Assembly (NCBI GenBank): GCA_013298545.1
Contig: JAAFIA010000031.1
Span: 1-50,032 of the forward strand
Source of the DNA: Bacteroidota bacterium
GTDB taxonomy: Bacteria; Bacteroidota; Bacteroidia; Palsa-965
DNA: 50,032 nt
Reading direction: 5' to 3'
Shown: piece after piece, positions 1 through 50,032 of the stretch
How positions within the stretch are numbered: the first letter of the stretch is position 1
Layout: each line of letters starts with the position of its first letter
Program-made: the position numbers and the translations under genes
The notes under the pieces: model-generated
Seen by the model: the letters and a program-made list of their open reading frames with translations, nothing else
Told to the model about the DNA's origin: nothing
Database searches by the model: none

Positions 1-389
1 CTTTGGAACTTGAAACATAAATCGTTCTAAGTTATAGAATCGAATCTTGTTAGGAACTTGAAACATAAATCGTTCTAAGTTATAGAACCGAATCTTCTTT
101 GAAACTTGGAACATAAATCGTTCTAAGTTATAGAATCGAATCTTGTTAGGAACTTGAAACATAAATCGTTCTAAGTTATAGAATCGAATCTTCTTTGGAA
201 CTTGAAACATAAATCGTTCTAAGTTATAGAATCGAATCTTCTTTGGAACTTGAAACATAAATCGTTCTAAGTTATAGAACCGAATCTTCTTTGGAACTTG
301 GAATCTGAAACTTGGAACTTGAAACATAAATCGTTCTAAGTTATAGAATCGAATCTTCTTTGGAACTTGAAACTTGAAATCTGGAACTT
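1..389. repeat. 48-bp tandem repeat array
   Basis: Near-identical units of exactly 48 bp start at 5, 53, 101, 149, 197 and 245. A partial 21-bp unit follows at 293, then another full unit at 314 and a truncated one at 362. Each full unit begins GGAACTTGAAACATAAATCG. The array lies directly downstream of the minus-strand LytTR regulator stop at 396 and runs off the left edge. Units differ by only a few bases (for example AATCTTGTTA versus AATCTTCTTT). There are no unique spacers, so it is not a CRISPR array. Function is unknown. Confidence 0.95.
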
Positions 390-395
390 TAATAC

Positions 396-1148
396 CTATT
401 TAAAATAATTCAAAAACCGATCCTTATACTGGGCCGAAATATCAATCTCTGTTTGATCGCTCAAGGTAACATAGCCACCAGCTTGTTTGTGGTAAGCACT
501 CACGCATTCCATGTTGATGATGTGCGATTTGTGTACACGTAAAAACGGAAACGGCAAAACTTCGTCGTAGTGTTTTAAAAAACGACAAGCCATTTTCTTT
601 GTTCCATCTTTCAGAAAAATATCAGTAAAATTTCCATTGCCCTGCAAGCGGATAATATCGTCCATTCGGATCACTTCAAACCCTTCGAGTGTTGGTAAAA
701 CCACTTGCCATTTTACGATCTGTTGTTCGCGGAAATTTTGTGCAACTACCGTATTGCGTTGAAAGGTATCTTGTTTATCTATTTCCTGACATACTTTATC
801 CACGGCCAGGATCAACTCTTCGATGCTTACCGGTTTGAGCAAATAATACGCTGCACTTTGGTTGAGTGCTTGAATGGAATAAGTAGAAAAGGCGGTAACA
901 AAAATGGTTTCAAAATTCAGATCGGCGCAAGCATCAAGCACATCAAACGCATTGCCAAAAGGCATTTCCACGTCCAGAAATACGAGTTGGGGTTGTTGTT
1001 CGTGCAACACCTTTTCGGCTTGCCGCGCATCGGTTGCTTCGCCCACCAGTTCGAGTTGCGGACAGTATTTCGCGAGGTATGCTTTTAAGGCTTCCATCGC
1101 GGCCTGTTCGTCTTCAACGATGACACAACGTATTTTTTTCTTTACCAT
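396..1148 (-). CDS. LytTR-family response regulator
   Basis: A 250-residue LytR/AlgR-type response regulator. The receiver domain (about residues 5-122) shows the acidic pair E12/D13, phospho-acceptor D59 in VFLDVEMP, T85, and K105 in LLKP. A LytTR DNA-binding domain follows (about 150-250) with the typical FLRVHKSHIIN segment. It should be phosphorylated by the kinase encoded immediately upstream and act as a transcription factor. The start ATG overlaps the end of that kinase gene by 7 nt, indicating translational coupling. The receiver motif after D59 reads MPFGNAF rather than the common MPxxxGF, a minor oddity. Target genes cannot be inferred from the window. Confidence 0.93.
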   Translation of the reverse strand: MVKKKIRCVIVEDEQAAMEALKAYLAKYCPQLELVGEATDARQAEKVLHEQQPQLVFLDVEMPFGNAFDVLDACADLNFETIFVTAFSTYSIQALNQSAAYYLLKPVSIEELILAVDKVCQEIDKQDTFQRNTVVAQNFREQQIVKWQVVLPTLEGFEVIRMDDIIRLQGNGNFTDIFLKDGTKKMACRFLKHYDEVLPFPFLRVHKSHIINMECVSAYHKQAGGYVTLSDQTEIDISAQYKDRFLNYFK

Positions 1149-2962
1149 GAGAGCAGCACCTGAACACCACTTGTTGCACCCGATTTTTCAATCAATTCAA
1201 AACGAATATCGGTTTTATGAAGTGCATTTAAAAGTCGAATGCGTTCTTCAACATTTTTTAAGCCAAGCGATTCGTGTAATTTTTGATTTTTTGTTTTCAT
1301 GTTTTTGCTCGCCGTCAGTCCAATACCATTATCGTCAATGAGCACTTGAATCCGTTTGCCAACTTGGTTGAATGTTACATGCAGCAATCCGGCCGATTCT
1401 TTGTAACGCAAGCCATGCCAAATCGCATTTTCGAGGTTGGGTTGAATCAACATATTGGGAACCATCACCTGATCGACAACGAGCGTGGGATCAACGTCAA
1501 TGATGTAATTAAATTTATCTGGAAAACGCATGCGTTCCAGTTCTAAATATTTTTTGAGTTGATCGAGTTCTATGGCGAGTGAAACATAATCTTTGTTGGA
1601 GTTTTCCATCATGTTGCGCATCAATCCCGAATACGATGTCAAGTATTTATTGGCTTCGCGCTCGTTGTTGTTGGCGATGAATTGATTGACACTATTTAAA
1701 CTATTGAAAATAAAATGCGGATTCATTTCACGGCGCAACGATTGCAAAGCGATTTGTTTGTTGCGTTTGCGAATAGACATCCAGGCTTTCCAGAAAAGCG
1801 CAAGCACAATGCCTAAAACAATGATAAAGCCGATGAGAAAAATGGTGTATTTGTTTTTGCGTGAAATGAGTTCGTCTTTTAAAATTTGTTGTTGCTCCAA
1901 CGACGCAATTTTTCCTTCGTTGATCAGAAATAATTTTTTGTCGATGAGGCTGCTGTCGCGCGCGAGCAGGTTGTCGAGGTTGTTGATGAAACTGGTGTAA
2001 AGTGCGGCGGCGCGTTCGGGCTGTTTGTTTTCGCCATAGTATTTTGTTAAAGCCGTCAAACTTTTTTTGGCTTCCACTAAACTGCCTTGTTCTACTGCCA
2101 TTTGGTAGGCTTGATGCAAGAGGTTTAAACCAACAGCAGGACTATCGACTTTGAAATAAAGCGCGGCCAGGTTGCGTAATTGTGCCACTTGAACGGCCAT
2201 GTTGGCGTTTTCTTGCGCCTGTTTCACCAATTTTTTTTGCAGGGCAATGGCTTCTGTAAAATCGCTTGACGCAGCCATGAGATTGACCATGTTGCTTTTG
2301 ATCCATACGGCTTGTTCGCTCGTGCTATCGATATTGGATAAGGCTTCGCGGTAATTCTCGAGTGCTGGTTCTTTTTGATTGAGCGCGATATTGGCCTCAG
2401 CCATTTGCGTCAGATTTTGAACTTTCTCCGCTGGGTTATTGGTGTTATTTAAAATGACTGCATTTTGGTTGAGGTAAAGCAATTCGTCTTTGGGCGACGA
2501 TTTATACCAGAGGCGAAGCGCATCGTTTTTATTCAAATTTTTCTCCATACTATCGCGGCAATAGCTTGCGGCTTTGGCATACGACTCGGAAGAAATACTG
2601 AATTTGTTTTGCAATTCTTGAATCCGTGCCAATTGCCGATAATACTGGGCCAGGTTTTTCTTTTCAGCCGTTCCTAATTCTACTTGAATGGCTTTGTTGC
2701 TGTATGCTTCGGCTTTTTGCAAATCGCCTGATTGGACGAGTGCTTCGGCTACTTCGGAATAATTCCGTGCGATTTCGGCATTGGTTTTTTGTGTGCCAAT
2801 GGCATTGAGCAATTTGTTCGATGCGGCATTGGTGGTATTGCTCGTGTTGTTTGAATTGGGAATAAAGATCGCATTCGTATCTTGAATCGAATTGGTTTGT
2901 GCGGCCATTGACAGCGACACAGCGAATAAGAACAAAAGCAGAGCAGCTATTTTTTTCATCAT
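1142..2962 (-). CDS. TPR-containing LytS-like sensor histidine kinase
   Basis: A 606-residue membrane sensor kinase. An N-terminal signal peptide (about 1-20, ending AAQ) is followed by a tetratricopeptide-repeat-like periplasmic region (about 60-335). A coiled-coil stretch and one transmembrane helix (about 373-392) come next, then the His_kinase family dimerisation segment with phospho-acceptor H416 in MNPHFIFNSLNS. A GHKL ATPase domain with N-box NLENAIWHGL and DDNGIGL completes it. This is the architecture of the Bacteroidota YehU/LytS kinase group, where TPRs replace a classical ligand-binding sensor. It is co-transcribed with, and 7 nt overlapping, the LytTR regulator at 396-1148. The stimulus is unknown. 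Confidence 0.93.
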   Translation of the reverse strand: MMKKIAALLLFLFAVSLSMAAQTNSIQDTNAIFIPNSNNTSNTTNAASNKLLNAIGTQKTNAEIARNYSEVAEALVQSGDLQKAEAYSNKAIQVELGTAEKKNLAQYYRQLARIQELQNKFSISSESYAKAASYCRDSMEKNLNKNDALRLWYKSSPKDELLYLNQNAVILNNTNNPAEKVQNLTQMAEANIALNQKEPALENYREALSNIDSTSEQAVWIKSNMVNLMAASSDFTEAIALQKKLVKQAQENANMAVQVAQLRNLAALYFKVDSPAVGLNLLHQAYQMAVEQGSLVEAKKSLTALTKYYGENKQPERAAALYTSFINNLDNLLARDSSLIDKKLFLINEGKIASLEQQQILKDELISRKNKYTIFLIGFIIVLGIVLALFWKAWMSIRKRNKQIALQSLRREMNPHFIFNSLNSVNQFIANNNEREANKYLTSYSGLMRNMMENSNKDYVSLAIELDQLKKYLELERMRFPDKFNYIIDVDPTLVVDQVMVPNMLIQPNLENAIWHGLRYKESAGLLHVTFNQVGKRIQVLIDDNGIGLTASKNMKTKNQKLHESLGLKNVEERIRLLNALHKTDIRFELIEKSGATSGVQVLLSW

Positions 2963-3313
2963 TCAGAAATCGTTAACCAAGATACCTATTTTTAGAAATG
3001 GAAGGGTTAACGGGTGAAATACAACGTACAAATTTCAATTGAGACGCGTTTTTTTGACGTATGCGTTTTTTGGGGGTTGGGTGTGTTTTTCTTCCCGCTT
3101 TCCCAGCGCAGACTTGAGACATGAGACTTGAGACTTGAGACAGGAGACTTGAGACAAGAGACTTGAGACCGTTTGGGTTTGTGTGTAATTGGTGAATTGC
3201 GCGACTTACGAAATTGATAAATAGCTCTTAATGCACCCAGTCTCATGTCTCAAGTCTCGCGTCTCATGTCTAAAGAAAACGAGCGAAGCGAGTTGCGTCT
3301 AACTCATTTTCAT
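2963..3313. other. Intergenic region carrying hairpin element copy A
   Basis: A 351-bp gap between the kinase start and the end of the minus-strand MORN-like gene. Its main content is the inverted GAGAC/GTCTC repeat element listed separately. A minus-strand open frame at 3007-3246 mostly translates the repeat (SLK/SSL motifs) and is not accepted as a gene. I see no RNA gene here. Confidence 0.8.
3101..3297 (+). repeat. GAGAC-arm hairpin element, copy A
   Basis: The left arm (about 3107-3170) is a run of GAGACTTGAGACATGAGAC-type hexamer-like units. The right arm (about 3239-3270) is the inverse, GTCTCATGTCTCAAGTCTC. The copy ends with TCTAAAGAAAACGAGCGAAG followed by CGAGT (about 3268-3292). 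These right-hand bases match copies B and C, and the left bases CAGCGCAGACTTGAGAC resemble their CCAACGCAGATTTGAGAC. The roughly 70-bp centre differs from copy B. It lies between two minus-strand genes. It could form a long cruciform or RNA hairpin; its mobility and role are unknown. Confidence 0.8.
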
Positions 3314-5029
3314 TTAACGCCCGTATGCACTTGTAACCGATTTCTTTTCCTCTTCTTCCTCTTTCCAAGCAATCATGTATTTCTCTGTTTTATAAACTTT
3401 GTTATCGCGGGTGTAGTACTTCCATTCGCCAATACGTTCGCCTTTTTGATTGAATTGACCAACATAATGAACTTGATTTTGATAGGGAGCAATTGTTAGG
3501 TACGGATAAATATGAAGTTGTGCGACTTGTTCGTTTGGATTCTCTTTCGTTTTGTAATAACTGATTTGCAAGTGCAAGTATTTCTGAGCGGCAAAGCCAT
3601 AAAAATGCTGAACCCGATTTTTAATGTAATCCACTTGAATGGAATCGTACATGAAATCAAACTCTTTGGCCGAAACTTGGAATGCTGCATTGATGAAGTC
3701 TTGTCCAAAATGCGGATAAGCAATAATCATTTTATTGACACTTGGATTGGGTGTTACCCGTGTGGCATAATTGTATTCGCCATAGTATTTCCAAGTGCCT
3801 TCCTTTTCATAGGTAACAAGTGGCGGCTCATAACTCCAAAGACGTCCTCGCCGTGGAAATGAGGATGACGATGAAAGACCATTACTGTAATAAATTGAGT
3901 TGTCGGATTGTGTCGCTGTTTGTGTTTGCAGCATGGCCGTATTCAAGGCGGTTAGCTCAATGTTCTGAAACCATTGCAAATTTCCGGGGTTATGCACTTT
4001 TTCATTACCCATAGCGATCAAGGTGCCTGCCGCATTGAATACTTCGGTATAAACCATGTTGGAGTCAAGCGGTTTGCGAATCCATGTCAACGAATCTTCG
4101 AGCGCATAATTTGTTTTTTTGATGGCTTTTCCATCGCGGAATAAAATTTCTTCAATCAAATTGCCAAAGCGGTCGAAACGTTTGCGAATGCCATTGAGTT
4201 TATCATTGCGCCAGTTTTCGGTACGGCAGAGTTGTTTTGTTCCTTGGTAATATTCTTGCCATTGTCCGGTCCGTTTCCCGTTTTCATAATATCCCACAAT
4301 CCACGGAATGCCTACGGCATAATTTTGCTCCCAACGGCCATTCAATACACCATTGATTCCTTCGCCTTTGCACCAAATGTTTTCGGGTTTTGCTGGCATG
4401 GGTTTGTGCAAGGCTTCGTTTTCAAAATACACCAACATGGTGGCTGGCTTTTGCGGAATTTCGTATTTGTTTGGAAGCGTAAATGCGTTATCGAGGTACG
4501 AATCGTATGCGCCTTGAATGAGTTTCAATTCTTCGACTGTGAAGCCAGATGCGTTTTGCCAAACGAGCAATTCGGGATCGTGAATGTCTTTTACCCAAGC
4601 ATAATTATCGGCAGCGGCAATGCGTTGTGCCAGGGCCTCGTGTCCGGTTTCGCGCATCAAAAATCCAACCGCGCAATGGGTGTTAAACTCATCAATAAAA
4701 ACAGGCAACCGTTCGCGACGGTATAAGTTTTTTGGGAAAATTCCGGCTTCGCGATAGGCCGCAAGTACTTCAATCAAGTGTGCGCGCGATTGACGTTGTT
4801 GTGCATTGAGATTTTCAGTAGGATTGCTTCGCAAGACGACGAGTACATTTTTCAGGTGTGCTTGAATGTATGCTTTGTCGGAACGAAACGTGATGGCTTC
4901 GCCTTGTGGTTTTTGGAGTGCGTATTTTTTCCAGTTGAAATTGAAGCGGCAAAGTTGCTCGTAGAGGCTTTCTGCAAAAATCTGTTGACTAAGCAGCAGC
5001 ATTAAAATGGAGGCGATGAATTTTTTCAT
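3314..5029 (-). CDS. Secreted protein with MORN/YwqK-like repeats, unknown function
   Basis: 571 residues with a clear signal peptide (MKKFIASILMLLLSQQIFA). The N-terminal third (about 20-190) holds a conserved-looking block with HCAVGFLM and VKDIHDPELLVWQN, which I do not recognise as a named domain. The middle (about 220-300) contains repeated N-G-x-x-N/T-G-x-W-x-x-Y units (NGVLNGRWEQNY, NGKRTGQWQEYY, NDKLNGIRKRF) of the MORN-variant/YwqK type. A further GERIGEWKYY unit lies near the C-terminus (about 540). No T9SS sorting domain is evident. It sits between two TPR-kinase/LytTR systems and starts divergently from the second kinase. A regulatory connection is possible but unproven. Confidence 0.8.
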   Translation of the reverse strand: MKKFIASILMLLLSQQIFAESLYEQLCRFNFNWKKYALQKPQGEAITFRSDKAYIQAHLKNVLVVLRSNPTENLNAQQRQSRAHLIEVLAAYREAGIFPKNLYRRERLPVFIDEFNTHCAVGFLMRETGHEALAQRIAAADNYAWVKDIHDPELLVWQNASGFTVEELKLIQGAYDSYLDNAFTLPNKYEIPQKPATMLVYFENEALHKPMPAKPENIWCKGEGINGVLNGRWEQNYAVGIPWIVGYYENGKRTGQWQEYYQGTKQLCRTENWRNDKLNGIRKRFDRFGNLIEEILFRDGKAIKKTNYALEDSLTWIRKPLDSNMVYTEVFNAAGTLIAMGNEKVHNPGNLQWFQNIELTALNTAMLQTQTATQSDNSIYYSNGLSSSSSFPRRGRLWSYEPPLVTYEKEGTWKYYGEYNYATRVTPNPSVNKMIIAYPHFGQDFINAAFQVSAKEFDFMYDSIQVDYIKNRVQHFYGFAAQKYLHLQISYYKTKENPNEQVAQLHIYPYLTIAPYQNQVHYVGQFNQKGERIGEWKYYTRDNKVYKTEKYMIAWKEEEEEKKSVTSAYGR

Positions 5030-5285
5030 GATAAGTTGTGTTTGTTGCTGGCAAAGATGATCGCGAAAAGTGGAGGGGGAGGAGGAAACTCGGTCAAGGA
5101 AATGCCTGACTTGGTGAATTTGGGGTTTGGGAGGGTGGAGAAAAGTACGGCTACTTATTGGTTTGGGGGCAAAAGGTGTGTAAAATCAATCGATTTAAGA
5201 TGCGGCCATCGACTCGGAATAAAATTATTTATAATATTACAGCACAAACATTGAAACAAGTTTGAATTAACCCCTTTTCAAGATC

Positions 5286-7223
5286 ATGATTTTCAAAAAA
5301 GAATTTTCCCTTTTTGTTTTTTTGCTTTTTATGCAAGTCCATCTTTTTGCGCAGGCGAATGAGCAAACGCAGAAAAGAAAACTAGATTCCTTGAAACGTG
5401 AATTGCGATTAGCAAAACACGATACCGATCGAATCAAGCAACGGTATTGGATTGGAGTAGCAGAACCGATTGACCGTATTTCGTATTGGGATAGTTTGTT
5501 GGGTGAGGCTGAGGGCAAGCAGTTCTTCTCGCTTCATTTTAAACTACATATTCGGATGATCGAATTATTCATGAAGCAGTCGGATATCCAAAATGCAGAG
5601 ATTATGGGTAAGAAAGTACTGGCATTTGCTGAACAGAGAAAGGATAAGGGGCAAATAAAACAAAGCATGAATTTTCTGATGGGTATCTATCGTAATCAAA
5701 GCAATTACGAGCGGCTACTGAATATGATTTATAAAGGAATTGCTTTTGCGGAAAAAGAAAAAGACAGTGTTTTACTCATTGATTTTACGTCAACGCTTGG
5801 CGGGTATTATTTCGATTCCAAACAGTTGGAGAAAGGACTTTCTATTCATTTGAAATGTTTAGATATGAGCAGGAAAATCAATTATGAATTTGGTATCGTA
5901 AGTAATCTTGTTGATGTTGGTAGTGACTATATTGCACTTAATCAACGAGCCAAGTCGGTTCCTTATTATTTAGAGAGTTTAAAGTATGTTTATTTATTTC
6001 CGAATACTGTTTATGAATTGCAGACCTATAGTTCTGTTGCTGCGGCTTACTTATTTTTGGATAAACACGATTCGGCTTATTTTTATGCAAATAAAGCGTA
6101 TGTTTTGGCACAAAAGCTTGAGATGGATCAGGCTATTGCTAGTTCAGAGGCAACGCTGGCCAATGTGTATTACGAAATGGGAAAGCCTGATCTCTCTGAG
6201 AAGCACGCCCTTCATGCCCTTGAAATTTCAAAGCAGTGTGATTTTTTCATACAAATTCCTGAGTTATTAAAAATTCTTGATAAAATCTATATCGAGCGTG
6301 GCGATTACCAATCAGCATACAACATAAAATCCGAATATGTCATTATTCAAGATAGTATCACGAATAAAGATATGCGCAAGAAAGCACTTGAAAAAGAATT
6401 TGCTTACAACCTCGAGAAAAAGCAAAACGAAAATAAGTTACTAACGCAGCAGAATTTAATTCAGTCGCTGAAACTCAACCAAAACCGTTATCTCCTTTTT
6501 GGTGCAATACTACTTTTATTGCTTGTTGTTTTATTTGCCTATACGTTGAATCAGCGCAAAAAGAAAGATGCTATTTACAAACGCATTTTGCTGGAGCAGC
6601 GATTGCTGCGCGCGCAGATGAGTCCGCATTTTATTTTCAACTCACTCAATTCGATTCAACAATTGGTGATGCTCGGGCAGAATTATCCTGCCGAACAGTA
6701 TTTAGGTAAGTTCGCAAAACTCATCCGAAGCCTTTTGGAGCGAAGCATTGAAGATTACATCAGCATCAAGGACGAAGCCGAAATGTTGCACGATTATATT
6801 CAAATGGAATCGTTGCGGTTTAAAGATAGCTTTACCTATAAAATCAGCATCGATGAAAAAATTGATACGGAACGATTTCGGATTCCGCATTTGATGCTTC
6901 AACCGTTTGTCGAAAATGCGATTTGGCATGGTTTAATGCCTAAAGCAAATGATCGTTTTGTAGCCATACGATTTGAGTACGATTCGCCAAAAACCGTTCG
7001 CTGTATTGTTGAAGATAATGGCATTGGTCGCGAAGCAAGTAAAAAAAATGAATCTGTTTTTAAAGCTAAATCCTTGGCCTTGAGTTTGATTCAACAACGT
7101 ATGGCCTTGATTCGGAAAACATACAATAAACATGTTCGGTTAGAACTGTTCGATTTATACGATCGTGCAGGAAAAAGTGAGGGTACGCGTGTTGAAATTT
7201 TATTACCCATCGTATATTTGTAA
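5286..7223 (+). CDS. TPR-containing LytS-like sensor histidine kinase
   Basis: 645 residues with a signal peptide (about 1-23, ending LFAQA). A TPR-rich region follows (about 75-370), then a coiled coil rich in K/E/Q (about 375-400) and one membrane helix at about 402-421. The kinase segment has phospho-acceptor H448 in MSPHFIFNSLNS, and the GHKL ATPase has FVENAIWHGL and EDNGIGR. It has the same architecture as the kinase at 1142-2962 but is clearly diverged from it. The partner regulator starts 2 nt after the stop codon, so the two are co-transcribed. The upstream 256 bp is a divergent promoter region shared with the MORN-like gene. The ligand is unknown. Confidence 0.93.
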   Translation: MIFKKEFSLFVFLLFMQVHLFAQANEQTQKRKLDSLKRELRLAKHDTDRIKQRYWIGVAEPIDRISYWDSLLGEAEGKQFFSLHFKLHIRMIELFMKQSDIQNAEIMGKKVLAFAEQRKDKGQIKQSMNFLMGIYRNQSNYERLLNMIYKGIAFAEKEKDSVLLIDFTSTLGGYYFDSKQLEKGLSIHLKCLDMSRKINYEFGIVSNLVDVGSDYIALNQRAKSVPYYLESLKYVYLFPNTVYELQTYSSVAAAYLFLDKHDSAYFYANKAYVLAQKLEMDQAIASSEATLANVYYEMGKPDLSEKHALHALEISKQCDFFIQIPELLKILDKIYIERGDYQSAYNIKSEYVIIQDSITNKDMRKKALEKEFAYNLEKKQNENKLLTQQNLIQSLKLNQNRYLLFGAILLLLLVVLFAYTLNQRKKKDAIYKRILLEQRLLRAQMSPHFIFNSLNSIQQLVMLGQNYPAEQYLGKFAKLIRSLLERSIEDYISIKDEAEMLHDYIQMESLRFKDSFTYKISIDEKIDTERFRIPHLMLQPFVENAIWHGLMPKANDRFVAIRFEYDSPKTVRCIVEDNGIGREASKKNESVFKAKSLALSLIQQRMALIRKTYNKHVRLELFDLYDRAGKSEGTRVEILLPIVYL

Positions 7224-7225
7224 CT

Positions 7226-7939
7226 ATGATTAGAGCTATTGTCATTGACGACGAAGAAGCAGGTATTGATACCCTTAAAATTTTTGCATCAAGGAACTCA
7301 GATCGGATTAAAATTATTGCTTCTACGACCCAAGCGGAAGATGGAATTGCGTTGATTGAAGATTACCGTCCTGATGTTGTTTTCTTAGACATCAGCATGC
7401 CCAAAATGAATGGATTTGATTTGGTAGAGCAACTGAGTTTTCGCGATTTTAAACTCGTTTTTACCACAGCGCATCAAGAATATGCCATTCGTGCCATTAA
7501 ACAAAGAGCATTTGATTATTTATTGAAACCGATTGACGAGCATTCTTTTTGTACGTGTTTGGACGAACTTTTGAAAAACGAAAAGCCATTGGTATCAAAA
7601 GTAGAATCCAACGCGCTCATTGAAATTCAAGTGAAAGATGGTATTCTTTTTATTCAACAAAAAGAAATTATTCGGCTCGAAGCATCGCGTAGTTATACGG
7701 AGTTTTATCTCGATCATGGTATAAAGCATGTGGCATCTAAAGGCATCAAAGAATTTGAGTCGAAGTTGAGTCCCAATTTGTTTTATCGGTGCCATAAATC
7801 GCATATCATCAACTTACAGAAAGTACGCAAATTTATCAATCACGATGGTCTTTTTGCGCTCATGAGCGATGGTTCGTTGCCGTTGATTTCTAAATTGCAG
7901 AAAGACGAGTTTTTAAATCGACTGAAAGAAATTGGTTGA
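7226..7939 (+). CDS. LytTR-family response regulator
   Basis: 237 residues. The receiver domain (1-120) has D8/D9, phospho-acceptor D55 in VFLDISMP, T81 and K101 in LLKP. The LytTR DNA-binding domain (about 135-237) contains the characteristic FYRCHKSHIINL segment. The start ATG is 2 nt downstream of the kinase stop, a standard paired arrangement. It is the second LytTR regulator in 7 kb. The two regulators share domain plan and key residues but differ enough that they probably serve separate signals. Targets are unknown. Confidence 0.93.
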   Translation: MIRAIVIDDEEAGIDTLKIFASRNSDRIKIIASTTQAEDGIALIEDYRPDVVFLDISMPKMNGFDLVEQLSFRDFKLVFTTAHQEYAIRAIKQRAFDYLLKPIDEHSFCTCLDELLKNEKPLVSKVESNALIEIQVKDGILFIQQKEIIRLEASRSYTEFYLDHGIKHVASKGIKEFESKLSPNLFYRCHKSHIINLQKVRKFINHDGLFALMSDGSLPLISKLQKDEFLNRLKEIG

Positions 7940-8340
7940 TTGGACTAAGTAACTGTTTAAAATTTGTTTTTGAGAATTGTTATGATGACTTTTTGTGCCA
8001 GACGAGGCGTGTTTTGAAGGCCATAGCAGGGCGGCTACGGTCGAAAAACGCAACGAAGTATGGTGCAAAAAGGCGCATAACAAAATCAAAGGATAAAATT
8101 TAAACAGTTACTAAGGTGTTTTCTGCTAAAAACTACGATGCTGAACTACATCTCCATTTCATGTTTGCTCATTTATTTGATTAGAAAAATTGATACCGTC
8201 TTTTGGTCGGTTTAAACCTGCATTTGGTACAATGGCCTCCTGAAATAGATTTTACACGCGCTAGTTTTACGGTATTGAATGGCTGAAGAACGACTTCGAA
8301 AAACGCATTCAACAGCATTAACCCTTTAAAACGAAACGCT
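7940..8340. other. Intergenic region with palindromic element
   Basis: A 401-bp non-coding stretch between the regulator and the glycoside hydrolase gene. 7945-8115 is a long palindrome (listed separately). 8116-8340 holds the presumed promoter and leader of the hydrolase gene; I could not assign a convincing -7/-33 pair there. A minus-strand open frame at 8181-8480 is a shadow of the hydrolase start. Confidence 0.75.
7945..8115. repeat. 171-bp long imperfect palindrome (MITE-like)
   Basis: The ends are inverted: the left end is CTAAGTAACTGTTTAAAATT and the right end is AATTTAAACAGTTACTAAG. Pairing continues inward: TTGTTATG with CATAACAA, CTTTTTGTGCCA with TGGTGCAAAAAG, and GCGTGTTTT with AAAACGC. 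Almost the whole element can fold into one hairpin. It carries no open reading frame of note. It lies just after the regulator stop codon, so it may also act as a transcription terminator. The structure suggests a non-autonomous mobile repeat, but no target duplication is certain. Confidence 0.85.
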
Positions 8341-11232
8341 ATGAAAACGACTACGCTAGATGCAGCACAGAAAAGATTCTTATGGCTACGAACGTCATTG
8401 CTGTTGGTAGCAACAGCAATGCAAGTAAATGTATTTGCACAAGCACCAATTGATCCAGAAGAAACATCTTGGTGGTGCAATGCGGCAAATACACATTGTG
8501 GTTATATGAAGCCGGAAAAGTATATCTATAAGACTAGCGTGCCTTCAGTAAATAACCAAGTACTGACATGGACCAACGCGGGATGGACAATGGTTAGTGC
8601 ATTTAGTGATGAATTTAATTCAGGCGTATTGGATCAAAGTAAGTGGATGACTGATTATGGTTGGGGAAATAACTATACAGGAGTATTTGCATGGAATAAT
8701 ACCAATCCATCTGGGTCGGGAAAAAATCACATTTTTACGAATTCGGGAGGAAATAATGTGCTAAGGTTAGAGAATAGACAAGAGTATGTTGAGAAAAAGG
8801 CCATTGATTATTTACCACATGATCAGATGCTTCAGAGCACCACTCAAAATGGAGTAGATGAGACTAGACCAAATTTAAGACCTGAGTATTATACTACGGC
8901 GATGATTAATTCTCGCTATAAACCAGCTACACCTTATGGTTACTTTGAAATTCGTTGCAAGCTGCCAGCATCGCGTTTCGTTATTGCTGATTTCTGGTTG
9001 TGGAGTGCCGAAACTGTTCCCGGAGCTTATGATGAAATCGACATCTTCGAATTAGAAGGAAGAAATTGGTATGCAACAAGTCATAATCAAAAAGATACTC
9101 AGGGTAAATTTTATAGCCATACGCAAAACATCGTTTCATCTGATTTTAAGTTTCAAGATGAGTTCAATACGTTTGGTATGAAATGGGAACCCAATCGGAT
9201 TAGTTTTTACTTGAATAATGTTTTAGTGAGAACCATTAACGATCATATTCCAGTGAATCCAATGGCCATTATTGCCAATTTTGGGGTTCAAACATCTATG
9301 GGTTATGCCGAACCGGAAAATTCTCCAGCATATTTTGATATCGATTATATCCGAATGTATCAACGTACATCGCCTTATATCGATTTTGCAATTAATGGTG
9401 ATCAGAATTCTTCAACGACACAGGTTTATGATGGTCAGAAAATTTTGCTAGATGGCAATTTACCACTCTGCTATAATCCCAATTCAAATACGAATGGCAT
9501 TTATTTTTTAAGCTTCCAACAATGTGATGCGGCAGGAAATCCCATAGGGAATGAAGCAGCGAAATGGCTGACCATGCTTGAGTCTCAAAAGCTACATGAA
9601 CTGGATGCCAAAGCTTTAGCCACAAGTGCGGGAATGAATCTGACAGCAGGTAACTATTATCGTGTTAAAATGGCAACAAGTAATCCGTGGACAGAAAAAG
9701 TTCGTATCATCTATATCAATCCATGTGTCAATGCACCAGACTTTACTATCAATGGAATTTCACGAACAGATCTTACACCGATCAATGTCTCGTATAATGG
9801 TGCTTTGCCTACATTGATGCTTAATATTGATAAATCAACGAGTTGTTCTGGTTATTACGATTTATTTATCAAACCCTGCGATGCTGCTGGAAATCCAATT
9901 GGCTGGAGTTCAAATGAAATCTCGCTTGGACAGATTAATACTAACCTCAATAACCATGTGCTGAAAAATCTAGAATTGCAATATTTTTTGCATACTTTTT
10001 ATAGCTATGCGCTTCAACCCAATCAACATTATTTAATTAGACTTTCAACATACGATATGGATATTAATTTCAATCCAATCAATATAGTCAGTAAAACCAT
10101 TGTGGTGTATATGCCAAGCTGTAATGAGGTATTGGATTTCAAAGTAAACGACGAGTCGCGCACAGATTTTACTCCCATTGCAATTCTGCCAAACGATTCT
10201 ATTTATGTATCACTTTATCCGGCTATAACTTGTGGTAGCGAGTACTTTTTCTCTATTGAACCATGTACTGCTACTGGTGATGGTTCTGCCAATGGAAGTG
10301 CAGATGAGGTAAGTGATTATCAATTCTTACTTTTTCAGGATAAATTTAAACGCGTTGAACCATTATCGTTAGTTAAATTTTGTAAGAAAAATGGTGTTCA
10401 GCTTATCCCTGGTAATTACTACCGTTTAAAATTATCAAATCCAATTACTGGAGGCATGAAGGTTGTGATTATTTACATCCGTCAGCCGTATTGTGTTCCG
10501 CCATCTACTGGTTCTGGTTGCTTTATTGATCGTTTTGAGTTTAAAGGGTTTGCTTTTCAGTCAGGATTTAATGGTGGTTATAAAGATTATTCCGATCATG
10601 GTTTGAGTGATTTTGCCAACTTCACACCGCAGGTTTATTCTGGCTCAACGATGCCGATTCAGATTTATCCACGTGGTCGAACAAATAATCCTGTAATGCG
10701 TTATTGCCGAATCTGGATTGATGGAAATGATGATGGCGTTTTCCAAACAACTGAACAAGTTTATCAAACATCGGGCACCGGCAATTTCCTCAATCAATCG
10801 TTTGTAATTCCTTATTATACAACTATTGGTAAAAAACGCATGCGTGTGGCTGTTTCACTTATTGGTTATCCAACACCATGCGGCAATGGAAATGCTGCCG
10901 AAACAGAAGATTACTCGATCAATGTATTGAGTCCGCTCAATCCACGTTTTGCAGCAATTGATTCAACCATTCAGCCAACGGGTTTGGTTTGCTATCCAAA
11001 TCCTTCCAATGGAAACTTTAGCATTCAGTACACACTCGATGTACAAAAAAATGTTTCCATCAATTTGTATGATAGCCAAGGCCGTTTGGTGCGTGAACTT
11101 GCCAATGAAGCTGCTAAAACAGAAGGTGTATATACCGTCATGCTTACCAATCTCAATCTGGCAGCAGGTACATACCTTGTTGTGATGCAAGCTGGCGATG
11201 AGGTTAAAACACAAAAAATAATTATTCAATAA
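8341..11232 (+). CDS. Secreted family-16 glycoside hydrolase with GEVED and T9SS type A sorting domain
   Basis: 963 residues. A signal sequence (about 1-33, ending NVFAQ) is followed by a GH16 catalytic domain (about 75-340). The signature DEIDIFELE gives nucleophile E232, D234 and acid/base E237. GH16 enzymes cleave beta-1,3/1,4-glucans or galactans such as laminarin; the exact substrate is not readable here. The domain is followed by two or three similar beta-sandwich segments (about 345-715), each with a YDLFIKPCDAAGNPIG-like motif. A GEVED domain (about 740-870, IWIDGNDDGVF) and a C-terminal T9SS type A sorting domain (about 880-963, YPNPSNGNFSI) complete it. It is exported and probably surface-attached or released. 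A strong terminator follows. Confidence 0.92.
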   Translation: MKTTTLDAAQKRFLWLRTSLLLVATAMQVNVFAQAPIDPEETSWWCNAANTHCGYMKPEKYIYKTSVPSVNNQVLTWTNAGWTMVSAFSDEFNSGVLDQSKWMTDYGWGNNYTGVFAWNNTNPSGSGKNHIFTNSGGNNVLRLENRQEYVEKKAIDYLPHDQMLQSTTQNGVDETRPNLRPEYYTTAMINSRYKPATPYGYFEIRCKLPASRFVIADFWLWSAETVPGAYDEIDIFELEGRNWYATSHNQKDTQGKFYSHTQNIVSSDFKFQDEFNTFGMKWEPNRISFYLNNVLVRTINDHIPVNPMAIIANFGVQTSMGYAEPENSPAYFDIDYIRMYQRTSPYIDFAINGDQNSSTTQVYDGQKILLDGNLPLCYNPNSNTNGIYFLSFQQCDAAGNPIGNEAAKWLTMLESQKLHELDAKALATSAGMNLTAGNYYRVKMATSNPWTEKVRIIYINPCVNAPDFTINGISRTDLTPINVSYNGALPTLMLNIDKSTSCSGYYDLFIKPCDAAGNPIGWSSNEISLGQINTNLNNHVLKNLELQYFLHTFYSYALQPNQHYLIRLSTYDMDINFNPINIVSKTIVVYMPSCNEVLDFKVNDESRTDFTPIAILPNDSIYVSLYPAITCGSEYFFSIEPCTATGDGSANGSADEVSDYQFLLFQDKFKRVEPLSLVKFCKKNGVQLIPGNYYRLKLSNPITGGMKVVIIYIRQPYCVPPSTGSGCFIDRFEFKGFAFQSGFNGGYKDYSDHGLSDFANFTPQVYSGSTMPIQIYPRGRTNNPVMRYCRIWIDGNDDGVFQTTEQVYQTSGTGNFLNQSFVIPYYTTIGKKRMRVAVSLIGYPTPCGNGNAAETEDYSINVLSPLNPRFAAIDSTIQPTGLVCYPNPSNGNFSIQYTLDVQKNVSINLYDSQGRLVRELANEAAKTEGVYTVMLTNLNLAAGTYLVVMQAGDEVKTQKIIIQ

Positions 11233-11252
11233 TTAGATTTTCTTAACCTAGT

Positions 11253-11282
11253 AAAAAGCTGCCCCTAAAAAGGCAGCTTTTT
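11253..11282 (+). terminator. Rho-independent-type terminator after the GH16 gene
   Basis: A perfect 11-bp stem, AAAAAGCTGCC with GGCAGCTTTTT, around a short loop ends in a T run. It lies 20 bp after the hydrolase stop codon. Confidence 0.88.
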
Positions 11283-11425
11283 CTATTTCAACCAATGGCT
11301 ATTGGGTGCGTATTTAATGCTTTGATTGAAATCATTAAAATTAAGAGCCTGTTGCACTTTCCCATACCGCAAACGCAACAAAACCCGTAATTTCGCCCTG
11401 CATTTCCTCTGCAAGCAAAAAAAAC

Positions 11426-11433
11426 TATATTTG
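11426..11433 (+). promoter_or_regulatory. Bacteroidota-type -7 promoter motif upstream of bioB
   Basis: TATATTTG fits the Bacteroidota -7 consensus TAnnTTTG. No clear TTTG at -33 was found (TTTC lies at about 11403). The motif is only 13 bp before the ATG at 11446, which implies a very short mRNA leader. It lies inside the longer open frame beginning at 11326 and so argues for the downstream start. Confidence 0.55.
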
Positions 11434-11445
11434 TTTATTCTCTTT

Positions 11446-12456
11446 ATGCAATCAAACCGCCACAACTGGACTTCTGCCGAAATCAAAGCTGTTTACGAAA
11501 CGCCTTTGCTCGAACTCATTCACCGCGCTGCTACGGTGCATCACGAACACAATGCTGCACACGAAGTTCAAGTGAGTTCCCTTTTATCCATCAAAACCGG
11601 AGGTTGCTCCGAAGATTGCGGCTATTGTCCGCAAGCGGCGCGCTACCATACCGATGTCAACGTGCATAAACTCTTGCAAGTTGAAGAAGTCGTAGATTCA
11701 GCCAAGCAAGCAAAAGCAGCAGGTGCCTCGCGCATGTGTTTGGGTGCGGCTTGGCGCGAAGTGCGCGACAACCGCGATTTCGATCGTGTCCTCGATATGG
11801 TGAAAGGCATCAACGCGCTCGATATGGAAGTGTGCTGCACTTTAGGCATGCTCTCCGAAGATCAGGCTCAAAAATTAGCCAATGCAGGTTTGTACGCGTA
11901 CAACCACAACCTCGATACGTCGTCAGAATATTACAACGAAATTATTACAACACGTACTTACGAAGATCGCCTCAAAACACTTGGTCATGTGCGCAAAGCG
12001 GGAATGACCGTTTGCTCAGGCGGCATCATTGGCATGGGCGAATCCATCGACGATCGGATTGGTTTGTTGCGTACGTTGGCCAATTTACCTGTTCATCCCG
12101 ATTCTGTTCCCATCAACGCACTGGTTGCCGTTGAAGGTACGCCGCTCGAAGAACAACCGCCTGTGCCTATTTGGGATATGGTGCGCATGATTGCCACAAC
12201 GCGTATTGTAATGCCGAAAACAGTTGTGCGGCTTTCTGCGGGACGTTTGCAAATGAGTATGGAAGGTCAAGCACTTTGTTTTATGGCGGGTGCCAATTCT
12301 ATTTTTGCTGGAGATAAATTGTTGACTACGCCGAATCCTGAGTTTAATGCGGATATGGAAATGTTTCAAATTTTGGGACTCACACCACGTCAAGCATTTA
12401 AAGAGGGCAAGAACAAGGCGCAACAACAACACGCAGAAGTTGTTCACAGTTCTTAA
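11446..12456 (+). CDS. bioB: Biotin synthase
   Basis: A radical-SAM enzyme that inserts sulfur into dethiobiotin, the last step of biotin synthesis. With the chosen ATG it is 336 residues, the usual BioB length. The [4Fe-4S]-SAM cluster motif CSEDCGYC gives C54, C58 and C61. The family-typical stretch YNHNLDTS and the AGRLQMS segment (cluster-ligand arginine region) are present. The open frame extends upstream to 11326. The extra 40 residues are not family-like and span a promoter motif, so the start at 11446 is preferred. It begins the biotin cluster here; bioF and bioD follow after one intervening gene. Confidence 0.96.
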
Positions 12457-12461
12457 AAAAA

Positions 12462-13190
12462 ATGTGCATGAAACGAATCCTGACGCTTTTGCTTTTGCTG
12501 ATTTCCGGTTACGGAACGCTGATGGCGCAACGTGGAATGGGTTCGTTTGGGAAAGCCAATAGCGATAAATATTTTGTTTATGGTGGTTATGGTGTTGGTA
12601 CGGCGCGTTGGTATTCAGAACTCAATCAAACATCGCTGTACGATAAATTTGGAGCGAAATTAGAAACAGGCGATTTCAATTTTCGTGCCCGCAACCCCAC
12701 ATCGTATTACGATATTGGTGTGTTGTTTCCGGCAGGAAGTGTGCGTGCCGGAATTGGTATGTCGTTTGAAGAATTTTATCTGGGGCAAATCAGTTTGCAA
12801 CCAACGGCTATTCGCGCCAATGAAACAACGGTTATTTTCGATGAGAGTTTTCGGTTCGATAAATTGTATGCGCAAGTCGAAGTTCCTTTTTGGCCCGAAG
12901 CACGTTCGCGATTTTCGCTGAGTACCAATGTGCATGTTGGGTATTTTAGTTTTAGCGGTGTGCAACGCATCAATTTTTTTGGCGCAGATAATGCGTCGGC
13001 CAGTTATTTTTTTGGCTTGAGTCCGGTTGCGGATGTGGCTTTGTTTCCGAATTTTTATTTGTTTTTGCAACCGATGACGGAATTTAAATTGTTTAAAAGT
13101 CAAGCGATTGATCCTGCGGGAACGGTGCGGCACAATATCTTTTCGTACAGTTTAATGATTGGTATTCGTTACGATCCGGATACGGATTGA
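12462..13190 (+). CDS. Predicted outer-membrane beta-barrel-like protein, unknown function
   Basis: 242 residues (or 240 from the second ATG at 12468, MKRILTLLLLLISG, which gives the better signal peptide ending LMAQ). The mature part is rich in aromatic residues and alternating hydrophobic positions, for example YFVYGGYGVGTARWY, FSYSLMIGIRYDP and VHVGYFSFSG. It ends in a strand-like segment, as small outer-membrane barrels do. I do not recognise a specific family. It starts 5 nt after the bioB stop and bioF begins 7 nt after its own stop, so it is embedded in the biotin operon. Whether it helps biotin or precursor uptake or is a bystander is unknown. Confidence 0.75.
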   Translation: MCMKRILTLLLLLISGYGTLMAQRGMGSFGKANSDKYFVYGGYGVGTARWYSELNQTSLYDKFGAKLETGDFNFRARNPTSYYDIGVLFPAGSVRAGIGMSFEEFYLGQISLQPTAIRANETTVIFDESFRFDKLYAQVEVPFWPEARSRFSLSTNVHVGYFSFSGVQRINFFGADNASASYFFGLSPVADVALFPNFYLFLQPMTEFKLFKSQAIDPAGTVRHNIFSYSLMIGIRYDPDTD

Positions 13191-13197
13191 TGTGTTT

Positions 13198-14322
13198 ATG
13201 CATACTGCGGAAGAATGGATGCTTGCTGTATTGGAAGCACGAAAAAAAGAAGCGGCCTTGCGTGTCTTGCGGCCTCGTTTTCAAGGTATCGATTTTAGCT
13301 CAAACGATTATTTAAGTCTCGCGCGCGATGGTGTTTTGGCAACGTATCTGCCTCCATTTTTAGCGGATGTAAAGGAATCGGAGCAAGTGTATGGTTCGGG
13401 TGGCTCGCGCTTGTTGGCTGGGCATTCGGATTATGCCGCACAAACGGAAGCCGAAATAGCGCGGCATTTTAAAGCGGAAACGGCTTTACTTTTTAATTCG
13501 GGTTACACGGCCAATCTTGGTTTTTTTTCGGCCATTCCGCAGCGTACGGATACAATTTTATATGATGCGTTTATTCATGCTTCGATCCGCGATGGGATTC
13601 GGCTTTCGGCAGCGCGTTCGTGGAGTTTTGCGCACAATGATTTGAATGAGTTGGAAATGCTTTTGAAAAAAGCGTCGGGGCGAATTTATGTGGCGGTAGA
13701 ATCTATTTATTCGATGGATGGTGATGCTGCGCCGCTGGCCGAATTGGTTGTGTTGTGTGCGCGTTATGGTGCGCATCTGGTGGTGGACGAGGCGCATGGT
13801 GTGGGCGTGTTTGGCGCGGTGGGCGCGGGATGTGTGGTGGCTGAAAATTTAGCAGATCAAATTTTTGCGCGGTTGGTTACGTTTGGTAAAGCGGGTGCTT
13901 GTCATGGTGCGGCTTGGTTGGGTTCGGCAGCCATGCGCGATTTTCTGATTAATTTTTCGCGTCCGTTTATTTATACCACAGCATTGCCTGTGCACGATTT
14001 GGCGGTTATTCGCAGTAGTTGTGCGGCGATGCGCGATGGGGATGCGCGGCGTAGGCAACTGGTTCAACACATTGCGTTATTTAAACAACTTGCGTTGGGG
14101 CGTGGTGTGGAGGTTATTCCTTCGGATTCGCCGATTCAATGTGTGTTGATTTCGGGCAATGCGGCTGTTCGTGCGGTGGCGGGGCGGGGGCAGGAAGCCG
14201 GAATGGATTTGCGTGCTATTCTGGCGCCAACGGTGGCGGCGGGGAGCGAACGGATTCGGATTTGCTTACATGCGGCAAATACAAAAGACGAAATAGAAAA
14301 AATTTTCGACGTATTGCGTTAA
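13198..14322 (+). CDS. bioF: 8-amino-7-oxononanoate synthase
   Basis: A PLP-dependent alpha-oxoamine synthase that condenses pimeloyl-thioester with alanine, the first ring-forming step of biotin synthesis. It is 374 residues from the ATG at 13198. Visible motifs are SSNDYLSLAR near the N-terminus, GSGGSRLLAG, FNSGYTAN, DEAHGVGVFG (PLP-contacting D and H), and TFGKAGACHG with the Schiff-base lysine K231. The open frame reaches back to 13159. That region overlaps the preceding gene and lacks family similarity, so the downstream ATG is chosen. Serine palmitoyltransferase and KBL belong to the same family, but the biotin neighbours favour BioF. Confidence 0.93.
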   Translation: MHTAEEWMLAVLEARKKEAALRVLRPRFQGIDFSSNDYLSLARDGVLATYLPPFLADVKESEQVYGSGGSRLLAGHSDYAAQTEAEIARHFKAETALLFNSGYTANLGFFSAIPQRTDTILYDAFIHASIRDGIRLSAARSWSFAHNDLNELEMLLKKASGRIYVAVESIYSMDGDAAPLAELVVLCARYGAHLVVDEAHGVGVFGAVGAGCVVAENLADQIFARLVTFGKAGACHGAAWLGSAAMRDFLINFSRPFIYTTALPVHDLAVIRSSCAAMRDGDARRRQLVQHIALFKQLALGRGVEVIPSDSPIQCVLISGNAAVRAVAGRGQEAGMDLRAILAPTVAAGSERIRICLHAANTKDEIEKIFDVLR

Positions 14323-14384
14323 AATGAAGTATGAATGTATTTATTTCTGATATTTGGCTAATCGCTTAATACGATCCCCATTTT

Positions 14385-15002
14385 ATGCGGAAAATTTTTG
14401 TTACCGGAATTGGTACTGATGTAGGTAAAACAGTTGTCTCAGGAATTCTGACGGAGGCCCTGCATGCCGATTACTGGAAGCCTGTTCAGACGGGTAGTTA
14501 TTTTTCTACCGATTCTGAAAAGATGCGCAAATACATCAGCAATACCGTTTCTAAAATTCATCCCGAAGCATACGTCTTGCGTCAGTACATGTCGCCACAC
14601 GCTGCTGCTGAATTGGAGCATGTACACATTGATCTCAATAACATCAACACGCCCCAAACCGATAATCCAAACATGATTATTGAAGGTGCGGGAGGAATTA
14701 TGGTTCCTTTAAATAGCAAACATTTTATTGTTGATGTGATTCAGCGCTTGGAGGCCGAAACGGTTTTGGTGATTCAGAATTACATGGGTAGCATCAATCA
14801 TTCACTGCTTTCGATTGATGCGCTCAAGCAACGCAATTTACCGGTTGCGGGTTTGGTTTTCAATGGTCCGCCGCATCAACTTTCAGAAGATATTATTTTA
14901 TCGTATAGCGGTTTAACGTGTATTGGCCGCGTTCAAAAAGAACCACAGATCGATGCGAAAGTGATTTCGCGTTATGCCGAGGCGTTTAAAGGGGCGATTT
15001 GA
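14385..15002 (+). CDS. bioD: Dethiobiotin synthetase
   Basis: 205 residues. It is an ATP-dependent enzyme that closes the ureido ring of dethiobiotin from DAPA and CO2. The P-loop GIGTDVGKT (K15 in the loop) sits at the N-terminus. WKPVQTGS and EGAGGIMVPL (the family EGAGG motif) are both present. It lies 62 bp after bioF in the same direction. bioA, which makes its substrate, and the pimelate-forming bioC/bioH genes are not in the window. Confidence 0.94.
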   Translation: MRKIFVTGIGTDVGKTVVSGILTEALHADYWKPVQTGSYFSTDSEKMRKYISNTVSKIHPEAYVLRQYMSPHAAAELEHVHIDLNNINTPQTDNPNMIIEGAGGIMVPLNSKHFIVDVIQRLEAETVLVIQNYMGSINHSLLSIDALKQRNLPVAGLVFNGPPHQLSEDIILSYSGLTCIGRVQKEPQIDAKVISRYAEAFKGAI

Positions 15003-15142
15003 AATTAGCTGCAATAGTATATTCACTATATACAGACACAATCTTCTTGTTTTTTTAGCTTGCTTGATCGTGATATTTATCTCGATGTCTCGTTATTTAT
15101 CGCATTTCTAGTTTTTATTCGACTACTAGTGCTCGAAAAAGG

Positions 15143-15150
15143 TATATTTG
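15143..15150 (+). promoter_or_regulatory. Bacteroidota-type -7 promoter motif upstream of the 15190 gene
   Basis: TATATTTG matches TAnnTTTG and lies 40 bp before the preferred ATG at 15190. It overlaps a small palindrome, ATTTGGTATGCACCAAAT (about 15146-15163). A convincing -33 element was not identified. Confidence 0.5.
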
Positions 15151-15189
15151 GTATGCACCAAATCCATTACTCAATTTTATAATTTCAAT

Positions 15190-18100
15190 ATGAAAAAAAT
15201 CGTACTCACATGCTTTAGTTTGTGCATGCTCGTGGTTTCTCTACTTGCGCAAATTCCCATGACGCGCAGCACATTTACTGGGCCATACAACGCCATTAGT
15301 CTTCCTGCGGCAACACTTTCCACCGCTTCTGGCGATGATGTGGCGCAAAGCGCAATACCGATTGGTTTTACGTTCAATTATTTGGGAACAAATTATACTA
15401 CCATTGGTGTGAATACCAATGGTGCGGCTTCGTTTGATGCAACCATGTCAACATCAGGAACAAATAATAATTTGTTTGTAGCCAACGCTCCTAATACCAC
15501 GCTCGCGCCTTGGTGGGACAATATTATTTCAGATACCATCCTCTATCAGCTTCAAGGTCCTCCGGGAAATCAAACCTTTACGATTCAGTGGATCAACTCG
15601 CTTTCATATTTCAACACGGCTACGCAGTTGTTGAATTTTCAAATCATTCTATACGAAGGAACAAATATTATTGAGTTTCAATATGGAAATCGGATTGCTG
15701 GTATTGTTGCTCCTAACGAATCAGCATCGATTGGACTTGAAGGAGCAACTGGTGGTGCTGGAAATTACCTCGATGCGGTTACAGGTTCGGCGTTTACAAG
15801 CAATGGTATGCTCAACGCGGCAACACAGTGGCCTGCGCGAAATTTTCGGTTTACACCGGGATTGCCAACAGCGATTGCAGCGGGTACTTATACCGTTGGT
15901 CTTGCCGGAAATTATTTTAGTTTGAGTGAAGCCATTGCAGATGTAAACCACCGCGGTATTGCTGGGCCAATTGTGCTTTCCTTGTTGGACGCCAATTATG
16001 ATGTAACGCCAGCCAATGGAGATAATTTTTTTCCAATGCTTCTTGGTCCAATCGCTGGTTCTTCGTCAACCAATACGTTATTGATTTCGTCTGCTTCGGG
16101 TACGGCAACCATTGCTTCGGAAGGAACGCAAAACGGTAATTGTGGCAATGCCGCAGCCAATAATGTGATTAGCAATGCCAACGAACCTGTTTTCGCACTG
16201 GTTGGTGTTAGTTATGTAACACTTCAAAACATAAACCTGACATGTTCTGCGAATGGTGCTGTTGATCGGGGCTTGCAGGTAATTAATTCGTCGGCCATTT
16301 TAGGTGCGCAAAATAATGTGGCGCAAAATATTTCGGTTACGCTCAATCGTGGAAATATCGGATGTTATGGAATTAGTCAGCAAGCCATCACCACGCCAAC
16401 GGCAGCAACTGGAGCAAATTCAAACAACCAGTATTTGAACTTGAGTATTGCCAATGTTTATACGGGCATTTACCTCAACGGCAATGCGACTTTTCCTGAT
16501 TTGAATTGTAGTGTAGGAACAACACTCGCAACGCAATTCAATAGCATTGGTTCTGCTTTGGCTGATGATATTGGAGGTGGCGCGGGTAATACGGCCAGTT
16601 ATGGTATTCGTGCAAATAACCAAAGTAGCGTGAGTATTTATAACAATATGGTCCGCAATGTATCGCATGCCGGAACGGCTTCTTGCGAAGGAATTGTGAT
16701 TGATGCTGGGCAGGGAATCAATCATGTTTACCGTAACAATGTGCATGATATTACTTGCACAACAACTGCTTCTACGGCCAATATCTCGGGTATTCGTGTG
16801 AACCTTGCCAATACGGGTGCGCATACGGCATATATCTATAACAATTTTGTTTTTGGCATAGGCTCGTCATACACGGGTGTTGCTACGGCAACGCGAGCAG
16901 CGAAAGGAATTTTTGTGCAAGCAACTGGTGGTAATAACACGAGTACAATCCATGTTGATTTCAATAATGTACGCATGGATAATTCGGCTTCGCCAACACT
17001 TTCGGGAACGTGTTTTGAAGTTGGCGTAACCAATGGCCCAATTGTTAATGTGCGTAATAATGTGTTTGCCAATTTTACGGGAGCGCAAACGGGTATTGCG
17101 GGTCATTATATTATGGCTTCGCCTACGGCTACGGCCATCGGTGCTGCTGGCTCGATTGCTAATTTCAACGATTTTTATTTGAATGATGTGAATAATGGGT
17201 TTACGGGTATTGGTGCTGCAGTAACGTATGCAACATTGAACAATTGGCAAACGGGTATGACACAAGATGCCAACTCGATTGCGATTGATCCAGATTTTAG
17301 TTCGAGTACAAATTTGCATGTGTCGTCTGTTGCGTTAAATGGTACGGCTGACATGACGGGCATTACTTGGGTTACTACCGATTTTGATAATCAGCCGCGT
17401 TCGGTTACGCCCGATATGGGTGCCGATGAGTTTACGCCGCTTCTGCTCGATGTTGGCATTACATCTTTGCTTACACCAACAAACACAGGATGCCATACCG
17501 CAAACGAAGCCGTGATTGTCAATCTGAAAAATTTCGCATCCGTTCCGCTCGATTTTTCTGTCAATCCAGTTACGGTTACGGTCAATGTTTCGGGCGCACT
17601 GACGCAAACATTGAACCTTACAATCAATAGCAATGTGTTGAATGCAAATTTGCCCTTGCCTTCGGGAAGTACCTTGAATGTTCCGGTTGGAACAATTGCT
17701 ATGGTTGTAGCAGGCACGTATGCGTTTGATGCGTATGCAACCATGAGTGGCGATGGAAATGTATTGAACGATACCATGCTGCAAACAACTGTTTCGTATT
17801 TGCCCGGTGTTGTTTCGGCATTGCCTTCGGCAGTTTGTGCAGGATCGCCAGTTACATTAACGCTTGATAGTTTTTCTGTTGGCGGCTCCATTCAATGGCA
17901 AAGCAGCACGGATGGTGGTTTTACATTTGTGAATGAGTCGGGCAGTGGTTTTGATTCTGCTGTATATGTTGTAGTCCCAACGACCAATACCATTTATCAA
18001 GTTTTATTCTGCGGAAATTTACTTTCAACCAATGTCTCGGTTTCGTATTATCCGGTAACTACGCCAATGGCTATGAACGATACGGTTTGCGGGCCTGGGC

Positions 18101-20331
18101 AAGTAACACTTTCGGCAATGAGTGCTGGTACGCTCACGTGGTACGCCGATTCGGTGTCCGGAAATGCGTTAGCAACGGGAGCAACATTCACAACTTCGGT
18201 TACGGCTACCGATACGTTTTATGTGTCTAATACAAGTGGAAATATTACGCAAGGCGTAGGTTTGTTTGATAATAGTGCTGGTGGGGGCATGTCGGCTTCT
18301 AACAACAATTTAATTTTCGATGTGTTTCAAAATTCGGTCTTAACAGGCGTTTATGTGTATCCAGCAACAGCCGGAAATATTACCATCGATTTGCGCGATA
18401 ATGCGAATGCGCTTTTAAATACGGTTACCGTTGCCGTAACAGCAGCAGACATCAACCAACGCACCTTTATTCCGCTGAACTTTAACTTAACTACGGGAAC
18501 AGGTTTTCAACTTGTACGCAATGCGAGTTCTGTCAATCTCTGGCGAAATAATGTGGGAGTTACTTATCCTTACACACTTCCTGGCGTTATCTCGATCACC
18601 ACGAGTACTGCAGGAAATGGATTTTACTACTTCTTTTACGATTGGCAGATTAATTATGGCTGCGAAAGTCCGCGTGTTCCGTTGATTGTGGTGGTGAATG
18701 CTCCGCCTGCTATTGCACTTAGCGTTTCTGATTCTGTTCTGTGCGTGGGCGATAGCACAACCCTCAATGTAAGTAGTGCGAATACGAATTATACCTACAG
18801 TTGGTCTCCTGCCGGATCGCTCAATACGAGTGTTGGACAAACGGTTGTTGCTTCTCCTACGGTAACAACCATGTACACAATTAGTGCAAATGACTCGATT
18901 AGCGGATGCCGCAGTACAGATAGTTTATTGGTTACGGTAAATGCGTTGCCATCAATTACACTGACTGTTTTTGATTCGGTTATTTGTTCGGGTGCGGCTG
19001 ATACGCTTGTGGCCTCTTTCCCAGTGCAAAGCGTAGGCTTGCCCGATAATAGTGCTGGTGGTGGACAATCGGCATCTGTCAATAATTTAATTTTCGATGT
19101 CTTTGCTCCTTGTGTGCTTGCAGGTGTGTATGTGTATCCGGGTGCAGCAGGCAATGTGGTAATTGAATTGCAAGACAATACCAATGCTGTTCTCAATTCG
19201 TTTACGTTTGTGGCAACTGCTGCGGATATTAATCAACGGACGTATGTTCCGCTCAATTTCAGTCTTACTCCTGCTACGGGCATGCAATTGGTGCGCAATG
19301 CAACATCGGTCAATTTATGGCGCAACAATGTTGGTGTCAATTATCCTTATACCATTCCGGGTTTAATTGCTATTACTACAAGCACCGCAGGAAATAATTT
19401 TTACTATTTCTTCTACGATTGGCAGATTGAAACGCCCGGGGCATATACGTACAGTTGGTCTTCTATTCCAACAGGTTTTACCGCAACAGGCGATTCTGCT
19501 TTTGTTTCGCCAACTGTGAACACACAGTATTTTGTACAAGTAACAGACACACTTACGGGTTGTGTGGCAACATTCAGTACCAATGTTGCAATTGCTAGTC
19601 CAGTGCTTGCAACCATCACAGGAGACTCAACGCTTTGTGTTGGAGATAGCAGCATGCTTGTTGCTGGATTTACAAATGGCGATGGAAATGCAACGTATTT
19701 GTGGAGTGCTAGTTTAGGAACAACTGATTCTGTACTGGTTGCGCCAGCAGCTACAACGACCTATTCGGTAACAGTAACAGATGGTTGCGGAACTACTTCT
19801 ACGGCAACAACAACGGTTACCGTGAGCAATGGTCCACCAGTTGCCGGATTTACCTTTTCGGTTACGGGTGTCAATACGTTTGCATTCACCGATATTTCTA
19901 CGGGTGCAACATCGTGGTCATGGGATTTCGGCGACACACAAACCTCAACGGCTCAAAATCCTACAAATGTTTATGCGTCAAACAACTCGTACACGGTTAC
20001 TTTAATTGTTACCAACGGATGTGGTTCAGACACCATCACACAAGTTGTTGTAGTGGATGCTATTGCTTCGATTGATCTCGCTGCCGGACTTAGCCTTTAT
20101 CCGAATCCGGCAAAAGATCAGTTTGCTGTTTTATTCCAAGCCAATCAACCAGAACCAGTAACACTTGTGCTCTATGATTTGCAAGGCAAACAGCTTGTTG
20201 ATAAACAACTCGCAAACGTTAAAGCAGGTACATCAGTAACGTTAAATGTAGAAACGTATCCGGCTGGTATGTACATCTTGAAAATTACGAATACAGCAGA
20301 AACCGTTGTGATGAAAGTTGTTGTAGAATAA
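15190..20331 (+). CDS. Giant secreted surface protein (beta-helix, Ig-like, PKD) with T9SS type A sorting domain
   Basis: 1713 residues from the ATG at 15190, where MKKIVLTCFSLCMLVVSLLA is a good signal peptide. The open frame begins at 15148, upstream, but that part overlaps the promoter motif. An N-terminal beta-rich domain (about 25-225) is followed by a right-handed beta-helix-like region rich in short N/G turns (about 230-755, e.g. VRNNVFANF). Ig-like modules follow, then two copies of a roughly 130-residue module (about 1022-1155 and 1282-1414). After those come an Ig-like domain, a PKD domain (WSWDFGDTQTSTAQNPTNVY) and a type A sorting domain (LYPNPAKDQFAV) at the C-terminus. It is a likely adhesin or matrix protein. 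No catalytic motif was seen. Confidence 0.88.
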   Translation: MKKIVLTCFSLCMLVVSLLAQIPMTRSTFTGPYNAISLPAATLSTASGDDVAQSAIPIGFTFNYLGTNYTTIGVNTNGAASFDATMSTSGTNNNLFVANAPNTTLAPWWDNIISDTILYQLQGPPGNQTFTIQWINSLSYFNTATQLLNFQIILYEGTNIIEFQYGNRIAGIVAPNESASIGLEGATGGAGNYLDAVTGSAFTSNGMLNAATQWPARNFRFTPGLPTAIAAGTYTVGLAGNYFSLSEAIADVNHRGIAGPIVLSLLDANYDVTPANGDNFFPMLLGPIAGSSSTNTLLISSASGTATIASEGTQNGNCGNAAANNVISNANEPVFALVGVSYVTLQNINLTCSANGAVDRGLQVINSSAILGAQNNVAQNISVTLNRGNIGCYGISQQAITTPTAATGANSNNQYLNLSIANVYTGIYLNGNATFPDLNCSVGTTLATQFNSIGSALADDIGGGAGNTASYGIRANNQSSVSIYNNMVRNVSHAGTASCEGIVIDAGQGINHVYRNNVHDITCTTTASTANISGIRVNLANTGAHTAYIYNNFVFGIGSSYTGVATATRAAKGIFVQATGGNNTSTIHVDFNNVRMDNSASPTLSGTCFEVGVTNGPIVNVRNNVFANFTGAQTGIAGHYIMASPTATAIGAAGSIANFNDFYLNDVNNGFTGIGAAVTYATLNNWQTGMTQDANSIAIDPDFSSSTNLHVSSVALNGTADMTGITWVTTDFDNQPRSVTPDMGADEFTPLLLDVGITSLLTPTNTGCHTANEAVIVNLKNFASVPLDFSVNPVTVTVNVSGALTQTLNLTINSNVLNANLPLPSGSTLNVPVGTIAMVVAGTYAFDAYATMSGDGNVLNDTMLQTTVSYLPGVVSALPSAVCAGSPVTLTLDSFSVGGSIQWQSSTDGGFTFVNESGSGFDSAVYVVVPTTNTIYQVLFCGNLLSTNVSVSYYPVTTPMAMNDTVCGPGQVTLSAMSAGTLTWYADSVSGNALATGATFTTSVTATDTFYVSNTSGNITQGVGLFDNSAGGGMSASNNNLIFDVFQNSVLTGVYVYPATAGNITIDLRDNANALLNTVTVAVTAADINQRTFIPLNFNLTTGTGFQLVRNASSVNLWRNNVGVTYPYTLPGVISITTSTAGNGFYYFFYDWQINYGCESPRVPLIVVVNAPPAIALSVSDSVLCVGDSTTLNVSSANTNYTYSWSPAGSLNTSVGQTVVASPTVTTMYTISANDSISGCRSTDSLLVTVNALPSITLTVFDSVICSGAADTLVASFPVQSVGLPDNSAGGGQSASVNNLIFDVFAPCVLAGVYVYPGAAGNVVIELQDNTNAVLNSFTFVATAADINQRTYVPLNFSLTPATGMQLVRNATSVNLWRNNVGVNYPYTIPGLIAITTSTAGNNFYYFFYDWQIETPGAYTYSWSSIPTGFTATGDSAFVSPTVNTQYFVQVTDTLTGCVATFSTNVAIASPVLATITGDSTLCVGDSSMLVAGFTNGDGNATYLWSASLGTTDSVLVAPAATTTYSVTVTDGCGTTSTATTTVTVSNGPPVAGFTFSVTGVNTFAFTDISTGATSWSWDFGDTQTSTAQNPTNVYASNNSYTVTLIVTNGCGSDTITQVVVVDAIASIDLAAGLSLYPNPAKDQFAVLFQANQPEPVTLVLYDLQGKQLVDKQLANVKAGTSVTLNVETYPAGMYILKITNTAETVVMKVVVE

Positions 20332-20356
20332 CGTTTCGCAACATAAGCGAATGGAT

Positions 20357-20397
20357 AAAAAAGAGAGGCTGTTCTTAGTTGAACAGCCTCTCTTTTT
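20357..20397. terminator. Bidirectional terminator between converging genes
   Basis: The stem AAAAAGAGAGGCTGTTC pairs with GAACAGCCTCTCTTTTT around a 6-nt loop. It has an A run on one side and a T run on the other, so it can serve both the plus-strand gene ending at 20331 and the minus-strand gene ending at 20433. Confidence 0.9.
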
Positions 20398-20432
20398 ATG
20401 CTTGTTAAGCAATTGCTTGCTAATTTATCGGA

Positions 20433-22820
20433 TCACTTAATCAACTGAAAAAATCCCGTGTATGTTTTTTCCATCTCGCGAACAGTTAGCACGTAGTAAT
20501 ACGTTCCGTCCACATATTGACTGCCGTTCCAGTCATTGGTATAATTTTCTTTTTGATAAAGCAAACGTCCCCAACGATCATAAATTTCTAAACGGTTGTT
20601 GGTGTAAAATTCCAAGTATTTGAATGCCAACAGATCGTTGATGCCATCGGCATTGGGTGTGATAACGTTTGGTGTTTCTACCGCAGCGGGAATGACTTCT
20701 ACCACTTGACATAAACTATCGTCGCAACCATGATCGGTAGCCATGATTAAACACACGGTATAAGTTCCAGGCAAATCATAAATGGTGTTTGGATTTTGCT
20801 GCGACGAAGTTGTGCTATCGCCAAAATTCCATTGCCACGAAAGAATGGTACCAGCACCCCTTGACGATTGATCGGTAAATGTTGTGGGAACGCCCGCAAT
20901 GATCGGTTGCGTAAACGTGAATGCGGCCAATGGTTCTGGATCAACAACCACCGGAATGGTAATCGGAAGCGAATTGCATCCGTTTAAACTGGCTTGTGCG
21001 GTGTACGAGATGGTTGTATCGCTCGCACCCGTATTGATTCCCAAATCGGAAATATTGCCTGTACCGTTTTGGTTGTTGCCATTCCAGGTAATGGTGCTGC
21101 CGGGCAAACATGCATTCAGCGCAATGGCAATGGGACTGCCCGAACATAAACTATCTGGATTGGGATTTGCCGTAACAGCAGGTGTTGGTAATACATTCAA
21201 CGTTCGCGTTGGAAGCCCTGTTACGGTATTGCCACAGGCATCGGTAATGGTTGGGGGCTGAACAGTTATGAACGTTGTGGTATCGCAATAGTTCGGGCAA
21301 TTTGGATTGGCAAATGTGAGCGTGAGGTTTTGTGCGCTGTAATTGCATGGAAGCGGCGTTCCAACAACCACATTGTTGGCCATCCACGGATGCGAAACCG
21401 TAAAAGGAGGTACACCATATCGGAACGTAACATTGCCTGTAAAGGTGCAGGTATTGGAACAAATGGGTGTGGTTTGTACCGTAAATCGTTGACCGAAACT
21501 TTCTACGGTTCGTCCCATCACATACGCGCTAAAAGGCCAAAGCGTTGTACTCGGGTCGTAACGAATATACGTTGTATTGCAACCGCTCCCCGGGCCTGTA
21601 CGCGAAAGGTGCATGAAGAGCGGGAAGGTGCGCGTGGTGCAGGCTTGCGGGAAACAACACATCAACGGATTGCGTAAATTAAACGTATCGAGGTAAGCGG
21701 TACCGGGCGAATTTCCGGCATTGCCCGTAACCACAAATTGCTGCGAGGTATCGCAGGGGGTGCTAAACCACATGGCGCCTTGGCTCATGATGGCGGGGGT
21801 AAATGGATCGGCATAAAAACTTGATGTAACAATTAATCCCATGATAGCAATTTGTGCCGGAATGGTTACTTGAATGCTATCGGTATTAAATGAAGGAGCA
21901 ATGCAGGAGGGCATCATACCACCCGTCCACAACGCGGTTGGGCCAGTTACAAGCGGGTCAACGGTAACGGGATAAGCGCGTTGTGGGTCGTTGAGCCAAG
22001 CATTGGGTACATGAATGCGCAGGTACGTTTTTCCATGTTGTGTTTCGGTTTGATAGCTGGCTACAATCCAATTTTTGTTGGCATCAAAACACAGCGGCGC
22101 TTTGATTTGAGCCGCAACTTCACCTGATGGCGAAAGCAAGAGGTAATCGCCAGCCCAGCCCTCTTTTGTGGCGTAGCCTTGTGTACTACTTTTTACAAGT
22201 TTGTAGCCATTCGGAATGGTGAGTTCTTCGGAGAAAATTAAACTGTTGCCGCTGCTCGTTTGTTGTTGATGAATGATGTAATTGTACTTAATGGCATTGA
22301 CCCGAAATTGGAGTTGTTTGTCAATGTTGGGAACAATATTTTGCAGCAGGATTTCATTGTTTGTAACTTGAATCGGTGCTGTAATATTTTGCTTATTTCC
22401 GTTGATGGTACAATTTGCTCCAAACGAAACTAACGCGCCGTCAAACGCTGTTACAGCCATGCTGCCATCGGTATTCAAATACGTTGGGTAAGGTTGATTT
22501 GGTGCAGCCCAACCTGAATTTGTTGGACGTAATGTTTTATCAATGGGTTCCAATTTTCCTGGCGAAGCAAAATAATTGAGCGGCACGCTGCTGTAATGTA
22601 TAATCACTTCTCCGTCAGGCGTGGTGTATGCACTAGAGAAAATGGTTCGTTCGTTGCTGTTTTCAATCCACAAATCGCGGTTGGGAAGTTTGACCGATTC
22701 TGCTGTGGGTTGCGTTGCGGGATGAATTGCAGCGGCCAATTCGGAATTGGCTGTTTGCGCAAAAATTGAAACGGGGGAAATTAGCAAGCCGATGGCAAGA
22801 ATGCGTAACGTTCGTTTCAT
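20433..22820 (-). CDS. Secreted protein with PKD domain and gliding-motility (T9SS type B) C-terminus
   Basis: 795 residues from the ATG at 22818-22820 (MKRTLRILAIGLLISPVSIF, a signal peptide ending FAQ). An alternative start at 22871 adds 17 charged residues ahead of this signal and is less likely. The N-terminal region (about 35-300) includes LWIENSNERTIFSS and WAGDYLLLSPSG; I cannot name its family. A central beta-rich part has paired cysteines. A PKD domain (about 630-700) carries WQWNFGDSTTSSQQNPNTIY. The C-terminus (about 710-795) is the CHU_C/type B sorting domain, with ITPNADGINDLL, IYDRWGRLLY and WNG. It is exported by T9SS and shares a terminator with the converging 15190 gene. Confidence 0.87.
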   Translation of the reverse strand: MKRTLRILAIGLLISPVSIFAQTANSELAAAIHPATQPTAESVKLPNRDLWIENSNERTIFSSAYTTPDGEVIIHYSSVPLNYFASPGKLEPIDKTLRPTNSGWAAPNQPYPTYLNTDGSMAVTAFDGALVSFGANCTINGNKQNITAPIQVTNNEILLQNIVPNIDKQLQFRVNAIKYNYIIHQQQTSSGNSLIFSEELTIPNGYKLVKSSTQGYATKEGWAGDYLLLSPSGEVAAQIKAPLCFDANKNWIVASYQTETQHGKTYLRIHVPNAWLNDPQRAYPVTVDPLVTGPTALWTGGMMPSCIAPSFNTDSIQVTIPAQIAIMGLIVTSSFYADPFTPAIMSQGAMWFSTPCDTSQQFVVTGNAGNSPGTAYLDTFNLRNPLMCCFPQACTTRTFPLFMHLSRTGPGSGCNTTYIRYDPSTTLWPFSAYVMGRTVESFGQRFTVQTTPICSNTCTFTGNVTFRYGVPPFTVSHPWMANNVVVGTPLPCNYSAQNLTLTFANPNCPNYCDTTTFITVQPPTITDACGNTVTGLPTRTLNVLPTPAVTANPNPDSLCSGSPIAIALNACLPGSTITWNGNNQNGTGNISDLGINTGASDTTISYTAQASLNGCNSLPITIPVVVDPEPLAAFTFTQPIIAGVPTTFTDQSSRGAGTILSWQWNFGDSTTSSQQNPNTIYDLPGTYTVCLIMATDHGCDDSLCQVVEVIPAAVETPNVITPNADGINDLLAFKYLEFYTNNRLEIYDRWGRLLYQKENYTNDWNGSQYVDGTYYYVLTVREMEKTYTGFFQLIK

Positions 22821-22949
22821 GGGAGTTTTGGTTTGGCAAACTAAAGTAGTTTTTTTTGGAGGCCAATCCAAAAGGAGGGAAAAAGAATACGTTTGCTTGA
22901 TCTGATTTTTGTAGCGGAGGGAAGTGTTTTGTTTCTGTGCAAAAAATCC

Positions 22950-24353
22950 CTACTTCCCAATACAAAACTTCCCAAAGATATTCGCCAGCAAATCGTCCGA
23001 AGTAATTTCTTGCCCCGTAATTTCGCCCAAGTAGTGCAAGGCTTGGCGTATATCTTGCGCCACTAAATCGCCAGGGATATTTTGTTGAATGCCGTCGATG
23101 GTGCGTTGGATGGCGCTGTTGGTGTGGCGCAGCGCATCGACATGGCGAGCATTGGTAACAATGGTTTCGGTGAGGTTTACCGTGCGGCTATCGAAAAGCG
23201 AAACCAATTTCTGGCGCAGATCGTCGATGAATAATTTTTCTTTGGCCGATAAAAAAAGTAAATCAAACTCCGCATAATCGCGTTGTGCTTGCGGCAAATC
23301 TTCTTTATCAATTTTATTGCCGATGAGTAAAATTTGTGTTTCTGCACCCGTTACCAATCCGCGCAAGGTGGCTATGTTGGCCCGCAATTCGGCAGGCGTC
23401 ATTTCTACCAAGTCAAACAGATAAATAACAATCGATGCTTCTTTGATTTTATCGAAGGTGCGCGAAACACCAATGGCTTCGATGATGTCTGTGGTATCGC
23501 GCAGTCCGGCGGTGTCGATGAAACGGAATAAAATACCATCAATCGTAATTTCTTCTTCAATCGTATCGCGTGTGGTTCCCGGAATATCGCTCACAATGGC
23601 CCGTTCTTCTTCGAGTAAGGCATTGAGCAAAGTGCTTTTTCCGGCATTGGGTTTTCCTACAATGGCCACCGGAATACCATTCTTAATCACATTCCCCACA
23701 TCGAACGAGTCGATGAGGCGTTGCACAATTTTTTGAATGGTGAACAATAATTTTTTCAGTTCGGTCCGATCGGCAAACTCTACATCTTCTTCGCTGAAAT
23801 CGAGTTCCAATTCAATGAGCGAAGCGAAGTTGAGCAAGTTTTCGCGCAGCACCGCAATTTTGTTTGAGAATCCGCCGCGCATGTGTTGCATGGCTACTTG
23901 ATGCGATGCGGCTGAAGTAGAAGCAATGACATCGGCCACCGCTTCGGCTTGCGAAAGATCGAGCTTGCCGTTGAGAAAAGCCCGTAGCGTAAATTCTCCG
24001 GCCTGAGCCGGACGCGCACCATGACGGTACAAGGCTTGCAAAATTTGTTGTTGAATGAAAATAGAACCGTGGCACGAAATCTCGACCAAATCTTGGCCCG
24101 TGTATGAATTGGGTCCTTTGAATATTGCTACCAACACTTCGTCCAAAATCACCTCGCCTTCGCAGAGCAAGCCAAAATGCGCTGTATGCGAGTTTTTGGT
24201 GTGCAGCAATTTGGGTTTTCCCGAGCGCGTGCGAAACATCGACTCGGCAATGGAGAAGGCTTCTGGGCCAGAGAGCCGGAGTACGGCGATGGCCGCAGTT
24301 CCCTGCGCGGTTGCCAGCGCGGCAATGGTATCGGTGTTGGGTGCTACAAACAT
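22950..24353 (-). CDS. mnmE: tRNA-modification GTPase MnmE (TrmE)
   Basis: 467 residues, full length. Together with MnmG it installs the cmnm5 modification on the wobble uridine of certain tRNAs. The N-terminal formyl-THF-binding domain starts with DTIAALATAQGTAAIAVLRL. The inserted G domain has G1 GKPNAGKST (233-241), G2/G3 DIPGTTRDT and DTAGLR, and G4 NKID. The chain ends in the obligatory FCIGK cysteine motif. The ATG is preceded by only 43 bp before the cupin gene. It is a housekeeping gene and marks the region as chromosomal core. Confidence 0.97.
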   Translation of the reverse strand: MFVAPNTDTIAALATAQGTAAIAVLRLSGPEAFSIAESMFRTRSGKPKLLHTKNSHTAHFGLLCEGEVILDEVLVAIFKGPNSYTGQDLVEISCHGSIFIQQQILQALYRHGARPAQAGEFTLRAFLNGKLDLSQAEAVADVIASTSAASHQVAMQHMRGGFSNKIAVLRENLLNFASLIELELDFSEEDVEFADRTELKKLLFTIQKIVQRLIDSFDVGNVIKNGIPVAIVGKPNAGKSTLLNALLEEERAIVSDIPGTTRDTIEEEITIDGILFRFIDTAGLRDTTDIIEAIGVSRTFDKIKEASIVIYLFDLVEMTPAELRANIATLRGLVTGAETQILLIGNKIDKEDLPQAQRDYAEFDLLFLSAKEKLFIDDLRQKLVSLFDSRTVNLTETIVTNARHVDALRHTNSAIQRTIDGIQQNIPGDLVAQDIRQALHYLGEITGQEITSDDLLANIFGKFCIGK

Positions 24354-24396
24354 ATTGGCCGCAAAGGTAAGGAGGAATCGTCAGCGGCTGACAAGC

Positions 24397-24741
24397 TTAA
24401 GGCGGTGTCAGAAATGCGCCGTCGATGATTAATAATTTTGCGCCTGATGTAGAAATCGAACGGTGCGAACTCAATGTGTCGGAAACAACATAACTCATGC
24501 CCGCACGCAAGGTGCTTGATTCGCCGTTTTTCAATTCGCTTACAAATTCGCCTTCTAAGCAATGCACAATATGTCCTTTCTCGCACCAATGATCGGCGCA
24601 GTAATTGGCCGAGTAGGTAACCAACCGCAAGCGCAGGCCATCTACCAACAGTGTTTGCCAAATAGCCGTTCCCGTTTCGCCGTGGTGAAGGGTTTGTGCT
24701 ACGTTTGTCCAGTCGATGTGTTGAAAAGGAATGGTGTACAT
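24397..24741 (-). CDS. Small cupin-fold protein of the DHCW type
   Basis: 114 residues forming a single small cupin. The block ADHWCEKGHIVHCLEGEF (about 49-66) holds the conserved H/C/W and the histidine/glutamate residues that could bind a metal. The C-terminal half repeats cupin strands (GMSYVVSDTLSSHRS, LLIIDGAFL). Proteins of this size and motif are annotated as DHCW-motif cupins. No enzymatic role is established that I can state. It lies between nfeD-like and mnmE genes on the same strand with gaps of about 45 bp, so probably in one transcription unit. Confidence 0.75.
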   Translation of the reverse strand: MYTIPFQHIDWTNVAQTLHHGETGTAIWQTLLVDGLRLRLVTYSANYCADHWCEKGHIVHCLEGEFVSELKNGESSTLRAGMSYVVSDTLSSHRSISTSGAKLLIIDGAFLTPP

Positions 24742-24786
24742 GCGAAGGAATAATGATTGTCGTATGCCGCCAATGAGCAGGTATGT

Positions 24787-26319
24787 TTACGCGGCTTTTT
24801 TCCGCACCACCACTTGCGCCACGCCAATAGAAACAATTTCGATGCTTTCGCCTTTTTCGATGAATCCGGTTTCAGCCGTTGCATCGTATTGTTCGCCATC
24901 AATTTCTACTTTTCCCGAAGGACGAAGTAAAGTGGTTGCGAAACCTTGTTTGCCATATAGTTCGGCAGTTTGTGAAGCTAAATCAGAACTTGTAAAACCA
25001 TCGGTAGAACCTTGTTCTGTTTGCAAAACCATGTTGCCGAAGAGGCGTGTTCCAAACAATTTTTCGCCGAGCCAAAATGCGCCAACAAATGCTACCAAAA
25101 CCGAAACAACGACGAGGGCTAAGGCTTTGCCAAATTGCTCCAATGCCGGAAGGGCAAATTCGCTGCCATCGGGATTGCTGCCAATCATGGTTAAGGTTAA
25201 ACCCGTTATCATGAGCAGTATGCCGCTGATGCCCACAACACCAAATCCGGGAATGGCCACCAGTTCGAGCGTGAGCAAACCCACGCCAACGAGAAACACC
25301 ACAATTTCCCAATGTTGCGCCAATCCGTCGAGGTAATGCGGCGCAAAGAAGAGTAGGGCCGAAGTGATGGCGAGCACAAGCGGAAAGCCAATGCCTGGCG
25401 ATTGCAATTCAAACCAAATTCCGGCAATAATCAAGACAATTAAAATACCGCTTACCAATGGATGCATCAAAAACGAAATGGCCGAATCGATGAACGTGGC
25501 TTGGTGTTGAATAACTTGGTAATTGCTCATGCCATTGCGCGCTAAAATCTCGGCCACGTTTTCGGCTTGTGCTTCGCAGTAGTTATTTTGAATGGCTTCT
25601 AAGGTGGTAAACGTTAACACACGTCCAGACTCATTAATACCCGGAATGACAATACGCGAATCGTTCATGGCTTCGGCAATGCGTGGATCGCGGTTGTTGG
25701 CTTGAGCCGTACTGCGAAGCAGGGAACGCATATACGATTGGTATTTTTCGGGAGCTAAATTTCCTTGTTGATCGACTACGGTAGCAGCGCCCATGCTGGC
25801 ACCTTTGCTCATGTATATACTATCGCAAGCAAGTGAAATCAATGCACCCGCAGAAGCGGCATTGTGATCGACAAAAACATAAACAGGACGATCGTAGTCG
25901 AGTACGCATTGCCGGATATTATCTGCCGCATCGAGCGCGCCACCAAATGTATTCATGTGAATGAGTACACAACTGGCATTCATAGCGCGTGCTTGCTGAA
26001 ACGCCGAACGGGTTTGTCGCCAAGCGGGCGCACCAATTTCATCGTCGAGGTTGAACTGATAAACAATATGAGCCGGTTGTTCGGGATTTGTTCCGCCGTC
26101 TGTTCCGCCGCCGCCAGAAGGGGTAGGATCAACAAAAGGCATTGGAATACCAACGGGGAGGGCAATTTCGCCACCTGTTCCGTCTATACCATCGCCCGTG
26201 CGTTCGGTGCGTCCGCCTTTGCCTGCGCCTTTGGTTGCACCTGTACGCGCAGCAGCAGTCAGGCTGATGCCGAGCAACAAACCAAACCAAAGCAATAAAC
26301 GAAACCGCGAAAAACGCAT
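24787..26319 (-). CDS. Long-form NfeD membrane serine protease (ClpP-like)
   Basis: 510 residues. A signal peptide (about 1-24) is followed by a low-complexity G/T/P-rich linker (about 25-80). A ClpP/SppA-fold protease domain (about 85-250) contains NTFGGALDAADNI and catalytic-type S156 in HNAASAGALISLA. K192 (APEKYQ) is a candidate dyad lysine, though its alignment is uncertain. Four or five membrane helices follow (about 285-405). A C-terminal NfeD OB-fold (about 440-510) shows GKQGFATTLLRPSGKVEIDG. Characterised archaeal homologues cleave the C-terminus of their stomatin partner, and stomatin genes are often adjacent, but none is present here. It is divergent from nrnA across a repeat-bearing gap. 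Confidence 0.88.
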   Translation of the reverse strand: MRFSRFRLLLWFGLLLGISLTAAARTGATKGAGKGGRTERTGDGIDGTGGEIALPVGIPMPFVDPTPSGGGGTDGGTNPEQPAHIVYQFNLDDEIGAPAWRQTRSAFQQARAMNASCVLIHMNTFGGALDAADNIRQCVLDYDRPVYVFVDHNAASAGALISLACDSIYMSKGASMGAATVVDQQGNLAPEKYQSYMRSLLRSTAQANNRDPRIAEAMNDSRIVIPGINESGRVLTFTTLEAIQNNYCEAQAENVAEILARNGMSNYQVIQHQATFIDSAISFLMHPLVSGILIVLIIAGIWFELQSPGIGFPLVLAITSALLFFAPHYLDGLAQHWEIVVFLVGVGLLTLELVAIPGFGVVGISGILLMITGLTLTMIGSNPDGSEFALPALEQFGKALALVVVSVLVAFVGAFWLGEKLFGTRLFGNMVLQTEQGSTDGFTSSDLASQTAELYGKQGFATTLLRPSGKVEIDGEQYDATAETGFIEKGESIEIVSIGVAQVVVRKKAA

Positions 26320-26761
26320 GAGTAGATGATTATTCGTTGTGCTAAAATAAGTAAATTATTGGAAATGACTTGTTTTGAAGTTTTAAATGCGAGTGGATTT
26401 TCTCCGCGCAAAATGCCAACGCAGATTTGAGACGTGAGACTTGAGACATGAGACATGAGACCGCATCGTTGGAGAGCGGAGAAACAGAGCGAGTAGAACG
26501 CGCACTCCACACTTCGCTCTGTTTCTCAATGCGGTATTTCGCCTCCTGTCTCAAGTCTCTTGTCTCAAGTCTAGCGTCTCATGTCTAAAAAAAACGAGCG
26601 AAGCGAGTGAGAAAATCCTAAACACAATCATACTGAATATGCAATTTTCACCTCCCTTAATTTTTTTCAAACACTTAAACAGCCACCGCGAAAATGGTTT
26701 CGATTCAATACATAAAACAGGAAGAATAATGCGTATTTTTGAACTCTAAAATGTACTCATC
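26320..26761. other. Intergenic region carrying hairpin element copy B
   Basis: 442 bp between the divergently transcribed nfeD-like gene and nrnA. 26395-26618 is the hairpin element (listed separately). The flanks must hold both promoters, but I could not fix a confident TAnnTTTG box on either strand. Open frames inside (26259-26510, 26342-26554, minus) are translations of the repeat. Confidence 0.8.
26395..26618 (+). repeat. GAGAC-arm hairpin element, copy B (most complete)
   Basis: Terminal inverted repeats GGATTTTCTC (26395-26404) and GAGAAAATCC (26609-26618) enclose a nested palindrome. Inside are GAGAC-unit arms (about 26424-26462) with inverse GTCTC arms (about 26547-26586). A 6-bp stem follows, CCGCAT (26461-26466) with ATGCGG (26529-26534). 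At the centre is a perfect 14-bp stem, GAGAAACAGAGCGA (26479-26492) with its complement at 26514-26527. The right side carries AAAACGAGCGAAGCGAGT. The left-end and right-end blocks recur at 31178-31410, and the right-end block also at 3239-3294. No open reading frame is convincing. It is probably a non-autonomous repeat. Confidence 0.88.
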
Positions 26762-27778
26762 TTGATTGCTGAACAATTGCAGGCACTTCGCGCCTTACTT
26801 GCTACTCCACAAAACATATCGATTGTTACACATTGGTCGCCGGATGGCGATGCGATGGGATCTTCGCTTGGCTTGGCACAATACTTCATTAAAAAAGGAC
26901 ATGCGGTTACGGTTGTCGCGCCTAATGATTATCCTGAATTTTTGTACTGGATGAAAGGACACGATGCCGTCATTGATGCCACACAAAAACCGAAAGAAGC
27001 CGAACAAGCTTTTCGCGAATCGAATTTGATTTGTTGCCTCGATTTCAATGATCTAAAACGCATCAACGCACTTGGCGATTGGGTGGCTACTAGTGTTGCT
27101 CCTAAATTGCTAATCGATCATCATCCACAACCTTCCGATTTTGCAGCCTTTGTCCTGCATAGCGTTGCCGCTAGTTCTACCTGCGAATTGATCTTCGATT
27201 TTATGGCCTTGATGGGTGATGAAGCCTTGTTGGATAAAGATATTGCCGAATGTTTGTACACGGGAATCATGACCGATACGGGTTCTTTCCGTTTTCCGGC
27301 AACCACGCAACATACGCACGAAGTGGTTGGAAAACTCATGGGTGCAGGTGCCAATCATGCGCAGGTGCATGTGCGGGTGTATGACGATAATTCGGAAAGT
27401 CGGTTGCGTTTATTGGGTTTTTTATTGGCCAATCGGTTAAAAGTGCATCCTGAATTTCGGACGGCTTATTTTATGATGAGTGATGCCGATCATCACCGTT
27501 TCAACTACCAGAAAGGCGATACGGAAGGCGTGGTAAATTATGCCCTTTCGATTCGTGGCATTTGCTTTGCCGCTTTTTTTGCCGAGCGCGATGGCAAGGT
27601 GAAATGTTCGTTTCGTTCGCAAGGAAAATTTGATGTGAACCAGTTTTCGCGCACCAATTTTTCGGGTGGTGGACATGTGAATGCAGCAGGCGGCGCATCG
27701 GACGAAAGTTTGGAACAGACGATTGCGCGTTTTGAAGTGTTATTACCAAATTATAAAACTGCTTTACTCGAATCGTAA
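26762..27778 (+). CDS. nrnA: DHH-family phosphoesterase, NrnA-type (nanoRNase/pAp phosphatase)
   Basis: 338 residues. NrnA-type enzymes degrade 2-5-nt RNAs and often dephosphorylate pAp, with Mn2+ in the active site. Motifs visible are motif I SPDGDAMGSS (D28, D30), motif II LDFND, the DHH motif D119-H121 in LLIDHHPQ, motif IV GIMTDTGSFRF, and the DHHA1 substrate loop GGGHVNAAGG. The start is a TTG. An in-frame TAA lies at 26747, no ATG or GTG occurs between it and the TTG, and the next in-frame ATG (M32) would cut into motif I. The first FKBP gene starts 1 nt after its stop. Confidence 0.9.
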   Translation: MIAEQLQALRALLATPQNISIVTHWSPDGDAMGSSLGLAQYFIKKGHAVTVVAPNDYPEFLYWMKGHDAVIDATQKPKEAEQAFRESNLICCLDFNDLKRINALGDWVATSVAPKLLIDHHPQPSDFAAFVLHSVAASSTCELIFDFMALMGDEALLDKDIAECLYTGIMTDTGSFRFPATTQHTHEVVGKLMGAGANHAQVHVRVYDDNSESRLRLLGFLLANRLKVHPEFRTAYFMMSDADHHRFNYQKGDTEGVVNYALSIRGICFAAFFAERDGKVKCSFRSQGKFDVNQFSRTNFSGGGHVNAAGGASDESLEQTIARFEVLLPNYKTALLES

Positions 27779-27779
27779 C

Positions 27780-28319
27780 ATGAAGTTGAATAGCATGATC
27801 CGTTTCCTTTTTTTTACGGGCCTCATGGGTTCGTTGCTGCTTGCTTGTTCTGAGCCGAAACCACCCAAGAAGAAACCACTCACTACGAAACAGGTAAAAG
27901 ATGTTTCGATGGCCATGAATGAATGGGATCGTACACGGCAGAACGACGAAATCAATCAATACATCAAAAACCGCGGTTGGGAAATGCAGATGACTGGATC
28001 GGGCTTGCGGTGGATGCTGCTCAAAAAAGGAACAGGCGCGCAGGCAAAATCGGGCAACCAAGTCTTGGTGCGTTATAAAATCACCTTGATGGATGGTACG
28101 GTTTGTTACACTTCCGAAAAAGATGGGCCGAAAAGTTTTTTGGTAAGCCAAGATGATGTGGAATCGGGTTTGCACGAAGCCATCCAACTCATGCACCAAG
28201 GCGATCAGATGCGTTTTATTTTACCCTCGCACCTGGCGCATGGACTCATGGGCGATGAAGATAAAATTCCGCCCCGCGCTTCTGTTATTTACGAAATCGA
28301 ATTGCTCGAATTGAAATGA
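27780..28319 (+). CDS. FKBP-type peptidyl-prolyl isomerase lipoprotein, GldI-like
   Basis: 179 residues. A lipoprotein signal with lipobox LLLAC (C23) is followed by a charged helical stretch (about 30-75). One FKBP domain (about 80-178) has a V-x-V-x-Y core (QVLVRYKITLMDGTV), ESGLHEAIQLM and GDQMRFILPSHLAHG, with a final VIYEIELLEL strand. Size, lipidation and layout resemble GldI, the gliding-motility FKBP of flavobacteria, but orthology is not proven from sequence alone. The open frame extends to 27681 inside nrnA; the ATG at 27780 gives the signal peptide and is chosen. The last 4 nt overlap the next gene (ATGA). Confidence 0.86.
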   Translation: MKLNSMIRFLFFTGLMGSLLLACSEPKPPKKKPLTTKQVKDVSMAMNEWDRTRQNDEINQYIKNRGWEMQMTGSGLRWMLLKKGTGAQAKSGNQVLVRYKITLMDGTVCYTSEKDGPKSFLVSQDDVESGLHEAIQLMHQGDQMRFILPSHLAHGLMGDEDKIPPRASVIYEIELLELK

Positions 28320-29152
28320 GAACCTATTTACTTGCGCTTAGTGTTCTGGCACTCGCTTTTTTCTTGACGCGTTGCGGCGATTCCAAATCATCGAAATACC
28401 CTGGTTTTACCGAAGCGAAAGACGGTGTGTATTATAAATTGCACGAACCCGGCGAATCGGGGAAAAAACCAACGGCCAATGATTTTTTGGAATTGCGTTT
28501 GAAAACATTCAAAGGCAAAGAACTTGTTTTTGATTCCGAATGGCAAAGCGTGGAAGGAACAGTCATTGTTCCCTTTTCAAACAATCCGTATTACAGCATG
28601 TTGGCCGAAGGCGATAGTGCAACCTTATATGTGCCGCCTCAAACCCGCGAAATTTATCAAGAAGCCGATACCTTGCCACTCGAAATGCAGGTGAAAGTGG
28701 TGCGCGTTATTTCGGTACAGGAATACGATAAATTGGTGAAGCCAGAAGACCCCGATGTGTTGGAGCACTTGCTGATTGCCAAATACTTGAAAAAACAACA
28801 CGTAAAAGCCGAATCCGATTCTACCGGAATCTATCAGTTGGCCATGGCTGCGGGCAATGGCGCTGCTTTGGAAGCGGGCAAAAAAGTGAAAGTACATTTC
28901 AAAGGATCTTTCCTCAATGGAACGGTTTTCGACGATACGCGGGCACGCAAGCAGCCTATGGAATTTAACTGGGGCGAAGAAGGGCAAGTAATTAAAGGTA
29001 TTGCTTTGATATTAAGCCGTATGAAAGCCGGTGGACAAGCAAAAATAATCCTACCTTCGCGGCTGGCTTTTGGAAACGAAGGCTCAAGTACCGGTCTTAT
29101 TCCTCCGCATTCACCCGTTGTGTATGAGATCGAGTTGCTTGAAGTGAACTAA
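28316..29152 (+). CDS. FKBP-type peptidyl-prolyl isomerase, probable lipoprotein with extended N-terminus
   Basis: 278 residues. The hydrophobic leader ends LTRC (C20), a lipoprotein-like site with an atypical R at -1. A first, degenerate FKBP-like half (about 30-145) has the hydrophobic strand pattern (GDSATLYVPP) but lacks a complete active site. A linker (145-185) leads to a canonical FKBP domain (about 186-278). There, VKVHFKGSFLNGTVFDD, VIKGIALILSRM, KIILPSRLAFG and VVYEIELLEV are visible. It probably folds envelope or outer-membrane proteins in the periplasm. Its ATGA overlap with the preceding gene indicates translational coupling. Confidence 0.85.
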   Translation: MRTYLLALSVLALAFFLTRCGDSKSSKYPGFTEAKDGVYYKLHEPGESGKKPTANDFLELRLKTFKGKELVFDSEWQSVEGTVIVPFSNNPYYSMLAEGDSATLYVPPQTREIYQEADTLPLEMQVKVVRVISVQEYDKLVKPEDPDVLEHLLIAKYLKKQHVKAESDSTGIYQLAMAAGNGAALEAGKKVKVHFKGSFLNGTVFDDTRARKQPMEFNWGEEGQVIKGIALILSRMKAGGQAKIILPSRLAFGNEGSSTGLIPPHSPVVYEIELLEVN

Positions 29153-29153
29153 A

Positions 29154-30155
29154 ATGATGTCAATCTCTAATCAAACTATGAAATCAATTTCTAAAATTAT
29201 TGCTGCGGTCATTATCTTATTAGGATTTATGGCTTGCAAATCCAAAAGTCCGATTGAAGGCTTTGAACTAACCGATGGTGGTACTTGCTTTAAAGTGCAC
29301 AAAACTGGCAAAGGAACAGAACTTCCGAAAGACAGCGAAGTGGTTTTTATGACCATGAAATTTGTCAACCTCGACGATTCGGTCTTGTTTGATTTTACCA
29401 TCAATCCACAAACTGGCGAGCCTTATGGTTTGAGTATGAAGAAAGCCGAATTTAAAGGCGATTTGTACGATATGATCCGTCGCTTCCACATTGGCGATAG
29501 TGTTACCTGTTATATGGAATTGGATACGCTTGTGAAATATTATCCACGCGAATTCAAATTGCCAAAGCCATTAGATACCATGAAATATGCTGGTTTCAGT
29601 TTCCGCCTCGATAGTATTTGGTCGTCGGCAAAATTGAACGATATGCGTAAGAAATACGAAGAAATGGCTGCGAAAGAGCAAGCCAAACAAAAAGCCATTC
29701 AAGACACACTCGGACCCATGCAGGCCCGTGCGCGTGAAAAAGAACCGAAGTTGAAAGAAGAAGATGCCAAACTCCTCAAAAAGTATTTGGCCGACAATAA
29801 AATCTCCGCAAAACCCGACGAAAAAGGAATTTATTTCATTGAAAAAAATCCTGGAACAGGTGAGGTAATTCAACCCGGAACACCAATTGGTGTGCGTTAC
29901 AAAGGCATGTTCCTCGACGGTTCTATTTTCGATACCAATACGTTGCTTCCTGATGTACAAGATCCGTTGCGTTTCCGTGCCGGAATTGATCCAATGGTAG
30001 AAGGTTTCACCAGCGTTTGTTTGCGCATGCGTAAAGGCGGAAAAGTCTTGTGCATTTTGCCACCAGCAATGGGTTATGGAGATGGTTTAACACGCGTATT
30101 CGAAATCGAAGTGGTGGAGTTGGGCGATGAAGTGATGTCGAAAATGGGTCGCTAA
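29154..30155 (+). CDS. FKBP-type peptidyl-prolyl isomerase lipoprotein with coiled-coil linker
   Basis: 333 residues from the first ATG. The ATG at 29178 (MKSISKIIAAVIILLGFMAC) gives a cleaner lipoprotein signal with its cysteine at residue 20 and may be the true start. A degenerate FKBP-like N-terminal half (about 40-160) is followed by a long charged, probably coiled-coil segment (about 165-215, rich in K/E/A). A canonical FKBP domain follows (about 220-326), with IGVRYKGMFLDGSIFDT, MVEGFTSVCLRM and VLCILPPAMGYGDG. It starts 1 nt after the previous stop, so it shares the operon. FkpA/Mip-like helical linkers separate domains in a comparable way, though here both ends are FKBP-like. Confidence 0.86.
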   Translation: MMSISNQTMKSISKIIAAVIILLGFMACKSKSPIEGFELTDGGTCFKVHKTGKGTELPKDSEVVFMTMKFVNLDDSVLFDFTINPQTGEPYGLSMKKAEFKGDLYDMIRRFHIGDSVTCYMELDTLVKYYPREFKLPKPLDTMKYAGFSFRLDSIWSSAKLNDMRKKYEEMAAKEQAKQKAIQDTLGPMQARAREKEPKLKEEDAKLLKKYLADNKISAKPDEKGIYFIEKNPGTGEVIQPGTPIGVRYKGMFLDGSIFDTNTLLPDVQDPLRFRAGIDPMVEGFTSVCLRMRKGGKVLCILPPAMGYGDGLTRVFEIEVVELGDEVMSKMGR

Positions 30156-30166
30156 ATTTTAGAACG

Positions 30167-31060
30167 ATGAAACTAACCCGCGTATTTGGTTTTCTCTCGC
30201 TTCTTGCAGCTTTGCTGATTACTCCGGCATTTGTCATTGCAGGAAAAGAAAAAGGCAAGAAGAAAAAGAAGAAAACAGAAGCACCTGCCGATGGCAATGT
30301 ACGCAAGTACAAATCCAAACTGGTGAAGAAACCCGTAACGGTAAAAACGGCCAGTGGTTTGGAATATACCATTACCTCGAAAGGTGATGGACCATTGCCC
30401 AAAGCTGGCGAGCGTGTGAGTGTTTTGTATGTGGGCAAATTACTCAACGATACGGTGTTTGATGCTTCGTATAAACACGATAATAAGCCCTACATATTTA
30501 AGCCTGGAAAAGCACAAGTGATTGCAGGTTGGAATGAGGCATTTCAACTTTTGCATGGCGGCGATAAAGCCATTTTGCGTATTCCTGCTGCACTCGGTTA
30601 TGGGGCGCGCCCGAATGGCAATATTCCGGCCAACAGCGATTTGATTTTTGAAGTCGAAGTGCTTGACGTTATTCCTGCACCCGCTTTCTGGGATGGAAAA
30701 GGCAAGGATACATTGACTACGGCAACAGGTTTAAAACTCGTTTTTATCGAACAACATAAAGACAGCATTCAACCCAAAGTTGGACAACGCGTAACGGTTC
30801 ATTATTCTGGTTTTTTAACCGACTCGGCGCATACGATGTTTGACTCATCCGTAGAGGCTGGAAATCCGTATCAAATTACGCTTGGAAAATCAAATGTCAT
30901 TGCTGGCTGGCACGAAGCAATCGCGCTCATGCACAAAGGCGATAAAGCTAAAGTAATTATACCACCGAATTTGGCTTATGGCGATCGTGGCTATCCGGGT
31001 GTTATTCCGCCAAAAGCAACGATTATTTTTGATATTGAGTTGATAAGTGTCAATAAGTAA
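30167..31060 (+). CDS. Secreted tandem FKBP-type peptidyl-prolyl isomerase (two domains)
   Basis: 297 residues. A cleavable signal peptide (about 1-25, ending FVIAG) is followed by a strongly basic stretch (KEKGKKKKKK) and two complete FKBP domains (about 60-165 and 190-296). Domain 1 has VSVLYVGKLLNDTVFD, VIAGWNEAFQLL and AALGYGARPNGNIP. Domain 2 has VTVHYSGFLTDS, VIAGWHEAIALM and PPNLAYGDRGYPGVIPP. Unlike the three preceding paralogues, both domains look catalytically intact and there is no lipobox. It ends the nrnA-FKBP operon. It probably acts as a periplasmic foldase or chaperone. Confidence 0.88.
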   Translation: MKLTRVFGFLSLLAALLITPAFVIAGKEKGKKKKKKTEAPADGNVRKYKSKLVKKPVTVKTASGLEYTITSKGDGPLPKAGERVSVLYVGKLLNDTVFDASYKHDNKPYIFKPGKAQVIAGWNEAFQLLHGGDKAILRIPAALGYGARPNGNIPANSDLIFEVEVLDVIPAPAFWDGKGKDTLTTATGLKLVFIEQHKDSIQPKVGQRVTVHYSGFLTDSAHTMFDSSVEAGNPYQITLGKSNVIAGWHEAIALMHKGDKAKVIIPPNLAYGDRGYPGVIPPKATIIFDIELISVNK

Positions 31061-31177
31061 AAAGTCAAACTCCAACCCGATGCCTTGTATTCGGTGTTAA
31101 ACGAGTGGATTTCATATTTTAATAAGTTCCTGCATCAGTTTGGTGTGGGAATTTTTTTTGTTAATGGTGTGTGGTTT

Positions 31178-31410
31178 AACTCGCTTCGCTCGTTTTTTTT
31201 AGACGTGAGACGCTAGACATGAGACCGCACGGGCAAACGCACAGTTGGTGAGTTGGCGACTTGGTGAATGAATAAATTACCAACCCAACAACTCACCAAC
31301 TCACCAACTCAACAATTCAAAAATTCATCCAGTCTCCAGTTACTTGTCTCAAGTCTCTTGTCTCACGTCTCCTGTCTCAAATCTGCGTTGGCATTTCGCG
31401 CGGAGAAAAA
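31178..31410 (-). repeat. GAGAC-arm hairpin element, copy C (opposite orientation to A and B)
   Basis: It begins AACTCGCTTCGCTCGTTTTT and ends TGCGTTGGCATTTCGCGCGG plus AGAAAA. These are the reverse complements of the right and left ends of copy B. GAGAC units (about 31202-31224) face GTCTC units (about 31333-31379). The centre has its own inverted repeat: GTTGGTGAGTTGG (about 31244-31256) against CCAACTCACCAACTCACCAACT (about 31278-31309). It has no coding potential. Confidence 0.87.
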
Positions 31411-31476
31411 AGCGCGCAGCTAAAATGTGTGTTCACCATAAAATGTAGATACTATTTTATCATTTCGGAAAAATCG

Positions 31477-31508
31477 CTTGACAAAGCATTTCTTATAACT
31501 TATATTTG
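31477..31508 (+). promoter_or_regulatory. Bacteroidota-type promoter of the patatin gene
   Basis: CTTG at 31477-31480 (close to the -33 consensus TTTG), a 20-bp spacer and TATATTTG at 31501-31508 (-7 consensus TAnnTTTG) together fit the promoter form used by the Bacteroidota primary sigma factor. The ATG follows 38 bp later. Confidence 0.7.
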
Positions 31509-31546
31509 ATACATAAATTAATTCGCGTAACCCAAATTCCCTACAC

Positions 31547-33769
31547 ATGCTCCACAATATTTACCAGCGTTTGTTCGCACCGTTCTTTCGTTTTTTTGCG
31601 AAGGTTAGCAACTATATTTTCTATAAAATTTTATTCATCGACAAACTGAAGCTATGGCACGAGCAACATAGCTATCCGGTGATGTTTAACCTGTTTTCGG
31701 TGCTTCGATTTACGTGGTTTGTTTTGTTGATGGTGTTTGTCGGCTTTTTTGCGTTTACAGGAACCGATCAATCGCAAGATATGTTGGTTGATTTGAATGA
31801 AGACATCAAAGCCATGTTTAGTACCCATGCTGAGGTTCGTGATTTGCCTTATTTGTTGTTTTTGATTTTGGCATTGAGTGCTTGGTCTTTTGTGTGTTGG
31901 TTCAATGCACGCATCATGCTTAAAACATTTCACATTGACCAGATTTCAGTTTCGGCCAAACCGCCTTGGTACACCACCGGATTGATTCGTCATTTGCCGC
32001 GTTGGCTTGGTGCTGCTCCATTTTTTATTATTTCCATTGGCGCATTTCAGTTTGATAAGCGCGATTATGATACTTCGCCCTTGGCTTTTTCTTTTTTGAT
32101 CTTGGGTGTGGCGGCATACTTGTTGTATAAATTTCGTGCCCCCATCATGGATTGGGTTGCCGACCGAGAAAGTGTGCGCAAGGTATTGGGCAAATGGGCC
32201 GATAAGTTGCGGGCCGATCCGAATCGGTTTAGTTTAGAAGAGTCGGAATTGAATCGTAAAGGATTACTAGTTTTTCGAGCGAGTATTCTTCTTTCGGCTT
32301 GTTTGTTGGTTATTTTTTTAATTCCAGACTTTGGTTCTTCCGTTGCGGTTATTCTTCATCCAGGAACCTTGATTGTGTTGGCTTTGGCGGGATGGATGTC
32401 ATTCGGGACAATTATTTTGCGCGAGAGTTTGCGTTCAAAAATTCCGGTGTTTTTAATTCTCTTCGTTTATACCGCAGTCATTAGTCAGTGCAACGATAAC
32501 CATGCGATTCGGTTGGCGGGAAAGATGCGCGTAGAAGATGATCGGTTAGCGATTCGGCAGGCTTTTAAAATTTGGCTTGTCGATATCATCAAGCAAAAGA
32601 AATTTGCAGCAACCGATTCAATTCCGGTGGTTATTGTTGGTGCGCAGGGCGGCGGCATTCGGGCCATGAATTGGACCGCATCGGTTTTGCAGAAATTTTC
32701 TGAAACACCCGAATTGCGTGATTTCCGATCGCATGTATTTGCCATGAGTGGCGCGTCGGGTGGGAGCGTGGGCGAAGCCATTTTTGCTGCATATAGTTAC
32801 GACGGAGCACCGTATTCAAAACCCATTGTCAACATGCTTACGGGCGATTACCTTTCGCCTGTAACGGCTGGTTTGCTTTATCCCGATATGGTGCAAAAAG
32901 CCTTGCCGTTTAAAATAGAATCGTTCGACCGTTCGCGCCGATTAGAAGATTCATGGGCCAACCGGTATTCTGAATTGTTTTCGCGATCGACCTTAGACAG
33001 TAATTTTTTGAGTTTATGGAATGCGAAACAACAATTGCCTGTACCGCATTTGTTATTGAATAGTGTTTTGGCCGAGAGCGGACAAAAATCGATTGTGAGT
33101 GATTTAAAAATCGATGAAACCTATTTTCCTGATGCGATTGATGTGATTGCGGCAACAGGGTACGACATGCCTCTTAAAACAGCCGCACTCACCAGCGCAC
33201 GTTTTCCCTACATCACACCTGGAGGATTGATTCATTTCAAAAACCAATGCGAAGGCGGCCATTTGATTGATGGTGGTTATTTAGAAAATACCGGATTGGT
33301 AAGTGGTATGAGTGTGATTGCTTGCATCAACGATTTCATCAAAGATGAATCCGATACTTTACTCATCACCGATTTCGATACCCTTGTTATTCCGCAACAC
33401 ATCAAAGAGCATGTCGCGCCTATTTTAATGTTTCTGCAAAACAGCGATTTTAATTATGGCATTGCAAAACCAACACGCATTGGCCACGAGGCCAGTATTC
33501 CGCTCAAAGGATTTATCAGCTCGTGGGATCGCGAGGGTGTTGCACTCGATCAACAAATGCGCCGGCTATCTGGCAAACTCGAACGCAAAGTAACGTATGT
33601 GAAATTTGAACTTGATCGCAAGACAGCTGTGAGTTTACCCTTGGGCTGGTTTTTATCTGATCGTGCGGCAGAAATTATTGCCGCACAAGTCAATGCCATT
33701 GGACAAAAAAGCGAACTCAATTACCGCGATTATGTGCGTTTGCGAAAATCGTTTCATGCGCACGACTAA
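31547..33769 (+). CDS. Patatin-like phospholipase with N-terminal membrane region
   Basis: 740 residues. The N-terminal 310 residues hold roughly six hydrophobic helices (for example about 55-75, 98-118, 158-175, 180-195, 245-265, 268-290, 300-315), so the protein is anchored in the inner membrane. A patatin domain follows (about 360-720). The oxyanion loop is GAQGGGIRA, the nucleophile elbow GASGGS contains S404, and the catalytic aspartate D575 lies in IDGGYLENTG. Patatin enzymes hydrolyse acyl chains of lipids through this Ser-Asp dyad. The physiological lipid is unknown. It has its own promoter and is not in an operon with fabI, which has a separate -7 motif. Confidence 0.88.
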   Translation: MLHNIYQRLFAPFFRFFAKVSNYIFYKILFIDKLKLWHEQHSYPVMFNLFSVLRFTWFVLLMVFVGFFAFTGTDQSQDMLVDLNEDIKAMFSTHAEVRDLPYLLFLILALSAWSFVCWFNARIMLKTFHIDQISVSAKPPWYTTGLIRHLPRWLGAAPFFIISIGAFQFDKRDYDTSPLAFSFLILGVAAYLLYKFRAPIMDWVADRESVRKVLGKWADKLRADPNRFSLEESELNRKGLLVFRASILLSACLLVIFLIPDFGSSVAVILHPGTLIVLALAGWMSFGTIILRESLRSKIPVFLILFVYTAVISQCNDNHAIRLAGKMRVEDDRLAIRQAFKIWLVDIIKQKKFAATDSIPVVIVGAQGGGIRAMNWTASVLQKFSETPELRDFRSHVFAMSGASGGSVGEAIFAAYSYDGAPYSKPIVNMLTGDYLSPVTAGLLYPDMVQKALPFKIESFDRSRRLEDSWANRYSELFSRSTLDSNFLSLWNAKQQLPVPHLLLNSVLAESGQKSIVSDLKIDETYFPDAIDVIAATGYDMPLKTAALTSARFPYITPGGLIHFKNQCEGGHLIDGGYLENTGLVSGMSVIACINDFIKDESDTLLITDFDTLVIPQHIKEHVAPILMFLQNSDFNYGIAKPTRIGHEASIPLKGFISSWDREGVALDQQMRRLSGKLERKVTYVKFELDRKTAVSLPLGWFLSDRAAEIIAAQVNAIGQKSELNYRDYVRLRKSFHAHD

Positions 33770-33821
33770 AGAAATTGTATCGCTATTGAGATTGAATTTT
33801 ATAAGTATGCTTGCTTCTCAT

Positions 33822-33829
33822 TATATTTG
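33822..33829 (+). promoter_or_regulatory. Bacteroidota-type -7 promoter motif upstream of fabI
   Basis: TATATTTG, 24 bp before the preferred fabI ATG at 33854. It overlaps the alternative start at 33827, which argues against that start. TTTTA at about 33797 is a weak -33 candidate. Confidence 0.55.
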
Positions 33830-33853
33830 CTGCACATCAACCAGAAACAACGT

Positions 33854-34675
33854 ATGTCAAACAACCTGTTGAAAGGCAAGCGCGGTATTATTTCCGGCGC
33901 ACTCGATAGCAATTCAATCGCTTGGAAAGTAGCCGAACGCGCACACGCACAAGGTGCAACGTTTACACTTACTAACGCCCCAATCGCGATGCGCATGGGC
34001 GAAATCAATAAACTCGCCGAAGCAACTGGCTCAACCATCATTCCTGCCGATGCTACGAATATGGACGAGTTGAAAAACCTCTTTACCCAATCGACCGAAG
34101 TATTGGGCGGAAAAATTGATTTTGTCTTGCATTCTATTGGCATGTCGCCAAACATTCGCAAAAACATTCCATACACCAAACTCAATTACGATTTTTTCAA
34201 TAAAAGTATCGACGTTAGTGCCTTCTCTTTGCACAAAATGCTGGCTACCGCATACGAACTCGATGCCATGAGCGAATGGGGTTCTGTGGTTGCACTTTCC
34301 TACATTGCGGCACAACGCACCTATCCATTTTATACCGATATGGCTGATGCCAAAGCGGTGCTCGAATCCATTGCACGTTCGTTTGGTTACCATTACGGCA
34401 AAGCCAAAAAAGTGCGGGTCAATACCATTTCGCAATCGCCCACCAAAACAACTGCCGGAAACGGTATCAAAGGCTTTGAAGATTTTTACGATTATGCCGA
34501 TAAACTATCGCCACTCGGAAATGCCTCTGCCGAAGCGTGTGCCGATTGCTGCATGTTTTTATTCTCCGATTTATCGCGTATGGTAACCATGCAAAATATT
34601 TATCACGACGGCGGTTATTCCAACACGGGAGTGAGCGACGAAGTGATGGCGATGATGCGTAGCGATAACGCCTAG
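33854..34675 (+). CDS. fabI: Enoyl-[acyl-carrier-protein] reductase (NADH)
   Basis: 273 residues from the ATG at 33854 (MSNNLLKGKRGIISG). It is a short-chain dehydrogenase-fold enzyme that catalyses the last reduction of each fatty-acid elongation cycle. The divergent FabI-type cofactor loop is seen in GIISGALDSNSIAWKVAERA. LHSIGMSPN is present, and the FabI catalytic pattern Y-x6-K occurs as Y160/K167 in YTDMADAK. NTISQSPTKT covers the substrate-loop region, and the C-terminal HDGGYSNTGV is typical. It is single-copy looking and essential in most bacteria with only this isoform. A terminator follows directly. Confidence 0.94.
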   Translation: MSNNLLKGKRGIISGALDSNSIAWKVAERAHAQGATFTLTNAPIAMRMGEINKLAEATGSTIIPADATNMDELKNLFTQSTEVLGGKIDFVLHSIGMSPNIRKNIPYTKLNYDFFNKSIDVSAFSLHKMLATAYELDAMSEWGSVVALSYIAAQRTYPFYTDMADAKAVLESIARSFGYHYGKAKKVRVNTISQSPTKTTAGNGIKGFEDFYDYADKLSPLGNASAEACADCCMFLFSDLSRMVTMQNIYHDGGYSNTGVSDEVMAMMRSDNA

Positions 34676-34694
34676 TATCTAAATTGTTTTTTCG

Positions 34695-34727
34695 AAAATC
34701 TCAGTTGTGAAAACAGCTGAGATTTTT
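34695..34727 (+). terminator. Terminator after fabI
   Basis: The stem AAAATCTCAG (34695-34704) with CTGAGATTTT (34717-34726), followed by a T run, lies 20 bp after the fabI stop. Confidence 0.88.
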
Positions 34728-35353
34728 TTGTGTGGCAACATTGCTTTTCTGCTCGTATTTTCTTGTGAATTTTCTTGACGTGCTGCGTACGATTCCCCGC
34801 CTAAGGCGGGGGCTTACGGTTGGGGTGTGGAAGCTGAAGTTTGTTCTTTACTTTCTTTGCTTGCCCAAAGAAAGTAACAAAGAAAAGGCACCACGAAAAC
34901 CAACCGACAATAAAAAATGGCTTGACCCGCCTAAGGCGGGGAGCCGGTTAGCCATTTTTTAAATGTCGGTTCGCACTTTTCGCGGCCGTCTTCGCGCGGA
35001 TTTTCTTGACGTGCTGGGTATAATTTTCCGGCTTAGGTTGGGCTTCCGAAACTTCGGAAGAAAAGGAAGTTTTTTTGCTTTCTTCTGGAGAGATATAGGA
35101 AATCTATTTATTGCAGAATCGTTGGTTGATGACTGAAAAAAGAGGGCTTGCGGTAAAAAAATATTAACACAATTTTAGTCGAAGCAAAAATGCCCTTCGT
35201 CTATGCGGCCTTTATTTGTAGTGCGTTGAAAACCGATCAAAAACACAATACGCGGGTTTATAAACAGGCTAAAGAAAAAAGGCGGAGCGACACTTGTCTA
35301 ACTGATTTCAATTTTCGTATATTAGACACGGCAAACATCTTAATCTCATTTTT
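34728..35353. other. Long intergenic region with hairpin-rich repeats
   Basis: No gene is accepted in this roughly 620-bp stretch. 34769-35040 is the repeat region listed separately. 35060-35353 is AT-rich and should contain the promoter of the gene at 35354; TATATTAG at 35328-35335 is one mismatch from TAnnTTTG. The open frame at 34732-34962 translates the repeat (KESNKEKAPRKPTDNKKWL-like) and is rejected. Confidence 0.75.
34769..35040. repeat. Composite hairpin repeat region
   Basis: TTTTCTTGACGTGCTG followed by C/G-GTA occurs twice (about 34772 and 35001), each copy followed by a CCGCCTAAGGCGGG-like or degenerate version. Between them lies CTTTGCTTGCCCAAAGAAAG with AACAAAGAAAAGGC. A large nested hairpin follows: AACCGACA (34902-34909) pairs with TGTCGGTT (34964-34971), and AAAAAATGGCT (34912-34922) pairs with AGCCATTTTTT (34950-34960). 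A CCCGCC/GGCGGG stem sits in its loop (34926-34940). The AAAGAAAGTAACAAAGAAAA-type string resembles intergenic repeats I have seen in other bacteria. Its function is unknown. Confidence 0.82.
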
Positions 35354-38300
35354 ATGAAGCACACGTTACTCAGGATTTTCCTGCTTTCGTTGTTTTCGGT
35401 GTTATTTCATTCTCAGGCAAAAGCCTGTCATGGTGTAGCATTATCGAATTACAGCGTTACTGTTGCTGGCAATACCGTTACTGTTAACGGGAGTTCAGAT
35501 CCAGCAACCTGCGGTTGTGGCCCGTATTACATGGAAGTTGAATTGCGTTGTTTGAATGCAAACTTCTCTGGTGCAGCTCCCGCTTGCAATGCCGTAACAT
35601 GGGGCACTTATCCGTGGTACCATTCGTTGCTCAATGTACCAAACTATACACAAGCCAATGGCTGGCCCGACAACTGTGTGCTAGAGCCGTACACCCCAAT
35701 TGTCATTAACATGGCCACGTTATGTCCAGGAACAACCTATTTCCTTCGTGCGCGTGAGCGTGTTTGCGCAGGAACAGCAGGGCCATGGACCGCAGCCACA
35801 CAATTTGTAACACCCGGAGTGCCGCCTATTTTTTCGCTTACAGCAGCAGGAAATCCAACTTCTGTTTGTCCCGGTAATCCGACACAATTAACCGCAACAC
35901 TCAATCCCCAGAACGCCTGCAACGGCTCCGGAAATCCAACATTTACATGGCAGCCCGGCAATTTGATCGGACAAACGGTGAATGTTAGTCCGAACGTTAC
36001 CACAACCTACACCGTTACAGCACAAGGCGGCCCACTTACTTGCTATACCGTTACGCCCGCAACTGTTACCATTACTGTATTGCCACCACCTTCTGTTGGC
36101 GTTGCTTCGTTGCTACCTGCGCAGGTATGTGCGGGGGGATGTGTTACACTTACGTTGACCAATTTCTCAGGAAACCTGCAATGGCAATCGTCGCCCAATG
36201 CTATTGTTTGGTCCAATATACCTGGCGCCACAACAAACAACTATCAGTTCTGCCCAGTCAATGCCACCATGTATTTCAGGGCCGTCATCACAGGCGCGCC
36301 GGGTTGCGGATCGGCAACATCAAACGTTATTACCGCAACAGTTATTCCTGTTCCAATTGTTACCATTAATCCGCTCAATCCGGTAATCTGCGCAGGGCAA
36401 AGTGTAACACTTACTGCCGCTGGAGGTAATGGCTACAATTGGGTTGGACCCAATATTACTTCTGGAGCGAATACAGCCAGTATGACGTGCAATCCGGCAG
36501 TAACCTCAACTTATACGGTTACCACCACGGGTATTTGTCCCGGAACAGCAACCATGACCGTAGTTGTTAATCCATTGCCCGTGATAACACTTGCATCCGC
36601 AGCCATTTGCAATGGCGATACCGCGATGTTGGTTGCCGGATCAAATGCTAATACCTATGCGTGGAATCCCAATATTGGTTTAACGTGGATCAATGCCGCG
36701 CACGATAGTTGTTTAGCCAATCCTGCGGCAACCACAACCTACACCGTTACCGCAACAAGTCCAGCAGGTTGTACTGCAACTGGTAATGCTACGCTTACCA
36801 TCAATGCCAATCCGGTATTGAGTTTGTCGGCATCTACCTTATACATCTGTCCCAATTCAACCGATACCGTTTTTGTATCAGGAGCTACCTCGTATTTATG
36901 GAGTTCGCTTGTAGGCGCAAATCCACTCACACCCAATAATTCCGATGTCGAATTTAATCCGCCCGCATCGGCCACCTACACCGTAACCGGAACAGACCCT
37001 TCAGGATGTTGGGATACAGCGGTAGTGAATGTCATTGTAACCAATGTGATTGTAGTTGATGCCGGATTACCCGATAGCATTTGTCCCGGACAGTCAACCG
37101 TATTGAATGCGAGTGGCGGCAACAATTATGTCTGGTCATCCAACAACCCCAATGCGGTGATCGTCAATGGCAATACCGCAAACCCAACCGTAACCGTTTC
37201 GACAACAACAATGTTTACAGCCAACATTACCAACCAATTTGGATGCTTTGGCGTGGATAGTGTAGAAATTCTTGTGCGTCCATTGCCCACACCCGATGCC
37301 GGAGCAGACACCAGTATTTGCATAGGCTCGAATGTTACCTTGAATGGATCGGGTGGCGGCTCGTACAATTGGGTTGGCAATAACATTAACTCCGGTGGCA
37401 ATACCAATACGCCGAATGTTTCTCCCGCTTCGACATCGTATTACTACATGACCGTTACCGATCAATTTGGCTGTCAAGCAACAGATAGCGTACAAGTTAC
37501 CATCAATCAATTGCCAAACGTCAGTGCCGGAGCAGACCAATTTATCTGCGGTGCTTGTGCTACACTCATTGCCACAGGCGGTTCGCAATACCAATGGACT
37601 CCACCAATTGGCTTGAGTGATGTCAACAACGATACCACACAAGCTTGTCCGCAAATGAGTACCAATTATGTGGTCAATGTTACAGACGGCAACGGATGCA
37701 TCAGTACCGATACGGTATTTGTTACGGTTTATCCGCCTTTGCTCGTTCAAGCTTCAGCGGCACAATCCATTTGTCCTGGTGGCCAAGCCAATATCTCTGC
37801 TCAAGCACAAGGTGGCGATGGTGGCCAATACACGTACAGTTGGTCTCCAGCTGCCGGATTGGCCAATCCGAATGCTGCCGCTACAACGGCAAGTCCGGCT
37901 ACGACAACCACGTATGTGGTTACAGCAAGCGATGCTTGTGGTTCGCCTGTTGCGATCGATTCGGTTGTGGTTAGTGTTTTTGCGTTGCCACAGTTGAGTA
38001 TTGTTCCCGATGTAACCGAAGGCTGTGCACCACTTTGTGTCAACTTTGTTGGCAACTCAAATCCTGCGGCTGCGAATTGCAGTTGGGATTTCAACGATGG
38101 TACAGGTAATGGTTGCAACGTTTCGCATTGTTTCAATAATGCCGGTTCTTATTCCATTATTTATACCGTAACCGATTTGAATGGTTGTACCAATTCCATT
38201 ACGGCACAAAACCTCATTACGGTTCATCCGGTTCCCGTTGCTGGATTTACGGCAACACCAACAGTTACATCCATTCTCACTCCGTTTATCAGTATTACTC

Positions 38301-38767
38301 CAAATTGTGTTGGTTGTACTTCTACTTCTTACACGATGGGAACATCCGATTCCATCACCAATGCAGCGGTTGCGTTTTCGTATGAATACGATGCGCCTGG
38401 ATCTTATACGATTGTGCAAACTGTTACCAATCAGTTTGGCTGTTCCGATGTTGATTCGTTGGAGATTATTATTGAGCCTGATTACTCGATCTATATTCCC
38501 AATGCGTTTACTCCAAACGATGATGGTTTGAACGATGTATTCTATGCGTATCCCGTCGGCGTAGATCACGATAAATTCGACCTCTGGATTTTTGACCGTT
38601 GGGGCAATATGATTTTCTATTCTGATGATCCGAATAAAGGATGGGATGGCCGTGTACAAGGCAGCGATAAGCTTTGCCAGATTGATACATACGTTTGGAA
38701 AGTGGAATTTGTAGATCCAAACGGTGGTAAACATAAACTCATTGGCCACGTTAGTTTGGTCGATTAA
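35354..38767 (+). CDS. Large secreted Ig-like/PKD repeat protein with gliding-motility (T9SS type B) C-terminus
   Basis: 1137 residues with a signal peptide (about 1-25, ending SQAKA). A fibronectin-type N-terminal domain (about 25-155) has cysteine pairs and CPGTTYFLRARERVC. About eight Ig-like/CHU-type modules of 75-90 residues follow (about 155-900), each with a start like VCPGNPTQLTA and an ending like TTTYTVTA. Two PKD-like domains come next (about 890-1040; CSWDFNDGTGNGC, FSYEYDAPGSYTI). The type B sorting domain (about 1045-1137) shows IPNAFTPNDDGLNDVFY, FDRWGNMIFY and GWDG. It is exported by T9SS and is probably an adhesin or matrix scaffold. No enzymatic motif was seen. Confidence 0.88.
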   Translation: MKHTLLRIFLLSLFSVLFHSQAKACHGVALSNYSVTVAGNTVTVNGSSDPATCGCGPYYMEVELRCLNANFSGAAPACNAVTWGTYPWYHSLLNVPNYTQANGWPDNCVLEPYTPIVINMATLCPGTTYFLRARERVCAGTAGPWTAATQFVTPGVPPIFSLTAAGNPTSVCPGNPTQLTATLNPQNACNGSGNPTFTWQPGNLIGQTVNVSPNVTTTYTVTAQGGPLTCYTVTPATVTITVLPPPSVGVASLLPAQVCAGGCVTLTLTNFSGNLQWQSSPNAIVWSNIPGATTNNYQFCPVNATMYFRAVITGAPGCGSATSNVITATVIPVPIVTINPLNPVICAGQSVTLTAAGGNGYNWVGPNITSGANTASMTCNPAVTSTYTVTTTGICPGTATMTVVVNPLPVITLASAAICNGDTAMLVAGSNANTYAWNPNIGLTWINAAHDSCLANPAATTTYTVTATSPAGCTATGNATLTINANPVLSLSASTLYICPNSTDTVFVSGATSYLWSSLVGANPLTPNNSDVEFNPPASATYTVTGTDPSGCWDTAVVNVIVTNVIVVDAGLPDSICPGQSTVLNASGGNNYVWSSNNPNAVIVNGNTANPTVTVSTTTMFTANITNQFGCFGVDSVEILVRPLPTPDAGADTSICIGSNVTLNGSGGGSYNWVGNNINSGGNTNTPNVSPASTSYYYMTVTDQFGCQATDSVQVTINQLPNVSAGADQFICGACATLIATGGSQYQWTPPIGLSDVNNDTTQACPQMSTNYVVNVTDGNGCISTDTVFVTVYPPLLVQASAAQSICPGGQANISAQAQGGDGGQYTYSWSPAAGLANPNAAATTASPATTTTYVVTASDACGSPVAIDSVVVSVFALPQLSIVPDVTEGCAPLCVNFVGNSNPAAANCSWDFNDGTGNGCNVSHCFNNAGSYSIIYTVTDLNGCTNSITAQNLITVHPVPVAGFTATPTVTSILTPFISITPNCVGCTSTSYTMGTSDSITNAAVAFSYEYDAPGSYTIVQTVTNQFGCSDVDSLEIIIEPDYSIYIPNAFTPNDDGLNDVFYAYPVGVDHDKFDLWIFDRWGNMIFYSDDPNKGWDGRVQGSDKLCQIDTYVWKVEFVDPNGGKHKLIGHVSLVD

Positions 38768-38783
38768 CATAACCAGTTTTTCA

Positions 38784-38815
38784 AAAAAGGGTTTTCGATT
38801 TCGGAAACCCTTTTT
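38784..38815 (+). terminator. Terminator after the 35354 gene
   Basis: The stem AAAAAGGGTTT (38784-38794) with AAACCCTTTTT (38805-38815), around a 10-nt loop and followed by a T-rich tract, lies 16 bp after the stop codon. Confidence 0.88.
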
Positions 38816-38850
38816 CTTTTCAACGAAATTTTATTCTTAGCTTTAATGTG

Positions 38851-41115
38851 ATGAAAAAATACCTGTACGCATTTGTTTTCGTTGTTGTATCAACTAGTTT
38901 GGTGTATGCGCAACAGCAACCATCCAAGGCTCATTTTTTTGTGTCGAATGTTGGGCAGCTTGTTTCTACGCAGCTCGAAAAAGCAGATGATGTTTTATTT
39001 ACCTACGCGCACCAAGGTACACAGTTGTTTTTTCGCAAAGGTGGTTATAGCATTGTGCAACACGTGCCCGATTCGTTGCAACGCAACACCACAACCTCGC
39101 GCACCGATATAGATTTTATGGTCAACCGCGAAGCGATTCCGCAACCCGATGCGGCTCCTGTAAATGTGAGAACAGTTTATAAAGGAAATACCGTTTACCG
39201 TGCAGCAGAATTTTCGGGAATTGTTTACACGAATTTACTTCCGGGTGTTGATGTGCATTTTATGGTTGATGGACATGGGCAATTGCTTCAATGCATCACC
39301 ACGCGCAATGCGGCTACAGAAATTTCCCCGCCCATCATCGCTCGTTGGAACACCGGACAAGCAACAGGCGTTTTTTCGTTGGGCAACAATGCGGGAATTG
39401 TGTTGCCGAGTGGATTGATGATGCAGACCAGAGAACAAGTTCGGTGTTATGTTCCGTCGTTTGCGTATCGGCATTGCCGGAGTCGATTGCAAAACACAGA
39501 ACAAATTTTAGCCATTCAGTTCATCACCTTTGCGGGTGGGAGCGATGCTGATGATTTTTGGGATGTTCAATTGTGCCCCAATGGCGATGTGGTTGTGGTG
39601 GGCAGTTCGGCGAGTGTGAATTTTCCGGTGAGTGCGGGTGCTTTTCAAGATTCGTTAAACACGTCGTACGATGCGCTTATTGCACGTGTTGATGCCACCG
39701 GAAATCGTGTGTGGGCAACGTATTTTGGTAGCAATGGGTATGATGTTGCCAATCATCTAATCTTGATCGGAAATGATATTTATGTGTGTGGACAAACCAA
39801 CGGAACAGACTTCCCCGTTGCACAAGCGTGGCAAGGAACAATTGGCGGAAGTTACGATGCGTTTTTATTGAAATTGGACAGTGCCGGAAATCGCATTTGG
39901 TGCACGTATTTTGGTGGCAGCGTTGGCGAAAATGGCATCGATTTGGTTGCCGACGCGCAAGCCAATATTTATTTGGGTGGTGCAAGCAGTTCGCAAAATT
40001 TGCCCTTGGCCAATTTGGGATGGCAACCTACCAATGGCGGTGCAAACGATATGTTTTTGGCCAAATTCGATTCTACGGGCGTACCGCATTGGTCAACGTA
40101 TTATGGGGGGAGTGGCACTGAAGATATTCATGCGGTGGCCATTGGTCCAAACAACCAAATTGTAACCTGTGGCGGAACGTTTAGTTTTAATTTTCCGGTT
40201 TCGGCCAATGCGTACCAGTCAGGATCGACGGGTGTTCCAGATATTTATATGGCCATTTTTGATACAGCCGGAAATCGGTTGTATGCGTCGTATTATGGTG
40301 GTTTTAATGCCGAAGATGCCTACGGATTGGAAGTAGATGCGCTCGGAAAAATTTACCTCGCGGGCATGACGTTTAGTGTCGATTTTCCGACCACGGGTAC
40401 AATTTTTCAGAACATGCTTGCCGGACAAAACGATGTGTGTGTGATGCGTCTTTCGCCAACGGGTGTGCCCGAATGGTCAACGTTTGTGGGCGGTGGTGGA
40501 ACTGATTTTACGTACGATCTGCATCTGGCCGGAAAGTATATGTACATCGCAGGACATACATCGAGTACCGATTTTCCGGTTGCGGCTCCTTCGTTTCAGG
40601 ATTCGCTGATTGGAACAACAGATGCGTTTCAATTTAAAATGGACACAGCCGGACACATGATTTGCGGTACATTTTTGGGCGGTGCGTTTTACGATTCGGG
40701 CAATGGTGTGGTGGTCGATGCCGATACGAATGCGATTGTGGTAGGTTCTACCTTGAGCGTCAATTTTCCAACAACATCAGGTGTGTGGCAAACAACGAAT
40801 GCGGGCTTGGGCGATGGATTTATTGCGGTGCTGGATGCTTCGTGCGAATTGCTCCCCAATGCTTCGGCCTCGGAAAATAACACAACACAAACACCCATGC
40901 TACTCGAAAATTTAGTACACGATATGGCTACGATTCAATTGCCGCAAAACGCCAATCTGCGCGCGATGTACGTGTATGACATGAGTGGACGTTTGTGCGC
41001 GCAAGGAGCGCAGACGCAATTTTCGGTGAAAGGATGGAATGCGGGCATGTATTTGCTTGCGGTAGAAGATGCGGGAGGGAATTGGTATCAGCAGGTTTTT
41101 GTGGTGCGGGATTGA
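38851..41115 (+). CDS. Secreted SBBP-type beta-propeller repeat protein with T9SS type A C-terminus
   Basis: 754 residues from the ATG at 38851; a GTG codon directly upstream (38848) is an alternative. A signal peptide (about 1-21, ending VYAQ) is followed by an N-terminal domain (about 25-220) with FFVSNVGQL and GVDVHFMVDG. Eight or so SBBP repeats of about 55 residues follow (about 225-675), each with a block like GNRVWATYFGS or VPEWSTFVGG and another like TDFPVA. They probably form a propeller-like beta structure. The short C-terminal type A sorting domain (about 695-754) has MYVYDMSGRL and GMYLLAVED. SBBP proteins are common extracellular proteins of unknown function in this phylum. Confidence 0.85.
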   Translation: MKKYLYAFVFVVVSTSLVYAQQQPSKAHFFVSNVGQLVSTQLEKADDVLFTYAHQGTQLFFRKGGYSIVQHVPDSLQRNTTTSRTDIDFMVNREAIPQPDAAPVNVRTVYKGNTVYRAAEFSGIVYTNLLPGVDVHFMVDGHGQLLQCITTRNAATEISPPIIARWNTGQATGVFSLGNNAGIVLPSGLMMQTREQVRCYVPSFAYRHCRSRLQNTEQILAIQFITFAGGSDADDFWDVQLCPNGDVVVVGSSASVNFPVSAGAFQDSLNTSYDALIARVDATGNRVWATYFGSNGYDVANHLILIGNDIYVCGQTNGTDFPVAQAWQGTIGGSYDAFLLKLDSAGNRIWCTYFGGSVGENGIDLVADAQANIYLGGASSSQNLPLANLGWQPTNGGANDMFLAKFDSTGVPHWSTYYGGSGTEDIHAVAIGPNNQIVTCGGTFSFNFPVSANAYQSGSTGVPDIYMAIFDTAGNRLYASYYGGFNAEDAYGLEVDALGKIYLAGMTFSVDFPTTGTIFQNMLAGQNDVCVMRLSPTGVPEWSTFVGGGGTDFTYDLHLAGKYMYIAGHTSSTDFPVAAPSFQDSLIGTTDAFQFKMDTAGHMICGTFLGGAFYDSGNGVVVDADTNAIVVGSTLSVNFPTTSGVWQTTNAGLGDGFIAVLDASCELLPNASASENNTTQTPMLLENLVHDMATIQLPQNANLRAMYVYDMSGRLCAQGAQTQFSVKGWNAGMYLLAVEDAGGNWYQQVFVVRD

Positions 41116-41274
41116 GGGGTTTTTGGTAGGGGTAGGTGTGTGGGTGATCGTGTATTTGTAAATGGTTTGATTCATGTACAGCTAAGTTGCACTTGCGAGC
41201 GTTACCATGACAAAAGATAAGCCATAAGACCAGATTTTTGTGTATTTTGCTCTGCTGAAATTTTATACCAACAA

Positions 41275-44052
41275 ATGGCAAACCAAAATCCAGAACAAAT
41301 AGCCCGTGATCACATTGATAAGCAATTGATTGACTGTGGTTGGATTATTCAGGATAAGTCGAAAATTAACTTGGCCGCCGGACTTGGTGTTGTGGTCAGA
41401 GAGTATCAGACCAATGTTGGGCCTGCCGATTATGTTTTGTTTGTGAATAAAAAACCAGTTGGAATTATTGAGGCTAAAAGAAGCGATGCTGGTATTGATT
41501 TGGTTATCGAAGTAGAAGAACAAGCAGCCGACTATGCATCGGCAAAACTCAAGTACTTAAACAACGACCAGCTTCCTTTCGTTTATGAAAGTACGGGTAT
41601 CGTAACTCGCTTTACAGATTACCGCGATCCCAAACCACGTTCGCGCAGTGTTTTTACGTTTCATCGTCCAGAAACTTTTGCAAAAATGGTCAAGGATGAC
41701 AAAACATTAAGAGCGCGCTTATTGGATTTACCGAAACTGCTTGAAGAAGGTTTAAGAGAGTGTCAGATAAAAGCAATTACGAAACTCGATACATCCTTCA
41801 AAGAAAACCGACCGAAAGCCTTGATTCAAATGGCTACGGGTTCTGGCAAAACATTTACAGCCATTACGTTTATTTACCGCTTACTCAAGTTTGCCAAAGC
41901 AAAACGGATTTTGTTTTTAGTCGATACCAAAAATCTTGGCGAGCAAGCTGAACAGGAGTTTATGGCTTTTGTACCCAATGACGATAATCGAAAATTTACA
42001 GAATTATACGGCGTAAATCGACTCAAATCTTCTTTTGTCCCGAATAACAGCCAAGTTTACATTTCAACCATTCAGCGTTTCTATTCGATTCTGAAAGGCG
42101 AAGAATTGGACGAAGCTGCCGAAGAAACCAATCCTGCTGAAATGAAGTGGGAAAAACGCGAGCCAGTTCCGGTTGCATACAACCACAACGTACCTATTGA
42201 GTTTTTTGACTTTGTTATTATTGACGAGTGCCACCGAAGCATTTACAATCTTTGGAGACAAGTCTTAGATTATTTCGATTCTTTTCTAATCGGTCTTACC
42301 GCAACACCCGATAACAGAACGTTTGGTTTCTTCAACCAAAATGTGGTGAGTGAATATACTCACGAACAAGCCGTTGCCGATGGCGTAAATGTGGGTTTCA
42401 ATGTGTACACCATTGAAACCGAAATCTCACAGCGAGGGAGCATTATTTGGAAAGGTGAATATGTAGATCACCGCGAAAAGTTAACGCGACAAAAAAGATG
42501 GGGGCAGTTAGACGAAGACAAAATGTATTCTGCTCGGCAATTGGATGAGGAAGTGGTTAATCCCAATCAAATACGCTTAATCATCAAAACATTTAAAGCA
42601 CATTTGCCCGAAATGTTTCCTGACCGAACAGATGAAAATGGTGTGTTTGAAGTTCCCAAGACCTTGATTTTTGCAAAGACCGATTCGCATGCAGATGACA
42701 TCATTCAACTTGTACGCGAAGAGTTTGGCGAAGAAAACCAGTTCTGTAAAAAAATTACATACAATGCTGAAGATCCCAAGGGAACATTAGCGAAATTCAG
42801 GAACGATTATTTTCCGCGAATTGCTGTAACCGTTGACATGATTGCTACCGGAACGGATGTTAAACCCTTGGAGTGTTTGCTCTTTATGCGCGATGTAAAA
42901 AGTTGCAATTACTTTGAGCAAATGAAAGGCCGCGGAACACGAACCATTGATTTGGATGCGCTGAAAAAAGTTACGCCAAGTGCCAAGTTTACCAAAGACC
43001 ATTTTGTGATTGTTGATGCCATTGGGGTAACCAAGAGTTTGAAAACCGATAGCCGTCCGTTAGAGAAAAAACCGGGTGTGCCCTTGAAAGATTTATTGGG
43101 GGCTATTGCCGTTGGTGTTAGGGACGAAGACTTGTTTACTTCTTTGGCCGGAAGGTTGGCCCGTTTGGCCCGACAAATAACCCAAAAAGAACGAGCAGTT
43201 TTTCAGGAAAAAGCAAATGGAAAAACGATTGAGCAGGTGGTCAACGAATTGCTGAATGCGTTTAATCCCGATACACTCGAAGAAATCCGCTATGCTGTGG
43301 AAACACAACATGCGGGCGATTCTCCGCACACCAAAGACGAAAAATACACGGAACTTACAGGCACATTGCAAGACAAGGCTGCTGCCGTGTTTAATGGCGA
43401 ACTGAATGCCTTTATTGAAAATGTCAGAAAAATTCATGCGCAGGTCATCGACCACATCAACCCCGATACGTTAGTGAACGTGGGTTGGGATAAAGACAAT
43501 ACCGAAAAGGCACAAACTTTAATTCAAGACTTTACGGCATGGATTGAAACCCACAAAGATGAAATTACGGCCTTGCAGATTTTTTACAGCCAACCTTACC
43601 GCAGACGGGAACTGACGTACAAAATGATTAAGGATGTGTATGAGTTGCTGAAAACCGAAAAACCGATGTTGGCTCCTTTGCATGTTTGGCGTGCATACGA
43701 ACAATTGGGACAATGCAACGGCACACCTAAAAATGAATTGATTGCTTTGGTCTCATTGATACGCAAAATAAGTGGCATTGATACCAACCTTACAGCTTTT
43801 GACAAAACGGTGGACAAAAACTTCCAAGATTGGGTATTTAGAAAACAAGCCGGAACCTTAAAGTTTACCGAAGAACAAATGCAATGGCTACGCATGATTA
43901 AAGAATATATAGCCAATAGTTTTCACATTGACCGCGATGATTTTGACTTAAGCCCTTTTATTGCCAATGGAGGCTTAACCAAAATGTGGAATTTGTTTGG
44001 AGAACAAACAGATGAACTTATTAACGAATTAAATGAGGCGTTAGTGGCGTAA
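41275..44052 (+). CDS. hsdR: Type I restriction enzyme, R subunit (HsdR)
   Basis: 925 residues. The N-terminal PD-(D/E)xK nuclease is visible as GPADYVLF (D52) and IIEAKR (E66, K68). A superfamily-2 translocase follows with Walker A ATGSGKT (187-193), Walker B-type DECH (317-320), the ATPD motif and the helicase C-terminal motif QMKGRGTR. A helical C-terminal region (about 680-925) probably docks to the methylase. The complex uses ATP to translocate unmodified DNA and cut it at a distance. It is the first gene of the operon; hsdS begins 1 nt after its stop. The gene order R-S-(two genes)-M is unusual. All catalytic motifs look intact. Confidence 0.96.
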   Translation: MANQNPEQIARDHIDKQLIDCGWIIQDKSKINLAAGLGVVVREYQTNVGPADYVLFVNKKPVGIIEAKRSDAGIDLVIEVEEQAADYASAKLKYLNNDQLPFVYESTGIVTRFTDYRDPKPRSRSVFTFHRPETFAKMVKDDKTLRARLLDLPKLLEEGLRECQIKAITKLDTSFKENRPKALIQMATGSGKTFTAITFIYRLLKFAKAKRILFLVDTKNLGEQAEQEFMAFVPNDDNRKFTELYGVNRLKSSFVPNNSQVYISTIQRFYSILKGEELDEAAEETNPAEMKWEKREPVPVAYNHNVPIEFFDFVIIDECHRSIYNLWRQVLDYFDSFLIGLTATPDNRTFGFFNQNVVSEYTHEQAVADGVNVGFNVYTIETEISQRGSIIWKGEYVDHREKLTRQKRWGQLDEDKMYSARQLDEEVVNPNQIRLIIKTFKAHLPEMFPDRTDENGVFEVPKTLIFAKTDSHADDIIQLVREEFGEENQFCKKITYNAEDPKGTLAKFRNDYFPRIAVTVDMIATGTDVKPLECLLFMRDVKSCNYFEQMKGRGTRTIDLDALKKVTPSAKFTKDHFVIVDAIGVTKSLKTDSRPLEKKPGVPLKDLLGAIAVGVRDEDLFTSLAGRLARLARQITQKERAVFQEKANGKTIEQVVNELLNAFNPDTLEEIRYAVETQHAGDSPHTKDEKYTELTGTLQDKAAAVFNGELNAFIENVRKIHAQVIDHINPDTLVNVGWDKDNTEKAQTLIQDFTAWIETHKDEITALQIFYSQPYRRRELTYKMIKDVYELLKTEKPMLAPLHVWRAYEQLGQCNGTPKNELIALVSLIRKISGIDTNLTAFDKTVDKNFQDWVFRKQAGTLKFTEEQMQWLRMIKEYIANSFHIDRDDFDLSPFIANGGLTKMWNLFGEQTDELINELNEALVA

Positions 44053-44053
44053 T

Positions 44054-46204
44054 ATGGATAAAGAATTCAATAAATATAAATTACCAGACAATTGGATTTG
44101 GGTAGAGCTAGGGGATATTCTTGAAACAACAAGCGGTGGAACGCCTAGCCGTGGTAGATCTGACTATTATAATGGAACAATTCCCTGGGTGAAATCGGGA
44201 GAATTAAATTATAATATCATTACAAAAACAGAAGAACAAATTACAGATGCTGCATTGCAAAGTTCAAGTGCAAAGTTGTTTCCTAAAGGAACAATGCTAA
44301 TCGCACTTTACGGTGCAACGGTTGGTCGATTAGCTTTTTTAGGAATTGATGCTTCAACAAATCAAGCGGTTTGCGGGATTTTCCAGAATAGTAATATCCA
44401 TATAAAATACATCTATTACTGCCTGATGAATCAATATTCATATTTGATTTCATTAAGTGCAGGCGGAGCACAACCAAATATCTCCCAAACTATCATAAAG
44501 AAAGTAAACATCCCCCTCCCCCCCCTCAACGAACAAAACCGCATTGTCGATAAACTAGATGAATTATTAAGCGAACTGGAAAAAGGCAAGGCGCAATTGC
44601 AAATTGCTTTGGAGCAGTTGAAGGTTTACAGGCAATCCATTTTGAAGCATGCTTTTGAGGGGAAGTTGACAGAAGAATGGAGAAGTAAACAAAAGAAACT
44701 GAAAACTCCTGATGAACTTGTGGCTGAAATAAAAGCATACAGAAAACAGCAATACGAAACACAACTAAAAGAATACAAAGCGGGGGAAATTAAAATAAAG
44801 CCAAAAGAGCCGAAAGAAATAATTCCTGTAACTGCTTCAGAAATTAAGGTATTACCTGAATTGCCTAATGGATGGACATATGTAAAAGTATCTTCACTTG
44901 GTGATATTGAAACCGGCACAACACCTTCAAAAGCTAAACCAGAATACTACGGTGATAAATATCCATTTTATAAACCCACAGAGTTAGATGCAGGGTTTAA
45001 TGTTAGAAAAGCAAAAGAATACTTATCAGAAAGCGGAATAAACCAAGCAAGGTTTCTCCCTGTAAATTCTATTCTTGTAACATCCATTGGTGCAACTATT
45101 GGTAAAACAGGAATCATTAGAGTTGCAGGAGCAAGCAATCAACAAATAAACGCAATTGTTCCACACGAAATATTTAATTCAAACTTTCTATATTTTCAAG
45201 CAGTTGGGCAGCATTTCCAAGACCAAATACAATCAAATGCTGTGGCAACTACACTTCCAATATTAAATAAGTCCAAATTTGAAAAACTTGTATTTGCAAT
45301 TTGTTCGCAAGAGGAACAGAACTTCATTGTTGATGGTATAGAATCCAAGTTTTCAAATATTGAAAAAATGGAAGAAACAATAGTTCAGAACATTGAAGTT
45401 TCGCATACTCTCAAACAAAGCCTGCTTCAAAAATCCTTCGAAGGAAAACTCGTTGAGCAAGACCCAAGAGATGAACCTGCAAGTGTATTGTTGGAAAGAA
45501 TTAGGGCGGAGCGGGAGGCGTATTTGAAGAATAACAAAACGAAGAAGAAAGTACTAAATCAACCTCTTGTTGAGTTTCCTAGAGCTATACCTGATATTGC
45601 AGCCACTGATTTGCATGCAGGTATCATATCCATGATTATTGATGCTCATGTTTGTAATGCAAAGTATAGCGGAAAACTCAATCATGTAAAGTGTGAAAAG
45701 ATTGCTGACTTGGTGGAACGAAAACTTGGTATTTCGCTTGGGCGAAAAGCAATGAAAGATGCAGCTGGTCCAGACGACTACCCTCACTTGAAAAAAGTGG
45801 AACACCGTGCCAAAATGATTGGTGCTTTTGCAACCGTACCATTAAAAATAGGGCATACATACAAGGCGATGAAAAATATGCCGAAATGTATTGAAAAGGC
45901 TCAAGTCGCATTATCTAAAACTGATTTGGAAAAGGTAAACGAATTAATCAATACGTTCCTACCTTTCGATCTTGAACATGCAGAATTGGTCGCTACAATC
46001 TATGCGGGATGGAATAATCTGTTGATAAAACAGCAAATTCCAACGGATGAAGAAATAGTATATGAATCCAGAGAAAACTGGTCAAAACGCAAGCTTACCA
46101 TTCCACGGGAGAACTTCTTCAAAACGTTGAACTGGATGAGAGCGCACCACTTTGTACCACAAGGTAAAGGGCAACTTGTCTTAAAAAACAATAAGCATTC
46201 GTGA
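44054..46204 (+). CDS. hsdS: Type I specificity subunit (HsdS) with C-terminal extension
   Basis: 716 residues, against about 400-450 for a usual HsdS. Two target-recognition domains start at LPDNWIWVELGDILETTSGG (about 10) and LPNGWTYVKVSSLGDIETG (about 272). Each is followed by the conserved helical spacer ending in QSILKHAFEGKL or QSLLQKSFEGKL. The first half also carries a long K/E-rich linker (about 212-260). The last 210 residues (about 507-716) are an additional helical, probably wHTH-like region (DLHAGIISMIIDAHV, PHLKKVEHRAKMIGAF, ENFFKTLNWMRAHHFVP) that I cannot name. The two TRDs set the bipartite recognition site. By eye, base composition here is more A+T-rich than in the housekeeping genes. 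Confidence 0.92.
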   Translation: MDKEFNKYKLPDNWIWVELGDILETTSGGTPSRGRSDYYNGTIPWVKSGELNYNIITKTEEQITDAALQSSSAKLFPKGTMLIALYGATVGRLAFLGIDASTNQAVCGIFQNSNIHIKYIYYCLMNQYSYLISLSAGGAQPNISQTIIKKVNIPLPPLNEQNRIVDKLDELLSELEKGKAQLQIALEQLKVYRQSILKHAFEGKLTEEWRSKQKKLKTPDELVAEIKAYRKQQYETQLKEYKAGEIKIKPKEPKEIIPVTASEIKVLPELPNGWTYVKVSSLGDIETGTTPSKAKPEYYGDKYPFYKPTELDAGFNVRKAKEYLSESGINQARFLPVNSILVTSIGATIGKTGIIRVAGASNQQINAIVPHEIFNSNFLYFQAVGQHFQDQIQSNAVATTLPILNKSKFEKLVFAICSQEEQNFIVDGIESKFSNIEKMEETIVQNIEVSHTLKQSLLQKSFEGKLVEQDPRDEPASVLLERIRAEREAYLKNNKTKKKVLNQPLVEFPRAIPDIAATDLHAGIISMIIDAHVCNAKYSGKLNHVKCEKIADLVERKLGISLGRKAMKDAAGPDDYPHLKKVEHRAKMIGAFATVPLKIGHTYKAMKNMPKCIEKAQVALSKTDLEKVNELINTFLPFDLEHAELVATIYAGWNNLLIKQQIPTDEEIVYESRENWSKRKLTIPRENFFKTLNWMRAHHFVPQGKGQLVLKNNKHS

Positions 46205-46852
46205 ATGAGTAAAAAAGCAGCCATACCCATAAAGAAGAAGGCCGTTGCAAAAAAGGCAATTGCCAAGAAGGCTGTGCCCCAAAAGAAGCAACTGACGATT
46301 ATGGTTTCTTCTACGGTGTATGGTGCACAATCTGACTTAAGGCAAATAAGCTCAATCCTTAGAGGATATGGCTATAAAGTGGTGATGTCAATGGAAGGGA
46401 CTGTATATGTTCCTATTGGTATTTCTAATGAAGATGCGTGTAAGCAAGCTGTTGTCGATTGTGATTTGTTTTTGGGGATAATCTTTCCGCGATATGGTTC
46501 TGGCATTACTCACAAAGAATTTGCTCAGGCATTGGCAATAGATAAACCAAGGTGGTTTATTTCCCATCAATACGTAACCTTTGCTCGTGATGTACTTAAG
46601 CAGTACATGTTCAGAGGAAAGAGGAGAAACAGAAAATTCAAGTTTAGAAAGACTGATGTGATGGACAAGGTTGATGTTATCCATATGTATAATGATGCAA
46701 TTCAAAATCATATAGCTTCCAGTATGCGTAAATCTCATTGGGCACAACCTTTTTTTAATACCTCTGATATTTTTCCTTTTCTAGACGAGCAATTCTCCAA
46801 CATGGAAAAGAGAATACAGGAATTAGAAGAATTCAAAAAGAAGAAAAAATGA
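46205..46852 (+). CDS. DUF4062-domain protein with lysine-rich N-terminal tail
   Basis: 215 residues. The first 28 contain 11 lysines in a K/A/P pattern (KKAVAKKAIAKKAVPQKK), like histone-H1-type DNA-binding tails. The DUF4062 Rossmann-like domain (about 29-125) has IMVSSTVYGAQSDL, CDLFLGIIFPRYGSGITHKEF and AIDKPRWFI. A helical C-terminal part (about 130-215) ends in a second lysine run. DUF4062 is related to TIR/nucleoside-processing Rossmann folds and occurs in signalling or conflict proteins; no activity is proven. The ATG follows the hsdS stop with no gap, and the last 4 nt overlap the next gene. It is therefore an integral member of the restriction operon. Confidence 0.82.
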   Translation: MSKKAAIPIKKKAVAKKAIAKKAVPQKKQLTIMVSSTVYGAQSDLRQISSILRGYGYKVVMSMEGTVYVPIGISNEDACKQAVVDCDLFLGIIFPRYGSGITHKEFAQALAIDKPRWFISHQYVTFARDVLKQYMFRGKRRNRKFKFRKTDVMDKVDVIHMYNDAIQNHIASSMRKSHWAQPFFNTSDIFPFLDEQFSNMEKRIQELEEFKKKKK

Positions 46853-48357
46853 CAGAAGAACAACTCATAAGAGACCTAAGAGAACAGGGCCAAAGCGAAC
46901 AGCTTGAATTCATAGAGTCTGTTCGCAAAGAAGATATAGCCAAAGTGCTGTGCAGTTTTTTAAATGGTCAAGGTGGCCGTGTTGTGGTTGGCATTTCTAG
47001 TCATGACATCGTTCAAGGTGTTGCCAATGCAGATGAGCATCTTAAGGCTTTAAAAATGTATTTGGTTTCTGCGATTGTTCCAGAAGCACCAGTTACCATA
47101 AGTATTGAGTTTTTTGACGGTAAGGATTTGATTATATTGAAAGTTTACGGCGGCTCTAAACAACCTTATTTATATGATGGTAGCATTTTCTATCGGCAAA
47201 ATGGCAAAACCGTAAAAGCCACTTCACAGCAAATTGCGCAACTGATTCACGATCGCCAAAAATCGGAAAAACATTGGGAGCGGCAGGCTGCTCTTGGTGT
47301 TGATTGGGAAGATTTAGACCAAAAACTGATTCTTTCAGTCATTAAAGAATCGAGAGCTAACCACAGGGGAAATTTTGAAGGAAATAACGTTATCGATTTT
47401 CTTTCGCACTACGGCTTGTATCAAAATGGTTTGTTTACCAATGCCTGCGTGGTGCTATTTGCAAAGAATCCTGCAAAGTTTTTACCACAAGTTCGGGTTC
47501 GCTTAACGGAATATAGCGAAGGAAAAACGGACAATGCTTTATTAAGAGACGAAGTATTTGAAGGGAATCTTTTCGCCATCCATGACAATCTGGAGCGCTA
47601 TATTCAAAACTTGGGTGTCAGAAGTGTATTTGATAAGAATCAATGGAAAAGAATTGATTTTAAATTTCCACCTAAAGCCTTGCAGGAAGGAGTGATTAAT
47701 GCTTTAATGCATAGAGATTACAGCACTCATTCAAGTGGCGTAGCAATAAGCATTTACTCCGACCGTTTTGTGATTTCCAATAGTGGTCATTTGCCAACTG
47801 GCTGGAAAGGAACAGACTTAAAGAAAGACCACCGTTCTGTGCCCAATAATCCTGATATCGCACATATTGTTTTTTTAAGAGGTTTAATTGACAAGCTTGG
47901 GCGGGGGACAATAAAAATAGTTGAGTTATGTAGAGGGGAAGGCTTAAAAAGTCCTGAATGGAAACCTGATATTGATGGTATTACCCTTACGTTTTATGGC
48001 CCTAAGGCATTAGCTGCGAAGAAAGATGTTTCTAAAAATGATGGTGTAAGTGATGGTGTAAGTGATGGTGTAAGTGATGGTGTAAATAAACTTGTAAATG
48101 ATGGTGTAAATGATGGTCTAATTGATGGTGTAAGCGATGGTGTAAAAGTAGAGATAATCAAGATTGTGGGACTGATAATGGCTAAAGAAGGTGCAAATGC
48201 GCTCGATATAGCAACTAAAAGGGGGAAATCAAAGCCTACCATAGAAAGATACCTAAGAACAGCCAAAGAAGTGGGAGTAATAGAGTTTAAAGGAGCTCCT
48301 AAAACGGGCGGATATTATTTATCACAGAAGATGAAAAAACAAATAAAGAAGAAATGA
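46849..48357 (+). CDS. AlbA_2 (Schlafen-like) / GHKL-ATPase regulator-like protein with DGV repeats
   Basis: 502 residues. The N-terminal AlbA_2 domain (about 10-130) has QLEFIES and FLNGQGGRVVVGIS. A central linker leads to an HATPase_c_4-type region (about 240-385) with N-box-like EGVINALMHRDY and ISNSGHLPTG. A repeat linker (398-433) has nine in-register tetrapeptides (DGVS/DGVN). A C-terminal winged-helix-like region (about 440-495, KRGKSKPTIERYLRTAKEVG) follows. Proteins of this plan are often called putative transcriptional regulators or RecG-like ATPases, and their real role is unclear. It is coupled by ATGA overlaps to both the DUF4062 gene and hsdM. Confidence 0.87.
   Translation: MTEEQLIRDLREQGQSEQLEFIESVRKEDIAKVLCSFLNGQGGRVVVGISSHDIVQGVANADEHLKALKMYLVSAIVPEAPVTISIEFFDGKDLIILKVYGGSKQPYLYDGSIFYRQNGKTVKATSQQIAQLIHDRQKSEKHWERQAALGVDWEDLDQKLILSVIKESRANHRGNFEGNNVIDFLSHYGLYQNGLFTNACVVLFAKNPAKFLPQVRVRLTEYSEGKTDNALLRDEVFEGNLFAIHDNLERYIQNLGVRSVFDKNQWKRIDFKFPPKALQEGVINALMHRDYSTHSSGVAISIYSDRFVISNSGHLPTGWKGTDLKKDHRSVPNNPDIAHIVFLRGLIDKLGRGTIKIVELCRGEGLKSPEWKPDIDGITLTFYGPKALAAKKDVSKNDGVSDGVSDGVSDGVNKLVNDGVNDGLIDGVSDGVKVEIIKIVGLIMAKEGANALDIATKRGKSKPTIERYLRTAKEVGVIEFKGAPKTGGYYLSQKMKKQIKKK
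48040..48147 (+). repeat. In-frame 12-bp tandem repeat tract within the AlbA_2 gene
   Basis: Nine consecutive 12-bp units in perfect register are based on GATGGTGTAAGT/AAT and encode DGVS or DGVN. One unit (48088-48099, KLVN) is degenerate. The unit length is a multiple of three, so slippage would change linker length without a frameshift. Confidence 0.93.
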
Positions 48358-49832
48358 GCAGCACAATCGTTCAAAAAATTTGGAATTTCTGTAACACGCT
48401 GCGCGATGATGGTGTGAGTTATGGCGATTATTTAGAGCAGTTAACGTATTTACTGTTTCTTAAAATGGCTGATGAATATTCCAAGCCGCCCCATAAGCGA
48501 AAGGATATCAATATTCCGGCAGAAATGAATTGGGAATCGCTTACCGAAAAAAGCGGTGATGAATTGGATCGCCATTACAATAAAATTCTTCGTTCACTCG
48601 GAAAGGAAAAAGGTATTCTCGGTCAGATATTCACGAAGAGTCAAAACAAAATTCAAGACCCTGCCAAATTGTATAAACTCATTCAGTTGATTGATGCTGA
48701 AAACTGGGTAGGCATGGGTGTAAAAGACAAAGGTGATATTTATGAAGGTATTCTGAAAAAGAATGCAGAAGATACCAAAAGCGGCGCTGGCCAGTATTTC
48801 ACACCAAGAGAATTGATTAGCGCTATGGTAGAATGTGTTCGCCCCGAACCCAAGAAAACCATTGCCGATCCGGCTTGTGGAACAGGAGGCTTCTTTTTAG
48901 GTGCTTATGATTTTCTCGCTAGTCAAGATTTAGATAAATCGGAAAGAGAGTTTTTGAAATCAACTACCTTTTACGGGAATGAGATTGTTGCCAATACCAG
49001 AAGACTATGTTTAATGAATCTTTTCCTTCATGGCATTGGCGACATCAGTGCAAAAGAAAGTTTTATTGCTCCAGATGACGCTTTGCTTTCTACGCCTAAA
49101 ACAACATTTGATTATGTTTTGGCTAATCCGCCATTTGGTAAGAAAAGCAGCATGACCATCACCAACGAAGATGGTGAAGAAGAAAAAGACGATTTAATTT
49201 ACAACCGTCAAGACTTCATTGTTACCACGAGCAATAAGCAGTTGAACTTCTTACAGCACATCATGTCCATGCTCAATACAACCGGAAAAGCGGCTGTAGT
49301 ATTGCCAGATAATGTATTGTTTGAAGGTGGTGTTGGCGAGAAAGTAAGACAGGCATTGCTTCAAAAAACAGATTTACATACCATTTTAAGATTGCCCACC
49401 GGAATATTTTATGCACACGGTGTAAAAGCAAACGTATTGTTTTTTGATGGTAAGCCAGCAAATAAAAAAGCATGGACAAAAGAAATTTGGGTTTATGATT
49501 ACAGAACCAATGTTCATCACACACTCAAAAAAAATCCACTGAATGTAGAAAGTCTTCGGGATTTTATCAGCTGCTACAATCCCAAAAATCGCCATAAGCG
49601 AAAAGAAACTTGGTCTGAATCTAATCCAGATGGTCGTTGGCGAAAATTTGAATATGAGGAGATAATTGCCCGAGACAAAACGTCGTTAGATATTTCGTGG
49701 TTAAAAGATAATTCCTTAGCAGATTTGGATAACCTGCCAGACCCAGATGTATTGGCTGCTGAAATCATTGAAAATTTGGAAGCTGGATTGGAAAGTTTTA
49801 AAACCATTATAGCGGCATTGAATCATAAGTAA
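48354..49832 (+). CDS. hsdM: Type I DNA methyltransferase, M subunit (HsdM)
   Basis: 492 residues. The helical HsdM N-terminal domain (about 5-135; SYGDYLEQLTYLLFLKMADE) is followed by an N6-adenine methyltransferase domain (about 145-430). The SAM-binding motif I is ADPACGTGGF (D172-G179) and the catalytic motif IV is NPPF (258-261). A C-terminal helical tail docks HsdS. It protects the host by methylating adenine in the site set by HsdS and forms the core of the R2M2S complex. Its ATG overlaps the end of the AlbA_2 gene by 4 nt, separating it from hsdS by two genes. Confidence 0.96.
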   Translation: MSSTIVQKIWNFCNTLRDDGVSYGDYLEQLTYLLFLKMADEYSKPPHKRKDINIPAEMNWESLTEKSGDELDRHYNKILRSLGKEKGILGQIFTKSQNKIQDPAKLYKLIQLIDAENWVGMGVKDKGDIYEGILKKNAEDTKSGAGQYFTPRELISAMVECVRPEPKKTIADPACGTGGFFLGAYDFLASQDLDKSEREFLKSTTFYGNEIVANTRRLCLMNLFLHGIGDISAKESFIAPDDALLSTPKTTFDYVLANPPFGKKSSMTITNEDGEEEKDDLIYNRQDFIVTTSNKQLNFLQHIMSMLNTTGKAAVVLPDNVLFEGGVGEKVRQALLQKTDLHTILRLPTGIFYAHGVKANVLFFDGKPANKKAWTKEIWVYDYRTNVHHTLKKNPLNVESLRDFISCYNPKNRHKRKETWSESNPDGRWRKFEYEEIIARDKTSLDISWLKDNSLADLDNLPDPDVLAAEIIENLEAGLESFKTIIAALNHK

Positions 49833-49847
49833 ACCAACGGAAAGAAA

Positions 49848-50032
49848 ATGAGTCAAAAGCATAACCATAAAATAGACGCAGACGATAGAAGCATCAGCGA
49901 AATTCTGAAGGATCAGAAGTTCACCATCGACTATTTTCAGCGTGAATACCGTTGGCAAGAAAAACACATCAAACTTTTAATTGAAGACTTAACAACAACT
50001 TTTCTAAAGTCATATAAGGAAGGCGACAAAAG
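49848..50032 (+). CDS. DUF262 (GmrSD-like) protein, truncated at window end
   Basis: 61 codons are visible before the edge. The sequence SISEILKDQKFTIDYFQREYRWQEKHI contains, near the N-terminus, the DUF262 signature (I/V-P-x-F-Q-R-x-Y-x-W, here DYFQREYRWQ). DUF262/GmrSD proteins include nucleotide-dependent enzymes that cut modified phage DNA, and others with less clear roles. It starts 15 bp after hsdM and is probably the last or a further member of the operon. The remaining domains cannot be seen, so the exact family member is open. Confidence 0.8.
   Translation, partial: MSQKHNHKIDADDRSISEILKDQKFTIDYFQREYRWQEKHIKLLIEDLTTTFLKSYKEGDK

What the first reader, a model, noticed from the sequence alone, without database searches (positions are those of the whole stretch)
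46205..48357. DUF4062 plus AlbA_2/GHKL-ATPase pair embedded and coupled inside a type I restriction operon
Seen: hsdS stop and DUF4062 start are adjacent with no gap, and DUF4062/AlbA_2 and AlbA_2/hsdM overlap by ATGA. The order R-S-X-Y-M is not the usual R-M-S or M-S-R. Known: accessory genes occur in type I loci, DUF4062 is a TIR-like Rossmann family, and AlbA_2 is Schlafen-related. Inference: the pair may form a sensor/effector module whose output depends on or reports the state of the restriction complex. This is the strongest candidate for a little-described defence arrangement here.
Basis: partly seen in the sequence, partly recalled or inferred. Interest (0 to 1): 0.66.

Follow-up and report, generated by a model that had tools for sequence, protein, structure and literature searches.

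The report
Two-gene TIR-like defence cassette inside hsd
Two genes lodged inside a bacterial restriction operon form a recurring two-gene cassette, probably a phage-triggered suicide switch that destroys NAD+, and the same operon slot in other bacteria carries other known anti-phage systems.

Summary
In detail: hsdR, hsdS, DUF4062 (D, 46205-46852), AlbA_2/GHKL (A, 46849-48357) and hsdM lie on one strand with junctions from +1 to -4 nt.
D and A are a real pair. All 34 distinct D genes that I found (E <= 1e-10 to the window's D) are followed by an A gene, 26 of 34 with the same 4-nt overlap.
A 2026 preprint (PMC13174449) shows DUF4062 to be a TIR-like NADase in the antiphage system Swarozyc. D keeps the catalytic Glu: E105 is invariant in 26 aligned rows and aligns with KpSwz E97.
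The pair does not need hsd: 12 of 34 pairs sit in or next to hsd genes, 22 do not. On the A tree the hsd label needs 8 changes, about as many as when shuffled.
Conversely, the place before hsdM in this hsd family holds other cargo elsewhere: Septu, RhuM, Fic, GmrSD-AlbA_2, MBL.
Best reading: a mobile two-gene variant of DUF4062 defence, carried as cargo in an hsd operon. Whether it senses the Hsd complex is untested. Embedding itself is a known pattern.

The parts
46205..46852 (+). D: DUF4062 TIR-like protein, 215 aa, predicted NADase effector; invariant E105 encoded at 46517-46519
46849..48357 (+). A: SLFN_AlbA_2 + HATPase_c_4 (GHKL) + winged HTH, 502 aa, predicted partner/sensor of D
46894..47220 (+). 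AlbA_2 (Schlafen) domain of A; active-site positions read Q15, E20, S51 (SLFN13 has E205, E210, D248)
47737..47994 (+). HATPase_c_4 (GHKL-type ATP-binding) domain of A; N284, G351 and G353 (the first and last two lie just outside the Pfam stretch or within it) are invariant in 21 aligned rows
48039..48145 (+). 12-bp tandem repeat, 8.9 copies, giving (DGVS)n-like repeats in the linker between the ATPase and the winged HTH of A
41275..44052 (+). hsdR, restriction subunit with EcoEI_R_C, 925 aa (host operon)
44054..46204 (+). hsdS, specificity subunit with two Methylase_S stretches and a C-terminal extension, 716 aa (host operon)
48354..49832 (+). hsdM, N6-adenine methyltransferase, 492 aa (host operon)

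Best explanation
D and A form an autonomous two-gene antiphage module that travels as a cassette and here occupies the cargo slot between hsdS and hsdM. Shown here: the pair is conserved with a co-translation layout, D has a predicted TIR/NDT-type fold with the catalytic Glu invariant, A keeps the conserved Asn and Gly residues of its GHKL domain, and the same slot carries other known defence systems in relatives. Inferred: A binds D and holds it inactive. A phage cue sensed through A's AlbA_2/GHKL/winged-HTH parts changes the ATP state of A and lets D assemble and hydrolyse NAD+, stopping the infected cell (abortive infection). In this operon the module would act as a second line behind restriction, expressed with hsd. 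No direct contact with Hsd is required by the evidence.
For: D followed by A in 34 of 34 distinct D genes, 26 of 34 with a 4-nt overlap. Of 30 A loci fetched from a 247-genome search, the 11 that score 403 or more on the A profile have D beside them in 10 cases and the 19 that score 335 or less in none (the profile was made from D-linked A proteins, so part of this split is built in). The D profile matches KpSwz (10wc_A) at E 9.6e-5 with E105 opposite the Ala of the E97A construct. E105 invariant in 26 rows. The D model (pLDDT 85.7) matches DNPH1 Z 13.1, SPARTA TIR Z 11.8 and SARM1 TIR Z 10.9. NADase and antiphage activity of DUF4062 is published (PMC13174449). DUF4062 fused to HATPase_c_4 in one protein (L038, L147, L149, L150, L151). 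A fused to a NACHT domain beside D (L039, L052, L053). The place before hsdM holds Septu PtuA+PtuB twice, RhuM, Fic, GmrSD-AlbA_2 and MBL proteins in other loci of the family.
Against: No activity was measured. D lacks the HTH/winged AUX domain that senses the portal in Swarozyc, so the trigger cannot be carried over. DNPH1-type nucleotide hydrolases match D as well as TIR domains do, so the substrate could be another N-glycoside. D-A contact is inferred from synteny and fusions only. In 8 of 17 D-linked representatives A keeps all three Schlafen acids, and so do the window's nearest relatives L029, L064 and L065 (sequences printed), so A may be a second effector there.
Confidence: 0.62

Rival explanations
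1. Restriction guardian, as PrrC does for EcoprrI: D-A is kept silent by the Hsd complex and fires when a phage inhibits it, so its output reports the state of restriction.
For: Tight coupling inside the operon; 12 of 34 pairs in or next to hsd genes; an hsd-type hit in the short flanks of 10 of 34 D stretches against 2 of 20 D-less A stretches (no test run, one D gene counted twice, L029 not included); PrrC/PARIS precedent (PMC12707154, passages).
Against: 22 of 34 pairs were not found at hsd; the label is scattered on the A tree (8 changes, shuffled mean 8.6); pairs sit at more than one kind of hsd locus (window type and L034/L038 type); genome G696 carries a stand-alone pair whose A is 72% identical (L065, flanked by a SprB-repeat protein and a glycosidase) and a separate hsd locus of the window's family with other cargo (L129).
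Confidence: 0.15
2. Signal-type system (Thoeris-like logic, recalled): D makes an ADP-ribose-derived signal and A is the effector, either as a Schlafen RNase or through its other domains.
For: A is longer and variable and carries NACHT fusions; proteins with Schlafen RNase + minimal histidine kinase + wHTH are proposed as backup effectors in BREX loci (PMC12839542, passages); all three Schlafen acids are kept in 8 of 17 D-linked representatives.
Against: In this copy two of three Schlafen acids are gone (Q15, S51); the first two acids are both kept in 11 of 17 D-linked against 13 of 14 unlinked representatives (Fisher p 0.09, a trend only), while D's Glu is invariant. Published DUF4062 products are ADP-ribose and nicotinamide (PMC13174449).
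Confidence: 0.15
3. Ordinary regulator pair or chance insertion: A regulates transcription of the operon through its winged HTH and D is an accessory with no defence role.
For: A has a winged HTH and a GHKL domain; no PADLOC or NCBIfam model matches D.
Against: Same pair outside hsd in many genomes; the slot otherwise filled by known defence systems; patchy occurrence, 18 of 395 genomes of the phylum sample and 1 of 12 in the own order, which is the own genome.
Confidence: 0.08

Closest known systems
Swarozyc (KpSwz), DUF4062 TIR-like NADase, PMC13174449
   Same: DUF4062 domain, predicted TIR/NDT fold, catalytic Glu position; defence context
   Different: KpSwz is one protein with a C-terminal HTH/winged AUX domain that binds the phage portal; D is a 215-aa protein with a separate AlbA_2-GHKL-wHTH partner gene. 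[quoted passage not shown] its supplement was not seen, so this pair may be among them.
Bacterial Schlafen + minimal histidine kinase + wHTH proteins of BREX loci (PMC12839542; Taboada et al. 2025 preprint, cited there, not held)
   Same: Domain order of A
   Different: Described as RNase backup effectors in BREX; DUF4062 is not mentioned in the main text of that paper (0 occurrences). A here belongs to a D-linked subfamily and has a degraded nuclease site in this copy.
Embedded cargo of type I loci: C. jejuni rlo/mlo ORFs (PMC5183652), PrrC in EcoprrI (PMC12707154), DarTG2 in EPEC (PMC12255303)
   Same: Extra genes between hsd genes; mlo ORFs sit in the same place, between hsdS and hsdM
   Different: The cargo here is a DUF4062/AlbA_2-GHKL pair. 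PrrC is controlled by the Hsd protein; nothing shows this for D-A.
DUF4062-NACHT proteins of eukaryotes (TEP1, NPHP3, NWD1; PMC13174449)
   Same: L039, L052 and L053 place DUF4062 next to an A-NACHT fusion
   Different: Split over two genes, with AlbA_2 and GHKL domains in between; the window's A has no NACHT.

Membership tests
Swarozyc / DUF4062 TIR-like NADase | DUF4062 domain | tested here: met
   PF13271 E 9.8e-11, over the curated cut-off
Swarozyc / DUF4062 TIR-like NADase | Catalytic Glu at the KpSwz E97 position | tested here: met
   E105 invariant in 26 rows, opposite the mutated position of 10wc_A (column counted by hand)
Swarozyc / DUF4062 TIR-like NADase | TIR/NDT-type fold | tested here: met
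   VIA-align Z 10.9-13.1 over 118-126 residues to SARM1 TIR, SPARTA TIR and DNPH1; predicted model, not a solved structure
Swarozyc / DUF4062 TIR-like NADase | C-terminal HTH/winged AUX domain in the same protein | tested here: not met
   D is 215 aa; Pfam finds DUF4062 at 32-109 only; the match to KpSwz covers profile positions 6-107 only
Swarozyc / DUF4062 TIR-like NADase | NAD+ hydrolysis and abortive infection | not testable with these tools
   needs the bench
Bacterial Schlafen RNase | AlbA_2 domain | tested here: met
   PF04326 E 5e-15; SLFN matches by profile and by fold
Bacterial Schlafen RNase | Three acidic active-site residues (E205, E210, D248 of SLFN13) | tested here: not met
   window A reads Q15, E20, S51 in the columns fixed by 5yd0
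Type I locus with embedded cargo (rlo/mlo kind) | Foreign ORFs between hsd genes of an otherwise complete locus | tested here: met
   R, S and M all present with their domains; cargo differs among relatives of the same hsdM family
PrrC-type restriction guardian | Linked to an hsd locus as a rule | tested here: not met
   22 of 34 pairs were not found in or next to hsd genes, eight of them on short or cut contigs
PrrC-type restriction guardian | Silenced by Hsd, triggered by Hsd inhibition | not testable with these tools
   needs the bench

The most novel reading that the evidence does not exclude
D-A is a separate, still unnamed two-gene defence system in which a GHKL ATPase with a reworked Schlafen domain gates a TIR-like NADase, and the same ATPase platform takes interchangeable parts: DUF4062 in cis (fusions), DUF4062 in trans (the pair) or a NACHT sensor (long A). 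In hsd operons it has been wired to the restriction complex, so that blocking restriction releases NAD+ destruction.
Probability: 0.17. Interest if true: 0.78.

Novelty: new variant of a known kind. Interest (0 to 1): 0.55.

Why it matters
It gives the DUF4062 NADase family a second, two-gene architecture with a defined partner, so the question of what switches DUF4062 on can be tested outside portal sensing. It shows one type I operon family acting as a holder for exchangeable defence modules. It offers D-less and D-linked AlbA_2-GHKL proteins as a natural comparison for when a Schlafen domain is an RNase and when it is only a sensor or scaffold.

Tried and rejected
Rejected: incidental linkage (34 of 34 adjacency); strict dependence on hsd (tree and stand-alone pairs). 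Weakened: A as an active Schlafen RNase in this copy. My first reading of the third Schlafen position was one column off; the 5yd0 alignment set it at position 51 and repeats the count. The D-linked versus unlinked contrast is only a trend: 11 of 17 against 13 of 14 keep both Glu positions (p 0.09), all three 8 of 17 against 10 of 14 (p 0.27), after thinning at 70% identity. The thinning works against intact rows in one place: the window stands for its cluster, whose other members L029, L064 and L065 keep all three acids. One unlinked row, L075, belongs to the D-linked subfamily by score and has no D upstream. Rows dropped: L085 and L088 (gap at the site), L032_11 (not preceded by D). The plasmid partner named 'Fic family protein' (L054) has AlbA_2 (below cut-off), HATPase_c_4 and a Fic-like C-terminal domain, and no Fic domain was listed. 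D has matches in 2 of 72,556 plasmid records and in none of 50,697 phage records. The viral-contig scan with the D alignment could not run. The search for related loci in genome contigs gave one relative (L029). KpSwz did not appear among the 50 rows shown of either fold search (that PDB copy ends April 2026). No complex could be modelled. The Swarozyc supplement (its operon figure) was not available. I looked for prior reports of this pair with the ten searches and saw none, but most subscription papers and preprints are not held.

hsd linkage: searches used the window's R, S and M only and missed the HsdR of L034, which Pfam found. So I repeated the check on the 22 'not at hsd' stretches with a wider query set: 21 of 22 have no hsd-type hit; L032 has S and M homologues on the other strand, about 5 to 9 kb from D. 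Eight large flanking proteins from six of these stretches are not hsd subunits by Pfam. Eight of the 22 lie on short contigs or are cut near the pair (L031, L039, L042, L044, L045, L049, L052, L068). Of the 10 pairs that I labelled 'between hsd genes', L035 is cut after A and shows hsdM on one side only; it matches L034.

Slot accounting: 26 hsdM relatives in 26 of 395 genomes: 5 with D-A before M (G000, G727, G608, G631, G517), 10 with other cargo (L128, L129, L130, L131, L132, L133, L135, L136, L137, L143; in L130 and L131 no hsdS was recognised), 2 with S directly before M (L119, L134), 9 unclear (no S found, cut contig, other order, or my ORF caller missed M: L138-L142, L144, L145, G612, G675). 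L029 and L033 come from other searches and are not in this count.

Full report
WHAT IS THERE. The five genes lie head to tail on the + strand with junctions of 1 nt (R/S), 0 nt (S/D), a 4-nt overlap (D/A) and a 4-nt overlap (A/M). PADLOC has no match for D; the best for A is a pAgo model (PDLC02394, E 1.1e-18). The contig stops at 50032.

THE PAIR IS REAL. Searching 395 genomes of the phylum and 395 of the class with D gave 18 and 9 genomes with matches at E <= 1e-10, the own genome and one other in both; only the own genome of 12 in the order has it. Together with L029 these are 34 distinct D genes (two of them, in L049 and L050, split over two ORFs). In 34 of 34 the next gene downstream is an A homologue (cut by the contig end in some, such as L031, L035 and L050), in 26 of 34 with the 4-nt overlap. 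Both plasmid records with a D show a similar layout: a protein with AlbA_2 and HATPase_c_4 follows D (the AlbA_2 match is below cut-off in the Acinetobacter one). The reverse search agrees: of 30 A loci fetched (55 of 247 genomes have matches), A proteins scoring 403 or more have D in 10 of 11 and those scoring 335 or less in 0 of 19. The profile was made from D-linked A proteins, so part of the split is built in, but it marks a D-linked subfamily within a large family of AlbA_2-GHKL proteins.

WHAT D DOES. A 2026 preprint (PMC13174449; I read summary, introduction, results, discussion and figure legends) shows that DUF4062 is a TIR-like NADase; Klebsiella Swarozyc needs E97, depletes NAD+ on infection and is switched on by the phage portal through a C-terminal winged-HTH domain. 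The window's D profile finds that very protein in the PDB set (10wc_A, E 9.6e-5), with E105 opposite the Ala of the E97A construct (I counted the column by hand). T102, E105, Y162 and W179 are invariant in 26 aligned D proteins. The predicted structure (26-row alignment, mean pLDDT 85.7) aligns with DNPH1 (Z 13.1, 2.8 A, 124 residues), SPARTA TIR-APAZ (Z 11.8) and SARM1 TIR (Z 10.9). D lacks the AUX domain, so its switch must lie elsewhere, and A is the obvious candidate.

WHAT A MAY DO. N284, G351 and G353, which I take for the GHKL N-box and a glycine box (names recalled), are invariant in 21 rows. The AlbA_2 part matches Schlafens by profile and fold. SLFN13 needs E205 and E210, and D248 completes its active site (PMC5862951, passages). 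In the columns fixed by 5yd0 the window reads Q15, E20, S51, so this copy is unlikely to be a Schlafen nuclease; its nearest relatives L029, L064 and L065 keep acids at all three (read from the print). Over thinned rows the D-linked group keeps the first two acids in 11 of 17 and the unlinked group in 13 of 14, p 0.09: suggestive only. Fusions tie the parts together: DUF4062-HATPase_c_4 in one protein in L038, L147 and L149, in L148 by a full-length match to the L038 protein (70%), and in the more distant L150 and L151. In L146 (the L038 locus), L147, L148 and L149 this fusion too sits beside hsdM genes, between two of them in L146-L148. In L039, L052 and L053 A is extended by a NACHT domain (and FGE-sulfatase in L052 and L053) next to D, the arrangement one would expect of a STAND sensor over a TIR-like effector. 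BREX loci carry proteins of A's domain order as proposed backup RNases (PMC12839542, passages).

THE HSD SLOT. Ten of 34 pairs lie between hsd genes (window, L029, L033, L064, L066, L069 and L070 in S-D-A-M order; L034, L035 and L038 in another type with M before D; L035 is cut after A) and two beside them (L046, L050). The other 22 do not: a wider query set finds hsd-type genes in only one of these stretches, L032, on the other strand, and eight of the 22 are short or cut near the pair. In short flanks 10 of 34 D stretches have an hsd-type hit against 2 of 20 unlinked A stretches (no test run). On a tree of 31 A proteins (three too short were left out) the 'between hsd genes' label needs 8 changes (bootstrap 7-9, shuffled mean 8.6), so the pair has entered or left hsd loci several times. 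In the other direction, hsdM relatives of the window in 26 of 395 genomes show what else fills the place before hsdM: Septu PtuA+PtuB in L128 (same genus as the window's genome) and in L143, RhuM in L130 and L137 (fragment in L136), Fic in L131, a GmrSD-AlbA_2 fusion in L132, MBL proteins matching LmuA/Avs1a models in L135, DUF6615 in L129, a protein with a weak, below-cut-off Y1_Tnp match in L133, or nothing in L119 and L134. Genome G696 has both a stand-alone pair with an A 72% identical to the window's (L065; its large neighbours are a SprB-repeat protein and a glycosidase) and an hsd locus of the window's family with other cargo (L129). The hsd operon is thus a holder for exchangeable modules, and D-A is one of them.

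KNOWN OR NEW. Intervening ORFs between hsdR/hsdS (rlo) and hsdS/hsdM (mlo) are described for C. jejuni (PMC5183652, passages), PrrC and PARIS as RM guardians (PMC12707154, passages), DarTG2 between hsdS and hsdR and the phrase guilt-by-embedding (PMC12255303, passages). New here, as far as my searches reach, are the strict D-A pairing, its split and fused forms, and its repeated use of the hsdS-hsdM slot. The Swarozyc preprint mentions operons with diverse enzymes in a figure I could not see, so priority on the pair is not claimed.

VERDICT. Observation confirmed; module confirmed; TIR-like NADase effector likely; sensing of the Hsd state possible but not favoured. Steps shown: gene layout, pairing, predicted fold, catalytic residue, slot exchange. 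Steps inferred: D-A contact, A as sensor or lock, NAD+ loss, abortive infection.

Noticed in passing
window 48039-48145: 12-bp tandem repeat (8.9 copies) coding DGVS-like repeats in the linker of A. Divergent A proteins have other 4-residue repeats at the same place (EGAI, TSEV, TPQA, DRAI, TEGV), and some unlinked A proteins too. In-frame copy-number change would tune linker length.
   Followed up: partly
window 46205-46290: D has a Lys/Ala-rich N-terminal tail of about 29 residues, low confidence in the model, shared with L029 only among the 17 rows.
   Followed up: no
window 45560-46204: HsdS has a C-terminal extension of about 200 residues after the second specificity domain; two PADLOC specificity models reach into it (PDLC03088, PDLC03196).
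   Followed up: no
L132:5715-7844: GmrSD_N and SLFN_AlbA_2 in one 710-aa protein in the same hsdS-hsdM slot, with a HATPase_c_4 protein (AlbA_2 below cut-off) between hsdR and hsdS of the same locus.
   Followed up: partly
L038:6211-8121: An AAA_13 protein (the Pfam family of PrrC/RloC, recalled) follows the D-A pair in the same hsd locus, which also holds the DUF4062-HATPase_c_4 fusion: three possible suicide modules in one restriction locus.
   Followed up: no
L029:4705-6732 and L064:5423-8065: The hsdR-hsdS gap is also a cargo site: a HATPase_c_3 protein in L029, and DUF5131 plus DUF3644 proteins and one without a Pfam match in L064.
   Followed up: partly
L075:1407-2798: An A protein of the D-linked subfamily with no D gene upstream in the fetched 1.4 kb, perhaps a locus that lost D.
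   Followed up: no
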